This document shows positions 1 through 64,000 of a DNA stretch of 64,000 nucleotides, piece after piece. Under the pieces are notes generated by a model. The model made no database searches. It saw only the letters and a program-made list of their open reading frames with translations, and was not told where the DNA came from. The DNA is from Kocuria coralli (GTDB lineage: Bacteria > Actinomycetota > Actinomycetes > Actinomycetales > Micrococcaceae), in NCBI RefSeq assembly GCF_008831305.1, contig NZ_ML708612.1, positions 124,001-188,000 on the forward strand. Reading direction: 5' to 3'. Within the stretch, counting starts at the first letter, position 1; each line of letters opens with the position of its first letter. The position numbers were made by a program, and so were the translations under genes.

Positions 1-373
1 TCTCCTCCAGGTCCGAACGGATCTCCAAGGGCTCGTCGTAGTTCTCGCCGAAGACCCGGTAGGCCGGATCCAGGGCCTCCAACCGCAGCGCCTCCCCGGT
101 CGAGGTGCCCATGAGCCGGAAGAAGTGCTCGAAGACCTCGGGCATGAGGTACCAGGAGGGACCCGTGTCGAACCGGAAGCCGTCCACCTCGTACCGCCCG
201 GCTCGTCCGCCGCAGCGCTCACCGCGTTCCAGGACCGTGACGCGGTGGCCGTCCCGGGACAGCAGGCCTGCCACGGCCAGTCCGGCGATACCGGCGCCGA
301 CGACGACGATCCGCTCTCCTCCGGCACCGCACGGCGCTGCGCTCGCGCGGCGTTCGCGGGAATCGCCGGTCAT
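1..373 (-). CDS. crtI: Phytoene desaturase, N-terminal part (cut by window edge)
   Basis: The minus-strand frame starts at 373 and runs off the left edge, so about 124 N-terminal residues are visible. It opens with a dinucleotide-binding motif (VVVGAGIAGLAVAGLL) at roughly residues 22-40, followed by VLERGERCGGRAG and FRFDTGPSWYLMPEVFEHFF. This is the typical N-terminus of CrtI-type FAD-dependent phytoene desaturases, which introduce conjugated double bonds into phytoene at the membrane. The ATG overlaps the crtB stop as ATGA (370-373), so it is probably the third gene of a crtE-crtB-crtI operon. The C-terminus is not in the window, so the number of desaturation steps and the end product cannot be judged. 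Confidence 0.93.
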   Translation of the reverse strand, partial: MTGDSRERRASAAPCGAGGERIVVVGAGIAGLAVAGLLSRDGHRVTVLERGERCGGRAGRYEVDGFRFDTGPSWYLMPEVFEHFFRLMGTSTGEALRLEALDPAYRVFGENYDEPLEIRSDLEE

Positions 374-1419
374 GCGCCGGCCCCCGGGCCGCGGGTGCGC
401 CGGTGGCGCGGGAGCTCCCGGGTATTCCGGGGATCGCGGAGCCGACTGCCGCCGGTCGTGGTCAGAGTCCGCCACGTGCCGGCGGTGGTCGCCCTGAGCA
501 CGATGGCGACCTTGCGGCCGTCCGGAACCCGGACCCGGGTGACGAGCAGCTGGGAGGCCTCGGCCGCCCGCAACCGGTGCGAGAGCTCGGCGAACAGGTC
601 GTGGGCCACGAGCACCGCGGTCCGGGCCGATGACGGGAGGTCGTCGATGACGGTGCGCGCGGCGGCGAGGTCGTCGTCGATCTCGTCCAGGAACCCGGCC
701 TTGGCGTGCTCGGTGAGCTGCCCGCGAACCGTCCCGGGCAGGTAGGCCCGCCCCAGGCGGGTGTAGTCCTCGGAGAGGTCGCGGAGGAAGTTGACCTTCT
801 GGAAGGCGGCGCCCAGGCGCCTGGCGCCGCGCTCGAAGTCCTGCTCCTGCTCCGGGGTGACCGGCCGTCCGGCCAGGAAGACGCGGAGGCACATCAGGCC
901 GACCACCTCGGCCGAGCCGTAGACGTAGGTCTTCAGCGAATCCGCGCAATGCTCGCCATCGCCGAGGTCCGCGCGCATGGAGGCGAAGAACGGCCGGATG
1001 AGGTCGGGGCCGATGCCGGCCTGGCGGCAGGTCAGGGCGAAGGCATGGACCACGAGGTTCGTGGAGAAACCGCTCGCCACGGCCGTCAGGGTCTCCCGTT
1101 CCAGGTCGTCCAGCAGCTGCCGGGCGGCACCGGGATCCACGCCGGCCCCCGCGCTGGCGCCGTCGACGATCTCGTCGGCCACCCTGACCAGTGCGTAGAT
1201 GCAGCGGACCGGCGTCCTGACCTCGCGTCCTAGCAGGGTGCAGGCCATTCCGAAGGAGGTCGAATACTGCCGGATCACCGTGGCGGCGGAAACCCTCGCA
1301 GCACGGTCGTACCGTGCGGCCGAGGCGGAATCGGAGGAGGACGCTCCCGGCAGGGGATCTTCCCTCCGGCGCTCTATCCTGTGCTCCACGCGGTGCCTCC
1401 GGGGGATGCGGCGAGTCAT
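370..1419 (-). CDS. crtB: Phytoene synthase
   Basis: 349 aa. It joins two geranylgeranyl diphosphate molecules head to head into phytoene, the first committed carotenoid step. The squalene/phytoene synthase signature is visible: IRQYSTSFGMACTLLG near residue 50, then the Asp-rich motif YALVRVADEIVDG near 75 and a second Asp-rich region around NFLRDLSEDYTRLGRAYLP. The first 40 residues are Arg/Ser-rich and lie before the conserved domain. The annotated ATG is favoured because it overlaps the crtE stop as ATGA (1416-1419), and the stop overlaps the crtI start in the same way. Translational coupling across all three genes is therefore likely. Confidence 0.95.
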   Translation of the reverse strand: MTRRIPRRHRVEHRIERRREDPLPGASSSDSASAARYDRAARVSAATVIRQYSTSFGMACTLLGREVRTPVRCIYALVRVADEIVDGASAGAGVDPGAARQLLDDLERETLTAVASGFSTNLVVHAFALTCRQAGIGPDLIRPFFASMRADLGDGEHCADSLKTYVYGSAEVVGLMCLRVFLAGRPVTPEQEQDFERGARRLGAAFQKVNFLRDLSEDYTRLGRAYLPGTVRGQLTEHAKAGFLDEIDDDLAAARTVIDDLPSSARTAVLVAHDLFAELSHRLRAAEASQLLVTRVRVPDGRKVAIVLRATTAGTWRTLTTTGGSRLRDPRNTRELPRHRRTRGPGAGA

Positions 1420-2627
1420 CGGATCCGCTCCACCGCGGTTTTCGCAGTGGATTCCAGCTCGGCCACCAGCTCGCCGGGCAGATCCGCTGCGCGGGCGACG
1501 GCCACGGCCTGATCCGCCGATTCACGCGCCAGGGCTTCTACCGCCGCCCTGGCTCCCGAGCACTCCAGCAACTTCCTGGCGCGTTGCAGCTGCTCCGGGG
1601 ACGGATCACCGCCCCTCAGGAGGTCCAGCAGCTCGGGGCCGGCGCCGGAGCGCACGGCCTCCGCGATCAGCAGCGTGTGCTTGCCCTCCCTGAGGTCGCC
1701 GTCGGTCGACTTCCCCGTGCTCTCACCGGACCCGAAGACACCCAGGAGGTCGTCGGCCAGCTGGAAGGCCAGGCCCAGACCACGGCCGATGGCACCCAGC
1801 TGCCGGACCTGGTCGGACGGCGCGCCCATCAGGATCGCCCCCGCTTTCAGGGGAGCTTCGAAGGAGTACACCGAGGTCTTCAGCTGCGTGGCCGACAGCA
1901 CGGATCCCACCGGTGGAACGTCGACTCCGAGGGCGTTCTCGATGTCCAGGAGCTCTCCCGCGGCGGAGGCGAAGACGGCCTCGTCGAGCAGTGCCAGCAC
2001 GGGGTCCAGCACATCCGCCGGCAGCCCCGCCGTGGCCACGAGCCGGTGAGCCCCTGCCAGGGCGAGGTCGCCGGCGATGATCGCGACGCTGCGCCCGTGG
2101 TGCTCGGCCCGCTCGGGCGGGCTCCCCGCTCCGAGCGCCTCGGACTGCGCTGCGGCATGCAGGGTGGGCTCATGCCGCCGGACGTCGTCGCGGTCGATGA
2201 CATCGTCGTGGATGATCAGAGCCGTATGCAGCAGCTCGAAGGCCGCCCCCACGGCGCCGACGGCCTGCCACGGAGAAGGCGGGAAAGCCGGGCTTGCGCG
2301 ATCGTCATCGTCCGCGCCGCGTTGCCCGGAGTAGGCCCGCGCGGTCATCTGCACCAGAGCGGGCCGCAGTCGTTTGCCGCCGGCGGTGAGTCGGGCGATC
2401 TCCTCCCACAGGTGCGCGAACCGCGGTGACAGCGTGATGGCCCGCTTCTGCGCATCCCGGAGGAATCCATCGAGGGCGCGGTCCGCATCGGCCGCATAGC
2501 CGGGTATGAGCGGAGCATCGGGCGGACGTCCGCCGCGAGCGGGATGACCCCCTGAGTTCGCCGGATACGACGTCGACGTGTCTGTCGTCGCTGTGGTGGG
2601 AGAGGCGGCTGTGGTCACGGAATCCAT
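1416..2627 (-). CDS. crtE: Polyprenyl synthetase (geranylgeranyl diphosphate synthase type)
   Basis: 403 aa. It is a trans-isoprenyl diphosphate synthase that makes the C20 substrate for CrtB. The first Asp-rich motif is IIHDDVIDRDD, and the second is LAFQLADDLLGVFG followed by GKSTDGDLREGK. The first 35 residues are low-complexity (Thr/Ser/Pro) and outside the domain. No Shine-Dalgarno sequence precedes the ATG at 2627. Instead a TANNNT -10 element ends 6 nt upstream, suggesting a leaderless transcript that starts at the ATG. It is the first gene of the crt operon. The exact chain length of the product is inferred from the neighbourhood, not from a diagnostic residue. Confidence 0.92.
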   Translation of the reverse strand: MDSVTTAASPTTATTDTSTSYPANSGGHPARGGRPPDAPLIPGYAADADRALDGFLRDAQKRAITLSPRFAHLWEEIARLTAGGKRLRPALVQMTARAYSGQRGADDDDRASPAFPPSPWQAVGAVGAAFELLHTALIIHDDVIDRDDVRRHEPTLHAAAQSEALGAGSPPERAEHHGRSVAIIAGDLALAGAHRLVATAGLPADVLDPVLALLDEAVFASAAGELLDIENALGVDVPPVGSVLSATQLKTSVYSFEAPLKAGAILMGAPSDQVRQLGAIGRGLGLAFQLADDLLGVFGSGESTGKSTDGDLREGKHTLLIAEAVRSGAGPELLDLLRGGDPSPEQLQRARKLLECSGARAAVEALARESADQAVAVARAADLPGELVAELESTAKTAVERIR

Positions 2628-2633
2628 TGCATC

Positions 2634-2660
2634 ACACTATTTCGGAATTCGAAATATCAA
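2634..2660 (-). promoter_or_regulatory. Leaderless crtE promoter with embedded MarR-type operator
   Basis: Read on the minus strand, TTGATA (2660-2655) and TAGTGT (2639-2634) are separated by 15 nt, and the crtE ATG follows the -10 element after 6 nt. A perfect 7-bp inverted repeat, TATTTCG-GAATT-CGAAATA (2638-2656), fills the spacer and overlaps both hexamers. A dimer bound here would block RNA polymerase. The MarR-type protein encoded immediately upstream is the obvious candidate ligand, by analogy with MarR-type CrtR control of carotenoid operons. That link is inferred. Confidence 0.7.
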
Positions 2661-2724
2661 CACGGATTGGAACCGCAGCGGCCTCCGGACGGCACCCGGC
2701 CTTCGCCGGGCCGGCCGCTGCGGA

Positions 2725-3327
2725 TCAGGTCGCGTCGTCTCCCAGGTCCGGGGCGGGAGGGGTCACCCGCTGGGCTCGCTGGATGGCGGCGGTCAGCTCG
2801 GGGATCCTGCGGCGCAGCACGTCGAGTTCGGCGTCGTCCCAGGATTCGAACTCCCGCAGCAGCTCGTCGACCATGGGGGTGAACATGGCGCGTCCCGTGG
2901 CAGCCGCACTGGGGGTGGCGCCCAGGAGGACCTCCCGGCGGTCCCCGGTGTCCGATTGCCGCTCCAGATGTCCCCGGTTGGCCAGGCGATCGATCACCGC
3001 GGTGGCCGCGGACGCGCTGATCACCAGGCGACGGGCCACGTCCCCGGCCCTCAGGGGAGCACCCCGTCGCTGGCCCTGCATCACCTCGGTCAAGGCGTTG
3101 ACATCGCTGTGCGCCAGCCCGTAGGCCTTCCTGGCCGTGTCGGCGTACCGGCTCGATTCGATGGTGAAGTTCTGCAGGATCAGCATCAGATCATGACCAC
3201 GACCGCGCGGCTTGCGCTGCCCTCTCACCCCGGCAGCAGGAGGCTCCTGGTCACGCACCTCGGCCACGGGTCTGGGCTCACGCGAGTCGGTCATCCCCCG
3301 ATCATAATCGGGCGGAGCGGGGAGCAT
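2725..3327 (-). CDS. MarR-family transcriptional regulator (probable crt regulator)
   Basis: Up to 200 aa; a shorter start at 3294 would give 189 aa. The winged-helix MarR core is visible: LAHSDVNALTEVMQG, then RAGDVARRLVISASAATAVIDRLANRGHLERQSDTGDRR, the usual HTH plus wing with a DxxDRR-like motif. The C-terminal helix LDVLRRRIPELTAAIQRAQ would form the dimer interface. It lies directly upstream of crtE on the same strand, 97 nt away, with a palindrome in the gap. It is therefore the likely regulator of the carotenoid operon. The N-terminus is uncertain: the 3327 ATG has a G-rich stretch at usable spacing, whereas at 3294 the G-run touches the codon. Confidence 0.85.
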   Translation of the reverse strand: MLPAPPDYDRGMTDSREPRPVAEVRDQEPPAAGVRGQRKPRGRGHDLMLILQNFTIESSRYADTARKAYGLAHSDVNALTEVMQGQRRGAPLRAGDVARRLVISASAATAVIDRLANRGHLERQSDTGDRREVLLGATPSAAATGRAMFTPMVDELLREFESWDDAELDVLRRRIPELTAAIQRAQRVTPPAPDLGDDAT

Positions 3328-3356
3328 CCCATGCCCCCGAGCCGGGCGATGATTGA

Positions 3357-3950
3357 ATGAACGGCATGAACGCCAACTTCACCCGGCTGTTCCGCGCGGC
3401 CTTCTCGGCCTACCGGCAAGCCAAGAAGCAGCAAGTACGAACCGCCGGCCGGAACCCGCGAGGGAAGGCCCCTGGTGGAGGCCGTCCGACGGCGACCAGC
3501 ACCACGGCCGAACCCGCCGGCTCACCGTCGAGCACCCCGTCCGCAGGCTCCACGCCGGCCCAGGCCTACCCCGGGGACTACACGGGACCCGTGGACGCCG
3601 TCTACGATCCCCACCCCGACGGCAGGGCCGATCCCGGGGAGATCGTGTGGACCTGGGTGCCGTACCAGGAGGACCACTCGCGGGGGAAGGACCGCCCGGT
3701 GCTCATCGTCGGACGCAACGGCGCCTATCTCCTGGCCTTGATGCTGACCTCCAAGGACCACGCCAACGCCGACGCGCACGATGACGCCTACGTGGACATC
3801 GGCACGGGCGACTGGGACTCGCGTCGTCGCCCGTCCGAGGTGCGAGTGGACCGGGTGGTGCAGGTCCGGGAACGAGACGTACGGCGGGAGGGCGCTGTCC
3901 TTGAGCGTGATCGATTTAACGCAGTGCTCGCACGACTCGACCGGCGCTGA
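3357..3950 (+). CDS. PemK/MazF-type toxin-domain protein
   Basis: 197 aa. The C-terminal ~115 residues carry the PemK/MazF fold signature, with GEIVWTWVPYQEDHSRGKDRPVLIVGR resembling the conserved G-x-V-W / K-x-RPVLVV strand region. Family members are mRNA-cleaving toxins or relatives. The first ~75 residues are basic and then Pro/Ser/Thr-rich, possibly a linker. No antitoxin-like ORF adjoins it: the neighbour on one side is divergent marR and on the other rpsT. A solitary version beside rpsT occurs in other Micrococcales as far as I recall, so a housekeeping role rather than an active toxin-antitoxin pair is possible. ATG 3366 is an alternative start. Confidence 0.75.
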   Translation: MNGMNANFTRLFRAAFSAYRQAKKQQVRTAGRNPRGKAPGGGRPTATSTTAEPAGSPSSTPSAGSTPAQAYPGDYTGPVDAVYDPHPDGRADPGEIVWTWVPYQEDHSRGKDRPVLIVGRNGAYLLALMLTSKDHANADAHDDAYVDIGTGDWDSRRRPSEVRVDRVVQVRERDVRREGAVLERDRFNAVLARLDRR

Positions 3951-4117
3951 GCACCCGCGAGAGCAGGTTTCTGCTAAGCTTTTTCGCTGTGTGTCCGCGC
4001 TGATCGCCGGGCACTGCGGATAGGGCGCCAGCGAGCATCCCCACTCTCACGTCTCAGTCGGCGAAACCGTCCGTTTGCCCTCACTGACCGATCAACGCTC
4101 ACGTCAAAGGAGTATCT

Positions 4118-4381
4118 GTGGCAAATATCAAGTCCCAGAAGAAGCGCATTCTGACCAACGAGAAGGCTCGTCTGCGCAACAACGCCTACAAGTCCGAGCT
4201 GAAGACCTACGTGCGTCGCCTCGACTCCGCGATCGCCGCCGGCGACAAGGATGCGGCTGCCACCGCGCTGCGCGAGGTCTCCCGCAAGTACGACAAGGCC
4301 GTGACCAAGGGCGTTCTGCACAAGAACAACGCCGCCAACAAGAAGTCCGGTCTGGCTGCCCGGGTCAACGACATGGCCTGA
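4118..4381 (+). CDS. rpsT: 30S ribosomal protein S20
   Basis: 87 aa, the normal length for bS20. The sequence begins [20 protein letters not shown] and is rich in Lys/Arg/Ala, with the helical RNA-binding pattern of S20; it ends [12 protein letters not shown]. It binds 16S rRNA early in 30S assembly. The start is GTG at 4118, fixed by a strong ribosome binding site AAAGGAG (4106-4112) five nucleotides upstream. A TANNNT-type -10 (TAAGCT, 3975-3980) lies about 140 nt upstream, which would leave a long leader. It is convergent with holA, the usual actinobacterial arrangement. Confidence 0.98.
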
Positions 4382-4397
4382 GTCACCAGCTGACTCG

Positions 4398-4441
4398 TAC
4401 GTCAGGGCCGCGCATCCGCAGGGATGCGCGGCCCTGACGTA
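4398..4441. terminator. Bidirectional terminator hairpin between rpsT and holA
   Basis: A perfect 20-bp inverted repeat (arms 4398-4417 and 4422-4441) with a 4-nt loop lies 17 nt after the rpsT stop and before the convergent holA 3' end. The stem is GC-rich; there is no long T-tract, as is common in high-GC actinobacteria. It can serve both converging genes. Confidence 0.85.
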
Positions 4442-4524
4442 TATCCGGTGCACATTCGGCCGGGGCTGTCCCAGCACTCAGGCCCAGTACTCAGGCCCGG
4501 TACTCAGGCGCTGTACTCAGGCGC

Positions 4525-5532
4525 TTAGATCGCGCGCCTGCCAGAGAGCGCGATCGTGGTGATGGCCCGCTCCACGGCGTAGGCGGCATCCCGAGACTCC
4601 CCCTTGACCTGGGCATCGGCATCCGCCAGGGCGCGCAGAGCGGCCACCAGGTCGGCCTGGTCGAAACGGCGGGCCTCCTTCTGCGCGCGTTCGATCTGCC
4701 AGGGCGCGCCACCCACCTGCCCCGCGAGCTGATGAGCGGACCCGCGTGCGCCGTGGACGGCGGCCGTCAGACGCACCTTGGCCGCCAGGGCCGCCACCAT
4801 GGGCACGGGGTCGGTGCCCGTGTCGAGCGCATGGCGCCACAGTTTGAGAGCGGCTTCCGGCCGCCCCGCCAGGGCGGCATCGGCGACCTTGAAGGCGGTG
4901 GCTTCCACCCTGCCGCCGTAGTAGGTCTCCACCTCGTCATAGGTGATGTGCTCGGGTCCGTCGGACAGGAGCTGGGCGCAGGCGGAGGCCAGTTCCGCCG
5001 TCGAGGTGCCGACGGCCTCCGTCAGGGCTCGGGCGGCGTCGGGATCGATGCCGCGCCCGTGGACGCGGAACTCGTGCCGGACGAAATCCACTTTGTCCCG
5101 GTCGTTCTTGAGGGGCGAGCAGTCGACCACCACGGCCGCGGCCTTCAAGGCGTCCAGCAGTTTCTTGCCGCGGGTCCCCCCGCTGTGGGAGAAGACCACG
5201 ACGACGTCGGGGTCCGGCTGCTGGACGTAGGCCAGCGCGTCCGCGAGCAGGTCTTCGTTCATCTGCGCCAGGTCCTCGACCACGATGACCTTGGCATCGT
5301 CGAAGAGCGAAGGGCTGGCCACCACGCCGAGCTGGCCCGCGCCGTAGGTCGCAGCGTCGATCCGGGTGAACTCGACTCCCCCGTTCGCTTCCTTGACCAG
5401 GCGCCGGATCCGGTCGACCGCACGGGCGGCCAGGTAGCTCTCCTTGCCGGTGAGCAGGATCAGCGGCGAGGGCTCGACCTCGCGCCAGCTGGTTCCGGGG
5501 TCGGCGGGAGCGGGGCGCTTGCGTGGTGGCAT
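4525..5532 (-). CDS. holA: DNA polymerase III, delta subunit
   Basis: 335 aa, typical for HolA/YqeN. It is part of the clamp loader that opens the beta clamp during replication. Visible family features are PLILLTGKESYLAARAVDRI at the N-terminus, the ATPase-like strand VIVVEDLAQMNEDLLADALAYVQQ, DVVVVFSHSGG, and a C-terminal helical domain ending ALADADAQVKGESRDAAYAVERAI. The conserved actinobacterial neighbour upstream is comEC. Here comEC lies 26.5 kb away, which defines the island described in the findings. The start ATG at 5532 begins MPPRKRPAPADPGTSW. Confidence 0.95.
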   Translation of the reverse strand: MPPRKRPAPADPGTSWREVEPSPLILLTGKESYLAARAVDRIRRLVKEANGGVEFTRIDAATYGAGQLGVVASPSLFDDAKVIVVEDLAQMNEDLLADALAYVQQPDPDVVVVFSHSGGTRGKKLLDALKAAAVVVDCSPLKNDRDKVDFVRHEFRVHGRGIDPDAARALTEAVGTSTAELASACAQLLSDGPEHITYDEVETYYGGRVEATAFKVADAALAGRPEAALKLWRHALDTGTDPVPMVAALAAKVRLTAAVHGARGSAHQLAGQVGGAPWQIERAQKEARRFDQADLVAALRALADADAQVKGESRDAAYAVERAITTIALSGRRAI

Positions 5533-5622
5533 GGTCCAAGAATCCCATACGGGACCGACAGCCGGGAGAAGGTCCGCGGGAGGCGGACGAGGCTGTATCC
5601 GGAGCGGCCGGTTTCCTGGTGC

Positions 5623-6510
5623 TCAGTCCGATCCGGGGTGATCTGTGCCGGGTCGGCGGAGTCCCGACCAGGATGCGACGTCTCGTCTGCCGTCGGCGCT
5701 GTTCCCGGTGCTCACGACGGTGCCGTCAGCGCGCAACCCGAGGGTGTGGGCGGATCCCGCAGCCACCGCGACGATATCCGTCCACGCTTCGACGTCGCAC
5801 TGTCCGTGGCTGTTGTCGCCCGCTGCCAGCACCCGGCCTGATGCCTGGACGGCTACGGTGTGGTAGCTGCCGGCGTCCAAAGCCACCACGTCCCGCCACT
5901 GATCGACCCCGGTCGCTCTGCTGGACCAGGCGCCGGTGGCGATGACCCGTCCATCGGATCTCAGCCCGACGGTGTGCACAGCACCGGCGGCGATCGCGGT
6001 CAGGCCGTGCCAGCTCTCGAGGGCGCTTTGTCCTCGGCGGTTGTTTCCGACCGCCAACGCTGTGCCGTCGCCACGCAAGCCGACGGAGTGCCAGTCGCCG
6101 CAGGATATTGCCACGATCTCCCTCCAGTCCTGGACATCGCAGGCACCTTCGGTAATACGCCCGGTTGCAAGCACGGAGCCGTTGGCGAGCAGGCCGAGTG
6201 TTCGTCGCCAGCCCGCTGCCACAGCCGTGACGTCGTGCCATGCTCCGACGTCGCACTGGTGATCGCCGTTCCATCCGGTGGCCAGAACCGTGCCGTCCGA
6301 CCGTAAGCCGACGGTGTGCGATCTGCCGGTGTTCGTCGCGGTGTGGACGTTGCCGGCCGCAACGGCGAGGACATCCGTCCAATGATCGACATCGCATTCA
6401 CCGGCACGGCCGTCGCCAACCGCCGCCACCGTGCCGTCACGGCGCACGGCGGCCGAGTGGCGCCTTCCAGCGGCCAGCACCGACCGGCGTCCTCGTGCTC
6501 CTGCCTCCAC
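5623..6510 (-). CDS. RCC1-type seven-bladed propeller protein (left copy)
   Basis: 295 aa from a GTG at 6510. The protein is built almost entirely of seven repeats of about 40 residues, with the pattern W-x-DI-VAVAAG-x-HTVGLR-DGTVLATG-NxxGQCDV, the signature of RCC1 beta-propellers. Turn motifs in order are GDGRAGECDV, GWNGDHQCDV, GRITEGACDV, GNNRRGQSAL, GAWSSRATGV, GDNSHGQCDV and GNSADGRRDV. No signal peptide or catalytic domain is visible, so a binding role is likely but the partner is unknown. The start was chosen by alignment with the paralog at 26789 and because it follows the membrane-protein stop after 2 nt. A longer upstream frame exists but overlaps that gene and is not needed. Confidence 0.85.
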   Translation of the reverse strand: MEAGARGRRSVLAAGRRHSAAVRRDGTVAAVGDGRAGECDVDHWTDVLAVAAGNVHTATNTGRSHTVGLRSDGTVLATGWNGDHQCDVGAWHDVTAVAAGWRRTLGLLANGSVLATGRITEGACDVQDWREIVAISCGDWHSVGLRGDGTALAVGNNRRGQSALESWHGLTAIAAGAVHTVGLRSDGRVIATGAWSSRATGVDQWRDVVALDAGSYHTVAVQASGRVLAAGDNSHGQCDVEAWTDIVAVAAGSAHTLGLRADGTVVSTGNSADGRRDVASWSGLRRPGTDHPGSD

Positions 6511-6512
6511 GG

Positions 6513-6854
6513 CTATTCCGCTGATTCCTCGAATGCACCGATATGGGCGAGGACGGCGAGCAGGATGGACAGTGCGCACGCCACCACCGCGAAGTAGTTC
6601 CCCAGAGCCAGCAGCATTCCGCGTGTGCCGTGCCATTCGCTGGCGAAAAGCACGATCTGCATGTCGAACAGCAGGACGATGACGGTGATGACCTTTGCGA
6701 AATACGTGACCATCGCCCCGATCCGCCTCCACCGGGAGGCTCCGTGCTTTCCGGCACGGGCGCTGTTCTTCGCCCAAGGATCGAGCATGGTGGCGACGAG
6801 CAGCACTGCGATGATCTGCGCGGCCGCAAAAGCAGTATCGGGAGTGATCTCCAT
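6513..6854 (-). CDS. Small membrane protein, coupled to RCC1 propeller
   Basis: 113 aa from ATG 6854. There are three hydrophobic segments: residues ~6-24 (TAFAAAQIIAVLLVATML), ~47-65 (AMVTYFAKVITVIVLLFDM) and ~77-105 (MLLALGNYFAVVACALSILLAVLAHIGAF). A basic stretch, KNSARAGKHGASRWRR, lies between the first two and probably faces the cytoplasm. I do not recognise the family. Its stop is 2 nt before the RCC1 start, so the two are almost certainly co-translated; a membrane anchor or channel regulated by the propeller is conceivable but unproven. The start codon lies inside a perfect palindrome (6848-6872). An upstream ATG at 6917 would add a Cys-containing extension and has a poorly spaced ribosome site. 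Confidence 0.65.
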   Translation of the reverse strand: MEITPDTAFAAAQIIAVLLVATMLDPWAKNSARAGKHGASRWRRIGAMVTYFAKVITVIVLLFDMQIVLFASEWHGTRGMLLALGNYFAVVACALSILLAVLAHIGAFEESAE

Positions 6855-6872
6855 ACTTTTCAAGTATGGAGA
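6848..6872. promoter_or_regulatory. Perfect 11-bp palindrome over the membrane-protein start codon
   Basis: The arms 6848-6858 and 6862-6872 are exact reverse complements with a 3-nt centre. The ATG of the minus-strand membrane gene (6854-6852) is inside one arm. It could be an operator or an RNA hairpin that hides the start codon. It lies in the divergent gap between this operon and the EamA gene. Confidence 0.6.
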
Positions 6873-7039
6873 CAACCGGCAGAGGGGACACCGATTCTCG
6901 TTCCCGGAATCGAACATTTCTCCCGCTGGTCTCTCCGGGTTCGCGTCGAAGCCGGGTCTGACCTGCTCGGGCGTCTTACCCGGACGGCGCATTCAGCGCA
7001 CTAGGGTGTCTCTGTTGCCGATAACGAAAGGACCCTCGC

Positions 7040-7111
7040 ATGATCACGCCTGCCCATGTCGTGTGCGGCTCTAACACTGACGTGACCGCATTGGGAGCAT
7101 CGGCCCGATGA
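7040..7111 (+). CDS. 23-codon leader ORF translationally coupled to EamA transporter
   Basis: The ORF starts at ATG 7040, seven nucleotides after a good ribosome binding site (GAAAGGA, 7026-7032), and encodes 23 residues beginning MITPAHVVCGSNTDV. Its TGA overlaps the EamA ATG as ATGA (7108-7111), whereas the EamA start has only a weak ribosome site of its own. This is the arrangement of a leader peptide or coupling ORF. A TANNNT -10 (TAGGGT, 7002-7007) lies about 30 nt upstream. The peptide has no family I recognise. Its role as a sensor is inference. Confidence 0.65.
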   Translation: MITPAHVVCGSNTDVTALGASAR

Positions 7112-8013
7112 CCGACACCGACGTTCGGCACGGCACGCTTTTCGGCGTGCTCGCGCTGCTGGCGGCGACCCTGTTCTGGGCAGGTAACTATGTCATCGGA
7201 GGGGCGGCTGTCGCCGCCATCTCACCGCTGGATCTGACTGCCCTTCGCTGGGCGATCGCGCTCGTGCCGCTGCTGCTGCTCGCGCACTTCCTCGAACGCC
7301 CGGACTGGCGATCCGTGCTCCGCGCCTGGCCGCATATGATCCTGCCCGCGCTCTTCGGACCGCTGGCCTACAACTTCCTGCTGTACTCCGCGCTGGAACA
7401 CACCACGCCGGTCAATGCGTCGCTCATCAACGCCTTCAATCCTGCGCTCATCAGCATTGCCGCCGCGATCTTCCTCCGGCAGCGACTCACTCCTATCGCA
7501 ATCGGCGGCATCGCCGGCGCCCTGGCCGGGGTGCTCTGGATACTCAGCAACGGACAACCCGCCACGCTCATCGCGCACGGCTTCGGCAGCGGTGACGTAC
7601 TCATGGTCGCCGCGATCACGACTTGGACGATTTACACGATCATCGGCCGGCGAAAGACTGGCCTCCCGCCGGTTACCGCAACCGCCGTGCAGTGCCTCAC
7701 CGTCGTCATCAGCACGGCTCCGTTCGTGCTTGTCACCCATGGCCCGCACATCCCCGCTGATCCGGGCCTTGTCTGGTCGCTGATCTTCATCGGACTCTTC
7801 CCGTCGGTCGCATCGTTCGTCCTCTGGAATATCGCTCTGACGAAGATCCCGCCCGCGCGCGCCGGTGTCTTCCTCAACCTGATCACCGTGTTCACCGTGC
7901 TGATCTCGGTCACCCTCGGCCAATCCCTTACGCTCGCGCAGGGCATCGGGGGAATCATGGTGCTGCTAGGAGTCTTCCACACCAATATCAACGCTTTCCG
8001 CAAGACTCCATGA
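7108..8013 (+). CDS. EamA/DMT-family transporter
   Basis: 301 aa, the standard length for a ten-helix drug/metabolite transporter of the RhaT/EamA type. It is hydrophobic throughout, with the two-repeat EamA organisation: repeat 1 from LLAATLFWAGNYVIGGAAV and ALRWAIALVPLLLLAHFL, and repeat 2 from SGDVLMVAAITTWTIYTIIGRR to the C-terminal TLAQGIGGIMVLLGVFHTNI. The GAxLxGVLWIL region near residue 140 is characteristic. Substrates of this family are amino acids or other small metabolites and cannot be deduced here. It follows the 23-codon leader ORF with a 4-nt overlap. Confidence 0.9.
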   Translation: MTDTDVRHGTLFGVLALLAATLFWAGNYVIGGAAVAAISPLDLTALRWAIALVPLLLLAHFLERPDWRSVLRAWPHMILPALFGPLAYNFLLYSALEHTTPVNASLINAFNPALISIAAAIFLRQRLTPIAIGGIAGALAGVLWILSNGQPATLIAHGFGSGDVLMVAAITTWTIYTIIGRRKTGLPPVTATAVQCLTVVISTAPFVLVTHGPHIPADPGLVWSLIFIGLFPSVASFVLWNIALTKIPPARAGVFLNLITVFTVLISVTLGQSLTLAQGIGGIMVLLGVFHTNINAFRKTP

Positions 8014-8108
8014 TTCATCGCCATAGAGACCGATTGGTCACGGAGGCTGGAACCACGACGACCGCGTGAGGGCATCGTTTGCCGAGCTACCCCCGAGGTA
8101 ACCGACGC

Positions 8109-8357
8109 TCAGGCCGTTTCAGAGTGCGGCTCGTTCTGCGCCCGGGCCCGGAACATGCCGAAAGCGACGAGTCCCGCCGCAAGCGCTGTCAGCGCGATTC
8201 CGCCCCAGGTGACCGCGAGCCGGAATTCGGCGGTCTGATCGGCCGTCCATACCGCGGACGTGAGATGGCCCGTGAAGATGGCGGCCAGGAAGGTGCCGCT
8301 GAGTGCGATACCCACGGCAGTTGCGAACTCCCCCGCAGTATCGGCCAGCGCCGCTCC
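8109..8357 (-). pseudogene. C-terminal fragment of DHA2-type MFS transporter (split by IS21 element)
   Basis: The frame encodes about 82 residues (VGAALADTAGEFATAVGIAL ... GIALTALAAGLVAFGMF), matching the last two helices of 14-helix QacA/EmrB-type drug:proton antiporters. A stop lies just inside the inserted element, so no start exists. The fragment joins, in frame and at the duplicated hexamer 8358-8363, to the 5' part at 14532-15746. Removing the element and one hexamer restores a continuous ...RTTV-GAALADTAG... reading. Confidence 0.85.
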
Positions 8358-8363
8358 GACGGT
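8358..8363. repeat. Target-site duplication, left copy (GACGGT)
   Basis: GACGGT immediately before the element's TG end, repeated at 14532-14537 after the CA end. Read on the minus strand it is the codons ACC GTC of the interrupted MFS gene. Confidence 0.8.
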
Positions 8364-8380
8364 TGGCTATGACGGTTTCG

Positions 8381-8413
8381 CCTGACACCGTTTGTCGGTC
8401 TCGCTCGACACCA
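8381..8413. repeat. IS21 left subterminal inverted repeat
   Basis: 33 nt that match the reverse complement of 14482-14514 at 32 positions. A second, looser copy of its inner part (GTCGGCTTCGTTCGACACCA, 8437-8456) follows, consistent with the multiple transposase-binding repeats of IS21 ends. Confidence 0.85.
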
Positions 8414-8472
8414 CCTGGGCACCGAATGGGGTAGGAGTGTCGGCTTCGTTCGACACCACTTCGCGACCCGTG

Positions 8473-9252
8473 TTACTGCTGGGCGAGTCGCCGGTTGGTG
8501 TGGGCGAGTCGGTAGGAGTCTGTCCCGGTTTCGATGATGGTGCCGCCGAAGGTGAGGCGGTCGACGATGGCGGCGCAGAGCCGCGGTTCGGTGAACGTCT
8601 TGGTCCACCCGGAGAAGGACTCGTTGGACGCGATCGCGACAGATGCCTTCTCCTCGCGTTCGGTGAGGACCTGGAACAATAGTTCGGCACCTCGTCGGTC
8701 GAGCTGCATGTAGCCGAGCTCGTCGACGCATAGCAGGTCGACGCGTCCGTAGCGGGCGATTGTTTTCGACAGGGTCTGCTCGTCGGCGGCCTCGACGAGC
8801 TCGTTGGCGAGCTTCGTGGCGAGGGTGTACTTGACCCGATAGCCGGCCATGGCGGCCTCGGTGCCGAGTGCGATGAGCAGGTGGGACTTGCCGGTACCGG
8901 AGTCGCCGATGAGGCACAGGGGTTGGCCCTTCTTGACCCAGTCGCACTTGGCGAGGGTGTGGATGGTGGCGGGGTCGATGTTGGGGTTGGCGTCGAACTC
9001 AAAGGCCCGCAGGGACTTCTCTCGGGGGAACTTCGCGGCCTTGATCCGTCGCTCGGAGCGGCGGAGAGCCCGGTCGTCGCACTCGGCCAGGAGGTGCTCT
9101 GCGAGGAACCCGCGGTAGGACATCTGCTCGGCCGCCGCCCGGTCTGCGCCGTCGGCAAAGCCTTGTCGGATGGTCGGCAGCCGCAGCATGCGGCACGCCT
9201 GGTCGATGGAAGCATCGGCGGCTTCTTCAGTCATGCCTCGGCGGCGGGTCAT
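8473..9252 (-). CDS. istB: IS21 transposition helper ATPase IstB
   Basis: 259 aa, normal for IstB, the AAA+ ATPase that chooses targets and stimulates the IstA transposase. Walker A is GDSGTGKSHLL near residue 117 and Walker B is VDLLCVDELGYM near 175; the sensor-like region VAIASNESFSGWTKTF and the typical end FGGTIIETGTDSYRL are present. It lies 10 nt downstream of istA. The frame is intact, so the element may still be mobile. Confidence 0.95.
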   Translation of the reverse strand: MTRRRGMTEEAADASIDQACRMLRLPTIRQGFADGADRAAAEQMSYRGFLAEHLLAECDDRALRRSERRIKAAKFPREKSLRAFEFDANPNIDPATIHTLAKCDWVKKGQPLCLIGDSGTGKSHLLIALGTEAAMAGYRVKYTLATKLANELVEAADEQTLSKTIARYGRVDLLCVDELGYMQLDRRGAELLFQVLTEREEKASVAIASNESFSGWTKTFTEPRLCAAIVDRLTFGGTIIETGTDSYRLAHTNRRLAQQ

Positions 9253-9262
9253 GGGGGCTCCT

Positions 9263-10903
9263 TCATTCCTGGGCGCGAGATCGGCGTCGTAGCAGCTGGT
9301 CGTACTGGTCGACGGTCGGCGGCGGGCGGGTATCGACGGGCAAGGGCTTGCGTAGTCGCCGTTCGGTGAGCGAGGCGATCACGGTGGGGTCGCTTCGAGG
9401 GGAGACCGCGGAGTCGGGCGCGCCGCTGTTGTCGCGGGTTTGGTCTTCGGCCTTACGCGCTTCGAGCGCGACGACGTCGGCTGTGTGCCCACCGGCTCGC
9501 AGGGCGGCGGTTAGCCCGGCGACGACATGCTCGTGCGCGAGGTGTCGGTGCAGGAGCAGGACCTCGATCAGGGCGCGGGTGCCCTCGGCATCGCCATGGG
9601 TCTTGCAGGCCGCGGCCCACCACTCGTCATGTATTGGGGTGAACCGGCCGGTCTTCCGGGCTTGCTCGAGGGCGGTGGCTCCGGGGAGCGCTCCGGGTTT
9701 GCGGAGGAGGACCTCGAGGTAGTGGTCCAGGTCGAGCTGGACACCGCCCTTGGTCATCAGCCGCTCGTGGCGCGCCACCTCCTTGTGGCCGTCGTAGACG
9801 ACCAGCTCGCTGGCATGTAGCAGGACCCTGATTTGGCGACCGACGTAGCGGGCTGGCGCGGAGTACTTGTTCATCCGGACGCTCACCTGAGCGAACCTGT
9901 CGACCCGCGGGGTGAACCATCGGCCGGTCTCGAACGGCTCGGTCGGGAGCGCAGCGAGGAGTGGTTGCTCGGCTGCGAAGTGCTCGCCGATGGTGTGCGC
10001 GCGTGAGGCGATCCTGCGTTGCTCGTCGCTGCGGTCCCAGGCGTCGAGCATGGCGTTGAGCTGCTCGATGGAGTCGGCTTCTGGGATGGGGACGAGGTGG
10101 TTGCGGCGAAACCAGCCGATGTCGCCCTCGACGCCGCCCTTCTCGTGCGCGCCGGTGATCCCTGGCTGGCAGTAGAACGCCTCGATCCCGTAGTGGGAGC
10201 GGAACGCGGTCCACCGATCCGCCTCGACCCGCTGACGGGAGAACCCGATCACGGACGCGACGGCGGCCTTCAGGTTGTCGTAACGGATCTTCCCGGTCGG
10301 CACCCCGCCCAGGACACGGAAGGCGTGTACGTGGCCTTCGAAGAACGCCTCCTGCCCGGCCGAGGCGCTGATCCTGTGGACGGCCTTCCCAGAGTAGGAC
10401 AGTCGCAGGCTGAACAGCGTGCAGGTCACCAGCTTTCCGCGCAGCCGTACGACGACCTCGCCGAAGTCAACCTCGCCCTCGCGGCCGGGCAGGTGGGTCT
10501 GCGGGATGAACGTGGTGACGGGCTCCCGCCCGGTTTCGATACGGATCTCGCGGCGACGGGTCGCGACGTAGTCACGCACCATCCCGTACGACACCACTCC
10601 AATGGCGTCGTGCTCGTCGAGGAGCCGGTCGAAGATGCGCTTTGCGGTATGTCGCTGCTTCCTCGGCGCGTCCAGGTCATCGCGGAGCCAGCCGTCGATC
10701 ACTGACCGGTAGGGGTCGAGCCGCGACCCCCTCTTCGGTGGCGGCTTGGGCTCCTTGGGCCATGCCGAGGCCAAGGCTGCCGCTACTGTGCGGTACCCGA
10801 CTCCGTGCTTGCGTTGCAGTGCCCGTTTCGACAGGCCCTCCTTGGCATCACGTCGAATTGCTGCATAGAGGTCGACACGGGACGTTCGTGCTTCACGCGC
10901 CAT
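9263..10903 (-). CDS. istA: IS21 transposase IstA (DDE type)
   Basis: 546 aa. The N-terminal HTH (DLYAAIRRDAKEGLSKRALQRKHGVGYRTVAAAL) is followed by the RNase H-like core with acidic residues in GEVDFGEVVVRL, KIRYDNLKAAV and GAHEKGGVEGDIGWFRRNHLVP, the D-D-E set of IS21 enzymes. A C-terminal beta domain (FTPRVDRFAQVSVRMNKYSAPARYVG) follows. ATG 10903 starts the gene. The reading frame is complete. The ABC permease stop lies only 27 bp upstream, leaving no space for an internal IS end between transposase and cargo. Confidence 0.95.
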   Translation of the reverse strand: MAREARTSRVDLYAAIRRDAKEGLSKRALQRKHGVGYRTVAAALASAWPKEPKPPPKRGSRLDPYRSVIDGWLRDDLDAPRKQRHTAKRIFDRLLDEHDAIGVVSYGMVRDYVATRRREIRIETGREPVTTFIPQTHLPGREGEVDFGEVVVRLRGKLVTCTLFSLRLSYSGKAVHRISASAGQEAFFEGHVHAFRVLGGVPTGKIRYDNLKAAVASVIGFSRQRVEADRWTAFRSHYGIEAFYCQPGITGAHEKGGVEGDIGWFRRNHLVPIPEADSIEQLNAMLDAWDRSDEQRRIASRAHTIGEHFAAEQPLLAALPTEPFETGRWFTPRVDRFAQVSVRMNKYSAPARYVGRQIRVLLHASELVVYDGHKEVARHERLMTKGGVQLDLDHYLEVLLRKPGALPGATALEQARKTGRFTPIHDEWWAAACKTHGDAEGTRALIEVLLLHRHLAHEHVVAGLTAALRAGGHTADVVALEARKAEDQTRDNSGAPDSAVSPRSDPTVIASLTERRLRKPLPVDTRPPPTVDQYDQLLRRRSRAQE

Positions 10904-10930
10904 GACGTCGGTGTCCGCAGGGGGTTGCGG

Positions 10931-11743
10931 TTAGTTGAGCGCCTTGGTCCGCGACGCGAGACGGACCGCCATGATCACCGAAACCAGCAGGATCCCGGCC
11001 GACCAAGCGAGGGCGGCCATCAGCGAGGTTTGGTCGACGCCGATCAGGTCGGACTGGGTGAGGCCACGCAGTGCGTCGATCATCGGAGTGAGCGGCTGGA
11101 AGTCGGCGACCGCTGCCAGCCAGCCTGGCATCGACGCGGTGGGGACGATCGCGCTGGAGATGAAGGTGAGCGGAATCGCGATGAACGCCAGCCCCTGGGC
11201 GGCCTCCGGGCTGGAGGCCGCTGACCCGAGCGCGAGGAACAGCGCGGCGAACGCAACCGAATAGAGCACCAGCATCGCCAACGCCAAGACGAGTTCGCAT
11301 ACGCCTGCGTGGGGTCTGAAGCCGGTGACGAAGGCCGCGAGGAGGGTGGTGAGTGCTGCGGCCACCACGATCGTCGACTGGGCGGCGAGCCGTCCCAGTG
11401 TGATCCCGGCGCGAGCCACCGGCATTGACAGGACGCGGTCGGAGAACCCGGCGGAGCGTTCCTTGGCGACGGTGACCGCGGCCTGGGACGATCCGAACAG
11501 CAGTGTGGTGGTGATGATGCCGGGCGTCATGTAGTCGACGTATGTCAGCGGAGCGGAATCGATTGCGCCGGCGAAGACGTAGCGGAACACGAGCAGGAAG
11601 AGAACGCCCTGCAACAGGGTGGGGAACACGGCCTGCGGGTCGCGAAGGAACACCTTCAGAGTCTTCGACCCGATCGTGGCGCTGGTGGCAGCTAGGCCCG
11701 CTGACGGAATCGGGGTCACTGTCGTGTGGATAGTGGCGATCAT
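10931..11743 (-). CDS. ABC-2 type permease (DrrB-like), IS21 cargo
   Basis: 270 aa with about six hydrophobic segments (for example LLQGVLFLLVFRYVFAGAI, LTTLLAAFVTGFRPHAGVCELVLALAMLVLYSVAFAALFLALG, and AALAWSAGILLVSVIMAVRLA). The layout matches ABC-2 permeases of daunorubicin/antibiotic exporters. Its ATG overlaps the ATPase stop as ATGA (11740-11743), so the two subunits are translationally coupled. It probably exports a hydrophobic toxic compound, but the substrate is unknown. Confidence 0.9.
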   Translation of the reverse strand: MIATIHTTVTPIPSAGLAATSATIGSKTLKVFLRDPQAVFPTLLQGVLFLLVFRYVFAGAIDSAPLTYVDYMTPGIITTTLLFGSSQAAVTVAKERSAGFSDRVLSMPVARAGITLGRLAAQSTIVVAAALTTLLAAFVTGFRPHAGVCELVLALAMLVLYSVAFAALFLALGSAASSPEAAQGLAFIAIPLTFISSAIVPTASMPGWLAAVADFQPLTPMIDALRGLTQSDLIGVDQTSLMAALAWSAGILLVSVIMAVRLASRTKALN

Positions 11744-12705
11744 GGGCTTGCCTCGCTTCCGGTCATGGAGAGGAAGACGTCGTCGAGCGTCGGCGGCGAC
11801 ACGGAGAACTCGGTGATGTCGAGGATCCCCTGCTCGGTCACCGCGCGATGCGCGGCGTCGAGGTCGAATTGGCCGGTCACCGTCAGCTCGTTGTCTCCGA
11901 GGTCGCGGATCTCGCCGCGCAGCCGTTCCGCCAGCGCCTTGGCCTGGTCGCTGGACAGCGGTGCGTGGGTGACAAGACTCAGCGTGGTGCTGGCCATCGT
12001 GCGACGAAGTTGGTTCGGAGTTCCGGCCTGGATGACGCGGCCCTCGTCGATGATTACCACTTCGTCAGCGAGACGCTGTGCCTCCTCCAAGTACTGGGTG
12101 GTCAGCAGCACCGATGTGCCGTTCAGAGGTAGGGATCGGATGGTCTCCCAGAGGCTGTTGCGGCTGTGGGGGTCCAGCCCGGTGGTCGGCTCGTCGAGCA
12201 GCAACAGCGATGGCCTGTTCACGAATGTCGCGGCCAGGTCGAGGCGGCGGCGTTGACCGCCGGAGTAGGTGGAAACGCGTCGGTCGACGAACTCGCTCAA
12301 CGCGAACCCGTCGATCACCCCTGCAGCGGCCTGGCGGGCCTCGCGCGGTGAGAGACCGTAGAGGCGGGCAACCATGCGTAGGTTCTCGACGCCAGTCAGC
12401 TCGGCGACAACGGCGGCGTGCTGTCCCGCCAGGCCGACAATCCCCCGAACCGTCTGGGCTTCGTCCTTCACCTCGTGCCCGAGAACGCGGAGCGATCCGG
12501 CCCGGTAGGGCTGGAGGGTCGCGATTGCTCGCACCAGGGTGGTTTTCCCAGCGCCGTTGCGTCCCAGGACCGCTGTGACCCGTCCCGCGGGAGCGCTCAG
12601 ATTCAGGTCCCTCATCACGGTGCGCTCCGGGTACTCGATCTGCAGGCCGAGCGCCTGGACCGCGACGTCGGTGTTCGGAGTCTGAGTTGACTGTCCTGTC
12701 GTCAT
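11740..12705 (-). CDS. ABC transporter ATP-binding protein (DrrA-like), IS21 cargo
   Basis: 321 aa from ATG 12705. Walker A is LGRNGAGKTTLVRAIATL, the signature is STYSGGQRRRLDLAATFV, Walker B is PSLLLLDEPTTGLDPHSR, and a C-terminal DrrA-type extension ends DITEFSVSPPTLDDVFLSMTG. It powers the adjacent ABC-2 permease. A frame extending to 12945 exists, but it overlaps the DUF3052-like gene and has no domain content, so the internal start MTTGQSTQTPNTDV is preferred although its ribosome site is weak. Confidence 0.92.
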   Translation of the reverse strand: MTTGQSTQTPNTDVAVQALGLQIEYPERTVMRDLNLSAPAGRVTAVLGRNGAGKTTLVRAIATLQPYRAGSLRVLGHEVKDEAQTVRGIVGLAGQHAAVVAELTGVENLRMVARLYGLSPREARQAAAGVIDGFALSEFVDRRVSTYSGGQRRRLDLAATFVNRPSLLLLDEPTTGLDPHSRNSLWETIRSLPLNGTSVLLTTQYLEEAQRLADEVVIIDEGRVIQAGTPNQLRRTMASTTLSLVTHAPLSSDQAKALAERLRGEIRDLGDNELTVTGQFDLDAAHRAVTEQGILDITEFSVSPPTLDDVFLSMTGSEASP

Positions 12706-12727
12706 GTCGCCGCTCGCGTACCCGCGG

Positions 12728-13105
12728 TCAGTTCGCGGGCTTGAGACGGACCGACGACCAGGTGTCGGAGAGCGAGATATTGCCGTTGAGGGTCCAGCCT
12801 GATTCCTCGGCGCGCTTCCAGATGCTGTCGCGATTGATGTCGGCCTTGTTGCCCTTCGGGTATCCGATCCAAACGGCCTTCGGCGTCGACAGCAGCGGGA
12901 ACACATCGTCGAGCAGCGTTTCCAGTTCGTCACGGCTTTGGGCAAACATCACCGCGACCCCGGTGGTGTCGCGGTCGATCCCGTCGACGACGGTGACGTG
13001 TTCAGGGAGGGGATCGAGCAGTGCTCGCTGGTCGGGCGAGGAGGGGCCGAGCAGCAGCTCGGTGCCGGGCTTGATCTGAAGTTTCTCCGCGATCGTGCGC
13101 GCCAT
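12728..13105 (-). CDS. DUF3052-like small protein, IS21 cargo
   Basis: 125 aa from ATG 13105, preceded by AAAGG seven nucleotides upstream; an upstream start at 13198 is possible but adds an unconserved, Pro-rich stretch. The sequence (KLQIKPGTELLLGPSS ... AVWIGYPKG ... NGNISLSDTWSSVRLKPAN) resembles the DUF3052 family of small actinobacterial proteins, whose biochemical role is not established. It lies between the SRPBCC gene and the ABC ATPase, all on the minus strand. Confidence 0.7.
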   Translation of the reverse strand: MARTIAEKLQIKPGTELLLGPSSPDQRALLDPLPEHVTVVDGIDRDTTGVAVMFAQSRDELETLLDDVFPLLSTPKAVWIGYPKGNKADINRDSIWKRAEESGWTLNGNISLSDTWSSVRLKPAN

Positions 13106-13203
13106 GACATGGCCTTTCGTCGTGTTGTCGCTGGCGGTGCCAGCCACAGTTGGTGGATTCGGTTCTGCCCCCAGAGGACGGGCAGGATGATGGGTCAAGT
13201 GGA

Positions 13204-13656
13204 TCAGTGGAGGTGCTGGAGCAGTTCGCTCATTCGGCGCAGGACGTGGCTGCGCCAGCCGCCGTTCATGAACTTCCGGGCGAGTTGCTGTGTGGGGTCG
13301 TCGGGGTCGAAGCCGGCGTGTTCGAGGAACAGGCGGGTGCCCTTCCCTTCGGGCTGCAGCGTCCAGGTGACGGTGGTCGCCATCCAGTCGGGCTGTTGGG
13401 CGTCTGCCCAGCTGATCCGAAGCATCTTCTGGGGCAGCAGGTCGAGCACCTCACACGTGATCCGTCCGGAGAATCCGGTCTGCGCGACGGGGCGTGCCCA
13501 GAAGGTGAACCGGTGACCCACGACGGGTTCGAAATCGTTGGGCATGAGCCACTGCGCCATCAGCTCCGGCGTCGTCAGGGCCCGCCACAGTTTAGAGGGC
13601 GTGTGCGGGAAGTACTGGTCGACTTCGATCCGGGTCAGGTCTTCATGCGTGGTCAT
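13204..13656 (-). CDS. SRPBCC/AHSA1-like lipid- or ligand-binding protein, IS21 cargo
   Basis: 150 aa from ATG 13656. It has the START-like AHSA1 pattern: IEVDQYFPHTPSKLWRALTTPELMAQWLMP near the N-terminus, a GHRFTFWARP strand, and the C-terminal helix FMNGGWRSHVLRRMSELLQ. Such proteins bind hydrophobic ligands and are often paired with ArsR regulators in actinobacteria. Here the ArsR gene overlaps the start by 14 nt. An upstream start at 13680 is possible. Confidence 0.85.
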   Translation of the reverse strand: MTTHEDLTRIEVDQYFPHTPSKLWRALTTPELMAQWLMPNDFEPVVGHRFTFWARPVAQTGFSGRITCEVLDLLPQKMLRISWADAQQPDWMATTVTWTLQPEGKGTRLFLEHAGFDPDDPTQQLARKFMNGGWRSHVLRRMSELLQHLH

Positions 13657-13990
13657 CGTCGTCCATTTCGTCGAGAACACCGCCGAGCGCGGTCATCCGG
13701 TTGCGCCAGAAGCGCTCGTAGGGAGTGAGCCAGTCGATCAGCTCGACCATCGGCTCGCCCGTGACGCGGTAGTAGCGGTGACGACCCTCCTGGCGCTCCT
13801 CCACGAGTCCGGACTCGCGCAATGCACGGAGGTGTTCGGAGACGCTCGGACGAGCCATGTCGAACTTCCCGGCGAGTTCCCCGGCGGTGTGGTCACCGCC
13901 GAGGAGCGCGTCGAGGATGTCCCGACGAGTGGGGTTGGCGAGCGCGCCGAACACCTCGTCCAGCGGGCCGTTCTTGAGACGTCGAGGCAA
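13643..13990 (-). CDS. ArsR-family transcriptional regulator, IS21 cargo
   Basis: 115 aa from a TTG at 13990 with GAGG about eight nucleotides upstream. It is a winged-helix ArsR protein: VFGALANPTRRDILDALLGGDHTAGELAGKFDMARPSVSEHLRALRESGLVEERQEGRHRYYRV. No Cys pair of the metal-sensing ArsR type is seen in the recognition helix, so it is probably one of the ArsR-SRPBCC pairs rather than an arsenic sensor. It probably controls the cargo operon. Confidence 0.88.
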   Translation of the reverse strand: MPRRLKNGPLDEVFGALANPTRRDILDALLGGDHTAGELAGKFDMARPSVSEHLRALRESGLVEERQEGRHRYYRVTGEPMVELIDWLTPYERFWRNRMTALGGVLDEMDDDDHA

Positions 13991-14001
13991 ACTGGACGAC
14001 C

Positions 14002-14361
14002 TCAGCCCTGCAGGATGTAGCCGTTGCCGTCAGGGTCCGAGAAGGTGGCCTGCCGACCCCACGGCATCTCGTTCGGACCGTCGACGACCACACCAGCTTC
14101 CTGCAACCGTTCGACATCGGCGTCCAGGTCTGAGCTGGCGAACAGAATGCCCTGCCCGCCGCCAGCGCTCATCCCGGGGAACGGCTTGTGCAGCACCAGG
14201 GTGGTGCCGCTCTGGGCACCGACCTCAAGCCAACGGTTCTCGCCGAAGGTCTGGTCGGCCGTCACCTCCAGCCCGAGCGCGTCGACGTAGAAGTCGCGGG
14301 CGCGGTCCTGGTCGGAGACGAACACGGTCACGGTCTTCACGGTGTTGATAGCCATGCCCAC
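14002..14361 (-). CDS. VOC (glyoxalase/bleomycin resistance-like) protein, IS21 cargo
   Basis: 119 aa, or 117 from ATG 14355. Typical VOC halves are visible: VKTVTVFVSDQDRARDFYVDALGLEV and later FASSDLDADVERLQEAGVVVDGPNEMPWGRQATFSDPDGNGYILQ. The family includes metal-dependent glyoxalases, dioxygenases and drug-binding proteins, and the specific activity is not evident. It is the first gene of the minus-strand cargo set and ends 11 nt before arsR. Confidence 0.85.
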   Translation of the reverse strand: MGMAINTVKTVTVFVSDQDRARDFYVDALGLEVTADQTFGENRWLEVGAQSGTTLVLHKPFPGMSAGGGQGILFASSDLDADVERLQEAGVVVDGPNEMPWGRQATFSDPDGNGYILQG

Positions 14362-14481
14362 ACTTTACGTAGGAGAAAGCCTACGCGTCAAGCCCGAGCT
14401 GCGCCCGTTGGACTTCCTGGTCGACCCCCAGCCACCAGTGGTGTCACCGCTCATCGACATCTATCTTGTCGCCGCCAGGCA

Positions 14482-14514
14482 TGGTGTCGAACGAGACCGA
14501 CAAACGGTGTCAGG
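14482..14514. repeat. IS21 right subterminal inverted repeat
   Basis: Reverse complement of 8381-8413 with a single mismatch; 17 nt from the CA terminus at 14531. Confidence 0.85.
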
Positions 14515-14531
14515 TGAGCTCGACGGAATCA

Positions 14532-14537
14532 GACGGT
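14532..14537. repeat. Target-site duplication, right copy (GACGGT)
   Basis: Second copy of the hexamer at 8358-8363, immediately outside the right CA end of the element. Confidence 0.8.
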
Positions 14538-15746
14538 GGTCCGGTCGGCGGGAACGCCTCACATGACGTTGGTCCCGGCGACGACACCGACAACGCGCAT
14601 CCCCGCCGCCACGAGAGCGAGCGAGAAAGCGATCCAGACGTATCCGAATCGTCCCAGCAGTGCGTATACCGCCAGCCCGACGACGACGGCAGAGGCGCTG
14701 AGCCAGGCCGCTCGATTGAGTCCGAGCTTGCCGACGAGGACCCCGATGAGGGCTCCGCCGGCGACGAGCACGATGACCTGCGGAAGCATGCCCAGGGCTG
14801 CCTGGGCGGGCGTCCAGCCCCAGTCGAGCTGCAGCTGAAGCGCGACGAGGTAGCCGAGGCCGGCAACGGCGAGGTTGGCGGAGGCCTTGAACGCCAGCCC
14901 GCTGGAGACGAGCGGGCTCGCGATCAGCCTCAGGTCCAGGAGGGGACACCTGAACGAGTGCTCGCGCCAGGCGAATGCCGCTGCGAAGGCGATCGTCACA
15001 GCGACGGAGGCCCAGGGGAACCAGGTCCCCGCGCCTGCTTCGACGAAGAGGGCGGGAGCGATCAATGCGGAGGCGATGGCCGCCGTTCCCAGCACAGCTC
15101 CCCAGATGTCGACGGGATCGCGATGGAGTTCATCCAGGCGGTCGGCCGGGATGCCGATGCGGATGGCAGCGAAAGCGACGGCGGCGATCGGCACGTTCAC
15201 CAGCAGGAGGCTCTGCCACGGTGCGACGGCGAGGACGAAGCCACCTGCGATCGGGCCGACAGCGAGCCCCACGAGACCCACGGTGGAGATCACCGGCATC
15301 GCCCGGACCCGGAGGCGATCGTCGGCGAAGAGTCGGAACGCCAGGGCGAGTGAACCGGGAGTGGTCATGGCGGCTGCCACGCCCATCGCCGCCCGAACGG
15401 CGATGAGTTGTCCGGCCGTCGTCACGAAAGCGGTAGCGAGACTCGTCAATCCGAGCAGCACGAGTCCGAGCAGCATGACATTGCGTCGTCCGAACCGATC
15501 CGCGACGGCGCTGAGCGCGAGCATCAGCCCGCCGAACACCACGGAGTACACGCCAGTCACCCATTGCAGGGCAGTGGCCGAGGCCTGCAGTTCCCGCCCG
15601 ATGGTGGGCAGGGCGACGTTGAGGATCGAATTGTCGAGCATCTCGAACAGGAACACGGCCGACAACCCAGCCAGGGCGATCCATGCTTCCTTCAGCGATT
15701 GAGGCGTTTGCTCAGCCCCGGACTGGTAGCTCGAACGACGAATCAA
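14532..15746 (-). pseudogene. N-terminal part of DHA2-type MFS drug transporter, split by IS21 element
   Basis: From a TTG at 15746 (AAGGAG six nucleotides upstream) the frame encodes 395 residues with about 12 helices and MFS motifs (LDNSILNVALPTIGRELQ; ADRFGRRNVMLLGLV; ITTPGSLALAF-like region). It stops at TGA 14559-14561. After that TGA the frame continues GVPADRTTV up to the target duplication and then, across the element, GAALADTAG in the fragment at 8109-8357. Restored, the protein would be about 488 aa with 14 helices. The TGA sits where Arg is expected (NVM-R-GxP) and is one base change from CGA, so the copy is doubly broken. Confidence 0.85.
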
Positions 15747-15995
15747 CGGTCACTCCTTCTCAATGAAGAAGTGACGGCCCGTTCGTTCCGCGTGTGCTCG
15801 TGCGCCCGTCGAGGATCATCGCCTCCGGCGTGACGCACGTTTTTACTTCCAGTGGTGCCAGGCTACACCGGCGCGAGGGCCCCGGCCGTTATCCCTCAGC
15901 GATCAGGTGCCACAAGCCAGCTGCTGCAGCGCGTCAGGTACCCGATCTCGGCCACCTGAGATACTGGAGGCATGGAGCAGGGGGAGGCTGGGCGC

Positions 15996-17033
15996 ATGCT
16001 CGACGGACCGCGCGGGCGGAGACTCTGCCTGGAGCTGGCCCGGTCGCTGTCCTCGGAGGCGGGATCATTGATCTCGCGCCTAGGGTTCGAGCTCGACCCG
16101 GACGCCGGCACTTCGAGGATCAGCATGACCGCGCAATTCGGCCACGGTGTCGGCGATGCGCACCCGGGCCCGACGCCGTCTATCCCGGTCCTTGTCTCAG
16201 CGATCGACTGCCTTCACGCGGAGGCGCTGGCGGAGGGCATCGTGCACGCGGCGTTCTCCGCCGCAGTCGGCGCGGCGCGGTACTGGCAGGATCCCGACGG
16301 TGAGGATGTGCTCGCCGCCCATCCCGACGTGCGAGCGGTCCTCTGGCCGCTCGCACTGCACGTCTCGACGATGTCGGAGCTCGGCTGGTGGTACGCCAGT
16401 AGCCGCCCCGATCAGTGGCTCATCGACTGGGAGAACCCCGGATATCCGGCACCCGCCGAACGCCCAGACCTCGACACGTGGGCCATGGGGATCCGCGCCG
16501 AGGAAGAGCGATCGCAGCGCGATCGGCCGCGCGACCCGAGTGCGGCCTACTCCGGTCCCTGGTGGTCGGCGCCGGTCGTCTCACGGCGCTCCACAGCCGG
16601 GCGGATTCCCGAGGCATTCGACCTGGTCGAAGACGACTTCGGCTGGGACGCAGCGACGGTCACGCCGTCGTCCGCGCCCGAGCAGGTCATCGAGATCCGT
16701 ACTGCCGGGGATTGGGTAGATCTATGCCGGGCGCATCCGATCGAGGTGACTGCCTCGCGCCGTCACGACTGGTATCGCACCACGGGCATCGACAGCCGCT
16801 GGGTCATCCCCGACTGGAGCGCCATCGCGGGTCAGGCCGAGGGCGTACATCTCACCGCGGCGGCGTACCTCGAGCTCGCAGGACGCGCCCTACCTGTGGA
16901 TGACGGCCTCGCCACGGTTATCGCGGGATGGGATCCGGATGCGACGTTCTGGCTGCAAGATGATCCCGTCACGGCAGGACCCGGCATCCGGTGGGTGCGC
17001 GATAGGGACAGTGAGAGCTGGACGATTGACTGA
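15996..17033 (+). CDS. Hypothetical protein (345 aa), no recognised family
   Basis: Start ATG 15996 is preferred because GGGGAGG lies eight nucleotides upstream; ATG 15972 has its ribosome site too close. The protein is soluble, Trp-rich and acidic: ARYWQDPDGEDVL, ALHVSTMSELGWWYASSRPDQWLIDWENPGYP, GPWWSAPVVSR, and HDWYRTTGIDSRWVIPDWSAIA. There is no signal peptide, membrane segment or nucleotide-binding motif. It lies between the broken MFS gene and the serine recombinase, both apparently separately transcribed. I cannot assign a function. Confidence 0.75.
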   Translation: MLDGPRGRRLCLELARSLSSEAGSLISRLGFELDPDAGTSRISMTAQFGHGVGDAHPGPTPSIPVLVSAIDCLHAEALAEGIVHAAFSAAVGAARYWQDPDGEDVLAAHPDVRAVLWPLALHVSTMSELGWWYASSRPDQWLIDWENPGYPAPAERPDLDTWAMGIRAEEERSQRDRPRDPSAAYSGPWWSAPVVSRRSTAGRIPEAFDLVEDDFGWDAATVTPSSAPEQVIEIRTAGDWVDLCRAHPIEVTASRRHDWYRTTGIDSRWVIPDWSAIAGQAEGVHLTAAAYLELAGRALPVDDGLATVIAGWDPDATFWLQDDPVTAGPGIRWVRDRDSESWTID

Positions 17034-17102
17034 CCCTCCGAACGGGGTGCCGTGGGGTTGTAAACGTACCTGCGTCTTGTAGAGACGAAAGAGGTACCCG
17101 CG

Positions 17103-18698
17103 ATGACTCCCGCGACCCCGACCCGCACGACCACACCAGCCGCCAGCCCGAGCACTGCCGCTCAGCCGACGCGGGCGGTGCTGTACGTCCGTATCAGTGA
17201 CGACCCCGAGGGCTTGGAGAAAGGGGTGGAGCGACAGGAGGCCGACTGCCGCGCCTACGCCGAATCCCTCGGCTACGAAGTGGTGGAGGTGTTCAGAGAG
17301 AACGACACCTCGGCGTTCAAGCAGCGCACCATCACTCTCCCCACCGGGGAGAAAGTCCGCCGCGTCGTCCGCCCCAGGTTCCGTGCCCTGCTGTCGTTCC
17401 TGGCTCGTCGCGGTGCGGAGGCGATGATCGCCTACGACCTCGACCGCGCCGTGCGCGACCCCCGCGATCTGGAAGACCTGATCGACGCCAAGGTGCTCTA
17501 CGGGTTCCGGGTGCTTTCGACCACCGGGAGCCTGCGCTTAGACAACGACTCGGATATCGCGATGGCGCGGGTGCTGGTGGCGATGGCGAACAAGTCCAGC
17601 GCGGACACCGCCCGCCGTGTCGCCAGGGCGTCGAAGCAGCAGGCCATCGACGGCAAGTGGCACGGTGGCCGCGCCCCCTACGGCTACCGGATGGGCGACT
17701 CCACCCTGTACGTGATCCCCGAGCACGCCGCCCTGATCCGCGAGGCTGCCGACCGCGTGCTTGCGGGTGAGAGCCTGTATGTCATCACGCGGACATGGAA
17801 CGAGCGCGGAGAGCGCACCGGCAACGGTGTGCAGTGGTCGGAAAAGGCGCTGGCTCAGGTGCTGCGCAACCCGGCGACCAAAGGGGTGCGCATCTATCGC
17901 CCCACGTTGCCGGATGGCAGGAGTGCTGAGGTGCCGGAGGTGGTGACTGAGGGCAACTGGTCTGCGATCCTTGATGCGGAGCGGTGGCAGGAGGTCGTGG
18001 ACGTGCTCGACGCACGCCGGGCGCGGCGGACGACCTGGCCGGGCACCGTGAAGCGGGTGCACCCGTTCTCCGGGCTGATTCGGTGCGCGAACTGCGGTAC
18101 GGCGATGCGCAAGCAAGGCCCGCAGTACATCTGCGTGAACTACCAGCGCTCGATCTGCTCCCGCTCCATCAACGCCCGCGAGGTCACGGCCCTGATCGAG
18201 GAGGCGGTGCTGAGTGTGTTCTCGCGGATCGCGTTGGCTCCGGAACAGATGCCGTCACGTACCGCCGAGACGGACGGGGAACGCGAAGCCTTGGCGGAGG
18301 GGCTGGAGTCTGACCGAGAAGCGCTGGAACGCCTCGATGACGACCACTACGACGGGATCATCGACCGGGCCACCTGGATGCGGCAGCGCACCCGGCTCAT
18401 CGAGCGCATCCGTACTCGGCAGCACGACTACCAGCAGCGCCTGGCCCGCATCCCCGTCGTAGACGTGAGCCTTGACGTGAGCACGGTCGCGTCCGAGTGG
18501 GAGGGCAGGAGCGCGACCTGGCAACATGAGGCGACGCGGCTGGTGCTGGACACGGTGCTCATCCACGCCCACCCCACAGGCGTGCCCGCCGTCGTGCCCA
18601 AGCGCCGAGGCGACACCAAAGAGTCGTACCGGGCCAGGTTGCGGGCGCACCGCAACGATCTACTGGCCCGCAGAGTCGAGTTCATCTGGCACGCCTGA
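17103..18698 (+). CDS. Large serine recombinase (integrase)
   Basis: 531 aa. The resolvase catalytic domain starts at AVLYVRISDDPEG with the nucleophile Ser32, followed by VERQEADCRAYAESLGY, the conserved Arg region IAYDLDRAVRDPRDLEDLI, and ANKSSADTARRVARASKQQA. The recombinase domain begins GGRAPYGYRMGD. A zinc ribbon follows (CANCGTAM ... YICVNYQRSICSRSI, about residues 328-353), then a coiled-coil-like segment. This is the layout of phage/ICE integrases that recombine attP with attB. It is the likely integration enzyme of the surrounding element. GAGG precedes the ATG by about eight nucleotides. Confidence 0.93.
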   Translation: MTPATPTRTTTPAASPSTAAQPTRAVLYVRISDDPEGLEKGVERQEADCRAYAESLGYEVVEVFRENDTSAFKQRTITLPTGEKVRRVVRPRFRALLSFLARRGAEAMIAYDLDRAVRDPRDLEDLIDAKVLYGFRVLSTTGSLRLDNDSDIAMARVLVAMANKSSADTARRVARASKQQAIDGKWHGGRAPYGYRMGDSTLYVIPEHAALIREAADRVLAGESLYVITRTWNERGERTGNGVQWSEKALAQVLRNPATKGVRIYRPTLPDGRSAEVPEVVTEGNWSAILDAERWQEVVDVLDARRARRTTWPGTVKRVHPFSGLIRCANCGTAMRKQGPQYICVNYQRSICSRSINAREVTALIEEAVLSVFSRIALAPEQMPSRTAETDGEREALAEGLESDREALERLDDDHYDGIIDRATWMRQRTRLIERIRTRQHDYQQRLARIPVVDVSLDVSTVASEWEGRSATWQHEATRLVLDTVLIHAHPTGVPAVVPKRRGDTKESYRARLRAHRNDLLARRVEFIWHA

Positions 18699-18881
18699 CC
18701 CCTCGGACGGTCTCGGCAGCCCGCACAAACCGCGCAGTCGCTGGCGTATTCGAGGGTCGGCGATCACGGGCGGCAGACCCTGCGCCTCCCGGCTACGCCG
18801 CGCCAGGAGCGCCCCCAGCGGCTCGGAGGCATCGCCTGGCGTGGGTGGTTCGGTCGTGGTGGTGTGCTGTCGAGTCGTCAT
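18660..18881 (-). CDS. Small hypothetical protein (73 aa) overlapping recombinase 3' end
   Basis: From ATG 18881 the frame encodes MTTRQHTTTTEPPTPGDASE, then LGALLARRSREAQGLPPVIADPRIRQRLRGLCGLP. The Arg-rich central part looks like a real protein rather than a shadow, because the tail extends only 39 nt into the recombinase gene on the opposite strand. No ribosome binding site is visible. Candidate minus-strand -10 elements (TATAGT, 18944-18939) lie upstream, next to the TGTGGA/TCCACA palindrome. The function is unknown. Confidence 0.4.
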   Translation of the reverse strand: MTTRQHTTTTEPPTPGDASEPLGALLARRSREAQGLPPVIADPRIRQRLRGLCGLPRPSEGSGVPDELDSAGQ

Positions 18882-18944
18882 GGAGGTCAGGTACGACCGA
18901 GTGACCACAACATCTAGTAGTTCGGGCGAAGTTGAGGTACTATA

Positions 18945-18960
18945 TGTGGACTTATCCACA
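18945..18960. promoter_or_regulatory. Perfect DnaA box within TGTGGA-CTTA-TCCACA palindrome
   Basis: TTATCCACA (18952-18960) is an exact consensus DnaA box, and with the upstream TGTGGA it forms a 6-bp inverted repeat with a 4-nt centre. It lies 40 nt before the 27-nt palindrome array. It could be a replication-initiator or regulator site of the mobile element. A single box does not prove an origin. Confidence 0.5.
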
Positions 18961-18999
18961 GGGAGAACGGCCAGCACGAGCCACACAGTGACGCTACCC

Positions 19000-19560
19000 A
19001 CGGGCGTGCCGATTCGGCACCACCGTGAACCACCGAGGTCAGCGCCTCACGGCACCGTCACCGTGGCGGCACCGCGAGGGAGCACGGATCGGTAAAACCC
19101 CAGGTCACACGGTGGGGCCAATTTGCCACCACCGTCAGGAGTGGCGACGGGGCCGGAAATTTTCCACCCCCATTGTCCGGCGCGAGTCCTAGTCCTCGAC
19201 TCGAACGGGGGTGCACATTTTGCACCCCCGTGGATGCCGGAAGAAGCCGGAGGCGGCACGGGGGTGCCAGCGTCGCACCCCCGTCACCGCAGGCCGACGG
19301 AGTGCAACGCCTGGTCGCACGGCGCGGGAAGTTTTCTCCCACCGTCATCGGCAGGCTCAGGCTGAACGGGGCCGCAAGATTTGCGGCCCCGTTGACCACC
19401 CGCCACGCACGAAAGTCCAGGTGGCACGGTTCCGGCAAATTGCCGCCACCGTGCTCCACGTGCTGACGGGCGAAGCCTCTGGTGGCGCGGTGCCGTGGAA
19501 TCGGCGGAACCCTGCGCGACCGGCCCGAGGGTGACGGTGGTGCAAATTTTGCACGACCGT
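19000..19560. repeat. Array of about ten 27-nt palindromes (ACGG-N19-CCGT)
   Basis: Nine clear units, each exactly 27 nt, start at 19000, 19049 (degenerate), 19109, 19147, 19205, 19258, 19319, 19366, 19426 and 19534, with a further weak candidate at 19487. All begin ACGG and end CCGT (19147 ends CCAT, 19049 ends CCGC). The arms differ in sequence between units but stay complementary: for example 19205 has an 11-bp perfect stem, 19366 a 12-bp stem, and 19534 a 12-bp stem with one mismatch that extends to 16 bp with flanking bases. The centres are often AAATTTT. Start-to-start spacing is 38-61 nt and the spacers are not alike. This 750-nt stretch (18882-19632) has no convincing gene. It could be an iteron-like or centromere-like binding array, or a chain of RNA/ssDNA hairpins. 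Confidence 0.85.
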
Positions 19561-19632
19561 CACCGGCGCGACCAGCCACCAGCAGGGCGCGGCGATGCCG
19601 CCGCTTGGCCTGCTGTGGCGCGCTTCGCGTGG

Positions 19633-20664
19633 TCATGGTCGGTGCCTGTTCTCGGGGCGTGACGGATGGGTCTCACCGGGTAGGTGCGCACCGCTTCCCA
19701 CAATGGTGTTCGGGAGTCCGTAGAGGCGGTACCGGCCCGGCGTGACACCGACGTGCCGGACGAACATCTCCGATGCCTGGTTGCGTGACCAGCCCACCCG
19801 ATGCGCGGCGGCATCCACAGTCAGGTTCTCCTCACGCAGCAGCCGCGCCATCGCCTCCACCCGCAGCCGCCCGAGATACGCGCAGGGAGTCTGGCCGTAG
19901 GCGATGGAGAACACGCGCACGAGCTGCTTCGGGGACAGATGCACCATCTCCGCCAGATCGCTCAGCAGCCAGCGGCGGGCGATGTCGCGGCGCAGCGCGT
20001 CGCGCACTGTCAAGGCCTCGACCCGCACCGGAGCGGCGAGACGGCGGTTGCGCAGCGGCCGGGGCCGAGCCTTGGCGGACTGCGCCAGCACCTGCGACAC
20101 GGGCGTGGTCGTGAGGAACGGGCGGATCGCGTCAGCGATGAGGAACCAGAGCGCCTGCATTCGGGGGAACGATTCCGCTGGGTTGCCAGCACTGCTGAGT
20201 TCGGCCAGTTCGTCCAGCCACGGCACGAGTTCCCCGAGTCGCTGCTCTCCGATGCGAAGCACCTGCACCGGTTCCGCGAACACGGTCGCGGCAACGTCCT
20301 GCGCTTCGAGCCGATCAAGGAGCAGTGCGGTGTGTTGCCAGTAGAACAGATCGATTGCGTAGTCGGCGTCGAGATACACCGTCGTCACCGTCACCCGCGT
20401 CTCGGGTTGCGCAGCGCACGTCACGCTCGCGCCCAGCAGGGCGATGTCGCCGACATTGATCGGCTGCTGATCGAAGTCGCCTGAGAGGATGGCGGAGCCG
20501 TCACGAACGATGATGAATCTCACACAGTTGAAAGTGGTTGCTTCCCTCATCCGCCGCATGCTCTTGGTGATAGCGAGTAGCGGCTGCAGCGGCTGCCGCC
20601 GAGCCGGTTGCGCGGAACTGCGCGCTTGCCCCTCCTGTGCGGCAGGAAGCGGGACAGTGCGCAT
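19633..20664 (-). CDS. AraC-family transcriptional regulator
   Basis: 343 aa. The C-terminal ~100 residues hold two AraC helix-turn-helix motifs: RRWLLSDLAEMVHLSPKQLVRVFSIAYGQTPCAYLGRLRVEAMARLL and LTVDAAAHRVGWSRNQASEMFVRHVGVTPGRYR. The N-terminal half (FNCVRFIIVRDGSAILSGDFDQQPINVGDIALLGASVTC) is a cupin-like sensor domain. It lies 9 nt downstream of the second SDR gene and ends a TetR-SDR-SDR-AraC operon. No ribosome site is visible at ATG 20664, and internal starts at residues 36 or 39 are possible. The C-terminal 25 residues run close to the palindrome array. Confidence 0.88.
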   Translation of the reverse strand: MRTVPLPAAQEGQARSSAQPARRQPLQPLLAITKSMRRMREATTFNCVRFIIVRDGSAILSGDFDQQPINVGDIALLGASVTCAAQPETRVTVTTVYLDADYAIDLFYWQHTALLLDRLEAQDVAATVFAEPVQVLRIGEQRLGELVPWLDELAELSSAGNPAESFPRMQALWFLIADAIRPFLTTTPVSQVLAQSAKARPRPLRNRRLAAPVRVEALTVRDALRRDIARRWLLSDLAEMVHLSPKQLVRVFSIAYGQTPCAYLGRLRVEAMARLLREENLTVDAAAHRVGWSRNQASEMFVRHVGVTPGRYRLYGLPNTIVGSGAHLPGETHPSRPENRHRP

Positions 20665-20673
20665 GGTGGGGTG

Positions 20674-21498
20674 TCACCATTGGATACCGAGCATGTCTGC
20701 GCTGCGTTGCCAGTGCTCACGCACCATCTCTGGGTCGTCGGCCTGCTTGTTGGTGCGCCCCACTCGCTTCGGTGTTCCGTAGTATTCACCCGAAACCCAG
20801 GCATCTCCCGGCTTGCCGTCGATGAAGTGCCGGAGCCGTACGCCGCCCTGCTGCGGGGAGATGAGAAAACGCTTCAGCACCCCGTGGTAGACCCGCTGAA
20901 AGTAACTGTCGGTGTCAGACGCGAAGTTCGTTGCGACGTTGCCAGGATGGAACGCTACCGACGAGAGACCTCGGTCGTGAAAGCGGTCGTGCAGGCCTTT
21001 GGTGAACAGGACATTGGCGAGTTTCGCGTCGCCGTAGGCCTTGTTCGGTTTGAAGTCCTGCCAGTTGTTCAGATCATCCAGATTGATGCTCCCAAACAGC
21101 CGTGCCCCGATGCTGGAGGTGTTCACCACCGCTGCCCGACTGTCCAGCAGTTTGCCGAGCAGCAGATGCGTCAACAGGTACGGCGCGAGGTGATTGACCT
21201 GAAAGGTCTTCTCGAAGCCATCTGGAGTAGTTGTGGGGCCGGAGAACATGCCGCCCGCATTGTTGGCCAGCACGTCGATCCGGTCGCACCTCTCGTTCAG
21301 CACCTCTGCGAGGCGACGTACCTCGTCGAGTCTCGTGAAGTCGGCCAAGTGGTACTCCGCGCCCGTGACGGCGGCGACAGCCTGAGTCTTCTCGGGTGAG
21401 CGCCCGACAAGTATGAGCCGAGCATCCGTGTCTGCGAGTTGCCGGGCGGCTGCCGCGCCGATGCCGTCACTGGCTCCGGTGATGACGATGGTGCGCAT
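20674..21498 (-). CDS. Short-chain dehydrogenase/reductase
   Basis: 274 aa. Rossmann motif TGASDGIG at residues 7-14, NNAG at about 79-82, active-site Ser in NTSSIGARLF and the YxxxK pair in AYGDAKLAN. It resembles the retinol dehydrogenase/oxidoreductase branch of the SDR family with NAD(P)H as cofactor; the substrate is unknown. Its start overlaps the upstream SDR by 32 nt, so the two are probably co-translated. Confidence 0.9.
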   Translation of the reverse strand: MRTIVITGASDGIGAAAARQLADTDARLILVGRSPEKTQAVAAVTGAEYHLADFTRLDEVRRLAEVLNERCDRIDVLANNAGGMFSGPTTTPDGFEKTFQVNHLAPYLLTHLLLGKLLDSRAAVVNTSSIGARLFGSINLDDLNNWQDFKPNKAYGDAKLANVLFTKGLHDRFHDRGLSSVAFHPGNVATNFASDTDSYFQRVYHGVLKRFLISPQQGGVRLRHFIDGKPGDAWVSGEYYGTPKRVGRTNKQADDPEMVREHWQRSADMLGIQW

Positions 21499-22453
21499 CG
21501 GTGTTCCCCTCGTTGTCCGTGGCCGATGAGAGGAAGCCTGCGGTGAGCGCTTCGACGGCTTCCCAGGTGTCTTGCTCGCGCCCAGGGTCGTATGACTCGG
21601 GCGAGGAGCGCGCGACCTTGTGGCGGTCGATGTAGGCGCCGTTGGGCGCCGCTACCGCGCCCAGTGCCGCATCAGCGAGAAAGCGCCCAGCCTTGCCCGG
21701 CGACGTTGCCAACGGGGTGAGGGTCAGCGCGGGCATGATCCAGCGCATCGCGAATCGCGAGATAGGATCGGCGTCTCGTGCTAGATCGGTGCCGGGTACG
21801 AAGCCGGGGTTGTAGCCAACGAACGTTCGGTCTACCGAGAGGCGGCGAGCGTATTCGTGAACGAGATAGATCGCGGCGAGTTTGCTGGTCGAGTACGCAG
21901 TGCGCCCCGCTTTCGTGCTCGACGGATCGGGGAATGCGCCGACTTTGGCGAGCATCTCGACCGGCTGCCATCTGGGGCCGGGCACCATGCCGAGGTTGTG
22001 CCGGAAGCCTCTGAAGTGCGTATCGCTGACGGTCACCACAACCCGCGCCTGCGGGTGCAGGTGGTCATGGAGCCTGCGCACCAGAACATGGCCCGCGAGC
22101 ACGTTGACCGCGAACGTCGACTCGAACCCATCGACCGTCTCGGTGAGCGCACTGGTGTGCTGCACCCCGGCATTGCACACCAGCCCACGGATCGGCGGTA
22201 GACCATCGGATTGCACGAGGTCGATCACTGCGTCGGTCGCGTCGGCCACGCTCTGCAAGGAGGACAGGTCGGCGTGGACGACCGAGACGCTGCCGCCGTG
22301 AGCCTGCAACTCGCTTACGAGGTCGCGCGGATCGTTGCGGCTGAGCAGCACAAGATGAGTCTCCGGCCGCGCAGAAAGCATCTGCCTTGCTGCGATCCGA
22401 CCGATACCCCGGCTCGCCCCGGTCATCACGACCGTCTGCTCCACGCCCGTCAC
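21467..22453 (-). CDS. Short-chain dehydrogenase/reductase
   Basis: 328 aa from a GTG at 22453 that overlaps the TetR stop as GTGA. Cofactor motif TGASRGIG near residue 12, CNAG in place of NNAG near 93, and active-site TVSDTHF plus YSTSK (AYSTSKLAAIYL). An insertion rich in Pro and Trp (GMVPGPRWQPVEMLAKVGAFPD) separates the Ser and Tyr motifs. It could oxidise or reduce a large lipophilic substrate together with the neighbouring SDR, but this is inferred only from family and context. Confidence 0.9.
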   Translation of the reverse strand: MTGVEQTVVMTGASRGIGRIAARQMLSARPETHLVLLSRNDPRDLVSELQAHGGSVSVVHADLSSLQSVADATDAVIDLVQSDGLPPIRGLVCNAGVQHTSALTETVDGFESTFAVNVLAGHVLVRRLHDHLHPQARVVVTVSDTHFRGFRHNLGMVPGPRWQPVEMLAKVGAFPDPSSTKAGRTAYSTSKLAAIYLVHEYARRLSVDRTFVGYNPGFVPGTDLARDADPISRFAMRWIMPALTLTPLATSPGKAGRFLADAALGAVAAPNGAYIDRHKVARSSPESYDPGREQDTWEAVEALTAGFLSSATDNEGNTDAHHRHHRSQ

Positions 22454-23085
22454 CGACCCGCCTCGCGATTCTGACGTTCCCGAGGCCCCGCAATGGCTTG
22501 GACGAGCAGCGCAACGTCGCTCTCGGGGAGCAGTCCGCCGTCGCCCTCGGCGCTGGCGAAGGCGACACGGGCGAGAACCGAGCCGACCACGATATGCGCG
22601 GCAGCGGTGGCATCGGCACCCACCTGCTCACCACGTGCCCGTGCGCGGTCGAGGATCGCGGCCAAGTGTTCACGGGTGGGGTCGAAGATGCTCGTCCGCA
22701 CGATCCCCGCCAACTCTGCATCGTGCGCCGACTCACCCACCAGCGCCACCAGGGTCGCCCCGATCCTGCCCGAAAGCACGCGCCGCTTGTGCGTGAACAA
22801 CTCCCGCAAGTCGCCCTCGGTCGAGCCAGTGTCGATGTCCGCCGTCTCGGACTCAGCGATCTGCTCCGCCGCCGCGAGCAATAGATCACGCTTCGAGGGC
22901 CACCGCCGGTACAGCGTCGCGGTCGAGACCCCGGCCCGCTTGGCGACCCGAGCGGTGGTCAACCGGGCGTACCCCTCATCCGCGAGCAAGGACAGCACCG
23001 CTTCCATGATCGCGGGAGTGAGTTCAACGTTGACCGGCCGACCCCGCGATGCTGCGTGCTTGTCTTCGCTCTGCGCCACGATCAC
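22450..23085 (-). CDS. TetR-family transcriptional regulator
   Basis: 211 aa from GTG 23085. The frame is open up to GTG 23124, but that start lies inside a palindromic operator, so a downstream start (23085 or 23079) is more likely. The HTH is MEAVLSLLADEGYARLTTARVAKRAGVSTATLYRRWPSKRDLLLAA, a clear TetR DNA-binding domain, followed by an all-helical ligand domain. It heads the operon with the two SDRs and AraC and probably represses its own transcription, perhaps also that of the divergent relaxase. Confidence 0.88.
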   Translation of the reverse strand: MIVAQSEDKHAASRGRPVNVELTPAIMEAVLSLLADEGYARLTTARVAKRAGVSTATLYRRWPSKRDLLLAAAEQIAESETADIDTGSTEGDLRELFTHKRRVLSGRIGATLVALVGESAHDAELAGIVRTSIFDPTREHLAAILDRARARGEQVGADATAAAHIVVGSVLARVAFASAEGDGGLLPESDVALLVQAIAGPRERQNREAGR

Positions 23086-23106
23086 ACCATCCAACTTTTC
23101 CAATAC

Positions 23107-23122
23107 GAAACGACTTCGTTTC
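23107..23122. promoter_or_regulatory. TetR operator palindrome GAAACGA-CT-TCGTTTC
   Basis: A perfect 7-bp inverted repeat with a 2-nt centre, 22 nt upstream of the preferred TetR start and inside the divergent region shared with the relaxase. Size and position fit an autoregulatory TetR site. Confidence 0.7.
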
Positions 23123-23267
23123 ACAACCTACCTCACTGCTCCACTCTCCACAACCGGAACCTCAAGCGCCCGCCCTCGCACGCTGTCCGACCGCCCCGCC
23201 ATCTCAGGCTCATCGCCGTTCCTCAACTACTGGATGCACGGATGCCACCGTTGGTGGGGCGTGCGCA

Positions 23268-23297
23268 CCTCCCTCATGAGACGACTCATGAGGGAGG
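23268..23297 (+). promoter_or_regulatory. 13-bp hairpin masking the relaxase ribosome binding site (possible oriT repeat)
   Basis: The arms 23268-23280 and 23285-23297 are perfectly complementary with a 4-nt loop. The 3' arm contains the AGGGAGG ribosome binding site, and the relaxase ATG follows at 23303. In mRNA the hairpin would hide the ribosome site. As DNA it could equally be the inverted repeat that a MobF relaxase binds beside its nick site. Confidence 0.7.
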
Positions 23298-23302
23298 CCC
23301 AG

Positions 23303-26300
23303 ATGAAAGGCGGCGTGCTCCTGTTCCGCGGCAACGGTGCCGCCGCCCGCCGCTACGTCGAGGCCGACCGCTCGCGGGCTGACGAGTACTACCTCGGCAC
23401 AGACAACGCGGTAGCCGAGTGCGCCGTGCTCGACCGCGCGGGCGAGGTCACTGCCGCCCGGTCGCTGTCGGCGGACGAGTACGAGGCATGGGTGGACTGG
23501 GTCAACCCGGTCACGGGCGAGCAGATGGGCACCCCGCGCAAGCCGGGCGAGGGCAGCAAGGGGTCGCCGTTGTTCGCGGAGATGACGATCAACGCCCCCA
23601 AGTCGCTGTCGGTCGCCGCCGCCCTCTACCCCGAAGTCTCGGCGGCGCTGGACGCCGCGCAGCAGGACGCCCTGGCCGAGATTCGCCGTTGGTTGGGTCA
23701 GCACTCGGTGACGAGGGCGGGGCCGAGGGATGCGCGGGAGGTCGTGCCCATCGAGCAGATGCAGGTGGTCGGCATCTCGCATAAGACCTCGCGTGCGGGT
23801 GATCCGCACCGGCATATCCATATGCAGATCGGCACGCGCATCTGGGCGGCCGGGAAGTGGCGAGCCTTGGACACCGCTGCACTGTTCAAGCAGCAAGGCG
23901 CGATACGAGCCCTCGGCACGGCGGTGATCGCCGCACACCCGCAGCTCGCCCAGACGCTCGCGGAGCACGGCCTGACCCTCGACCCCGTATCGGGTGAGGT
24001 GACGGAGTTGCAGCCGTTCAACGGCGTCATGTCGAAGCGGTCAGCACAGATCAAGAAGAACCTTGACCGACTCGAAGCCGAATGGGAAGCCGCGCATCCC
24101 GGCGAAGAACTCGGCCCGGTGATGACGGCCAGGTTGCAGGGCATCGCGTGGGCGCACCAGAGGCCCGGCAAGAAGCCCGCCGACCTGAAGAACGAGCAGT
24201 GGTGGCGGCAGGAACTCACCGATGCCGGCTACGACCCCGAGCACCTTGAACGCAGGGCCGTGCAACCCTCGGCATCGCTGGATGACCTCGCCGTGCAGGA
24301 GGTCGCCAGTCGTGCGCTTGACCGTTGCGCCGCCAGTGCATCGGCGTGGACGCGACACACCGTGCAGGAGCACGTCACCCGCATCACCACCGAGGCGGGC
24401 GTGCAGGCGGCACCGGCACAGTTGCGAGAGTTCATCGCGGTTGCGACCGATCTTGCGACCGACGATTGCTTCTCGATCCTGCCACCAGGCTCGGCGATGC
24501 CGGAGCATGTCGCTCACCTGACGAGCGTGGGCGTGGTCGCCGCCGAGACCGCGCTACGCGACCAACTCACCGCCAGCACCCCAGAGCAAGAGCCGCAACC
24601 CGCTGACGTGACCGAAGCCGCGCACGCGGCGGGGTTGGATGCCGGGCAGACGGCAGCGGCGGCTGCCGTCGCCTCGACCGATCCGCTCGTGATCGTCGAG
24701 GGAGCAGCAGGCAGCGGGAAGACCACCATGCTCCGCACCGCCATTGAGGTCGCCGCCGAACAGGGCAGGGCCTCGCGGGTGGTTGCGCCGACGAAACGGG
24801 CGGCACAGATCGCCCACGACGAACTCGAAGTGCCCGCGACCTCGGTTGCGGCGCTGGTGTACGCGCACGGGTGGCGATGGAACGACGATGGCGTTTGGAC
24901 TCGCCTGAACCCCGGCGACACTGACCCGATGACCGGCGGCGTCTACACCGGCCCGCCGCGAGAGGCCCGCCTGTCGCGGGGTGAGCGGGTGGTTGTGGAC
25001 GAGGCTGGGATGCTCGACCAAGACACCGCCCATGCGCTGCTGACCGTCACTGCCGAGGCCGGTGCGACGGTCGCGCTGGTCGGTGACCGGGCGCAGTTGC
25101 CCGCAGTCGGCAGGGGCGGCGTGCTCGACATGGCCGCGCAGATCAGGGGCCGCACCTACGACATGAGCGAACTCCACAGGTTCACCGATCCCGAGTACGC
25201 GGCCCTCACCTTGGCGATGCGCGACCGGGCGAACCCTGGCGAGGTGTTCGACCGGCTCGCCGCCATGAACCTCGTGACCCTGCATGCCGACAATGAGCAG
25301 GCTCACGAGCACATCACCGAGACCGCCCGCCAGGGTGAGGCGATCACGGTGGCGACCAACGACGAGGCCGCCGCCCTGAACGAGCGCATCCGCGCCGGGA
25401 GGGTCGAGGCGGGCGAGGTCAACGACACCGTGACGGCTACCGGCAGCGACGGGCTGAGCATCGGAGCCGGTGACCTCATCCAGACGCGCAAGAACGACAG
25501 CGAGGTGGGGGTGGCGAACCGGCAGCAGTGGATCGTCCAGCACGTCGAGAACGACGGCACCGTCTATGCCCGTGAGGTCGGCAGCGGGCGCAAGAACCCC
25601 CGCACCGTCGAACTCCCGGCGGAGTATGTGGGAGAGCACGCGCACCTGTCCTACGCCGCGACTGCCTACGGCGTCCAAGGCGCAACCGTGGGCAGCTCTC
25701 ACACGACGCTCAGCGAGGCGACGAGCGCGGCAGGCGTCTACGTCGGCATGACCCGAGGCCGCGAGACGAACCGGCTCCACGTTGTGGCCGAGGACATCGC
25801 GGATGCGCGGGCGCAGTTCATCGAAGCGATGGAACGCGACCCGGCAGACCGGGGCCTCGACCACGCCACCGCCCAAGCCGCCGAAGCCGTGCGCGGCCTC
25901 ATCGCAGACGGCCCCGTGCAACTGGTCACCGAAGAACTCGCCCGCCTCGACCACGAGACCGAGCGTGCAGAACGGGCGGCGGAACGGTGGGAGCAGATCG
26001 CCGCGAGGTTCGACGCCCAACGCGCTACCCACCAGGCCGAGGACGACGAGAGCGCCGCTGTGCTCTGCAAGGCCGAGGACGCCGCCGAGCAGGTGCGTGC
26101 CGAGGTCACCGGGCCGCTAACCGTGCAGGCGAAGACTGATGGTGCCAACTACCTCGATGCCGTCGCAGACGAGGCCACCGCCAGTGGTCGCCTCGCCACG
26201 GTGGGCAGGTTCGGCAAGCGCAAGGCCCGCACCGAGCACCAGGCCGCGACCGAACGCACCCAGACGCTGCGCGGCCACGTCAGCGGCGAGTGGGGCACCA

Positions 26301-26761
26301 CACCGGCGAACCCTGATCGTCTCCCCGAGTGGGCGGGCAAGGTCGCTGCGAACCGCGCCGAGAGTGACCCCCGCGTGACCGACGCCGTGGAGAGCGTCGA
26401 AGGGGCCACCGCCGACCGCGAAACGATGCGGAAGCGGCACCGGCATGAGCGCACGGCGTTGCTCCTCAGCGAGTACGGGGCCGAGCACGCCCAGGCAGCC
26501 CGGTACGGGATGCGCCGCACCACCAACCCCGACCGTCAAGCACACGACGCCAAGAACCGGGCCGCGCTCCTACGCTCAGAGGCCGATGAACTCCGCGCCC
26601 TCCCCATCAACGACGCCGCTCATCTGATCGAGACCAAGAACACCGCGCGAGAGCGCACGCGGCACGAGGCCACGGAGCGAGAACGGCAGTTGCCAGGCGC
26701 ATTCGAACACGACCCCCACCGCCACGACCCAGGCCGCGAGGGGCCGACGCGCGGGATGTAG
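23303..26761 (+). CDS. MobF-family conjugative relaxase/helicase
   Basis: 1152 aa from ATG 23303, chosen because AGGGAGG lies five nucleotides upstream and the family motif MKGGVLLFRGNGAAARRYVE starts here; the much longer upstream frame is spurious. Relaxase motifs are candidate catalytic Tyr residues at 18 and 29-30 (DEYYLG), FAEMTINAPKSLSVAAAL, and the His triad DPHRHIHMQIG near 168-173. The helicase part has Walker A VEGAAGSGKTTML (about 467-474), Walker B RVVVDEAGML (about 563) and a C-terminal VYVGMTRGRETNRLHV helicase motif. A coiled-coil tail follows. It nicks at oriT and unwinds DNA for conjugal transfer. No type IV secretion genes are seen, so the element is probably mobilizable rather than self-transmissible. 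Confidence 0.93.
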   Translation: MKGGVLLFRGNGAAARRYVEADRSRADEYYLGTDNAVAECAVLDRAGEVTAARSLSADEYEAWVDWVNPVTGEQMGTPRKPGEGSKGSPLFAEMTINAPKSLSVAAALYPEVSAALDAAQQDALAEIRRWLGQHSVTRAGPRDAREVVPIEQMQVVGISHKTSRAGDPHRHIHMQIGTRIWAAGKWRALDTAALFKQQGAIRALGTAVIAAHPQLAQTLAEHGLTLDPVSGEVTELQPFNGVMSKRSAQIKKNLDRLEAEWEAAHPGEELGPVMTARLQGIAWAHQRPGKKPADLKNEQWWRQELTDAGYDPEHLERRAVQPSASLDDLAVQEVASRALDRCAASASAWTRHTVQEHVTRITTEAGVQAAPAQLREFIAVATDLATDDCFSILPPGSAMPEHVAHLTSVGVVAAETALRDQLTASTPEQEPQPADVTEAAHAAGLDAGQTAAAAAVASTDPLVIVEGAAGSGKTTMLRTAIEVAAEQGRASRVVAPTKRAAQIAHDELEVPATSVAALVYAHGWRWNDDGVWTRLNPGDTDPMTGGVYTGPPREARLSRGERVVVDEAGMLDQDTAHALLTVTAEAGATVALVGDRAQLPAVGRGGVLDMAAQIRGRTYDMSELHRFTDPEYAALTLAMRDRANPGEVFDRLAAMNLVTLHADNEQAHEHITETARQGEAITVATNDEAAALNERIRAGRVEAGEVNDTVTATGSDGLSIGAGDLIQTRKNDSEVGVANRQQWIVQHVENDGTVYAREVGSGRKNPRTVELPAEYVGEHAHLSYAATAYGVQGATVGSSHTTLSEATSAAGVYVGMTRGRETNRLHVVAEDIADARAQFIEAMERDPADRGLDHATAQAAEAVRGLIADGPVQLVTEELARLDHETERAERAAERWEQIAARFDAQRATHQAEDDESAAVLCKAEDAAEQVRAEVTGPLTVQAKTDGANYLDAVADEATASGRLATVGRFGKRKARTEHQAATERTQTLRGHVSGEWGTTPANPDRLPEWAGKVAANRAESDPRVTDAVESVEGATADRETMRKRHRHERTALLLSEYGAEHAQAARYGMRRTTNPDRQAHDAKNRAALLRSEADELRALPINDAAHLIETKNTARERTRHEATERERQLPGAFEHDPHRHDPGREGPTRGM

Positions 26762-26788
26762 ACATGCTCGGGCATCTATCCTGATGGT

Positions 26789-27661
26789 GTGGAGGCAGCA
26801 GTTCGAGGGCGCGGATCGGTGTTGGCAGCAGCCCGGCGGCACTCGGTTGCGGTGCGGCAGAACGGCACTGTGGTCACTGTCGGTGATGGCAGAGCCGGTG
26901 AATGTGATGTCGACCGCTGGGAGAACGTGATCGCCGTCGCAGCAGGCAATGTTCACACCGCCAGGAACACGGGCAAATCGCACACCGTCGCTCTTCGCGC
27001 AGACGGCACCGTGCTGGCGACAGGGTGGAACCAGGATCAGCAGTGCGACATCGGTGGATGGCGAGACATCGTCGCCGTAGCAGCGGGCTGGCGACGAACG
27101 CTCGGTGTCCACTCAGACGGGACGGTGCTGGCAACCGGGCGCACTGCCGAGGGCGCATGCGACGTGGAGACCTGGCGGGACATCACAGCGGTCTCGTGCG
27201 GAGACTGGCACTCAGTTGGCCTACGCGAGGACGGATCAGCCATAGCGACCGGCAACAACCAGCGAGGACAGTGCGTGGTGGAGGACTGGCGGAACCTCAC
27301 CGCCGTCGCCGCCAGTTGCGTCCAGACGATCGGTCTGAAGCACGACGGGCGAGTCCTCACCACCGGAACCCCAGCGTCTGGGGCAGGCGACATTGGCCAA
27401 TGGGAGGAGATCGTAGCGGTCGCCGCCGGCAGCCATCACACCGTGGGTGTGACCGCAGCCGGTCGTGTTCTCGCCGCTGGCGACAACAGTCACGGACAGT
27501 GCGATGTCGCAGATTGGAGGCACGTAGTCGCGATCGCAGCAGGCTCCGCCCACACGCTTGGTCTATGCGCCGATGGCACCCTCGTCAGTGCTGGCAATAC
27601 TGCCGATGGCAGACGAGATGTCACATCGTGGGCAAACATCCGCCGTCCTGACGTAGACTAA
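26789..27661 (+). CDS. RCC1-type seven-bladed propeller protein (right copy)
   Basis: 290 aa from GTG 26789, 27 nt after the relaxase stop. Seven RCC1 turns appear in the same order as in the left copy: GDGRAGECDV, GWNQDQQCDI, GRTAEGACDV, GNNQRGQCVV, GTPASGAGDI, GDNSHGQCDV and GNTADGRRDV. By eye 17 of the first 78 aligned residues differ from the left copy. Unlike that copy it has no membrane-protein partner upstream and may be co-transcribed with the relaxase. There is no signal peptide or enzyme domain. The function is unknown; a protein- or DNA-binding propeller is the family expectation. Confidence 0.88.
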   Translation: MEAAVRGRGSVLAAARRHSVAVRQNGTVVTVGDGRAGECDVDRWENVIAVAAGNVHTARNTGKSHTVALRADGTVLATGWNQDQQCDIGGWRDIVAVAAGWRRTLGVHSDGTVLATGRTAEGACDVETWRDITAVSCGDWHSVGLREDGSAIATGNNQRGQCVVEDWRNLTAVAASCVQTIGLKHDGRVLTTGTPASGAGDIGQWEEIVAVAAGSHHTVGVTAAGRVLAAGDNSHGQCDVADWRHVVAIAAGSAHTLGLCADGTLVSAGNTADGRRDVTSWANIRRPDVD

Positions 27662-27715
27662 AAACCGCAGAAACAAGCCGATCAAGACGCAACTACTTTT
27701 GCGCCCCCACAGCGT
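27651..27715. repeat. Direct repeat, copy A (65 nt)
   Basis: Overlaps the RCC1 stop and matches copy B (30328-30391) at about 56 of 65 positions by hand alignment. The shared core includes GCCGATCAAGAC and ACTACTTTTGC. A shorter third match lies at 31967-31999. Confidence 0.75.
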
Positions 27716-27780
27716 TCTCAACTCCATATAGCGCTTTGGCGCTTGTACTCCTTCCTTCTGGTGTAGTCAGCGCGTCGGGT

Positions 27781-28298
27781 TCAGTCTTGACCCTGTGGAA
27801 GGCCCCGCTGACGGTTCAGGGTTCCCGATTCCAAGTCCCAGGTTGCCCCGTCGATGAGTTCGCGGGCGATGTCGAGGTGGCCGAGGTGACAGCTGGTTTC
27901 TCCGAGGAGGTGGCAGAACACCTCTTCGAGCGTTTCCAGACGCCACGCACCGAAGATATCTGTCGGCCAGTTCGTTGGAGTGGCATCCAGCGGGAGATGC
28001 ACGACACCCTCGAGCGCGGATGCGGTGACGTGCTCGAACCGCTCCAGCATCTCAGCGCCACTGAGACAGGGATCGACTTCGAAGTCGCCTGGTACTGGGT
28101 AGTAGGGAGTGTTGCCAAGCATGATCTCGTCCAAGAAGCCGCGCACTCCCTCTCGGACGTGGACGCTCATGCCGAGCGGAGACCATCCCGACTGCACAAC
28201 GGGTCGGCGGAGCTCGCTCTCTGAAGTCCTGCGAGGATGTGAACCCGCTCCACCTGCACGGACAGCGCGCGGAGCAGCGGATGGTTGCTGATGGTCAT
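27781..28298 (-). pseudogene. DinB/DUF664-type protein, frameshifted
   Basis: The gene starts at ATG 28298 with AGGAGG six nucleotides upstream and reads MTISNHPLLRALSVQVERVH, then ILAGL, in one frame; the remainder (ESELRRPVVQSGWSPLGMSV ... CHLGHLDIARELIDG) is in another frame. The total of 518 nt is one short of 173 codons, so a single-base deletion near 28222 explains it. Restored, it would be a 172-aa DinB/DUF664 protein, a four-helix family that includes mycothiol-dependent enzymes. Either the gene is dead or the base is a sequencing error. Confidence 0.75.
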
Positions 28299-28459
28299 GG
28301 GTTCCTCCTGAGATCTGCGGATACGTTCACTCATAGGTCGAGACCGGCGTCGTGCTCTCGACATCTGGCGCGAATGCGTGGGCCGTGTCGAAAATGATCG
28401 GCGGGCTCCGATGTCACACTAGAAGAGCCGAGAGGCGGCTCTCGACGAAAGGCAGATCA

Positions 28460-28855
28460 ATGAAGTACGTGATCCTGATCCACTCGAACCCCCAGCCCTG
28501 GGGCCACCCGACTGGGGACTACCTAGCGGAGTACCAGGCGCTGCCGCAGGCACAGCGCGAGAAGATGAACGCCGACCTCGAGTCGCTGCTCGGTCAGATG
28601 CAGGAGCACGGCGAACTGCTTGGCGGCGAAGCGCTCGGAGACCCAGCCGCTTCCAAGCTCTACCGATGGCGTGCAGGGGAGCCCACATCCAGCGACGGCC
28701 CCTACGCAGAGAGCAAGGAGCACCTCGCCGGGTTCTTCATGATCGACGTCGACTCGTCGAGCCGTGCCGAGGAGATCGCCGCGAAGTTCGCGGGGCCGGG
28801 CGAGACCGTCGAGCTGCGGCCGGTGATGTGGCCCGGAGGCGACGGCGACGAATGA
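28460..28855 (+). CDS. YCII-domain (DGPF-type) protein
   Basis: 131 aa from ATG 28460, with AAAGG eight nucleotides upstream. It begins MKYVILIHSNPQPWGHP and carries the hallmark DGPYAESKEHLAGFFMIDVDS near residue 80, typical of the DGPF/YCII family that accompanies ECF42-type sigma factors. Its stop overlaps the sigma-factor start as ATGA (28852-28855). Its biochemical role is not settled; it is presumed to act with the sigma factor. Confidence 0.9.
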   Translation: MKYVILIHSNPQPWGHPTGDYLAEYQALPQAQREKMNADLESLLGQMQEHGELLGGEALGDPAASKLYRWRAGEPTSSDGPYAESKEHLAGFFMIDVDSSSRAEEIAAKFAGPGETVELRPVMWPGGDGDE

Positions 28856-30162
28856 CTCCCACAGTCGGCGAGGACGTGTGGCGACGCGAGACGCCGCACG
28901 TCCTCGCTGCGCTCATCAGGAGATACGGCGACTTCGCCGCCTGCGAGGACGCCGTGCAGGAGGCCCTGATCGAAGCATCCCGCCAGTGGCCCGCGAGAGG
29001 CCTGCCGGAGAAGCCGCGAGGCTGGCTGCTGCGCGTGGCATCGCGACGCCTCATCGACGCCCGACGCCAAGACACGGCGCGACGAGGCCGCGAACGTCGT
29101 GCGGCCACACTGGATCAGGCCAGCCACACGGTCGACGGCGAACCGATGGTCGAGAAACAGGATGCTTCCCTACAAGTCCTGACCCTGTGCTGCCACCCCG
29201 CACTGACGCCGGAATCACAGGTGACACTCGCGTTAAGGACGGTGCTCGGACTCACTACCAAGCAGATCGCAGCCGTGTACCTCATTCCGTCCTCCACCGC
29301 CGGTCAGCGCATCAGCCGAGCCAAGGCGATCATCGACATGCACCACCGAAGATTCCCGCCTCCCGCTTCGCAGAAAGAGCGCCTTCCGGCCCTGATGCAC
29401 GCGCTGTACCTGACGTACACCGCTGGACACAGCCGCGCCGGCGGCAAACAACTGCTCGACGCTGCGGTGACAACCGAGGCGATCCGCTTGGCGCGGCTCC
29501 TGCACCAGGAATTCCGCGACGAAACGGAGACCGCCGGACTGCTCGCCCTGATGCTGCTCAGCGAAGCGCGTCGCCCTGCCCGCATCACGGCAAGCGGCGA
29601 CCTCGTGGCACTCAGGGAGCAAGACCGTACCCTTTGGGATCAGGAAGCGATAGCGGAGGGAATCGACCTCATCGAAAAGGCACTGCCCACCGGCCCGGTA
29701 GGTGCCTACCAGATGCAGGCGGCGATCTCGGCAGTACACGCTGAGGCCTCCGGCTGGGAGGACACGGACTGGGAGCAGATCGCGGAACTCTACGCCATGC
29801 TCGCCCAGGTCGCCCCGTCGCCAGCCGTCACCATGAATTACGCCGTAGCCGTCAGCGAAGCGCAAGGGCCGACGCGCGCATTGGGCATGCTGGAACCGCT
29901 CCTTGACGATCCGCGTATGAACCGTAGTCATCGCCTGCACGCAGTACGGGCTCCGCTCCTCGAAGCCTGCGGTCGTCACGGAGAGGCGCTAGACGCATAC
30001 AAGACCGCGAGCCGGCTATGCACGAACATTCCCGAACAACGCTTCTTCAACAGCCAGATCACACGGCTGCAGGCCGACGCCGTCCACGCCGAGGCAACCG
30101 CATTAACCCGCGTTCTACTGTCAGCACGCATCCACCTGCGGCATACAGCTGATGAACCATGA
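28852..30162 (+). CDS. ECF sigma factor, ECF42-like, with C-terminal TPR-like extension
   Basis: 436 aa from ATG 28852, coupled to the YCII gene. Region 2 is HVLAALIRRYGDFAACEDAVQEALIEASRQWPARGLPEKPRGWLLRVASRRLIDARR. Region 4 is TVLGLTTKQIAAVYLIPSSTAGQRISRAKAII. The remaining ~240 residues form a helical, TPR-like domain (LLALMLLSEARRPAR ... EQIAELYAMLAQVAPSPAVTMNYAVAVSEAQGP). This extra domain and the YCII partner define ECF42-like sigma factors, which lack a classical anti-sigma factor. The target promoters are unknown. A longer upstream frame was rejected because it lies over the YCII gene. Confidence 0.9.
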   Translation: MTPTVGEDVWRRETPHVLAALIRRYGDFAACEDAVQEALIEASRQWPARGLPEKPRGWLLRVASRRLIDARRQDTARRGRERRAATLDQASHTVDGEPMVEKQDASLQVLTLCCHPALTPESQVTLALRTVLGLTTKQIAAVYLIPSSTAGQRISRAKAIIDMHHRRFPPPASQKERLPALMHALYLTYTAGHSRAGGKQLLDAAVTTEAIRLARLLHQEFRDETETAGLLALMLLSEARRPARITASGDLVALREQDRTLWDQEAIAEGIDLIEKALPTGPVGAYQMQAAISAVHAEASGWEDTDWEQIAELYAMLAQVAPSPAVTMNYAVAVSEAQGPTRALGMLEPLLDDPRMNRSHRLHAVRAPLLEACGRHGEALDAYKTASRLCTNIPEQRFFNSQITRLQADAVHAEATALTRVLLSARIHLRHTADEP

Positions 30163-30298
30163 TCAAGGGAAGCAGCGAGCGAGCCAGTTCCCGGCCATTC
30201 GGTCGCGCGCCACCGCCACAGCACTCGGTCTCCCGCGCTTCGATCACGAGCGAGTCGAAGCCGAAATACAGGCCATCCTGGACTTCCGGTCAGCCTGA
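30152..30298 (+). CDS. Possible small ORF (48 aa)
   Basis: An ATG at 30152, overlapping the sigma-factor stop, opens a 48-residue frame that ends ALGLPRFDHERVEAEIQAIL and a few more residues. The amphipathic C-terminal half looks protein-like, but there is no independent ribosome site. The rest of the 418-nt gap to 30581 holds repeat copy B (30328-30391) and nothing else I can identify. Confidence 0.25.
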   Translation: MNHDQGKQRASQFPAIRSRATATALGLPRFDHERVEAEIQAILDFRSA

Positions 30299-30327
30299 AC
30301 AACAACCATCCACACTCTCGCCGCCCA

Positions 30328-30391
30328 ACGTAGACTCAGAACCGTAGAAACATGCCGATCAAGACCGCACTACTTTTGCTCCCCACAGCGT
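30328..30391. repeat. Direct repeat, copy B (64 nt)
   Basis: Matches copy A (27651-27715) including ACGTAGACT, which in copy A is the last codons of the RCC1 gene. The bases before copy B (CGCCG-CC) also resemble that gene's 3' end, so copy B may be the remnant of a lost RCC1 gene border. Confidence 0.7.
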
Positions 30392-30580
30392 GCGTTGCTC
30401 CGCGTAGTCGCCGGCCGGAGGCGTCGACAGCAATCGGTCGCCATCGGCAGCGGCAACAGAGCGCGGGAGACACCCGTCGCCATCCCGTGACCTGGGGAAC
30501 GTCCGATCCGCCTCACCGAGCTTCGCCGGTTGCATGGCCGTGGCATGACGTATGAGTGCGGCACGCCCGCTACATCGAGG

Positions 30581-31054
30581 CTATGGAGCGGAGTGCTGTT
30601 CGATCTCGCTGAGGGCTTCCAGCATGTGGGTCAGGACCTGCATTGTGGCATCGAGCTGACCGCCCGTAATGTCGCCCCCTACGCGGCCCATGAGTCGATG
30701 CTCCCGGGCGGCGACGGCCTCGATGGCGTCGCGCCCGTCGGACGTGAGGCGTACCAGGGAGGAGCGTCGGTGTGCCGGGTTCGCGATGAGTTCGACGAAA
30801 CCCGCCTCGCCGGCATCGTTAACCATGCGCTGCACGAACTGGCGGCTGAGGTCCTGTGTTCGTGCCATTTGCGGCACGGTCAACTCGCCCTCGCGGCGGA
30901 GCTGGTCGAGCACGGCGCGGACTCCCACGGACATTCTCATGACGGACTGATCTCGTTCCACGATGCGAGCCACCTTGCGGTACACCGGCCCGAGCGCAAC
31001 GTAAACGTCCGCGAGCCGATGGGCGAGAGTGTCGGGGTCGAGCGGGCGGTCCAT
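30581..31054 (-). CDS. MarR-family transcriptional regulator
   Basis: 157 aa. MarR core: MRMSVGVRAVLDQLRREGELTVPQMARTQDLSRQFVQRMVNDAGEAGFVELIANPAHRRSSLVRLTSDGRDAIEAV, with the HTH followed by the wing. N- and C-terminal helices would form the dimer. It is divergent from an alpha/beta hydrolase across a 57-bp gap that carries two matching palindromes, so it probably represses both genes until an inducer binds. Confidence 0.9.
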   Translation of the reverse strand: MDRPLDPDTLAHRLADVYVALGPVYRKVARIVERDQSVMRMSVGVRAVLDQLRREGELTVPQMARTQDLSRQFVQRMVNDAGEAGFVELIANPAHRRSSLVRLTSDGRDAIEAVAAREHRLMGRVGGDITGGQLDATMQVLTHMLEALSEIEQHSAP

Positions 31055-31064
31055 GGCCTCAGTA

Positions 31065-31112
31065 TGACACCTGAGTTGTCACAACCTCCAAACTATGACA
31101 CCTTAGTTGTCA
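31065..31112. promoter_or_regulatory. Two MarR boxes (TGACA-N7-TGTCA) in the divergent gap
   Basis: Box 1 is 31065-31081 and box 2 is 31096-31112. Each is a 17-bp palindrome TGACAxCTxAGxTGTCA and the two differ at one base. Their centres are 31 bp apart, about three helical turns, so two dimers would bind on the same face. Box 2 reaches the hydrolase start codon (31112). Confidence 0.85.
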
Positions 31113-31957
31113 TGACGATTCTGAATACTCGTCTGTTTGAACTGGCCGACCACCGCATCGGTTACGTCGAGTCGCCGGGCGAGCCGGCGAGGACCCCGCT
31201 CGTGCTCCTGCACGGCGGAGCCGTCGACCACCGGATGTGGCTGCCCCAATTCTCGGCGTTCCCCGGTCGTCGCATCGCGGCTCCCGATGCTAGAGGACAT
31301 GGTGCCTCCTCGGATGCGACCACTCCCTACCGTCTCGCCGATGACGTGGTCGACCTGCTCGACGCACTCCAGATCGAACGCGCTGTACTCGTCGGAGTCT
31401 CCATGGGAGGCGGCACGGCAGTCGATGTCGCGCTAGAGCATCCCTCACGGGTGTCCGCACTCGTGGTCAGCGGAACCGGTACAAGTGAGATCGAGTTCAC
31501 CGACCCGTGGGCGCTCGACACGCTCGCGGCGTGGAAAGAGGCAGAAGTCCGTGGTGACCCCGAGGCGTGGATCACGGCCTTCATGCGCTTCACCCACGGA
31601 CCGGAAAGAGAGCCGGTCGATGTCGACACGGCGGTATGGGATCTGGTCGAAACCATGGTGCGAGACACACTCACCCACCACGTGATCGCCGGTGAAGACG
31701 GCGTTCCGGTGCCGCCTACGCCCCCGACGCCGGTGACCGAGACCTGGCAGCGTCTGAACCAGATCGAAGTACCGGTGCTCGCCCTCTCAGGTGCGGACGA
31801 CAGTACCGACCATCGTTCCCCGGGGCGCCGCCTCGCCGATGCCGTGTCTATTGGCCACTACCGAGAAGTACCCGGCAGCGCCCACTTCCCCAACTTGGAG
31901 AACGCAGCCGCCTTCAACGCCGCCATTACCGAGTTTCTTCGCAACCACGATTTGTGA
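31112..31957 (+). CDS. Alpha/beta hydrolase
   Basis: 281 aa from ATG 31112. The nucleophile elbow is GVSMGGG (Ser in VLVGVSMGGGTAV), the oxyanion region is LLHGGAVDHRMW, and the catalytic Asp/His candidates lie in LALSGADDSTDH and GSAHFPNLE. It resembles esterase/haloperoxidase-type hydrolases. Substrate unknown; control by the divergent MarR protein suggests a detoxification role. A longer upstream frame covers the MarR gene and was rejected. Confidence 0.9.
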   Translation: MTILNTRLFELADHRIGYVESPGEPARTPLVLLHGGAVDHRMWLPQFSAFPGRRIAAPDARGHGASSDATTPYRLADDVVDLLDALQIERAVLVGVSMGGGTAVDVALEHPSRVSALVVSGTGTSEIEFTDPWALDTLAAWKEAEVRGDPEAWITAFMRFTHGPEREPVDVDTAVWDLVETMVRDTLTHHVIAGEDGVPVPPTPPTPVTETWQRLNQIEVPVLALSGADDSTDHRSPGRRLADAVSIGHYREVPGSAHFPNLENAAAFNAAITEFLRNHDL

Positions 31958-31966
31958 GATGCAGAG

Positions 31967-31999
31967 GACGCAAACCACTTTCGCACCCCTACAGCTCTG
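31967..31999. repeat. Direct repeat, copy C (partial)
   Basis: Partial match to the core of copies A and B (GACGCAA, CACTTT, GCACCCC and ACAGC in the same order). It ends 9 nt before the comEC stop and so marks the comEC-side border of the island. Confidence 0.55.
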
Positions 32000-32007
32000 C
32001 CTCCTGC

Positions 32008-34650
32008 CTAGTGCAGAGGTTCTGCCGTGAGGCCGCCGTCGTCGTGGAAAAGGCCCACGGACCCCAACTGGTCCGTGCGGGCCAGCGGGATTCCGGCCTC
32101 CGCCAGGTGCCCCGTGATGGCCGGATGAGGGTGGCCGTAGGTGTTGTCCGAGCCGACGGAGACCACCGCGAGCAGCGGAGTGGCCGCATCGATGATCTCC
32201 ACGCCGCCGTTGCGCGCCCCGTGGTGGGAGACCTTGAGGACGTCGGTATCCAGCGGACCTCCGGAGTCGGCGCCGTAGGCACCGATCAGCCGGCGGGCAC
32301 CGTCCTCCTCCATGTCGCCCGCGGCGAGCCAGGAGACGACGATGGCATCGTCGCCCTCCCGCTCCGTGATCTCCGCCCGGATCACCAGGGATGCGTTGTT
32401 CTCGCCACCGGAATCCACCGCGGGAGCCGGCTGTGTGAGCGGGCCCAGGACCCGGAGCTTCAGCCCCGGCCCCTCCAGGACCGTCCCCGGCACCGGGGTC
32501 TCGGAAGGCGTATCCCACCCGGAGATCTCCTGCGGTGCCCTGCCCGTCCCCGTGGAGAACCAGATGCGCGAGATCTCCACCTGCTGGTCCAAGCCGGCGG
32601 CGCCGCCGACGTGATCCGCATGATCGTGAGTGAGGATCAGGAGATCCAGGGTTTCCACCTCGGCGTCCCGCAGGCACCGGCGGATGGCAGCGGGGTCGGG
32701 GCCGGCATCGATCAGGACGGTCGTCGTCCCGGTCTCCGCGGTGCCCCGCAGCAAGAGTGCGTCCCCTTGACCTACGTCGCAGGCGATGGCCTGCCAGTCC
32801 GTACGAGCAGCCGGTTGGAACACCCAGAGAGCCAGCAGGCTGGCGACGCACACCACGACGATTCCGGCTGCGGCCAGTCTCCACCGGAGGCGACTGCGCC
32901 GGGCGAGCAGCCAATCGTCCTCGGGAACGGGCCCGGGCGCCGGACCGGGGAGTGCATAGCCCGAAGTGACTGGTGCCGCGCTCCGGGCATCGAGGCGGTT
33001 GATCACGACGACGACTACCGCGGAGATCACGAGCATGAGCAGTGGCCCCGTGGGAGCTTCCCACCAGGGAACGACCGACCCCGGGATCCCCGCGAAGAAA
33101 CGGGCGGCCCCCGCGACGAACTGCACCATCCACCCGCCGGGAAACATCAGCGTCTCCGCCACTGCCTGGCCCAGTACCCCGCCGATACCCACGGTCAGTA
33201 GAGCGGCCAGCCCGATCATCGTCACCACGGGAACCACCGGGGCCACCACCGCATTGGCGGGCACGGACCACACGGCGACCGTGGGGGTCAGCAAGCTCAG
33301 GACGGGTGCGCACCACACCTGGGCGGCCAAGGGGATCGCGACGACGGTGGACAGGGTGGTGGGCAGCCACCTGTCCAGGATCCGGATGAGGGGCCGGCCC
33401 GTGATGACGATGCCCGCCGTCGCGCACACCGACAGGGCAAACCCGAAGTCCGTGCCCAGCCCCGGGTCCACGGTCAGCAGGAGGCACATGGCGGCGCTCA
33501 AAGCCGCCAGCGAGGCGCCCGCCCGACCGGCTAGAACACCCACGGCGGCCACCGATCCCATCGTCGCGGCCCGCAGCACCGAGGGGTCCGGGCCGACCAG
33601 CAGGACGAATACCACCAGGGCACCGAGCCCTGCCAGGATGCAGCCGCGACGGCGCGCACCCAGGCTCAAGGCGATCTGCCCGGCGAGGACCATCACGAGC
33701 GCGCAGTTGGAACCTGAAACCGCCGTGAGATGGGTGAGCCCCGTGTCCTTCATGGCTTGCTCCAGTGCCGGGTCGAAACCCGACCTGTCACCGTAGGTCA
33801 TGCCTGGCAGCAGACTCGAGACATCCGGACCGTGCGCCAGGGTCGCGGCCATGAAGCGGGCCTTGGCCTCCTCGAGCCACTGCATAAGCCCGTCCCGCTC
33901 GACCAGGCCGGTGACCGACGGCGGCCCGGCAGCCCGCAGTACGAGATCGCCCGCGCGCGGAGGCTCGGCAGTGACCACGACCTCGGCCGTCTGACCTGCC
34001 TTCACTGTCGCCCAGCGCATGTCATCGGCGAACAGCGTCCCTTGGGAGCCGTCCTCCAGCTGCACCGGGACGACGACGCCCGTGGCGGCTTCTCCGCCAT
34101 CCCCACCCGAGAACCGGTCGGCGGCGACCCACGCCGAGGGACGGTCCTCGATCGCCAGTTCGAGCCGGACGGGAGGGGTCTCTGAGGGTTGGGAGCCCTC
34201 GGCGGCGAAGAGACGTTCGTGGGACTGCTCCGTGGCGGCACGATCCTGCCAGCCGACCACCAGCACCGCGGATGCCACGAGGGAGCACAGGATGACGGCC
34301 GGGATCGCCCGGCGGGCTCGGGTTCTGCTGAGTGCCACGCAGCCGGCCGCGAGGGACACGAGCAGCACTCCGACGAGATGAGGCGCCGGCGGGCTGCTCA
34401 TCACCTCGCCGGCGCCCAGAAGCGCGGCGGCCCAGGCCGTGATCCCGGCGGGGACCAGCCGGAGATCCCAGGTCGGGCGGAGAGCGCGCAGTTCGCGGTC
34501 GCGCGCGGCCTGCTTACGGGATGCCTGACGTTCGGGCCAGTCCACCAGGAACCTCACAAGAGGACTCGGCCCGCCGCCGGGCCGGCGGAGACGGTCCGCT
34601 GCACCCTCCAGGCTCCTCCTCCGTCTGATCCTGCGGTCCGCGTCCGGCAC
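32008..34650 (-). CDS. comEC: ComEC/Rec2-type DNA internalization protein
   Basis: 880 aa. The N-terminal part has hydrophobic segments (ITAWAAALLGAGEVM, LVGVLLVSLAAGCVAL) and a soluble OB-like region, followed by the multi-helix competence domain (LTHLTAVSGSNCALVMVLAGQI ... MSLAALSAAMCLL-type helices). A C-terminal metallo-beta-lactamase domain follows, with VGQGDALLLRG and ILTHDHADHVGGAAG carrying the metal-binding His/Asp motif. It forms the transmembrane channel for single-stranded DNA uptake. It starts 6 nt after comEA. In most actinobacteria holA follows; here the island intervenes. Confidence 0.93.
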   Translation of the reverse strand: MPDADRRIRRRRSLEGAADRLRRPGGGPSPLVRFLVDWPERQASRKQAARDRELRALRPTWDLRLVPAGITAWAAALLGAGEVMSSPPAPHLVGVLLVSLAAGCVALSRTRARRAIPAVILCSLVASAVLVVGWQDRAATEQSHERLFAAEGSQPSETPPVRLELAIEDRPSAWVAADRFSGGDGGEAATGVVVPVQLEDGSQGTLFADDMRWATVKAGQTAEVVVTAEPPRAGDLVLRAAGPPSVTGLVERDGLMQWLEEAKARFMAATLAHGPDVSSLLPGMTYGDRSGFDPALEQAMKDTGLTHLTAVSGSNCALVMVLAGQIALSLGARRRGCILAGLGALVVFVLLVGPDPSVLRAATMGSVAAVGVLAGRAGASLAALSAAMCLLLTVDPGLGTDFGFALSVCATAGIVITGRPLIRILDRWLPTTLSTVVAIPLAAQVWCAPVLSLLTPTVAVWSVPANAVVAPVVPVVTMIGLAALLTVGIGGVLGQAVAETLMFPGGWMVQFVAGAARFFAGIPGSVVPWWEAPTGPLLMLVISAVVVVVINRLDARSAAPVTSGYALPGPAPGPVPEDDWLLARRSRLRWRLAAAGIVVVCVASLLALWVFQPAARTDWQAIACDVGQGDALLLRGTAETGTTTVLIDAGPDPAAIRRCLRDAEVETLDLLILTHDHADHVGGAAGLDQQVEISRIWFSTGTGRAPQEISGWDTPSETPVPGTVLEGPGLKLRVLGPLTQPAPAVDSGGENNASLVIRAEITEREGDDAIVVSWLAAGDMEEDGARRLIGAYGADSGGPLDTDVLKVSHHGARNGGVEIIDAATPLLAVVSVGSDNTYGHPHPAITGHLAEAGIPLARTDQLGSVGLFHDDGGLTAEPLH

Positions 34651-34656
34651 CGCGGC

Positions 34657-35580
34657 TCACACCGTGACCAGCGGGGTGAGGGCCGACATCATGGCCGGGC
34701 CGATGCCGGAGACGTCGTCGAGTTCGGCCACACTCCGGAAGCCGCCGACCTGATCGCGGTGGTCGACGATGCGCTGCGCCAGCACTGGGCCGACCTTGGG
34801 CAGGGTCTCCAGTTCGGTGACGGTGGCCGTGTTCAGATTGACCAGACCCTGAGATGCCCCTTGGCCCTCGGCTGTTCCGCCAGTACCCACAGCCCCCGAT
34901 TGCGCCTGTCCCCCGGACGCTGCTCCCCCTGGCGGCACCGGGACGGGGAGACTCTCTGCTGCAGCTGCATCCGGGATGAAGACCTGCGAGCCATCTGCCG
35001 CCGGGGCCGCGAGATTCACCTGGTCCACGACGGCGGATTCGGTGAGCCCGCCCGCGGCGTCGACGGCGTCCTGGACCCGCGCCCCCGCAGGAACCTCGAC
35101 CACTCCGGGGCGGTGCACCTCCCCCACGACGTGTACCGAGGCAGGGTCCTGCGACGACCCGTCACCGGCCTCCGTCCCGGATCGGCCCTCGGCATCTGGT
35201 GCAGTCACGGCCACAGGATCCTGACCACCGTCTTTCGCGGCGGGGGTGCCGAGTTCAGCCGTGACCGCATCCGCTGGCTCTCCGGGACTGTCGCCTGGCC
35301 AGAGCACCGTGATCAGGACCGCAGCCACTGCGAGCACGGCGAGCGCCACCGCCGCCCAGGGGATACGCCATCGAACGGGCGTTCGCCACGACGAGGCGGC
35401 CTCTTCCGCGGGCAGGGGCGCGGCGGACTCCGAGATCTCCGAGTCCGGGCCGACCGCCCTGATCTCGCCCGTCTCCGGATCCGTGCGCGAACGCTCGTCG
35501 TCGGCCAGCAGGCCGCGGAGGCGTTCCACCGGCTCATCAGCGCCGAGTCGGCGTCTTCCTCGGTAGTTGACGGGGCTCAT
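34657..35580 (-). CDS. comEA: ComEA-type helix-hairpin-helix DNA-binding protein
   Basis: 307 aa. One membrane anchor (about residues 75-95, WAAVALAVLAVAAVLITVLW) follows a 70-residue cytoplasmic leader. A SLBB-like segment (VHVVGEVHRPGVVEVPAGARVQDAVDAAGG) and the C-terminal helix-hairpin-helix (LVNLNTATVTELETLPKVGPVLAQRIVDHRDQVGGFRSVAELDDVSGIGPAMM) are visible. It binds incoming double-stranded DNA outside the membrane and hands it to ComEC. A Gly/Ser/Gln-rich linker joins the two domains. Confidence 0.93.
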   Translation of the reverse strand: MSPVNYRGRRRLGADEPVERLRGLLADDERSRTDPETGEIRAVGPDSEISESAAPLPAEEAASSWRTPVRWRIPWAAVALAVLAVAAVLITVLWPGDSPGEPADAVTAELGTPAAKDGGQDPVAVTAPDAEGRSGTEAGDGSSQDPASVHVVGEVHRPGVVEVPAGARVQDAVDAAGGLTESAVVDQVNLAAPAADGSQVFIPDAAAAESLPVPVPPGGAASGGQAQSGAVGTGGTAEGQGASQGLVNLNTATVTELETLPKVGPVLAQRIVDHRDQVGGFRSVAELDDVSGIGPAMMSALTPLVTV

Positions 35581-35741
35581 GCCCCCACCCCATCACCGGG
35601 ACCGGCAGATCAGCCCGTTGCCTCAGCACCGTGGAGGGGACGCCCGGGCACTGGGGCCGGGCTCATGAGTGTGGAGCCAGGATCACCGGGGACACGGAGC
35701 CAGCACAGACGGGACCTGACGGGGTTCGGTGACTGATGCGC

Positions 35742-37100
35742 TCAGGCGAAGTGAGACTTGTAGATCTGACCGTGGACGCCCACGGTCCGGTCCACCACCT
35801 GCGAGACCACGAAATCCGCCGCGGCCGAGAGGTAGGCGTAGGCCAGGGCCCGGTCCATGCCGCGGTCCTTCTCCAGGAAGTCCAGCGCGTTGACCACTGC
35901 CCGGCGCATGGCGATGTTCAGGTCACTGCCCTGGCCGTCCTGGGCGCCGTCGGGGTCGGATAGGCCGATGGGAATCCACGAGTCAGCCGTCTCGGCGAAG
36001 GGGTAGCTGTGAGCCACGGAGGGCGCGTCGCCGGAACCCGGCTTGGCGACCGTCAGTCGGAAGGTCCCCCGCAGCGAGCCCTCCATGGCCGTGAGGGCCA
36101 CTTCGCCGTCGCCCATCGCCATGTGCGGATCGCCGACGTAGAACAGGGCGCCTTCGGTGAAGACGGGCAGGTAGAACGTCGATCCCTCGCCGAGGAGCCG
36201 GATATCGATGTTGCCGCCGCCGAGCGTGGGCGGGATGGAGTTGGCGTTGGGCGAGGTCAGCCCAGCGTCATCGGCGTAGGCCACGCCCATCATGCCCATG
36301 AACGGCCGCAGGGGGAAGCTCACCTCGGCCCCGCCCATCCCCATGACGCCCTTGCCGTCCCGGACGGCGGTGAAGGTGGAGACGTTCCCGTAAGCCGTGG
36401 GGTCTCCGCTCTGGCGCCCGTCGGTCTCCACGGGCGGCATGACCTCGCCCAGGTCGATGCCGTCCGGGGCGGCGCCGTCGGCGGTGATGCCGAGCGCCCC
36501 TTTGCCGTGGCGGCTGGAGACCACTCCGTAGGGCACGCGCGGCGTGGCTTCGAGGGTCTCGATCTTCAGCACGTCCCCCGGCTCCGCCCCCTCCACGAAG
36601 ACGGGACCGACGACGACGTGCGGGCCGTCGGCATCGAAGTCCCGGGGCGTGCGGTCGTAGTGGGCGGCGATGTCGATGGCATCGGCCAGGACCTGGTCCT
36701 CGCCGACGCCCTGCTCGCCGAAGTAGCCGACGGGGTCCCTGCCCTGGTCCTCCATGATGCCCTCGTGGGAGAGCGCATCGATCGTCACCGTCTGGCCCGA
36801 GCGCATACGCAGGGCCGCATCGCTGTGCACGGTGGGAACGTATCCCCACAGCACCTGATCGGCTTCGGGGGCCAGGTAGTGGTCACCGCGAATGACGCCC
36901 TGCCCTGGCTGCAGGATCTCACCGCCGGGCGAGGGTGTGACGGGACCCGGGGCTCCCGCGGAGGCCGGGCTGCCGAAGGCGCTCATGGCCCCGATCATCG
37001 AGGATCCCGCACCCAGCGCGGCAGCGGCGTGGATCAGGTTGCGGCGGCCCACGCCCTTTTCCAATACTTCTGCTGCATCGCGTCCAACGGCATCGACCAT
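35742..37100 (-). CDS. Acetamidase/formamidase-family protein with Tat signal
   Basis: 452 aa. The N-terminus has a twin-arginine signal, GRRNLIHAAAALGAGSSMIGAMSAFGSPASAG, suggesting folded export. The mature part matches the FmdA/AmdA family (SGQTVTIDALSHEG, GPVFVEGAEPGDVLKIETL, VSFPLRPFMGMMGVAY, NIDIRLLGEGSTFYLPVFTEGALFYVGDPHMAMGDGEVALTAME). It would hydrolyse short amides to ammonia and acid. No amide-transport or nitrogen-regulatory gene lies beside it. Confidence 0.88.
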   Translation of the reverse strand: MVDAVGRDAAEVLEKGVGRRNLIHAAAALGAGSSMIGAMSAFGSPASAGAPGPVTPSPGGEILQPGQGVIRGDHYLAPEADQVLWGYVPTVHSDAALRMRSGQTVTIDALSHEGIMEDQGRDPVGYFGEQGVGEDQVLADAIDIAAHYDRTPRDFDADGPHVVVGPVFVEGAEPGDVLKIETLEATPRVPYGVVSSRHGKGALGITADGAAPDGIDLGEVMPPVETDGRQSGDPTAYGNVSTFTAVRDGKGVMGMGGAEVSFPLRPFMGMMGVAYADDAGLTSPNANSIPPTLGGGNIDIRLLGEGSTFYLPVFTEGALFYVGDPHMAMGDGEVALTAMEGSLRGTFRLTVAKPGSGDAPSVAHSYPFAETADSWIPIGLSDPDGAQDGQGSDLNIAMRRAVVNALDFLEKDRGMDRALAYAYLSAAADFVVSQVVDRTVGVHGQIYKSHFA

Positions 37101-37417
37101 CGTGGCTCTCCTCGGGGTGTTGGGGTCATGGGCGCTAGGGCCGACGCGTGGCGTCCGGCCTGCTCAGGCAGCGTCTCGCTCTTTCATTCCCAGGTGATGG
37201 AGAGGAGGTATCGGTGGTGTTACGCCGCCGGAACCGGTCATGTCCGGCGACGAGGACCCGTGAATAGGGCTGTGCGCACCCTTTCATGAGAAGTGCGAAT
37301 CTGTCGTTCGGTTCTGTTTGATATCGATAGGTCATATTTGTTCATATTGTCTGCAGCGATGCTGTTTTCAGGGCTATTCGCTCCTTGTGATGTCTGACCC
37401 TCCTGGGACCATGGGGT
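37101..37417. other. Intergenic region between amidase and HNH genes
   Basis: 317 nt. The last 120 nt (37290-37405) are markedly AT-rich compared with the rest of the window and contain TTGATA (37317) and CATATTTG/CATATTG repeats that could be promoter elements for the HNH gene. I see no RNA gene or convincing hairpin. Confidence 0.5.
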
Positions 37418-39355
37418 ATGGCACGGAAAGAGAACCAGAACCCACGGCGGGATCAGGAGGAGCCCCGCCGTCTGGGCGATGACCGGGGGCTCGCTGCGGG
37501 GCTGGTGGCCGAGGTTCGCGACGGGGCGCGTGCGGAGGCAGCGGGCCGGGCCCGGCAGCTACGCGCGATCGGCGAGCTGTTCAGCCACACTCTGGACGTC
37601 GCTCAGGAACAGGCCCGAGCACGGCAGCGACAACGGGGCGCCGGTAGAGAGCATCGCCGCGGAGACAGCCCCGGAAGCGCCTTTAACGGAGCTCACGACC
37701 TGGCAATGTCCCTGCGGATCCTGCGGGAGAACGCGGTGCAGGAAACGGTCGCCGAGGTCGAGGTCGCGCTGCTGATCCCCCGGGGCACCGCTCACCTGCT
37801 GGTTCATCAGGCCATCATCGTCACCGAGCATCTCCCGGAGGTTCTGCGGGGACTGACCTCGGGATGCCTGAGCTGGGCCCAGGCACAAGTGATCATCCGG
37901 CACTGGAGCTCGATCTCGTGCGATCCGGCCGCCCGGACTCCCGTCGTCGCGGAAGACCGGGAGAACTCCGAGAATGCGGATCCGGCGGTGCCAGCGGCCG
38001 ATGTGCTGGTCCGGGAAATGGTGGACCGCGCTCAGTTCTGCTCCCCAGGCCAGCTCAATGACTACGGCCACCGCCGCCGGAAGGAACTGGGCGTAGCCGC
38101 AGCGCTGCGTGCCCACCGCAATGCGCGTCTGGACCGGAATGTATGGGTCACCGCCGAGGAGGACGGCATGGCCCATCTGCACGCGGTCCTGGAAGCCCAC
38201 AAAGCCATCGCCGTATGCGACCGGATCGACCGGCTCGCCCGGAATCAGCGGCCGGGCAGCGGGCCCGGGCAGCAGCCGAGTCCATCGCCCGACGACGAAC
38301 AGGCTGCGGGGCCTATGGACCGGCGGTCGATCGCCCAGCGCCGGGCCGACGTGCTCACCGACTTGCTACTGGACGCCGAACCACCTGTCGGCTCGCGCCT
38401 CCAGCGCGGGGTCCGCGGACAGGTCACCGTCCTGGTTCCCGCCGCCGTGTTGACCGCCGCAGATCCTGACCTGCGGCCACGGGACGTGGCCCCGGGTGCC
38501 CGGAAGCGAACTGCGACCGGGGCCTCGCCGAAGGCTGCTGGCCAGGACCGTCCGGACAGGGCTGAGGGAAACGGCCCACCGGACGGGCCGCCTGACGCAG
38601 CACCCGCCCCGACAGAGCCGGATACAGCAGATCTTGTATTAAGAGACCCCGTATCAACGAGCTCGACCTCAACGGGCTCGGCCTCAACGGGCTCCGTACC
38701 TGCAGGCTCCATCGCGACCGGCCCGATAGCACCGGAATTGCTGGGGTACGGACCGGTTCCGGCACAGGTCGCCGTGCAGATCGCGGCCAGCGCTGCGTCC
38801 TGGCGGAGGATCCTCACCGACCCCGGCACCGGCGTCGTGACGCAGTACGGCCGGGAGACCTACAGCGTGCCCGCCGGCCTGCGCCGGCTCCTGGAGATCC
38901 GGGACGAGACGTGCCGATTCCCCGGCTGCCGTCGCTCCGCCACGGCCTGCGACCTGGACCATACGACGGCGTGGGAACACGGCGGGTGCACGGACGCCGG
39001 GAATCTGGCGTGCCTCTGCCGAGCCCACCACCGCACCAAACACCATCCTGGAACCTTCGGTACCTGGACCATCACGCAACGTTCCACGGCCGGGGCCGGC
39101 GAACCATCCGAAGGCGGAAGCCGCACCGGGTCCCTTCGGGTCGAGAGCCCGCTAGGCACCGTACGGACCACCGCCACCGGCTATCGCGGGTGGAAGGCCA
39201 TCCTGGAGACCACGGACCTCGCCGAGCCGCTCCGAGTCGGTCCGCTCCGAGTTGATCCACCGCGAGTCGGTCCACTGCGATCCGACGCCGCACCACCTCC
39301 CGCGCAGGCCCCGCCCGGGCCGGTCATTCCCGACGAGCAACCGCCGCCCTTCTAG
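37418..39355 (+). CDS. DUF222/HNH endonuclease domain protein
   Basis: 645 aa. The N-terminal half is a DUF222-type helical region (LRILRENAVQETVAEVEVALLIPRGTAHLLVHQAIIVTEHLPEVLRGLTSGCLSWAQAQVIIRHW). A Pro/Ala/Thr linker with degenerate repeats (TGSASTGSVPAGSIATGPIAP) follows. The HNH motif is at about 498-540: CRFPGCRRSATACDLDHTTAWEHGGCTDAGNLACLCRAHHRTKHH. Such genes are abundant and multicopy in Micrococcales; a nuclease activity is predicted, but the biological role is unclear. The C-terminal tail has further repeats (LRVGPLRVDPPRVGPLR). Confidence 0.9.
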   Translation: MARKENQNPRRDQEEPRRLGDDRGLAAGLVAEVRDGARAEAAGRARQLRAIGELFSHTLDVAQEQARARQRQRGAGREHRRGDSPGSAFNGAHDLAMSLRILRENAVQETVAEVEVALLIPRGTAHLLVHQAIIVTEHLPEVLRGLTSGCLSWAQAQVIIRHWSSISCDPAARTPVVAEDRENSENADPAVPAADVLVREMVDRAQFCSPGQLNDYGHRRRKELGVAAALRAHRNARLDRNVWVTAEEDGMAHLHAVLEAHKAIAVCDRIDRLARNQRPGSGPGQQPSPSPDDEQAAGPMDRRSIAQRRADVLTDLLLDAEPPVGSRLQRGVRGQVTVLVPAAVLTAADPDLRPRDVAPGARKRTATGASPKAAGQDRPDRAEGNGPPDGPPDAAPAPTEPDTADLVLRDPVSTSSTSTGSASTGSVPAGSIATGPIAPELLGYGPVPAQVAVQIAASAASWRRILTDPGTGVVTQYGRETYSVPAGLRRLLEIRDETCRFPGCRRSATACDLDHTTAWEHGGCTDAGNLACLCRAHHRTKHHPGTFGTWTITQRSTAGAGEPSEGGSRTGSLRVESPLGTVRTTATGYRGWKAILETTDLAEPLRVGPLRVDPPRVGPLRSDAAPPPAQAPPGPVIPDEQPPPF

Positions 39356-39396
39356 ACCGCTGGGCCTAAAAACACTGAGCTCACAAAAGATCGGGG

Positions 39397-39454
39397 CTTC
39401 TAGAGGACCTGGTCTTTAAAGGACCTGGCTCCTAAATGACTGAGCCTCTAGAAG
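39397..39454. repeat. 10-bp inverted repeat after the HNH gene
   Basis: CTTCTAGAGG (39397-39406) pairs with CCTCTAGAAG (39445-39454) across 38 nt, and the loop contains two GGACCTGG direct repeats. It lies between the convergent HNH and DegV genes and may act as a weak terminator. Confidence 0.45.
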
Positions 39455-39489
39455 ACAGCTTCCCGACAATTCACAATCAGCCCCCATGC

Positions 39490-40392
39490 TCACGGCGCGG
39501 TCCGGACGATGACCGCGCGCACGCCGATTCCCACGTGGGCGGCCAGAACGGCCGGAATCTCGGCGATGGTGATCCGCACGTCCGGCCGGTAGGCCTGAAC
39601 CAGCTCGTCCGCGAGTTCGCGCGCGCCGTCGGGGTCGGCCAGATGGTGAATCACCACCTCGGGACGGGCGGCCCCCTCCACGTGCGTGCTACCAGCGTTC
39701 TCCTCCCCCGGATCGGCGCCGTTCCGCGAGAGCGCGTCGACTGCCAGGCTCACGAGCCGGGACCTGGCTTTCGCTGCCGTCCGGGGCATCTCCACCGGCG
39801 CCAGTTTTCCGTCCTTGAGACCCAGCAGCGGCTTGATCTGCAGCGCCGTTCCCAATCTGGCGATCGACGGGGACAGTCTGCCTCCCCGCTTGAGCTGATC
39901 CAGACTGGGAACGTACAGCAGCACCGTGTTCCCGCAGTGTCCACGCGCTGCGGCCACGATCTCGTCGCGATCGGCACCGGAGCCGGCGGCCTCCCACGCC
40001 GCCATGACGCCGAAGCCCTGATCCATCGCCACTGTGCGGGTGTCGATCACCGTCACGGGAACGTCCACGGACTGGGCGGCGATACGAGCCGAGGAGACGG
40101 TCCCGGACAGCTCCGCGGAGAGGTGGACGGACACGATCTCGCGGTACCCGTGGGCCGCCAGCTGCTCGTAGACGCGCAGGAACTGACCCGGTGACGGCCG
40201 CGAGGTGGTCACCTTCCTCCCCTCGGCCAGCGCCACGAGGAGAGAGCTCGGGAGCTTCTGCTCCCCCAGGGGCAATGCCTCGTCGTCCACCATCACCGGC
40301 ATGCCGACGACGGCGAGCCCCTCCCGGTGCTCCTCGAGCCACTCCGCCGGCAGAGCGGCGGCATCATCCGTCACGATCACGATCTCACGCAC
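39490..40392 (-). CDS. DegV-family fatty-acid-binding protein
   Basis: 300 aa from GTG 40392, preceded by GGAGG eight nucleotides away; the longer frame to 40482 adds unconserved residues. DegV features are VREIVIVTDDAAALPAEWL, KVTTSRPSPGQFLRVYEQLAAHGYREIVSVHLSAELSGTVSSAR, IDTRTVAMDQGFGV and LKRGGRLSPSIARLGTALQIKPLLGLKDGKL. FakB-type members present bound fatty acid to a kinase. It lies beside leuS and close to comEA, the usual actinobacterial neighbourhood. Confidence 0.9.
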   Translation of the reverse strand: MREIVIVTDDAAALPAEWLEEHREGLAVVGMPVMVDDEALPLGEQKLPSSLLVALAEGRKVTTSRPSPGQFLRVYEQLAAHGYREIVSVHLSAELSGTVSSARIAAQSVDVPVTVIDTRTVAMDQGFGVMAAWEAAGSGADRDEIVAAARGHCGNTVLLYVPSLDQLKRGGRLSPSIARLGTALQIKPLLGLKDGKLAPVEMPRTAAKARSRLVSLAVDALSRNGADPGEENAGSTHVEGAARPEVVIHHLADPDGARELADELVQAYRPDVRITIAEIPAVLAAHVGIGVRAVIVRTAP

Positions 40393-40534
40393 CTCTGCAC
40401 CCTCCGCATCGTCGAGCCTCTGCTCCCCCAGCCTGACACAGGACGACAGGGCACAACCAGTGACGCGAGAGCCACGGTGCAATACGGGTGGTCCGAGATC
40501 GACCGTGCGACACCGCCCCTCCAGGAGGCGGGGC

Positions 40535-43072
40535 TCAGATCACGATGTTGACGAGTTTCGGTGCCCGCACGATCACCTTGCGGACCGGCGACTCCCCGAT
40601 GATCCCGAGGATGACCTGGCTGGACAGGGCGCGCTCTTCGAGGTCTCCGTCGGTGATGTCCACGGGGACCTCAAGGCGGTCCTTGACCTTGCCCTTGATC
40701 TGCACGACCGCGGTGACGGTGTCGTCCACCAGCAGGGACTCGTCGACCTCCGGCCAGCCGGCATGGAGCACTGCGCCTTCGTGGCCCAGGACGTGCCACA
40801 TGTCCTCGGCCGTGTACGGCGCCACGAGGGACAGCAGCACGGCAACGGCTTCCGTGCCCTCGCGTACGGCGGGATCGGCGGCACCGGGTCCCGAGTCGAT
40901 CGCCTTGCGCAGCGCGTTGACCAGTTCCATGGTCTTGGCGATCACCACGTTGAACTTGTGGTTGTCGAGGGCGCTAGCGGCATCGGCGATGGCGCGATGG
41001 GTCGCCTGGCGCACGGCCACGTCCCCGGTCGAGGGATCGAGGCCCGGCACGGAGGCGACGTCCTGGGCCAGGCGCCATGCCCGGGCGAGGAAGCGCTGCG
41101 CACCCGCCGGGGACACGTCAGCCCAGTCCACGTCGTCCTCCGGCGGGGAGGCGAAGACCATGGTCAGGCGCACCGCGTCCACGCCGAACTCGTCGAGCTG
41201 CTCGCCGAGGTCGACGCCGTTGCCCAGCGACTTGGACATCGCCTTGCCACCGTTGAGGACCTGGCCCTGGTTGAGCAGCCGCTCGAAGGGCTCGGTGTGC
41301 TCGATGAGGCCCATGTCATGGACCACCTTGGTGAAGAACCGGGCGTAGAGCAGGTGCAGGATCGCATGCTCCACACCGCCCACGTACTGATCGACCTGGC
41401 CCCATCGCCGGACGGCGCCGGGGTCGAAGGCCGCGTCGTCGTCGTTGGGCGAGACGAACCGCAGGAAGTACCAGGAGGAGTCCACGAAGGTGTCCATGGT
41501 GTCCGTATCGCGTCGCGCGGCGCCACCGCACGTGGGGCAGGCGACCTCGACCCAGGAGGTGGCTGCGGCCAGCGGGGACTGGCCCTTGGGCGCCAGCTGC
41601 TCACCGCGCAGGTCGTCCGGCAACCGCACCGGCAGCTGCTCCTCGGGAACGGGCACCTCACCGCAGGCCTCGCAGTGGATGATCGGGATGGGCGCACCCC
41701 AGAAACGCTGCCGGGACAGGAGCCAGTCGCGCAGGCGGTAGTTCACGGTGGCCTCACCGGTGCCCGCGCCCTCGACGATCTCGATCGCCTTGGCGATCGC
41801 CTCGGCCTTGCTCAGCCCGTCCAGGGGGCCCGAGTTGATCAGCGAGCCCTCCCCGGCGGTGGCCACGCCGGTCTCCGCGGGGTCCTCCCCCGCGGTGTCC
41901 ACGACCACCCGGACCGGCAGATCGAACGTCCGGGCGAAGTCCAGGTCGCGCTGATCGTGCGCCGGGACCGCCATGATGGCCCCGGTCCCGTAGTCGGAGA
42001 GCACGTAGTCGGCGGCCCACACGGGCAGCTTCTCCCCGTTGAGCGGGTTGACCGCGTAACGCCCCAGGAAGACGCCGGTCTTCTCGCGCTCGGTGGACTG
42101 CCTCTCGATGTCCGACAGCGCCTTGACCTGCTCGCGGTAGGCCGCCAGTTCGGCCGCCTTCTCCGGCGCCACGAGCTCCTGGGCAAGATCAGCGTCGGCG
42201 GCCACCACGAAGAAGGTCGCCCCGTACAGCGTGTCCGGACGGGTGGTGAACACCGTGACATCGCGCTCCGAGACCGCCCCGGCGCCACCGGCCGAGTCGG
42301 TGCCCTCGACCGAGTCCGCGCCCTCGATCGTGAAGGTCACGTGCGCGCCCTGGGAACGGCCGATCCAGTTGCGCTGCATGGCCAGCACGCGCTCCGGCCA
42401 CTTTCCCTCGAGCTGCTCCATGTCATCGAGCAGTCGGTCCGCGTAGTCGGTGATCCGGAAGTACCACTGGTTCAGGGCCTTCTTGGTCACCGGGGTGTGG
42501 CAGCGTTCGCAGGCGCCGTCGACCACCTGCTCGTTGGCCAGCACGGTCTGGTCCTTGGGGCACCAGTTGACCGGGGAGTTCTTCCGGTAGGCCAAGCCCC
42601 GGTTGTAGAACTGCAGGAACAGCCACTGCGTCCACCGGTAGTACTCCGGATCCGAGGTGTGCAGCTCGCGGTCCCAGTCCACGGCGATGGCGTAGCGCTT
42701 GAACGAGGCCTTCTGGGTCTCGATGTTCTTGTAGGTCCATTCGGCGGGGTGCGCGTTGCGCTTGATCGCGGCGTTCTCGGCCGGCAGGCCGAAGGAGTCC
42801 CAGCCGATCGGATGCATGACGTCGAAGCCGCGCTGCTGCCAGTACCGCGCGACCACGTCGCCCATGGCGAAGGCCTCCGCGTGTCCCATGTGAAGGTCAC
42901 CGGAAGGGTAGGGGAACATGTCGAGCACGTAGCGACGGGGTTTGGAGCCGTCGTCGAGCGGGCGGAAGACCCCCTGCTCCTGCCACCAGTCGCCCCAGCG
43001 GGCCTCGAGCTCCTGGGCATCCCACACCTGTGCCGTGGTCCCGGGTCCGGTGTTCTCCTGCTGCGTGCTCAC
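40535..43072 (-). CDS. leuS: Leucyl-tRNA synthetase
   Basis: 845 aa from a GTG at 43072 (GAAGGCGAGG upstream); the frame is open to 43144. Class I signatures are the HIGH variant [13 protein letters not shown] and KMSKS as [13 protein letters not shown]. The CP1 editing domain with its [12 protein letters not shown] threonine-rich region and the zinc-type CERCHTPV pair are present. It charges tRNA-Leu in the cytoplasm. There is no T-box in the upstream gap, which is shared with a divergent hydrolase. Confidence 0.97.
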
Positions 43073-43340
43073 GTGCCTCGCCTTCAAGCTGTGACGGTGG
43101 TCTTCGGTCATCTCCCCGGACGGACGCGCCTGGTACGCGGACACGAGCGGGATGACCGCGCCAGTCTAGCCGGATCGGGCGCGCCCGGTCGCCCGGTGTG
43201 CGCCGGGCCATGCGGAACCGCGGCCCGCCGGTCGTGCCCGCACCCCGGCCGGCGTTGACGGGGGTCTCGGCCAGGACGAGAGTCGTGGAAAGGGTCGTAG
43301 ACTTGGCGCGAACTCATCCGACGACGTGCGAGAGGAACCC

Positions 43341-44360
43341 ATGCTGGAAAACCCCCGGGCCGAACGGCGCAGTATGCGCATGGACGGTTACAAGGTCCGG
43401 TACTGGTTCTACGACGTCGACACCACCCGCAAGCCGCTGGTGGTCATGGTGCATGGCTTCCGGGGCGACCACCACGGCCTCCAGCTGATCGCCGATGCGC
43501 TGCGCGACCGCTACCACGTGGTGATTCCCGACCTTCCCGGCTTCGGCCGCTCCGAGGCGTTCCCCGCCGATCAGGGCGAGCGCAGCCTGCACAACGTGGC
43601 CAACTACGTCGCTTTCCTGCGCGAGTTCATCGAGCGGCTCACGGACGGGGCGATCCATCCGGACGCGGACCATGGCATCGCCCTGCTGGGGCATTCGTTC
43701 GGGTCCGTCGTCGCCGCGCACTTGGCCGCCGACTACCCGGCCATGGTGCAGCGCCTGATCCTGGTCAATCCCATCAGCGAGCCGGCCCTCGCCGGCGACC
43801 GGGTGCTGGCGTCGCAAGTGGCGGACACCTATTACTCGCTGAGCCGGAAACTGCCCTTCGGGCTCGGCGACAGGCTGCTGCGCAGCGACATGGTCGCGGA
43901 CATCATGAGCCGGGAGATGACCACCACGGAGGATCCCGAGCTGCGCGAGTACATCGTCAACCAGCACCGGGCCTACTTCAACAGCTACGCCGAGAGGCGG
44001 GTGATCACGGAGGCCTACCTCTCGTCCACGTCGCGCACCGTCGCCGAGGTGGCTCCCCTGCTCAAGATGCCGGTGCTGCTGATCACCGGTGGCAAGGACC
44101 CCATGGGCTCCCCGCGGAGCCAGCGGAGGATGGCGAACTGGATCACGCGGCGCCGGGAGGAGGCTTTCCCCGAGGTCGGGCACCTGATCCACTACGAGAA
44201 GGCCTACGAGACCGCCCACCTGGTCGACGAGTTCCTGACCGGGCCCGCCCCGGACCCCGTCGAGATCCACGAAGAGCTGCCCAGCCTGGACACGGCCAAG
44301 CCCAACACCTCCCAGCTGACGCAGCTCCTGCCCGTGGTCAAGCGCCGCAGAGACGGCTGA
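43341..44360 (+). CDS. Alpha/beta hydrolase
   Basis: 339 aa from ATG 43341 (GAGAGGA upstream); a GTG at 43326 would add five residues. The fold is shown by VVMVHGFRGDHHGLQLIADAL, the nucleophile elbow LLGHSFGSVVAAHLAADYP, and the late Asp/His region LLITGGKDPMGSP and EVGHLIHYEKAYETA. It is followed 1 nt later by a glycosyltransferase, so the two are co-transcribed; a cell-envelope role is possible. Substrate unknown. TAGACT (43299-43304) may be its -10 element. Confidence 0.9.
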   Translation: MLENPRAERRSMRMDGYKVRYWFYDVDTTRKPLVVMVHGFRGDHHGLQLIADALRDRYHVVIPDLPGFGRSEAFPADQGERSLHNVANYVAFLREFIERLTDGAIHPDADHGIALLGHSFGSVVAAHLAADYPAMVQRLILVNPISEPALAGDRVLASQVADTYYSLSRKLPFGLGDRLLRSDMVADIMSREMTTTEDPELREYIVNQHRAYFNSYAERRVITEAYLSSTSRTVAEVAPLLKMPVLLITGGKDPMGSPRSQRRMANWITRRREEAFPEVGHLIHYEKAYETAHLVDEFLTGPAPDPVEIHEELPSLDTAKPNTSQLTQLLPVVKRRRDG

Positions 44361-44361
44361 G

Positions 44362-45552
44362 ATGGCCTCCGGTCAGGCACCCACCCGGCTGGTGATCGAC
44401 GCTCGATACGTACGGGTGGGCCGTCACGACGGCATCTCCCGGTACACCGCGGGCCTGTGCCTGGGACTGTCGCGGGTGCTGGCCTCCCGCCCCGGCGTCA
44501 ATAGCCCCGTCCATACCGGCCTCCACACCGGTCTCCACACCGCTGTCGGAACCGACGTCGACGTCGAGCTGATGATCTCCGACGAGCGCCAGCTGGAGCA
44601 CCTCCCGGACTTCCGGTGGTTCCTCGGCCCGGACCCCGTGTCCGCAGGGGAGGTCCTCACGGGCCGGGTGCTGAACAGGCGCGGAGCCGACGTGGTGTTC
44701 TCCCCGATGCAGACCATGGGCGCCTTCAACCGGCGATTCGGGCTGATCCTCACGCTGCACGACCTGATCTACTACGACCACCCCGCTCCCCCCGGCGACC
44801 TTCCCGCCCCCGTCCGGGCCGGATGGCGGCTATTCCACAAAGCCCTGTGGCCCCAGCGGATGGCGCTGAACCGCGCGGACGCGGTGGTGACGGTCTCCCA
44901 GACCTCCGCGGACGGCATCCGGGAGCGCCGCCTGACCGACCGCCCGCTGTTCGTGGTGCCCAACGCGGCCGACCCGGCCGAGGTCTCCGCCCCCGACGAC
45001 GCTCTTTCCCGCCGGGAGGACCGGACCGGAAAGCTCGTCTATATGGGCTCGTTCATGCCGTACAAGGACGTCGAGACCCTGGTCAGGGCGGCTGCCCTGC
45101 TTCCCGGATACGAGTTCCACCTCGTCTCCAGGATCTCGCCGCAGCGCCGCCTCGAGCTGGAGAGCGCGGCCCCCGGCGCACGGCTGGTCTTCCACGACGG
45201 TCTCAGCGACGACGACTACCGCACGCTCCTGCACGAGGCCACGGCCCTGGTGCACGCGTCCCGCGCCGAAGGATACGGGCTGCCGCTCATGGAGGCACTG
45301 TGCGCCGGAACCCCGGTCGTCTGCACCGACATCCCGATCTTCCACGAAGTCTGCCGACGGGCCGCCCTGTACGTCCCCGCGGGCGATGCGCAGGGCTTCG
45401 CCGCCGCCGTCCGTTCCCTCGAGGAACCACGGGTGGCCCGGGCACTCATCACCGACGGGCTCGATCTGGCCCGGCGTTCGTCGTGGGAGCAGTCAGCCCT
45501 GGACCTGCTGGCGGTCGTGGCCCAGGTGGCGAGCAAGATACCAAGCGCCTGA
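44362..45552 (+). CDS. GT4-family glycosyltransferase
   Basis: 396 aa. It has the GT-B layout: N-terminal acceptor domain starting LVIDARYVRVGRHDGISRYTAGL and C-terminal donor domain with GKLVYMGSFMPYKDVETLVRAAALLPG and the donor motif ASRAEGYGLPLMEALCAGTPVVCTD. It transfers an activated sugar to an unknown acceptor, probably for an envelope glycan or glycolipid. A short tandem TGLHTGLHT repeat interrupts the N-terminal domain. It follows the hydrolase by one nucleotide. Confidence 0.92.
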   Translation: MASGQAPTRLVIDARYVRVGRHDGISRYTAGLCLGLSRVLASRPGVNSPVHTGLHTGLHTAVGTDVDVELMISDERQLEHLPDFRWFLGPDPVSAGEVLTGRVLNRRGADVVFSPMQTMGAFNRRFGLILTLHDLIYYDHPAPPGDLPAPVRAGWRLFHKALWPQRMALNRADAVVTVSQTSADGIRERRLTDRPLFVVPNAADPAEVSAPDDALSRREDRTGKLVYMGSFMPYKDVETLVRAAALLPGYEFHLVSRISPQRRLELESAAPGARLVFHDGLSDDDYRTLLHEATALVHASRAEGYGLPLMEALCAGTPVVCTDIPIFHEVCRRAALYVPAGDAQGFAAAVRSLEEPRVARALITDGLDLARRSSWEQSALDLLAVVAQVASKIPSA

Positions 45553-45595
45553 GAGGCCCTCGGGTCACGACCCTGTCATCCCTGTCATCGCCGCC

Positions 45596-47935
45596 TCACA
45601 AGAGGTCGGCGATATCGCAGCGCACCTGCACCACCCCGAACCGGCGCAGGGCGGAGGCCTCCGCCCTGGCCGACCGGAGCCTGGCGGTGACCTCGGCGGC
45701 CATCGCGTAGCCGAAGAACAGCAGGACGCGGTGCTCCGCCCGGGAGCCTGGACTGCCCGGCGTCATGCCGTCATCCCCCAGCTGCTCCCCCGCCTCCGTC
45801 CGTCGCGCACGTCCCCGTGGTCCGGGAAGATCCGAGTCCTCCACGGGGGCCGGGCCGATGACCCGCACATCCGGGGGAAGCTGGGCAAGGTCGAGGAAGT
45901 CATGCAGCGCCCCCAGCTCGCCCGTCAACGCCGCCGAGCGGACGGCCGGGGGCAGCTGCAGTACGCGCCGTTCCGCCAGTTCGTTGCGCGCATGGCCGGC
46001 CGGATCCCAGCGCACCAGCGTGTTGACGGCGCGCTCGTGCTCAGAGGTCACCACGACCGTTCCGCCGTCGTGCCCCGCCCGGACCAGCGAGACCGCATCG
46101 AACCAGCGCCGCAGCGTCTCCTCCTCGGCGCGCAGGCCGGGCCGGGAGAGCATCCGGTCGCCGTCGAGCAGCAGGGCGGCGGCGTAGCGGCCCTCCGCCC
46201 ACGGCTCCGCGCCGGGGGTGGCCACGACCAGGGCCGGCTCGGCCTTCACGCTGCGCCGGATCGTATCGCCGGAGGAGGCGATCACCGGCACCTGGGGGAA
46301 GGCCCTTCCGAGCTCCTCCGCCGTGCGCTGGGAGCCGACCGCCGACATCCTCCAGCGCGGATGGTGGCACACCGGGCAGGACCAGGCCATGGCCTCCCGC
46401 CCGCACCACCCGCACGATGGCTGCCGCCCGTGCGCCAGGACGGTCAGCGGTCCCTCGCACGCGGTGCAGCGCGCCGGGGTCCTGCACCGCTCGCACGCGA
46501 TGGCCGGTGCGTATCCCGCGCGCGCGACCTGGATCAGCACGGGCCCGATCCGCAGGGCGTCCCGCGCCACCCGGAAGGCCGTCTCCGGGAGCCGTGCCCG
46601 GCCCGCGAGTGAATCGCGTTGCTGGTGCCAGGAGTCGGAGGTCGCCACGATCCGCGGCATGCTGGCCCGGAGGAGGTCACGGGGCGGCCGGACCGGCCGG
46701 GCCCATCCGGTGTCCACGAGCCGCTGGGCCTCCGGGGTGACGGTCTGACCCGCGATCAGTACCGCCAGGTGCTCGTGCTCGGCCCGCAGGAGCGCCACAT
46801 CTCGGGCGTGGTGATAAGGAGCGCGCTGCTCGATCAGGTTGCCGTCGCCGTCGTCGAGCACCACGATCAGCCCGGGGTCGCGCACGGGTGCCCAGACCGC
46901 CGGGCGGGTCCCCAGGACGACGGTGCGGCGGCCCTCGAGGAGCTGGACGAAAGCGCGGTAGCGCGGCGTCGGCTTGTCGTCGCTGTGCAGCCGCGCCACG
47001 ACGCCGTCCGGAAGCAGCCGCTCGACCCTCTCCTGGAGGCGATCCAGCATCTTGCCGTCGGGCACCACGATAATCGCGCCCCGCCCCGCCGCGTGCGTCA
47101 CCGCGACGGCGACGGCCACGAGGTCCAGCCGGTCGTGCTCCGCGTGCGAGGGCAGGGCCTGCAGCACGGCGCGGACCGGCTCGCCCGCCGCGAGGGCCCC
47201 GATCACCTCGGGGCCGTTGTCGTACCGTTCCCACGCCCGGGTGTCGACCGGAGCGGACGTGGCAGGGCCAGGCTGCCCGGACGGAAGGGGCTCGGCGGGG
47301 GCTTTCTCGGGGTCCCCCGTCAGGTCTTGCGCAGCGTCTGCCTCCAGAGCGGGCGCAGCGTCTTCCGACGGGTCCTTCGCCGCGTCTTTCCCGGCGTCCT
47401 TGTCCTCAGCCGCCCGCGCCTTGAGCGCCTGCTTCTCGACGGAGGCCACGCGCGGCGGCACCGCGGCTCGCAGCACATCGGCCACCACTCCCGCGCTGCG
47501 GGCGGCCACGAGCCGTGCCACCGCCAGGGTGCCCGGCGTCAGCACGGCCAAGCCCGACTGCACCCGGATCAGAGGCTGCAGCCGGTCCCTGGGGACCTCG
47601 GTGTCCGCGGTCCGCTCGATCAGCCAGCCCTGGAGCCGCTGGCCGCCGAACCGGACCCGCACGCGAGTTCCCGGCTGTGCCTCCTCCGCCAGGTCCCTGG
47701 GCACCCCGTAGTCGAAGAGCCGGTCCAGATGCGGCACGTGCGATTCGAGCAGGACCCGGGCCACGGGGCTCTCCCCCGCCAGGTAGGCCGGCGTGTGGTC
47801 GTGCCCGGTACCGTCCCGGGGACCACCGGGCGAATCCTTCGACGAGGTTCTTCTCGAGCGCGGAAGGTGCGGCAGGTCGATCAGCTCGAGCTGCTCGGGG
47901 TCCGCCTCGTGCGGGTTGCCGGGTTCCGGGCTCAT
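45596..47935 (-). CDS. priA: Primosomal protein N' (PriA), actinobacterial form
   Basis: 779 aa from ATG 47935, 11 nt after the metK stop. The N-terminal 3'-OH-binding domain (ARVLLESHVPHLDRLFDYGVPRDLAEEAQPGTRVRVRFGGQRLQGWLIERTAD) and the zinc cluster (CERCRTPARCTACEGPL ... CGWCGREAMAWSCPVCHHPRWRM) are conserved. The expected GxGKT Walker A is absent: the region reads AAGRGAIIVVPDGKMLDRLQ. This agrees with actinobacterial PriA being a helicase-dead loader. An acidic/Ala insert (AEDKDAGKDAAKDPSEDAAP) follows the N-terminal domain. Confidence 0.92.
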   Translation of the reverse strand: MSPEPGNPHEADPEQLELIDLPHLPRSRRTSSKDSPGGPRDGTGHDHTPAYLAGESPVARVLLESHVPHLDRLFDYGVPRDLAEEAQPGTRVRVRFGGQRLQGWLIERTADTEVPRDRLQPLIRVQSGLAVLTPGTLAVARLVAARSAGVVADVLRAAVPPRVASVEKQALKARAAEDKDAGKDAAKDPSEDAAPALEADAAQDLTGDPEKAPAEPLPSGQPGPATSAPVDTRAWERYDNGPEVIGALAAGEPVRAVLQALPSHAEHDRLDLVAVAVAVTHAAGRGAIIVVPDGKMLDRLQERVERLLPDGVVARLHSDDKPTPRYRAFVQLLEGRRTVVLGTRPAVWAPVRDPGLIVVLDDGDGNLIEQRAPYHHARDVALLRAEHEHLAVLIAGQTVTPEAQRLVDTGWARPVRPPRDLLRASMPRIVATSDSWHQQRDSLAGRARLPETAFRVARDALRIGPVLIQVARAGYAPAIACERCRTPARCTACEGPLTVLAHGRQPSCGWCGREAMAWSCPVCHHPRWRMSAVGSQRTAEELGRAFPQVPVIASSGDTIRRSVKAEPALVVATPGAEPWAEGRYAAALLLDGDRMLSRPGLRAEEETLRRWFDAVSLVRAGHDGGTVVVTSEHERAVNTLVRWDPAGHARNELAERRVLQLPPAVRSAALTGELGALHDFLDLAQLPPDVRVIGPAPVEDSDLPGPRGRARRTEAGEQLGDDGMTPGSPGSRAEHRVLLFFGYAMAAEVTARLRSARAEASALRRFGVVQVRCDIADLL

Positions 47936-47946
47936 GTCCCCGCTGA

Positions 47947-49218
47947 TCAGGCGCCCACGGCTGCCCGCAGCGCCTCGACCCGGTCGGTCCGCTCCCACGT
48001 GAAGTCGGGATCGTTGCGGCCGAAGTGGCCTCCGGCGGCGGTCTTGGCGTAGATCGGCCGCTTGAGGTCCAGCTCTTCGATGATCGCCAGGGGGCGCAGG
48101 TCGAAGACCTCCAGGACCGCCTTCTCGATCGCCACCGGATCCACTGTCGCCGACCCGAAGGTGTCCACGTAGACCCCGACCGGACGGGCCTTGCCGATGG
48201 CGTAGGCCACCTGGGCCTCGGCGCGGTCGGCCAGGCCCGCCGCGACGATGTTCTTGGCCACCCAGCGCATCGCGTAGGCGGCGGAGCGGTCCACCTTGGA
48301 CGGGTCCTTGCCCGAGAAGGCGCCCCCGCCGTGGCGGGCCATGCCCCCGTAGGTGTCCACGATGATCTTCCGGCCCGTCAGTCCCGCATCGCCCACCGGC
48401 CCGCCGGTGATGAAGTTCCCGGCCGGGTTGATGATGACCTTGACCCCGGAGATATCCAGCCCGGTCTCCTCGAGAACCGGCTGGATCACCGAGGCCCGTA
48501 CGTCGTCGCGCAGCTGCTCGAGCTCGTAGGACTCGGCATGCTGGGCGGAGACCACCACGGTGTCGACGGCCACGGGCTTCATCCCGTCGTAGCGCAACGT
48601 CACCTGGGTCTTGCCGTCGGGCCGCAGCTCCGGGAGGATCGCGGTCTTCCGGACCCGTGTCAGCTGCTCCGAGAGCCGGTGCGCCCAGTGGATGGGCGCC
48701 GGCATCAGGGCCTCGGTCTCGTTGGAGGCGTAGCCGAACATGATGCCCTGATCGCCGGCGCCCTGGGCATCGCGCGGGTCCGCCGCGGTGCCCTCCCGGC
48801 TCTCCAGGGAGGTGAAGACGCCGTCGTAGATCTCGGGGGACTGCTCGCCGACGGAGATGGAGACGCCGCAGTACTTGCCGTCGAAGCCCTGCACCGAGGA
48901 GTTGTACCCGATGTCGAGGATGGTCTTGCGCACGATCGAGGGGATCTCGACGTAGCCCCTGGACTTCACCTCACCGGCCACGTGCACGAGCCCCGTGGTC
49001 GCGAGGGTCTCCACGGCCACGGAGGAATCGGGATCGCTGCGCAGCAGGGAGTCCAGGATGGAATCGGAGATGCGGTCGCAGATCTTGTCCGGATGGCCCT
49101 CGGTGACGGACTCGGAGGTGAACAGGCTGGAGCCGCCCACCGGGGTGTTGCCCCGGGCGGCGGCAGCCCGGCCGCCGCGGCGAGGCGCTGAGGATGAGGA
49201 AACAGGGGTCGAAGTCAC
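47947..49218 (-). CDS. metK: S-adenosylmethionine synthetase
   Basis: 423 aa from GTG 49218. Conserved blocks are [96 protein letters not shown]. It makes SAM from ATP and methionine. A 31-residue Ser/Arg/Ala extension precedes the catalytic core. No ribosome site precedes the start; TACTCT lies 7 nt before it, so the transcript may be leaderless. TTG 49224 is an alternative. Confidence 0.96.
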
Positions 49219-49294
49219 GCCCAACAGAGTACCGTCCGTCCGGCATTTCGGACTGCTTCCCGGGCCGAAGGCTCAACCCCGGCGGAGGAGGGCC

Positions 49295-50551
49295 TCAGCG
49301 CCTGTGATCGATCAGCTGCGCTATCGCCTGGGTCAGGGCGGCGGCGACGTCGTCCTTGGAGCCCTCCACGGTGCGATCGGGCGATCCGTCGGCGGCGAGA
49401 ACGGTGACCTTGGTCGTGTCCTGGCCGAAGACCAGGTCGCGGCCCACCTGGTTCACGCACAGGAGGTCGCAGCCCTTGCGCTCGAGCTTCGCCCGGCCGA
49501 AGTCCAGAGGATCGGTCCGGGCGTCGCCGGTCTCAGCGGCGAAGCCCACGATCACCTGGGTATCGCCGGTCAGGTCTCGTCGCTCGACGAGGCCGCGCAG
49601 GATATCGGGATTGCGCACCAGGCGGATCACCGGGGCGTCGTCGGGGTCGGCGGTCTTCTTGATCTTGGACTCGGCGACCTCGGCGGGCCGGAAATCGGCG
49701 ACGGCCGCCGTCATCACGATGACGTCGGCCTGCTCGGCCCGGCGCGCCATGGCGTCTTCCAGCTCCTGCGCCGAGCCCGCCCGGTGCACGCTGAACCGCG
49801 GTGACGAGGCCGTGGCGGCCTGCTCCTGCGGGAGGATCAGATCCACGTGCGCAGCCACCAGATCGACGTCGGCACCGGCCTCATGGAGGGCCTTCGCGAC
49901 AGCCACGCCCTGTTTGCCCGAGGACCGGTTGCCCAGGTACCGCACCGGGTCCAGCGGCTCCTGGGTCCCGCCGGCGGACACGAGGGCGCGCACTCCCGCC
50001 AGAGGGAGAGCTTCGGAGGAGGCCGCGGGAGGCATCAGGCCCAGCGCCGCGTCACGGATGATCTCGGGTTCCGGCAGGCGCCCCGGCCCCGAGTCCTTGC
50101 CCGTCAGGCGCCCGTCGGCCGGTTCCAGCACGGTATGACCATGACGGCGCAGCGTGGCCACGTTCTCCTGGACGGCCGCGTTGAGCCACATCTCGGTATG
50201 CATCGCAGGGGCGAAGAGCACCGGTGCGCGGGTGGCCAGCAGCGTCGTGGTCAGCAGATCGTCGGCATGTCCGTGGGCCGCCCGGGCCAGCAGGTCGGCC
50301 GTGGCGGGGGCGATCACCACGAGATCGGCGGCCTGGCCCTGCCCCACGTGGTTCACCGCGGGGACGCGGTCGAAGACCTCCGTGGTGACCTCCTCGCCGG
50401 ACAGCGCCTCCCAGGTCGCGGCTCCGACGAATTCGAGCGCGGAGCGCGTGGGGATGGGGACCACGTGGTGCCCGGCTTCGGAGAAAAGGCGAAGGAGCAT
50501 CGCCGCCTTGTACGCGGCAATGCCCCCTCCGACGCCCAGAACGATGCGCAT
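49295..50551 (-). CDS. coaBC: Bifunctional phosphopantothenoylcysteine decarboxylase/synthetase
   Basis: 418 aa from ATG 50551; the frame upstream of this overlaps rpoZ and is spurious. The CoaC part has RIVLGVGGGIAAYKAAMLLR, the flavin-site PAMHTEMWLNAAVQENV and the substrate-recognition clamp. The CoaB part has GVRALVSAGGTQEPLDPVRYLGNRSSGKQGVAVA and KIKKTADPDDAPVIRLVRNPDIL. It performs two consecutive steps of coenzyme A synthesis. It lies 22 nt after rpoZ in the gmk-rpoZ-coaBC-metK-priA run. Confidence 0.96.
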   Translation of the reverse strand: MRIVLGVGGGIAAYKAAMLLRLFSEAGHHVVPIPTRSALEFVGAATWEALSGEEVTTEVFDRVPAVNHVGQGQAADLVVIAPATADLLARAAHGHADDLLTTTLLATRAPVLFAPAMHTEMWLNAAVQENVATLRRHGHTVLEPADGRLTGKDSGPGRLPEPEIIRDAALGLMPPAASSEALPLAGVRALVSAGGTQEPLDPVRYLGNRSSGKQGVAVAKALHEAGADVDLVAAHVDLILPQEQAATASSPRFSVHRAGSAQELEDAMARRAEQADVIVMTAAVADFRPAEVAESKIKKTADPDDAPVIRLVRNPDILRGLVERRDLTGDTQVIVGFAAETGDARTDPLDFGRAKLERKGCDLLCVNQVGRDLVFGQDTTKVTVLAADGSPDRTVEGSKDDVAAALTQAIAQLIDHRR

Positions 50552-50573
50552 GGCCTTCGAAGCCGCGTCGTCG

Positions 50574-51077
50574 TTACAGGTCCTGGCTGTCGACGTCGGC
50601 CTGCTCCTCGGCGGCCTCGGTCTCCGGTGCGAGGTTCTCCACCGGAACGTCGGCGCCCTCTTCGGTGGTCGCCGTCGCGTCCACGTCCTCCGCCACCAGA
50701 GGGGTGTCGGAGAAGACCATGGAGGAGTCCAGATCCGATTCGCTGCCGAAGAAGTCCCCGCCGTAGAAGTCGGTGGCGCCAGCCTCGGTCTCGGCGACCA
50801 GCTGCCCGTTCTCGGAGAATCCTGCGGCCTCCACGGGCGTGGACTCGATGAGGCCCTCGTCGATCTCACGCAGGGAGACGGAGAGGGTCTTCTCGTTCAG
50901 CTCGACGTCGACCAGCGGGCCGACGTACTCGAAGAGACCCTCGTGCAGCTGCGAGTAGTAGGCATTGATCTGGCGCGCCCGGCGGGCGGCGAAGATGACC
51001 AGTCCGTACTTGGAGTCGGACTTGGTCAAGAGCCGATCGACCGGCGGTTCGATGATGCCCTGGTTCTGGATGGACAA
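50574..51077 (-). CDS. rpoZ: RNA polymerase omega subunit with long acidic tail
   Basis: 167 aa from TTG 51077 (GGGAG eight nucleotides upstream). The core is standard omega: [38 protein letters not shown]. After about residue 90 an acidic tail of ~75 residues ([23 protein letters not shown] ... [14 protein letters not shown]) exceeds the usual ~90-110 aa length. Omega helps assemble beta-prime into RNA polymerase. Confidence 0.94.
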
Positions 51078-51116
51078 AAGATTGCTCCCAACGATGTGGA
51101 TGTCTGTGTGCGGCTC

Positions 51117-51728
51117 TCAAGCGCCGGGGCGGGGGTCCAAGCCCATGAGCTCGACCAGCTTCCGCGCGGCGGCCTCGACCCGGTCGTTGATCACCGTGTC
51201 ATCGAATTCGGATTCAGCCGCGAGTTCTATCTTAGCGGTTTCCAGCCGCCGCCGCTGTTCCTCCGCCGTCTCGGTGCCCCGTCCCGTGAGCCGGGACACC
51301 AATTCCTCCCACGACGGCGGGGCCAGGAACACGAAATGCGCCTCCGGCATGCTCTCCCGCACCTGCCTCGCCCCCTGCAGGTCGATCTCCAGCAGCACCT
51401 TGCGCCCTTCGGCGGTGGCGTCGAGGACCTTCTGCCGGGGGGTCCCGTAGCGGTAGGAGTTGTGCACCACGGCCCATTCGAGCATGTCGCCCGCAGCGAC
51501 CATACGGTCGAACTCGTCGTCGTCGACGAAGAAGTAATGGACGCCCTCCTGCTCCCCCGGGCGGGGCTTGCGGGTGGTGGCGGACACCGAGAGCCACACG
51601 TCCGGATAGTGATCCCGCACGAAGGTCGACACCGTCCCCTTTCCGACCGCGGTGGGGCCGGCGAGCACGGTCACCGAGGGCCCGGTCGAGGTGGCGGGAA
51701 CTGGGGTGGCGGTTGCCTCATGCGGCAC
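51117..51728 (-). CDS. gmk: Guanylate kinase
   Basis: 203 aa. P-loop is [17 protein letters not shown]; the GMP-binding region is [31 protein letters not shown]; the lid region is [15 protein letters not shown]. It phosphorylates GMP to GDP. It is separated from the upstream mihF by a strong terminator hairpin, so it probably has its own promoter within 51729-51790. Confidence 0.96.
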
Positions 51729-51792
51729 TTCGGGAACCTTTCGACGGACCGGTCATCGGATCTGGCTTCGGACCAGGGTACCGGTCCCGCAT

Positions 51793-51833
51793 GGGCAAGG
51801 GCCCACCGCCGTCTGGCGATGGACCCTTGTCCC
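51793..51833 (-). terminator. Terminator hairpin downstream of mihF
   Basis: The minus-strand RNA folds into an 18-bp stem (two G-U pairs, one bulged A) with an AGAC loop, 30 nt after the mihF stop. It is GC-rich with no T-tract. Confidence 0.75.
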
Positions 51834-51862
51834 GGCTGCGCGATCGCGCTCGGTCGGAGCGC

Positions 51863-52177
51863 TCAGGAATCGAGGTACTCGATGAGCGCCTTGCGCTGAT
51901 GGACGCCCAGACCGCGGACTCGACGGGTCTTGGCGATCCCGATCTCCTCCATGATGCTCGCCGAGCGCACCTTGCCGATGCCGGGGGCCGCCTCCAGCAG
52001 ATCGGAGACCTTCAGGCGACTCAGGGCCTCCTCGTTCTGGGCACGCTCCAGGAGCTGCGCCACAGTGATCTTGCGGTCCTTCAGTGCGGCCTTCGCCTCG
52101 GCGCGCACTGCACGCGCCGCGGTGGCCTTCTCGCGCGCGGCCGCGCGCTCTTCATCGGTCAACAGACGCAATGCCAT
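51863..52177 (-). CDS. mihF: Integration host factor, actinobacterial type (mIHF)
   Basis: 104 aa from ATG 52177 (GGGAG nine nucleotides upstream); the ORF extends further upstream without coding character. It begins MALRLLTDEERAAAREKATA and has the helix-turn-turn DNA-binding end LKVSDLLEAAPGIGKVRSASIMEEIGIAKTRRVRGLGVHQRKALIEYL, typical of mIHF, a nucleoid protein that bends DNA. The gene sits between pyrF and gmk, as in mycobacteria. Confidence 0.95.
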   Translation of the reverse strand: MALRLLTDEERAAAREKATAARAVRAEAKAALKDRKITVAQLLERAQNEEALSRLKVSDLLEAAPGIGKVRSASIMEEIGIAKTRRVRGLGVHQRKALIEYLDS

Positions 52178-52257
52178 GCTGTTCTCTCCCTCTCCGTCAA
52201 GGCGAATCCTGGGCCCACGGTCCGACCAGAACCGGATACGATCCGCTCTCACCAGCA

Positions 52258-52276
52258 ATTTTATGCGTATTCGCAT
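52258..52276 (-). promoter_or_regulatory. Candidate mihF promoter -10 with palindrome
   Basis: On the minus strand TAAAAT (52263-52258) lies about 80 nt before the mihF ATG and overlaps the palindrome ATGCG-TATT-CGCAT (52263-52276). This is the most AT-rich spot in the pyrF-mihF gap. No good -35 is seen. Confidence 0.45.
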
Positions 52277-52366
52277 GGAAATGCTGTGCAGTCGGCACCA
52301 TACCCGCACTCGGGAGAACAGCCCAGACGCCCGCCGGAGGGGGTGACGGCGGCTGGAGCGCCCGGG

Positions 52367-53293
52367 TCAGCCCGCTCCCAGGCCCCGGCGGAGATCCTCG
52401 GTCGCGGCCTGCGCCGAAGCCCTCAAATCAGCGGGATCGGGGCCCGCGCGGAGGATGCCCCGGGCGGAGTTCACCAGGACGCGCCCCCTGACGTGGGAGA
52501 ACAACTGACCCAGCTCGCCGGCGGTGGCGCCTTGCGCCCCATAGCCCGGAGCCAGGACGGGACCGCTGAATGTTGACAGATCAACACCGACGGTTTCGGG
52601 CGCGGAGCCGACCGTGGCGCCGACGACGAGCCCATTGGGTTTTATAACGATTTGGTCTCGCATCGTGTGTTTCGTGTCTGACAGGCCCATATTTCGTTCT
52701 TCGACCTCTTCGACCACTCGGGCGGCCACGGACCGGGTACCGCCGACGTGCTGGACCGAGGCTCCCTCGGGGTTGGAGGTCAGGGCGAGGACGAACGTCC
52801 CCCTGCCGGTGGCCTCCGCGAGCTCGAAGGCGGGTTCCAGGGAACCCGCGCCGAGATAAGGACTGAGCGTGACGGCATCGGCGGCCAGGGTGGAGTCGTC
52901 GGAGAGCCACGTGTAGGCATAGGCCTCCATCGTCGAGCCGATATCCCCGCGTTTGGCGTCCGCGATCGTGAGCAGTCCATGGTCGCGCGCCGCCGCCAGG
53001 GTCTGCTCCAGGACGGCCATACCGCCGGAGCCGTAGGCTTCGTACCAGGCCACCTGGGGCTTGATCGCGGCAGCGTGGCCGGCCACCGCCTCGATCACCG
53101 TCATGGACAGCCGCAGCAGCCCGGCGGGGGTGGAGGGCAGTCCCCAGGCGGTCATGATCGCCGGATGGGCGTCGATCCCCACGCACAGCGGCCCGCTGCG
53201 CTCGATCGCGCGGCCCAGGCGGACCCCGAAGGCCTCCGGGACCGCGCCCTTCCGGGACTCCCCCTGGTGCTCAGACGAGGTGCCGTCAGACAT
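52367..53293 (-). CDS. pyrF: Orotidine 5'-phosphate decarboxylase (type 2)
   Basis: 308 aa; the start overlaps the carB stop by eight nucleotides. Family motifs are [57 protein letters not shown] (catalytic Lys/Asp) and [14 protein letters not shown]. It converts OMP to UMP. The segment [21 protein letters not shown] (about 52628-52690) is unusually AT-rich for this window and longer than the equivalent loop as I know it in type 2 enzymes. Confidence 0.95.
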
Positions 53294-56200
53294 GGGCGTT
53301 CTCCGCCGTCGCCGGATCCTGGCCGATCACCTGGGACTCGAGCCGCTTGGCGTGATCCTGCAGGGAGGTCACATCCCAGGAGAACGAGCGCATGGCGGTC
53401 ACCGCCTGCAGCGCCGCGCCGATCTCCGACACCGTGGTGACGATCGGCACGCCGACGCTCGTGGCGGCCGCCCGGATTTCGTAGCCGTCGCCCCTGGCGT
53501 CACCCGCACCCGAGGGGGTGTTGAAGACCAGGGCGATCTCCCCCGCCTCGATCAGGTCGATGATGGTCTGATCGTCCGAGGCGGCGTCGGAGATCTTGGA
53601 GACCACGGTGGACTCGATGCCGTTGCGGCGCAGCACCTCGGCCGTGCCACCCGTGGAGACGATCTCGAAGCCCAGTTCCTTGAACATCCGGACGTAGACG
53701 ACGGACGATCGTTTGTCCTTGTTGGCCACGGAGACGAAGATGCGTCCCGAGGTGGGCAGCGCCACCCCGACGCCGGCCTGCGCCTTGGCGAAGGCGGTGT
53801 CGAAGAACCGGTCGATGCCCATGACCTCACCGGTCGAGCGCATCTCGGGGCCGAGGAGGGAATCGACGACGGCGCCTTCTCGGGTGCGGAAGCGGGCGAA
53901 GGGCAGCACGGCCTCCTTCACGGCCACCGAGGCTCCCTCGGGCAGCCTGGCGCCGTCCCCCTCGGCGAGGAGGAAGCCCTCCGAGCGCAGTTCGCGCAGC
54001 GTCTTGCCCGTCCCGATCAGGGCGGCCGCCTTGGCCAGCTGCACACCCGTGGCCTTGGAGACGAACGGCACGGTGCGCGAGGCGCGCGGATTCGCCTCGA
54101 TCACGTAGAGGACGTCGGAGGCCAGGGCGAACTGGATGTTGATCAGCCCGCGAACGCCCACTCCCGCCGCGATGGCCCCGGTGGCCTCCCGGACACGGTC
54201 CAGGACGTCGGGGCCCAGGGTGATGGGTGGCAACGTGCAGGCGGAGTCCCCGGAGTGGATGCCGGCTTCCTCGATGTGCTCCATGATGCCGCCCACGTAG
54301 AGGTCGCGGCCGTCGTAGAGGGCGTCGACGTCGATCTCGATGGCGTCTTCCAGGAACTTGTCGATCAGGGCCGGGCGCGACGGCGAGACCTCTGTGGCGT
54401 TCTCCAGGTAGGAGCGCAGCTGGCCCTCGGTGTAGACGATCTCCATGCCGCGGCCGCCCAGGACGTAGGACGGGCGCACCAGCACGGGGTAGCCGATGTC
54501 CTGGGCGATGGCCTGCGCCGCCTCGAAGGTGTAGGCGGTGCCGTTGCGGGGCTGGCGCAAGCCGGCCTCCTGCAGCACCCGGGCGAACTCGCCCCGGTCC
54601 TCGGCCAGGTCGATGGCCTCGGGGGTGGTGCCGAGGATCGGAACGCCGGCGGCTTTGAGCTGCGCGGCCAGTTTCAGCGGGGTTTGGCCGCCGAGCTGGA
54701 CGTACACCCCGAGCAGACCGCCCGTGGCCTGCTCGACGTTAACGATCTCCATGACGTCTTCGAAGGTCAGGGGCTCGAAGTAGAGCCGCGTGGAGACGTC
54801 GTAGTCGGTGGAGACGGTCTCCGGGTTGCAGTTGACCATCACGGTCTCGAAGCCCGCTTCGCGCAGCACCATGGAGGCGTGCACGCAGGAGTAGTCGAAC
54901 TCGATCCCCTGGCCGATCCGGTTGGGGCCGGATCCCAGGATGATGATCGAGGGCTTCCGGTGCTCGGCCACCTCGTTCTCCTCGTCGTAGGACGAGTAGT
55001 GGTACGGGGTGAAGGCCTCGAATTCGGCGGCGCAGGTGTCCACGGTCTTGAACACGGGCCGTACGCCCAGCGCGTGCCGGACGCCTCGCACCACGTCCTC
55101 GGCCACGTGGGCCAGGGCGCCGATCTGCTCGTCGGAGAAGCCGTGGCGCTTGGCCAGCTCCAGGGTCGGCCTGGTGAGGTCCGGATCCGCGCGGACCGCG
55201 CCGGCGACCTCGTTGAGCAGCTGGATCTGGTCCAGGAACCACGGGTCGATCTTGGTGGTGGCGTGCACCTGCTCGACCGTCGCGCCGTTGAGCAGCGCCT
55301 GCTGCACGGCGTGGATCCGCTGGGTGGTGGCCTCGTCGGTGGCCTCCACGAGACGCTCGATCCCGTTGGGGCCCAGGGCGACCTCGGGCAGGTCAAAGGA
55401 GAACGAGGAGTCGCTCTGCTCGAGCGAGCGCATCGCCTTCTGCAGCGCCTCGGTGAAGTTCCGGCCGATCGCCATGGCCTCGCCCACCGATTTCATGGTG
55501 GTGGTCAGAGTGGGGTCCGCCGCCGGGAACTTCTCGAAGGCGAAGCGCGGCACCTTGACGACGACGTAGTCCAGGGTCGGCTCGAAGGAGGCCGGCGTCT
55601 TCTGGGTGATGTCGTTGGGGATCTCGTCCAGGGTGTAGCCCAACGAGAGCTTGGTCGCGATCTTGGCGATCGGGAAGCCCGTGGCCTTCGAGGCCAGGGC
55701 CGAGGAGCGGGAGACGCGGGGGTTCATCTCGATCACCACGACGCGGCCCGTGGCGGGGTCCACCGCGAACTGGATGTTGCAGCCGCCGGTGTCCACGCCG
55801 ACCTCGCGGATCACGGCGATCGACACGTCGCGCAGCTTCTGGTACTCCCGGTCCGTCAGGGTCAGCGCCGGGGCCACCGTGATGGAGTCGCCGGTGTGCA
55901 CGCCGACCGGGTCGAAGTTCTCGATCGAGCACACGACCACGACGTTGTCGTTGGCGTCGCGCATCATCTCGAGCTCGTACTCCTTCCACCCGAGGATGGA
56001 CTCCTCCAGGAGCACCTCGGTGGTCGGCGAGTACTGCAGGCCGGCGCCGGCGATGCGGCGCAGGTCATCGGGGTTGTAGGCCAGGCCGGAGCCGAGCCCG
56101 CCCATCGTGAAGGAGGGGCGGACCACCATGGGGTAGCCCAGTTCCTCGGCCGCCGCGAAGGCCTCGTCCATGGAGTGCACGATGACCGAGCGGGCGGACT

Positions 56201-56624
56201 CGGCGCCGCAGCGCTCCACCACGCCCTTGAACGCCTCGCGGTCCTCGCCCAGATTGATCGCCTCGATGTTCGCGCCGATCAGCTCGACGTCGTACTTCTC
56301 GAGCACGCCGTTGGCGTCCAGGGCGATGGCGGTGTTGAGCGCGGTCTGCCCGCCCAGGGTGGGCAGGACGGCGTCGGGCCGTTCCTTGGCGATGATCTTC
56401 TCGACCACCTCCGGGGTGATCGGCTCCACGTAGGTGGCGTCGGCGAACTCGGGGTCCGTCATGATCGTGGCCGGGTTGGAGTTGACCAGGATGACCCGAA
56501 GGCCCTCCTCCTTGAGCACGCGCAGCGCCTGGGTACCGGAGTAGTCGAACTCCGCGGCCTGCCCGATCACGATCGGGCCGGAGCCGATCACGAGCACGCT
56601 GTTCAAATCGTTCCTGCGCGGCAT
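53286..56624 (-). CDS. carB: Carbamoyl-phosphate synthase, large subunit
   Basis: 1112 aa from ATG 56624, overlapping the carA stop by one base (TGATG). Two ATP-grasp halves are visible: [32 protein letters not shown] and later [50 protein letters not shown], with [15 protein letters not shown] and [17 protein letters not shown]. The C-terminal allosteric domain is [37 protein letters not shown]. It forms carbamoyl phosphate from ammonia, bicarbonate and ATP for pyrimidine and arginine synthesis. Confidence 0.97.
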
Positions 56625-57832
56625 CAGTTGTCGCCCTCCTGCTCGTTGTCGATCAGCTCGTCGTCCGCCGGCTCCAGGCCCATCAGTTCCACGAAGCGGT
56701 CGAACAGATATGCGGCGTCGTGCGGCCCCGCCGCGGCCTCCGGGTGGTACTGGACCGAGAACGCCGGAATGTCCAGGCAGGCCAGTCCCTCGACCACCCG
56801 GTCGTTGAGCCCGATGTGGGAGACCTCGACCCGGCCGAACTCCTCGACGGGGGCGGTCACGGGGCCGTCCAAGGGGGCGTCGACGGCGAACCCGTGGTTC
56901 TGCGCCGTGATCTCCACCTTGCCCGTACGGCGGTCCAGGACCGGCTGGTTGATCCCGCGGTGGCCGAACGGCAGCTTGTAGGTGCCGAAACCGAGTGCCC
57001 GGCCCAGCATCTGGTTGCCGAAGCAGATCCCGAAGAACGGCTTCCGCGCCCGCAGGACCTCGCGCAGCACCTCGATCTGCTGGGCCGCGGTCTGGGGATC
57101 GCCCGGCCCGTTGGACATGAACACGCCGTCGGGGTCGATCTCCTGGATCTGCTCCCAGGTGGTGCCGGCGGGGACCACGTGGACGCGCAGGCCCCGTTCG
57201 GCCATCCGCTGCGGGGTCATCGCCTTGATGCCCAGGTCGACGGCCACCACCTCGCCGCGCGGGGCGCCTTCCCAGCCGTGCTCGGCTGGTTCCACGACGT
57301 AGGCGGCCTCCGCGGTCACCGTCTCGGCCAGCTGGCGGCCCGCCATCGAGGGCTGCCCGGTCACGACCGACACGAGCTCCGCGTCGGTCTTCCCCGCCAG
57401 GGCCTCCCCGGAGAAGATGCCCGAGCGCATCGCGCCCTTGTCCCGGAGGTGACGGGTCGCGGCACGGGTGTCGATGTCGCAGATGGAGACGATGCCCTGC
57501 TCCTCGAGCAGGTCGTGCAGGGTCTTCTCGTTGCGCCAGTTGGAGGCCACGCGGGAGGCGTCGCGCACCGCGTAGCCCTCGACCCAGATCCGCCGGGACT
57601 CGTCGTCGGTGGTGTTGGTGCCCGTGTTGCCGATGTGGGGGGCAGTCTGGATCACGATCTGCCCCGCGTAGGAGGGATCGGTGATGGTCTCCTGGTATCC
57701 GGTCATGCCCGTGCTGAACACGGCTTCGCCCAGGGCGGTGCCGGTGGCACCCCATGCCCGTCCGCGGAAGATCCGGCCGTCTTCGAGCACGAGGGCCGCG
57801 GGTGCCGCGTGGGCTGTGAGCAGCGATTTCAC
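56624..57832 (-). CDS. carA: Carbamoyl-phosphate synthase, small (glutaminase) subunit
   Basis: 402 aa. The class I amidotransferase triad is visible: nucleophile Cys in [16 protein letters not shown] and His/Glu in [13 protein letters not shown]. The N-terminal domain begins [49 protein letters not shown]. It supplies ammonia to CarB through a channel. The start overlaps the upstream membrane-protein stop as ATGA (57829-57832). Confidence 0.97.
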
Positions 57833-58455
57833 GGAGTCTCCTTCTGAGTACCGGTTGGCTCTGCGCCAAAGGATGATTGGGTTGGATCAGGGGAAGGCGC
57901 GGCGTCGTCGTCCGGTTCCGGCTGCGGTCCGGGGCTTCCGGGTGCTTCCTCGCGTGCCGTCAGCCGGGAGAAGGCCTCGAGCAGCTCGGCCTTGCCCTCA
58001 CGGGTCTTGGTGCGCACGCCGGTGTCCACCTCGCGCTCGTGCAGCCGCCAGGAGAGCACCACCAGCCCGTTCTTCTCCACGAACTTGCCGACCATGCCCG
58101 AGGCGGTCCCGAAACCGTCGATCTCATCGCGGGGCACCCACAGCGGCTGGGTGCCGTCGCGGTCGTAGAGCACCCCGTCGTCGTAGGCGAACACCCTGGC
58201 GGTGGTGCGCACGCCCAGGCCGTGCCCCACCAGGCGGGCCAGGTGGTTGCCGCGCACGCAGGTGGCCACGTACATGCCCTCGACGGCGGCGCCCGGCTCG
58301 CGCTCCGCCAGGTCGGCGGGCAGTTCCGGCAGGTGCCCCTCGTTCTCCTCCCGTCGGGTCCTGCGCATCCAGGACCGGCCGATCACGGCGAAGAGGACGA
58401 CGACGAAGACTCCGAGGACGATGGCGGTGAGGACCTTCTCGTCGATGCCCGCCAC
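57829..58455 (-). CDS. Conserved membrane protein between pyrC and carA (Rv1382-like)
   Basis: 208 aa. One N-terminal transmembrane helix (about residues 8-26, [19 protein letters not shown]) is followed by a soluble domain ([57 protein letters not shown]) and an acidic Pro-rich tail. The position between pyrC and carA matches the mycobacterial Rv1382-type protein, whose function is unknown. It starts 3 nt after pyrC and overlaps carA, so it belongs to the pyr operon. Confidence 0.88.
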
Positions 58456-58458
58456 GGG

Positions 58459-59826
58459 TTACCGGCCCCCCGCCGCGGGATGGGGCTGCGTCAGGGCGCC
58501 GTCGAGCACCACCGGGTGGCCCTGGAAGAAGGTGGCCTTGACCGCGCCCGGCAGCCGCAAACCCCGGTAGGGGCTGTTGCGGCCCTTGGAGGCGTGGGTC
58601 GCGGGATCCACCACCGTTTCCGCCGCAGGATCGAAGAGCACCAGGTTGGCCGGCTCCCCGGGCTCGATCGGACGGCCCTGGCCTCGCAGGCGGCCGATCT
58701 CGGCGGGGGTGCGGGACATGATCCGCGCGACGTCGCGCCACGTGATCGCCCCGGTGTCCACGAGCGTGTGCTGCACGACCGACAGCGCGGTCTCCAGCCC
58801 CGTCATCCCCATGGCGGCGCAGGTCCACTCGCACTCCTTGTCCTCCGTGGGATGCGGCGCGTGGTCGGTGCCGACGACGTCGATCGTGCCGTCCGCCACC
58901 GCCGCCCTGACGGCCTGGACGTCCTCGTCCGTGCGCAGCGGCGGATTGACCTTGTAGACCGGGTCGAAGGTGCGCACCAGCTCGTCCGTGAGCAGCAGGT
59001 GGTGCGGGGTGACCTCCGCGGTGACGTCGACGCCGCGTTCCTTGGCCCAGCGGATCAGCTCCACGGAGCCCTTGGTGGAGAGATGGCAGATGTGCACCCG
59101 CGAACCGACGTGCTGTGCCAGCAGGACGTCGCGGGCGATGATCGCCTCCTCGGCCACGGCCGGCCAGCCGGTCAGGCCGAGGTCGGCCGAGACGGTGCCC
59201 TCGTTCATCTGGGCGTCCTCGGTCAGGCGCGGTTCCTGCGCGTGCTGGGCCACCACCCCGTCGAAGGTCTTGACGTACTCGAGCGCCCGGCGCATGAGCA
59301 GGGGGTCGTAGACGCACTTCCCGTCGTCGGAGAACACCCTGACCTGCGCCCGAGACTCGGCCATGGCCCCGATCTCGGCCAGCTGCTTGCCGCCCAGGCC
59401 CACGGTGACCGCCCCGATGGGCTGGACCTGGGTCCAGCCGGCGTCGCGGCCCAGGCCCCAGACCTGCTCGACCACGCCGGCGGTGTCGGCCACCGGGTTG
59501 GAGTTGGCCATGGCGAACACGGCGGTGTATCCGCCCTTGGCCGCGGCGCGGGTGCCCGTCTCCACGGTCTCGGCGTCCTCACGGCCCGGTTCCCGCAGGT
59601 GGGTGTGGATGTCGACCAGGCCCGGCAGCAGGATCTGCCCGCCGCACTCGATCACGGTCGTCCGCTCATCGAGGTCGTCATCGGAGAGACCGGCGCCCAC
59701 CTGGGCGATCAGGCCGTCGACGACGAGGACGTCGGTGGCCTCCTCGCCGAGCGGGCTGACGCCCTTCAGCAGCCAGCGGCCGGTGCCGCCGGTGGTCTCC
59801 CGGGTTTCGGTGGTCTGCGTGTTCAT
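58459..59826 (-). CDS. pyrC: Dihydroorotase
   Basis: 455 aa from ATG 59826; an upstream start at 59865 adds an unconserved segment. Metal-binding motifs are LVDIHTHLREPGREDAET and VGTDHAPHPTEDKE; the carbamylated-Lys-type region and HICHLSTKGSVELI are also present. It cyclises carbamoyl aspartate to dihydroorotate. It follows pyrB by 82 nt on the minus strand. Confidence 0.96.
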   Translation of the reverse strand: MNTQTTETRETTGGTGRWLLKGVSPLGEEATDVLVVDGLIAQVGAGLSDDDLDERTTVIECGGQILLPGLVDIHTHLREPGREDAETVETGTRAAAKGGYTAVFAMANSNPVADTAGVVEQVWGLGRDAGWTQVQPIGAVTVGLGGKQLAEIGAMAESRAQVRVFSDDGKCVYDPLLMRRALEYVKTFDGVVAQHAQEPRLTEDAQMNEGTVSADLGLTGWPAVAEEAIIARDVLLAQHVGSRVHICHLSTKGSVELIRWAKERGVDVTAEVTPHHLLLTDELVRTFDPVYKVNPPLRTDEDVQAVRAAVADGTIDVVGTDHAPHPTEDKECEWTCAAMGMTGLETALSVVQHTLVDTGAITWRDVARIMSRTPAEIGRLRGQGRPIEPGEPANLVLFDPAAETVVDPATHASKGRNSPYRGLRLPGAVKATFFQGHPVVLDGALTQPHPAAGGR

Positions 59827-59908
59827 CGCTTCGCGGAACCTTTCATCGTGCGCGCACAGCAGCACTGCGGGCGATTCTGAGTGAAGTCGACGGCGTCAGG
59901 CGAGCAGG

Positions 59909-60874
59909 TCACTGCGCGTCGTCACCGGTCAGGAGGAGGTACAGGCAGGCCATGCGCACGGCCACGCCGTTGGAGACCTGGCGCAGTACCGTCGATCGCG
60001 GCGAGTCCGCGGCCTCGGAGGAGATCTCCAGGCCCCGGTTCATGGGGCCGGGATGCATGATCGCGGTCGTCGCCCCCGCTCTGTCCAGGGCGTCCAGGCG
60101 TTCGGGGGTCAGGCCCCACCAGCGGGCGTACTCGGCCTCGGAGGGGAAGAACGCGGCGTGCATCCGCTCGCGCTGCACGCGCAGGAGCATGACGGCGTCG
60201 GGGTTCTCCGCGAGGGCCTCGTCCAGGTCGAACACGATCCGGGCGGGCCAGTGCTGGGTCCCCACGGGAAGCAGGGTCGGCGGTGCCACGAACGTGACCC
60301 TGGCGCCCAGGGTGGTCAGCAGCCACATGTTCGACCGGGCCACCCGCGAGTGCAGGATGTCGCCCACGATCACCACGTGCATCCCCTCCAGGTCGGTGCC
60401 CTGGGTCTCCCCGCCGGTCAGGTTGGCGCGGTGCTGGCGCAGGGTCATGACGTCCAGGAGCGCCTGGGTGGGGTGCTCGTGCTTGCCGTCCCCGGCGTTG
60501 AGCACCGCGGCGTCGATCCACCCCGTGGTGGCCAGGCGCTGCGGCGCCCCGGAGGTGCCGTGCCGGATCACGACCGCGTCCGCGTTCATCGCCATGAGGG
60601 TCTGGGCGGTGTCCTTGAGCGACTCCCCCTTCGACACCGAGGAGCCCTTGGCCGAGAAGTTGATCACGTCGGCCGAGAGGCGCTTGGCGGCGGTCTCGAA
60701 GGAGATCCGGGTGCGCGTGGAGTCCTCGAAGAACAGGTTGACCACGGTGCGGCCGCGCAGGGCGGGCAGCTTCTTGACCGACTGCTGGCCGACCTCGGCC
60801 ATCCGGTCTGCGGTGTCCAGGATCGCGATGGCCTCATCACGGGTCAGTTCCTGGGTGCTCAGCAAGTGCTTCAT
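59909..60874 (-). CDS. pyrB: Aspartate carbamoyltransferase, catalytic subunit
   Basis: 321 aa. The carbamoyl-phosphate site is [21 protein letters not shown]; later blocks are [31 protein letters not shown] and [11 protein letters not shown]. It joins carbamoyl phosphate to aspartate. The start overlaps the pyrR stop as ATGA (60871-60874). No pyrI regulatory-chain gene is present. Confidence 0.97.
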
Positions 60875-61482
60875 CCCTCGATCACCACCTCGTCGAATGC
60901 GTCGGCCTGGGGCTGGGCCCGATCCTGCGGGGCGTCGATCTCCGAGAGCCGGACTCGGACCTTCTCGCGGGAGGAGGTCGGGAGGTTCTTGCCCACGAAG
61001 TCGGCGCGGATGGGCAGTTCCCGGTGCCCCCGGTCCACGAGCACGGCCAGCCGCACGACGGCCGGGCGACCGAGCTCGGTCAGGGCGTCGAGGGCCGACC
61101 GGATGGTGCGTCCCGAATACAGGACGTCGTCCACCAGGACCACGGTCGCGTCGTCGATCCCCCGGGGCGGCATCACGGTGGGCCAGGGAACCCGGGAGGG
61201 GCTGCGACGCAGATCGTCGCGGTACATGGTGACGTCCAGCTGTCCCAGTGACGACTCGGGATCGAAGGCGTCGAAGGCCGCCAGCTTGGCGGCAAGCCGC
61301 TGCGCGAGGGGGAAGCCCCTCCGGGGAATGCCGAGGAGCACGAGGTTCTCGGCGCCGCGGTTGGACTCGAGGATCTCATGGGCGATCCGGGTCAGGGCCC
61401 GGTCGATATCGGCAGCGGAGAGAATCCGCCTGGTCTCCCCGGTCTCCGCGGGAGTCCCCGGGGTCTGAGCATTCTGGCTCAC
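60871..61482 (-). CDS. pyrR: Pyrimidine operon regulator/uracil phosphoribosyltransferase
   Basis: 203 aa from GTG 61482, chosen because the PyrR-box-like leader and AAGG lie just upstream; the frame to 61509 adds residues inside that leader. The PRPP-binding motif is [23 protein letters not shown], and [23 protein letters not shown] is the family N-terminus. PyrR binds pyr mRNA when UMP is high and shuts down expression. It is the first gene of pyrR-pyrB-pyrC-orf-carA-carB-pyrF. Confidence 0.95.
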
Positions 61483-61490
61483 AGGTGCTG

Positions 61491-61518
61491 CCTTCCTTCC
61501 CCGCCTCACCGGACGGAC
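61491..61518 (-). promoter_or_regulatory. Putative PyrR-binding element in the pyrR leader
   Basis: On the minus strand the leader reads GTCCGGTGAGGCGGGGAAGG, resembling the PyrR-binding loop (UCCnGnGAGGC...AAGGA) of other actinobacterial pyrR leaders as I remember it. It contains the purine-rich tract that would serve as the ribosome site, so binding would block translation. The assignment is by motif only. Confidence 0.6.
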
Positions 61519-61557
61519 TTAAAGGGACGAGCTGCTGCAAGGAACCCTAGCACCGGT

Positions 61558-62096
61558 TCAGGAGGCGTCGGCGTCCCGTGCCGGGGAGTCCGCCGCGCCG
61601 GGGGCGTCCTCCGGGGTCCGCGGTACGGCCGCGTTCTCCCGCGCCGCGATCACGTCCTCGGCGTCGTCATCTTCCTCGTCCTCCGGCGCCTCGATGAGGG
61701 TCGGCTTGACCGTCTGGAGCCGGCCCAGCACGCCGTTGACGAACGACGGCGAGTCGTCCGTGGACAGCGACTTGGCCAGTCCTACGGCCTCGTCGACGGC
61801 GACGGTGTCCGGCACCTCGTCGTTGAACAGCAGCTCCCACGCCCCCAGGCGCAGGATGGTGCGGTCCACGGCGGGCATCCGTTCCATGGTCCAGCCGCGC
61901 GACCAGGTCTGGATGGCCTCGTCGATCTCGCCCTTGCGCAGCGCCACGCCGCGCACGAGCTCCTCGGTGTAGGCGCCGAAGAGCTGCTCCGAGTTCTTGC
62001 GGCGCCGTGCCAGCACGCTGATGGCGTCTTCGCCGCGCTGCTCGGCCTCGAAGAGGATCTCCACCGCGCGCGTGCGGGCCTTGGTACGGGAGCCTT

Positions 62097-62100
<4 letters not shown>
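61558..62100 (-). CDS. nusB: Transcription antitermination factor NusB
   Basis: 180 aa. NusB helices begin [28 protein letters not shown] and the conserved end reads [51 protein letters not shown] disordered acidic C-terminal tail of ~45 residues follows. It binds boxA RNA in rRNA antitermination. The start overlaps the efp stop as ATGA (62097-62100). Confidence 0.95.
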
Positions 62101-62660
<560 letters not shown>

Positions 62661-62877
62661 TGTGCTCTCTTCGTGTTCGCTGGTTTCGCATCCGCCGCTC
62701 AAGATCGCCGATCCTGGTGCGGAGGGACGCGGATCCTGCCGGACCGGGTTTTCGCCGCCGACCATCCTAGCAAGGCGCTCGCGCCCCGTCGTCAGGACCG
62801 CATGTGATCTTGCCGGTGGGCGCGCCGGGGACGGCGACGGGCGCCGCCCCTCCGGCCCCTCAGGCCGCTCAGGCCGC

Positions 62878-63963
62878 TCAGGCCGAGACCTCCTGGTAGA
62901 CGGCGTAGAGCACCGAGGGGTCGGGGACCTCCATCACCCGGGGTCGGGCGACGTCGTCCAGGACGATGAAGCGCAGCAGTCCGCCGCGGGTCTTCTTGTC
63001 CCGCTTCATCACCTCGAGCAGTTTGGGCCACTGGTCGAATCGGTACTCCGTGGGCAGCCCCAGCAGTTCCAGGATCCGGTAGTGGCGCTCCACCACCTCG
63101 TCCGGCAGGGTGCCCGCGGTCCGGCTCAGCTCCGCGGCGAAAACCATGCCGATCGCCACGGCGGCTCCGTGGCGCCACTGGTACCGCTCGTTGTTCTCGA
63201 TCGCGTGCCCCAGGGTGTGCCCGTAGTTCAGGTGTTCGCGGCGCCCGGACTCCCGGAGGTCCTCGGAGACCACGTCCGCCTTGACCCGCACGGAGCGCTC
63301 CACCAGCTCGCGCACGACCGGCGACGCCGGGTCCTTGGCCTCCTCCGGGTTCTCCTCGATGAGGTCGAGGATGGCGGGATCGGCGATGAACCCGCACTTG
63401 ACCGTCTCGGCCATGCCGGTGAGCAGCTCGTTGGTGGGCAGCGTGGACAGCGCGTCGAGGTCGCACAGCACCGCGGCCGGCGGATGGAAGGAGCCCACCA
63501 GGTTCTTGCCCTCGGCGGTGTTGATCCCGGTCTTGCCGCCCACGGCGGCGTCGACCATGCCCAGGAACGTGGTGGGCACGTGCACCACCTTGATCCCGCG
63601 CAGCCAGGTGGCCGCCACGAAACCGGCCAGATCGGTGACCGCTCCCCCGCCCACCGAGACGATCGCGTCGGAGCGGGTGAAGTCGGCCTGGCCGAGGGCC
63701 TGCCAGCAGAAGCCGGCGACCTCGAGGCGCTTGCCCTCCTCGGCGTCGGGGATCACGGCCTGGAACACCTGGTAGCCGTCGGCCTGCAGCTGCCCGACCA
63801 CCACCTGGCCGTTGGCCTCGAGCGCCTGCGGGTGGATCACGAGGACCTTCTGCACCCGGGGGCCGAGGACCTCGGCCAGGTGCGCCATGAGGCCGTTGCC
63901 CACCAGGACGTCGTAGTTGTCCTCAGGGCGGCTGCCCGTGACCGGGATGCGGGTGGTGGTCAT
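62878..63963 (-). CDS. aroB: 3-dehydroquinate synthase
   Basis: 361 aa from ATG 63963. NAD-binding and active-site blocks are [62 protein letters not shown], and the zinc ligands lie in [15 protein letters not shown]. It converts DAHP to 3-dehydroquinate in the shikimate pathway. The ATG shares its A with an upstream TGA (TGATG), consistent with a preceding aroK. Confidence 0.96.
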
Positions 63964-64000
63964 CACGATTCCTTCGAGGTGCGTAGACGCTGGATGTCGT
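63963..64000 (-). CDS. 3' end of upstream gene, probably aroK (cut by window edge)
   Basis: The last 12 codons (DIQRLRTSKES and stop) overlap the aroB ATG by one base. Too short to identify by sequence; aroK is the expected neighbour from gene order alone. Confidence 0.35.
   Translation of the reverse strand, partial: DIQRLRTSKES

Follow-up and report, generated by a model that had tools for sequence, protein, structure and literature searches.

The sopC locus of plasmid F consists of about a dozen 43-bp inverted repeats of one wording, which are read by the plasmid's own SopB. The closest precedents for the locus described here are the parS mimics of SGI1 and the oriT mimics of staphylococci. 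As described in the available text of the respective reports, SGI1, an integrative mobilizable element (IME), carries parS mimics that bind ParB of IncC helper plasmids and destabilise those plasmids (PMC10954446), and a staphylococcal plasmid carries three oriT mimics of the pWBG749 family, the specificity being that of SmpO, in which a single residue can switch specificity (PMC8136818). Excerpts of further reports describe the ParB/Noc switch, where a few residues of the helix-turn-helix (HTH) region determine the palindrome bound (PMC7383237), BisDC of ICEclc, which includes a ParB-domain protein and acts in transcription activation and expression from Pint (PMC7423338, PMC12704722), and IMEs that time their excision through regulators of the helper (PMC5704250). 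ParB genes of actinobacterial ICEs appear in the available text as annotations only (PMC6579920, PMC5644110).

The window, that is, the whole 64,000-nucleotide stretch of Kocuria coralli DNA that was analysed, contains an element with its own integrase and its own relaxase, as is characteristic of an IME. The element is read here as a putative IME because a recombinase and a MobF relaxase are present, while tblastn of the window revealed no ParB-like gene and no T4SS family was found among the 19 window proteins scanned (9.2-30.2 kb). The same 19 proteins include no Rep-type or ParB gene. The interval from recombinase to relaxase holds the array, an AraC-type gene, two short-chain dehydrogenases and a TetR regulator. 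A gene of 353 aa without a Pfam match (15972-17033) lies immediately upstream of the recombinase. The main features are listed below; arms are positions 5-13 of each half, and the array and its units are given without strand.

17103 to 18698, plus strand: large serine recombinase (PF00239, PF07508, PF13408)
18952 to 18960, plus strand: DnaA box, TTATCCACA
19000 to 19560: whole array, proposed ParB-like binding sites
19000 to 19026: unit 1, strict, arms GCGTGCCGA / TGGTGCCGA
19049 to 19075: unit 2, ends CCGC, 9/13 pairs, arms CACCGTCAC / TGCCGCCAC
19109 to 19135: unit 3, strict, arms TGGGGCCAA / TGGTGGCAA
19147 to 19173: unit 4, ends CCAT, 10/13 pairs, arms GGCCGGAAA / GGGTGGAAA
19205 to 19231: unit 5, strict, arms GGGTGCACA / GGGTGCAAA
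19258 to 19284: unit 6, strict, arms GGGTGCCAG / GGGTGCGAC
19319 to 19345: unit 7, strict, arms CGCGGGAAG / TGGGAGAAA
19366 to 19392: unit 8, strict, arms GGCCGCAAG / GGCCGCAAA
19426 to 19452: unit 9, strict, arms TTCCGGCAA / TGGCGGCAA
19487 to 19513: degenerate unit, 8/13 pairs
19534 to 19560: last unit, strict, arms TGGTGCAAA / TCGTGCAAA
22493 to 26761, plus strand: MobF (TrwC) relaxase-helicase, of a TrwC type scoring lower than ICE TrwC

The array between 19000 and 19560 comprises eight strict 27-nt palindromes of the form ACGG-N19-CCGT, two with one end base altered and one degenerate unit. The initial annotation had counted nine to ten palindromes of exactly 27 nt; the array is real, but the strict units number eight rather than nine or ten. 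These (starting at 19000, 19109, 19205, 19258, 19319, 19366, 19426 and 19534) have 9-12 of 13 arm pairs, and the start-to-start spacing along the array is 49, 60, 38, 58, 53, 61, 47, 60, 61 and 47. No further place in the window outside the array combines ACGG-N19-CCGT with at least 9/13 pairs, and first-order Markov simulations of the array region (n=2,000) gave at most one such unit. The serine recombinase and DnaA box that had been placed beside the array are both present. The observation that dyad symmetry is maintained as arm sequence varies was borne out, the arms being free of uncompensated drift. The arms are not explained by a single conserved coding frame, since the units start in two reading frames, so that this refuting condition of the annotation does not apply. 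The array had also been set apart from CRISPR and simple iterons, and rightly, as its units differ from one another; neither the near-identical repeats of a CRISPR array nor the near-identical repeats of an iteron origin were found, nor a linked Rep among the 19 window proteins scanned.

Related arrays occur in other actinobacteria. A BLAST search with positions 18700-19640 matched 42 of 396 genomes of the order, and arrays or units were seen in at least nine of the 20 loci retrieved (L005, which is the window, L007, L009, L010, L011, L013, L014, L016 and L018). This DNA search and subsequent palindrome scans identified arrays of 9-10 units in G301, G156, G184, G341, G272 and G046, the last five nearly the same. 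The array is flanked by a serine recombinase and TrwC in G301 (L025), G156 (L026) and G341 (L028); only the recombinase side is seen in L029 and only the relaxase side in L027. G638, from another family of the same class, has a seven-unit array with a TrwC gene about 5 kb off, and plasmid pNAPH of Rhodococcus pyridinivorans, one of five plasmid records examined out of nine with a related relaxase, has an array between recombinase and mobF. Wherever both flanks are seen, a serine recombinase is on one side of the array and a MobF relaxase on the other. The DnaA box also adjoins the arrays of pNAPH (L222:14872) and G638 (L232:16690); none was found near those of L025, L026 and L028.

The initial annotation had suggested asking whether arrays co-occur with this recombinase or with MobF relaxases. 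Arrays do accompany related MobF relaxases but are not confined to one recombinase. The relaxases of four array elements are 60-88% identical, whereas their recombinases fall into two groups only 26-27% identical, and for this reason the array is considered to track the relaxase and not a single recombinase. No array was found at eight loci with lower-scoring TrwC (L224-L231), at a Dietzia locus (L223), or within 12 kb in the other four of the five plasmid records examined (L240-L243). Homologous elements lacking the array had been named as a possible refutation, and elements related to this one but short of a full array do occur: the relaxase-side remnants L240 and L241 have no unit, and the element at L187, whose recombinase and relaxase are 58% and 72% identical to those of the window, has one, at 2765 (region 2393-4823). 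The HTH-bearing part of the ParB-like protein described below (residues 84-216) also has a match in this element, on the minus strand at L187:3145-3516. The matching fragment might compete with helper proteins.

A single 27-bp palindrome of this kind lies within the ParB-like gene of actinobacterial ICEs, in the linker codons immediately ahead of the HTH. The palindrome was sought in nt 250-600 of the matched stretch at 109 loci (29 + 80; some genes are present in both of the collections used, and 92 loci are distinct by site and 120-aa core). In all 109 the best 27-nt palindrome has at least 11/13 pairs and starts at nt 322-415 in codon phase 1. L100 was left out, as its ParB-like match stops short of the site. 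A strict scan around 80 ICE ParB-like genes (1.44 Mb) found 78 sites in 78 loci, never two. Eighty of the 109 loci come from a named-genome scan, which confirmed at least 343 ParB-like relatives, and their genera include Tessaracoccus, Leucobacter, Arthrobacter, Microbacterium, Brevibacterium, Actinomyces, Dietzia and Nocardia. A protein search detected the gene in 36 of the 396 genomes, with 16 of its 46 places outside the locus set. The in-gene site is also present in more distant ParB-like relatives from a class search; two more distant relatives, L185 and L181, are without it. L181 is on a viral contig and was the only ParB-like relative, a distant one, found in viral contigs. Four differently worded units lie upstream of the site-less gene of L185 (L185:4744-4956), beside a tyrosine integrase. 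One contig filed under a Chthonomonadales MAG (L102) has a ParB-like gene 96% identical to the protein P0001; its assignment is likely a misbinning.

The protein possesses a ParB N-terminal domain (PF02195, E 8.7e-6), the score of 26.1 bits being slightly below the curated cut-off of 26.3. It matches TIGR00180 with 30.6 bits, under that family's cut-off, a PHROG ParB-like family at 3.6e-20 and, by profile, the solved Spo0J at 1.6e-8. Neighbouring genes encode ArdC, Prim-Pol, DUF2637, M23 peptidase, DUF6112 proteins, an SCO6880-family protein and a TraG/VirD4-type coupling protein; nearby matches to VirB4-like and SCO6881-like proteins fall below cut-offs. Most of the ICE genomes inspected have a high-scoring TrwC at a distance of up to roughly 75 kb on the contig that holds the gene. 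The element carrying the ParB-like gene is taken here for an ICE. No ParA family, and so no ParA partner, was found among the ICE genes scanned, and for this reason the palindrome is not called a partition site. The genome of the window has a second ICE ParB-like gene on contig C9 (L191:13242-14102), recorded with an internal stop, with an in-gene site of its own worded unlike that of the first resident ICE.

The residues of the HTH predict the bases of the palindrome almost without exception. In a set of 69 representatives of 119 loci, Tyr-Lys at residues 169-170 goes with G at base 10 (27/27), whereas C stands there if the two residues are His-Thr (20/20) or Tyr-Thr (10/10). At base 8, Asp or Glu at residue 154 goes with C (33/33) and Lys154 with T (17/18); with Arg154 the base is G when residue 156 is Ser or Asp (9/9) and T when residue 156 is Arg (5/5). 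Base 5 is G with Glu or Asp at residue 125 (11/11) and T with Gln or Lys (55/55). At bases 11-12, CG is found when Gln174 is combined with Arg, Lys or Met at residue 171 (15/15), and AA in most cases when the two residues are Thr-Lys (46/47 and 44/47). Site sequence thus tracks HTH residues for the in-gene sites; for the arms of arrays it does so by shared words only.

Shared descent could cause part of this association, and changes were counted by simple parsimony on a tree of the remaining protein, omitting residues 140-148, which are mostly encoded by the palindrome itself. A change of base 10 was counted on 22 of the 136 branches; 19 of these also carry a change of residue 170 (p 1e-14) and 17 one of residue 169. 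Residues 216 and 230, which are outside the HTH, co-change with base 10 on eight branches each. Changes of bases 11-12 coincide with those of residues 164, 171 and 174. Six of 11 changes of base 5 coincide with residue 125 (p 0.002), although residue 138, which adjoins the site, scores higher. Tree support is weaker for bases 7-8, where residue 151 is best and residue 154 has p ~0.004. Site and HTH also differ together among proteins at least 90% identical to P0001 (L117, L118, L120, L124 and L125 versus L119, L123 and L147 versus L101 and others), and it looks as if site and reader have been exchanged as one cassette. An AlphaFold model, of low confidence as a whole (pTM 0.29; 23 sequences) and used for local helices only, places the code residues in or beside predicted helices 154-160 and 167-183 and a helix ending at 128. 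The site-encoded stretch is a disordered linker in this model, which has low confidence in 128-169.

Array units and in-gene sites share block words. Among 37 units of four distinct arrays (window, G301, G156 and pNAPH), 16 of 51 distinct arms are identical to an in-gene arm at positions 5-13, versus a mean of 4.8 and a maximum of 11 in column shuffles (n=1000). When outer (5-8) and inner (9-13) blocks were shuffled separately the mean rose to 14.2 and the excess of exact matches was gone, so that the matching holds for words, not for whole arms. By this count, half of the window units (5/10) match a sampled in-gene arm exactly in at least one arm. Within arrays no two units share an arm (0/156 pairs), versus 103/2346 pairs among representative in-gene sites, and perfect symmetry is found in 4/37 array units versus 77/119 in-gene sites.

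Resident ICEs were also compared with the array of their own genome. For the first resident ICE, the window unit closest to its in-gene site is the last one (19534; 2 mismatches/27), and for the second it is unit 7 (4 mismatches/27); the nearest units in the other two ICE-bearing array genomes have 3 and 1 mismatches. For resident sites the own array is at least as near as two other arrays, but the difference is slight, and 7 of 56 distinct in-gene sites are within 2 mismatches of the window array, many as near as the resident ones. This proximity is weak evidence for matching. The ICE ParB-like gene is present in 3/7 array genomes versus 33/389 others of the order sample (p 0.019), a co-occurrence that gives weak support because the gene was undetected in 4/7 array genomes and five of the arrays are nearly the same.

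Units are also found singly or in mini-arrays beside integrases. Leaving aside ParB-like genes and arrays, 11 loci have R1 hits at E<=0.001. Nine of these have an integrase or excisionase-like gene within about 400 bp; L202 and L204 are the exceptions. The gene is a tyrosine integrase at L182, L183, L185, L186 (partial) and L190, and a serine recombinase at L184, L187, L189 and L203. Such placement suggests that excision or transfer may be governed by sensing of a helper. Right after the tyrosine integrase gene of L183 are three units exactly 118 nt apart (L183:9569-9831), which use a single inner word (GCCAC) and three different outer ones; the 118-nt stretches are only ~50% identical to each other.

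The array probably serves as a repertoire of 10-11 docking sites for ParB-like proteins of many helper ICEs. The units have the two-fold symmetry of a ParB-binding (parS-like) site and most likely serve ParB-like dimers as sites in double-stranded DNA, with dyad covariation arising from homodimers of differing specificity. The ICE proteins would differ in specificity (for example the P0001, TCCCGCAAA and TGCGGGAAA classes), and the IME would keep about ten wordings so that at least one fits the helper that is present. Binding of the ICE ParB-like protein to a unit may let the IME sense the helper or hitch on to it, either by timing excision or transfer or by being loaded or partitioned with the helper. 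The suggestion in the initial annotation of a binding array for a partition protein was right about the family, which is ParB-like, but the proteins with matching sites belong to other elements, the ICEs. The evidence leans towards a wider account, in which each ICE has its site written in the linker of its own gene next to the HTH, where it co-changes with its reader, and hitchhikers answer with keyring arrays that exploit incompatible helper families. The individual steps appear plausible because of the precedents of BisDC, IME excision timing, SGI1 and the oriT mimics.

It is possible, though unlikely, that the IME uses its units as decoys, soaking up the ParB-like protein to derepress or weaken the helper. 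The parS mimics of SGI1 provide a precedent (PMC10954446, available text), and the ICE has a single site of its own in the stretches scanned, so decoys could matter. Titration, however, needs many sites of the same wording, and the arrays offer about one site per wording, for which reason sensing or hitching is favoured. That the units are hairpins, either of ssDNA in transfer or of RNA, with covariation preserving base pairing, is highly improbable, and this reading of the initial annotation gained no support. Covariation is indeed strong, with 90.6% of cells paired and 76 cells changed on both sides versus 27 in shuffles, counts that, like the one for pair 13-15 below, are inflated because the units were chosen partly for symmetry (the in-gene palindrome survey is freer of this bias). 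However, the innermost pair 13-15, impossible in a hairpin, is kept in 31/36 units, and mismatched cells (pairs 1-12, 37 array units) show no wobble excess, with G-T at 8/54 versus A-C at 14/54; the array was not assigned to the hairpin class on these two grounds. Rfam at gathering scores finds nothing in the window, and the bases, inner ones included, are predicted by HTH residues of a DNA-binding protein.

Two further explanations assign the units to the element itself. The array could be its replication origin or partition centromere, in which a protein of the element would read iterons close to a DnaA box, as the fixed unit length of 27 bp and the DnaA boxes beside the arrays of the window, pNAPH and G638 might indicate. 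This is distinctly improbable, given the arrays that have no such box nearby, the lack of a Rep-type or ParB gene among the scanned window proteins and of a ParB-like match in the window, and the fact that units of one array differ at bases that single proteins discriminate. The units could instead serve the serine recombinase as sub-sites for recombination (res/att accessory sites), since arrays and single units adjoin integrase genes. This is highly improbable: both dissimilar recombinase groups accompany arrays, the same units occur in elements with tyrosine integrases, the dyads are odd-length, and the flanks of 14 integrase-side units, compared by eye, do not share any extension with the in-gene site. 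A repertoire of docking sites for helper proteins is the preferred reading of the array.

A literature search, with most subscription journals outside its scope, found no recognised account of the in-gene site, the code or the arrays. If the account proposed here is true, these ICEs hold a natural, readable protein-DNA recognition code of about a hundred distinct reader-site pairs, each within one gene, which would be a test bed for the evolution of DNA-binding specificity. The helper ICE suited to a given hitchhiking element would be predictable from sequence, and the escape of IMEs from dependence on a single helper would be explained.

Finally, the locus resembles several described systems in part. 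Like sopC, it is an inverted-repeat array for a ParB-type protein, but sopC has 43-bp repeats of a single wording read by its own SopB. In the ParB/Noc switch, as here, residues of the HTH region set the choice of palindrome; those are chromosome-maintenance proteins, and the available text describes neither in-gene sites nor hitchhiker arrays (PMC7383237). BisDC, as described in the excerpts cited above, likewise includes a ParB-domain protein of an ICE, though of a Pseudomonas ICE. The same limit applies to the two closest cases. The pWBG749/SmpO system also has a hitchhiker with alternative sites, each for another allele of a helper DNA-binding protein, but the protein family and sites are others, and the sites are whole oriTs, three in number versus about ten. 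SGI1 is likewise an IME bearing palindromic sites of its helper's ParB. Unlike the SGI1 case, the scanned ICE genes yielded no ParA, and the parB-like gene itself contains the site. SGI1 has two copies directed at one helper family, whereas the arrays described here have 7-11 units of different wording.
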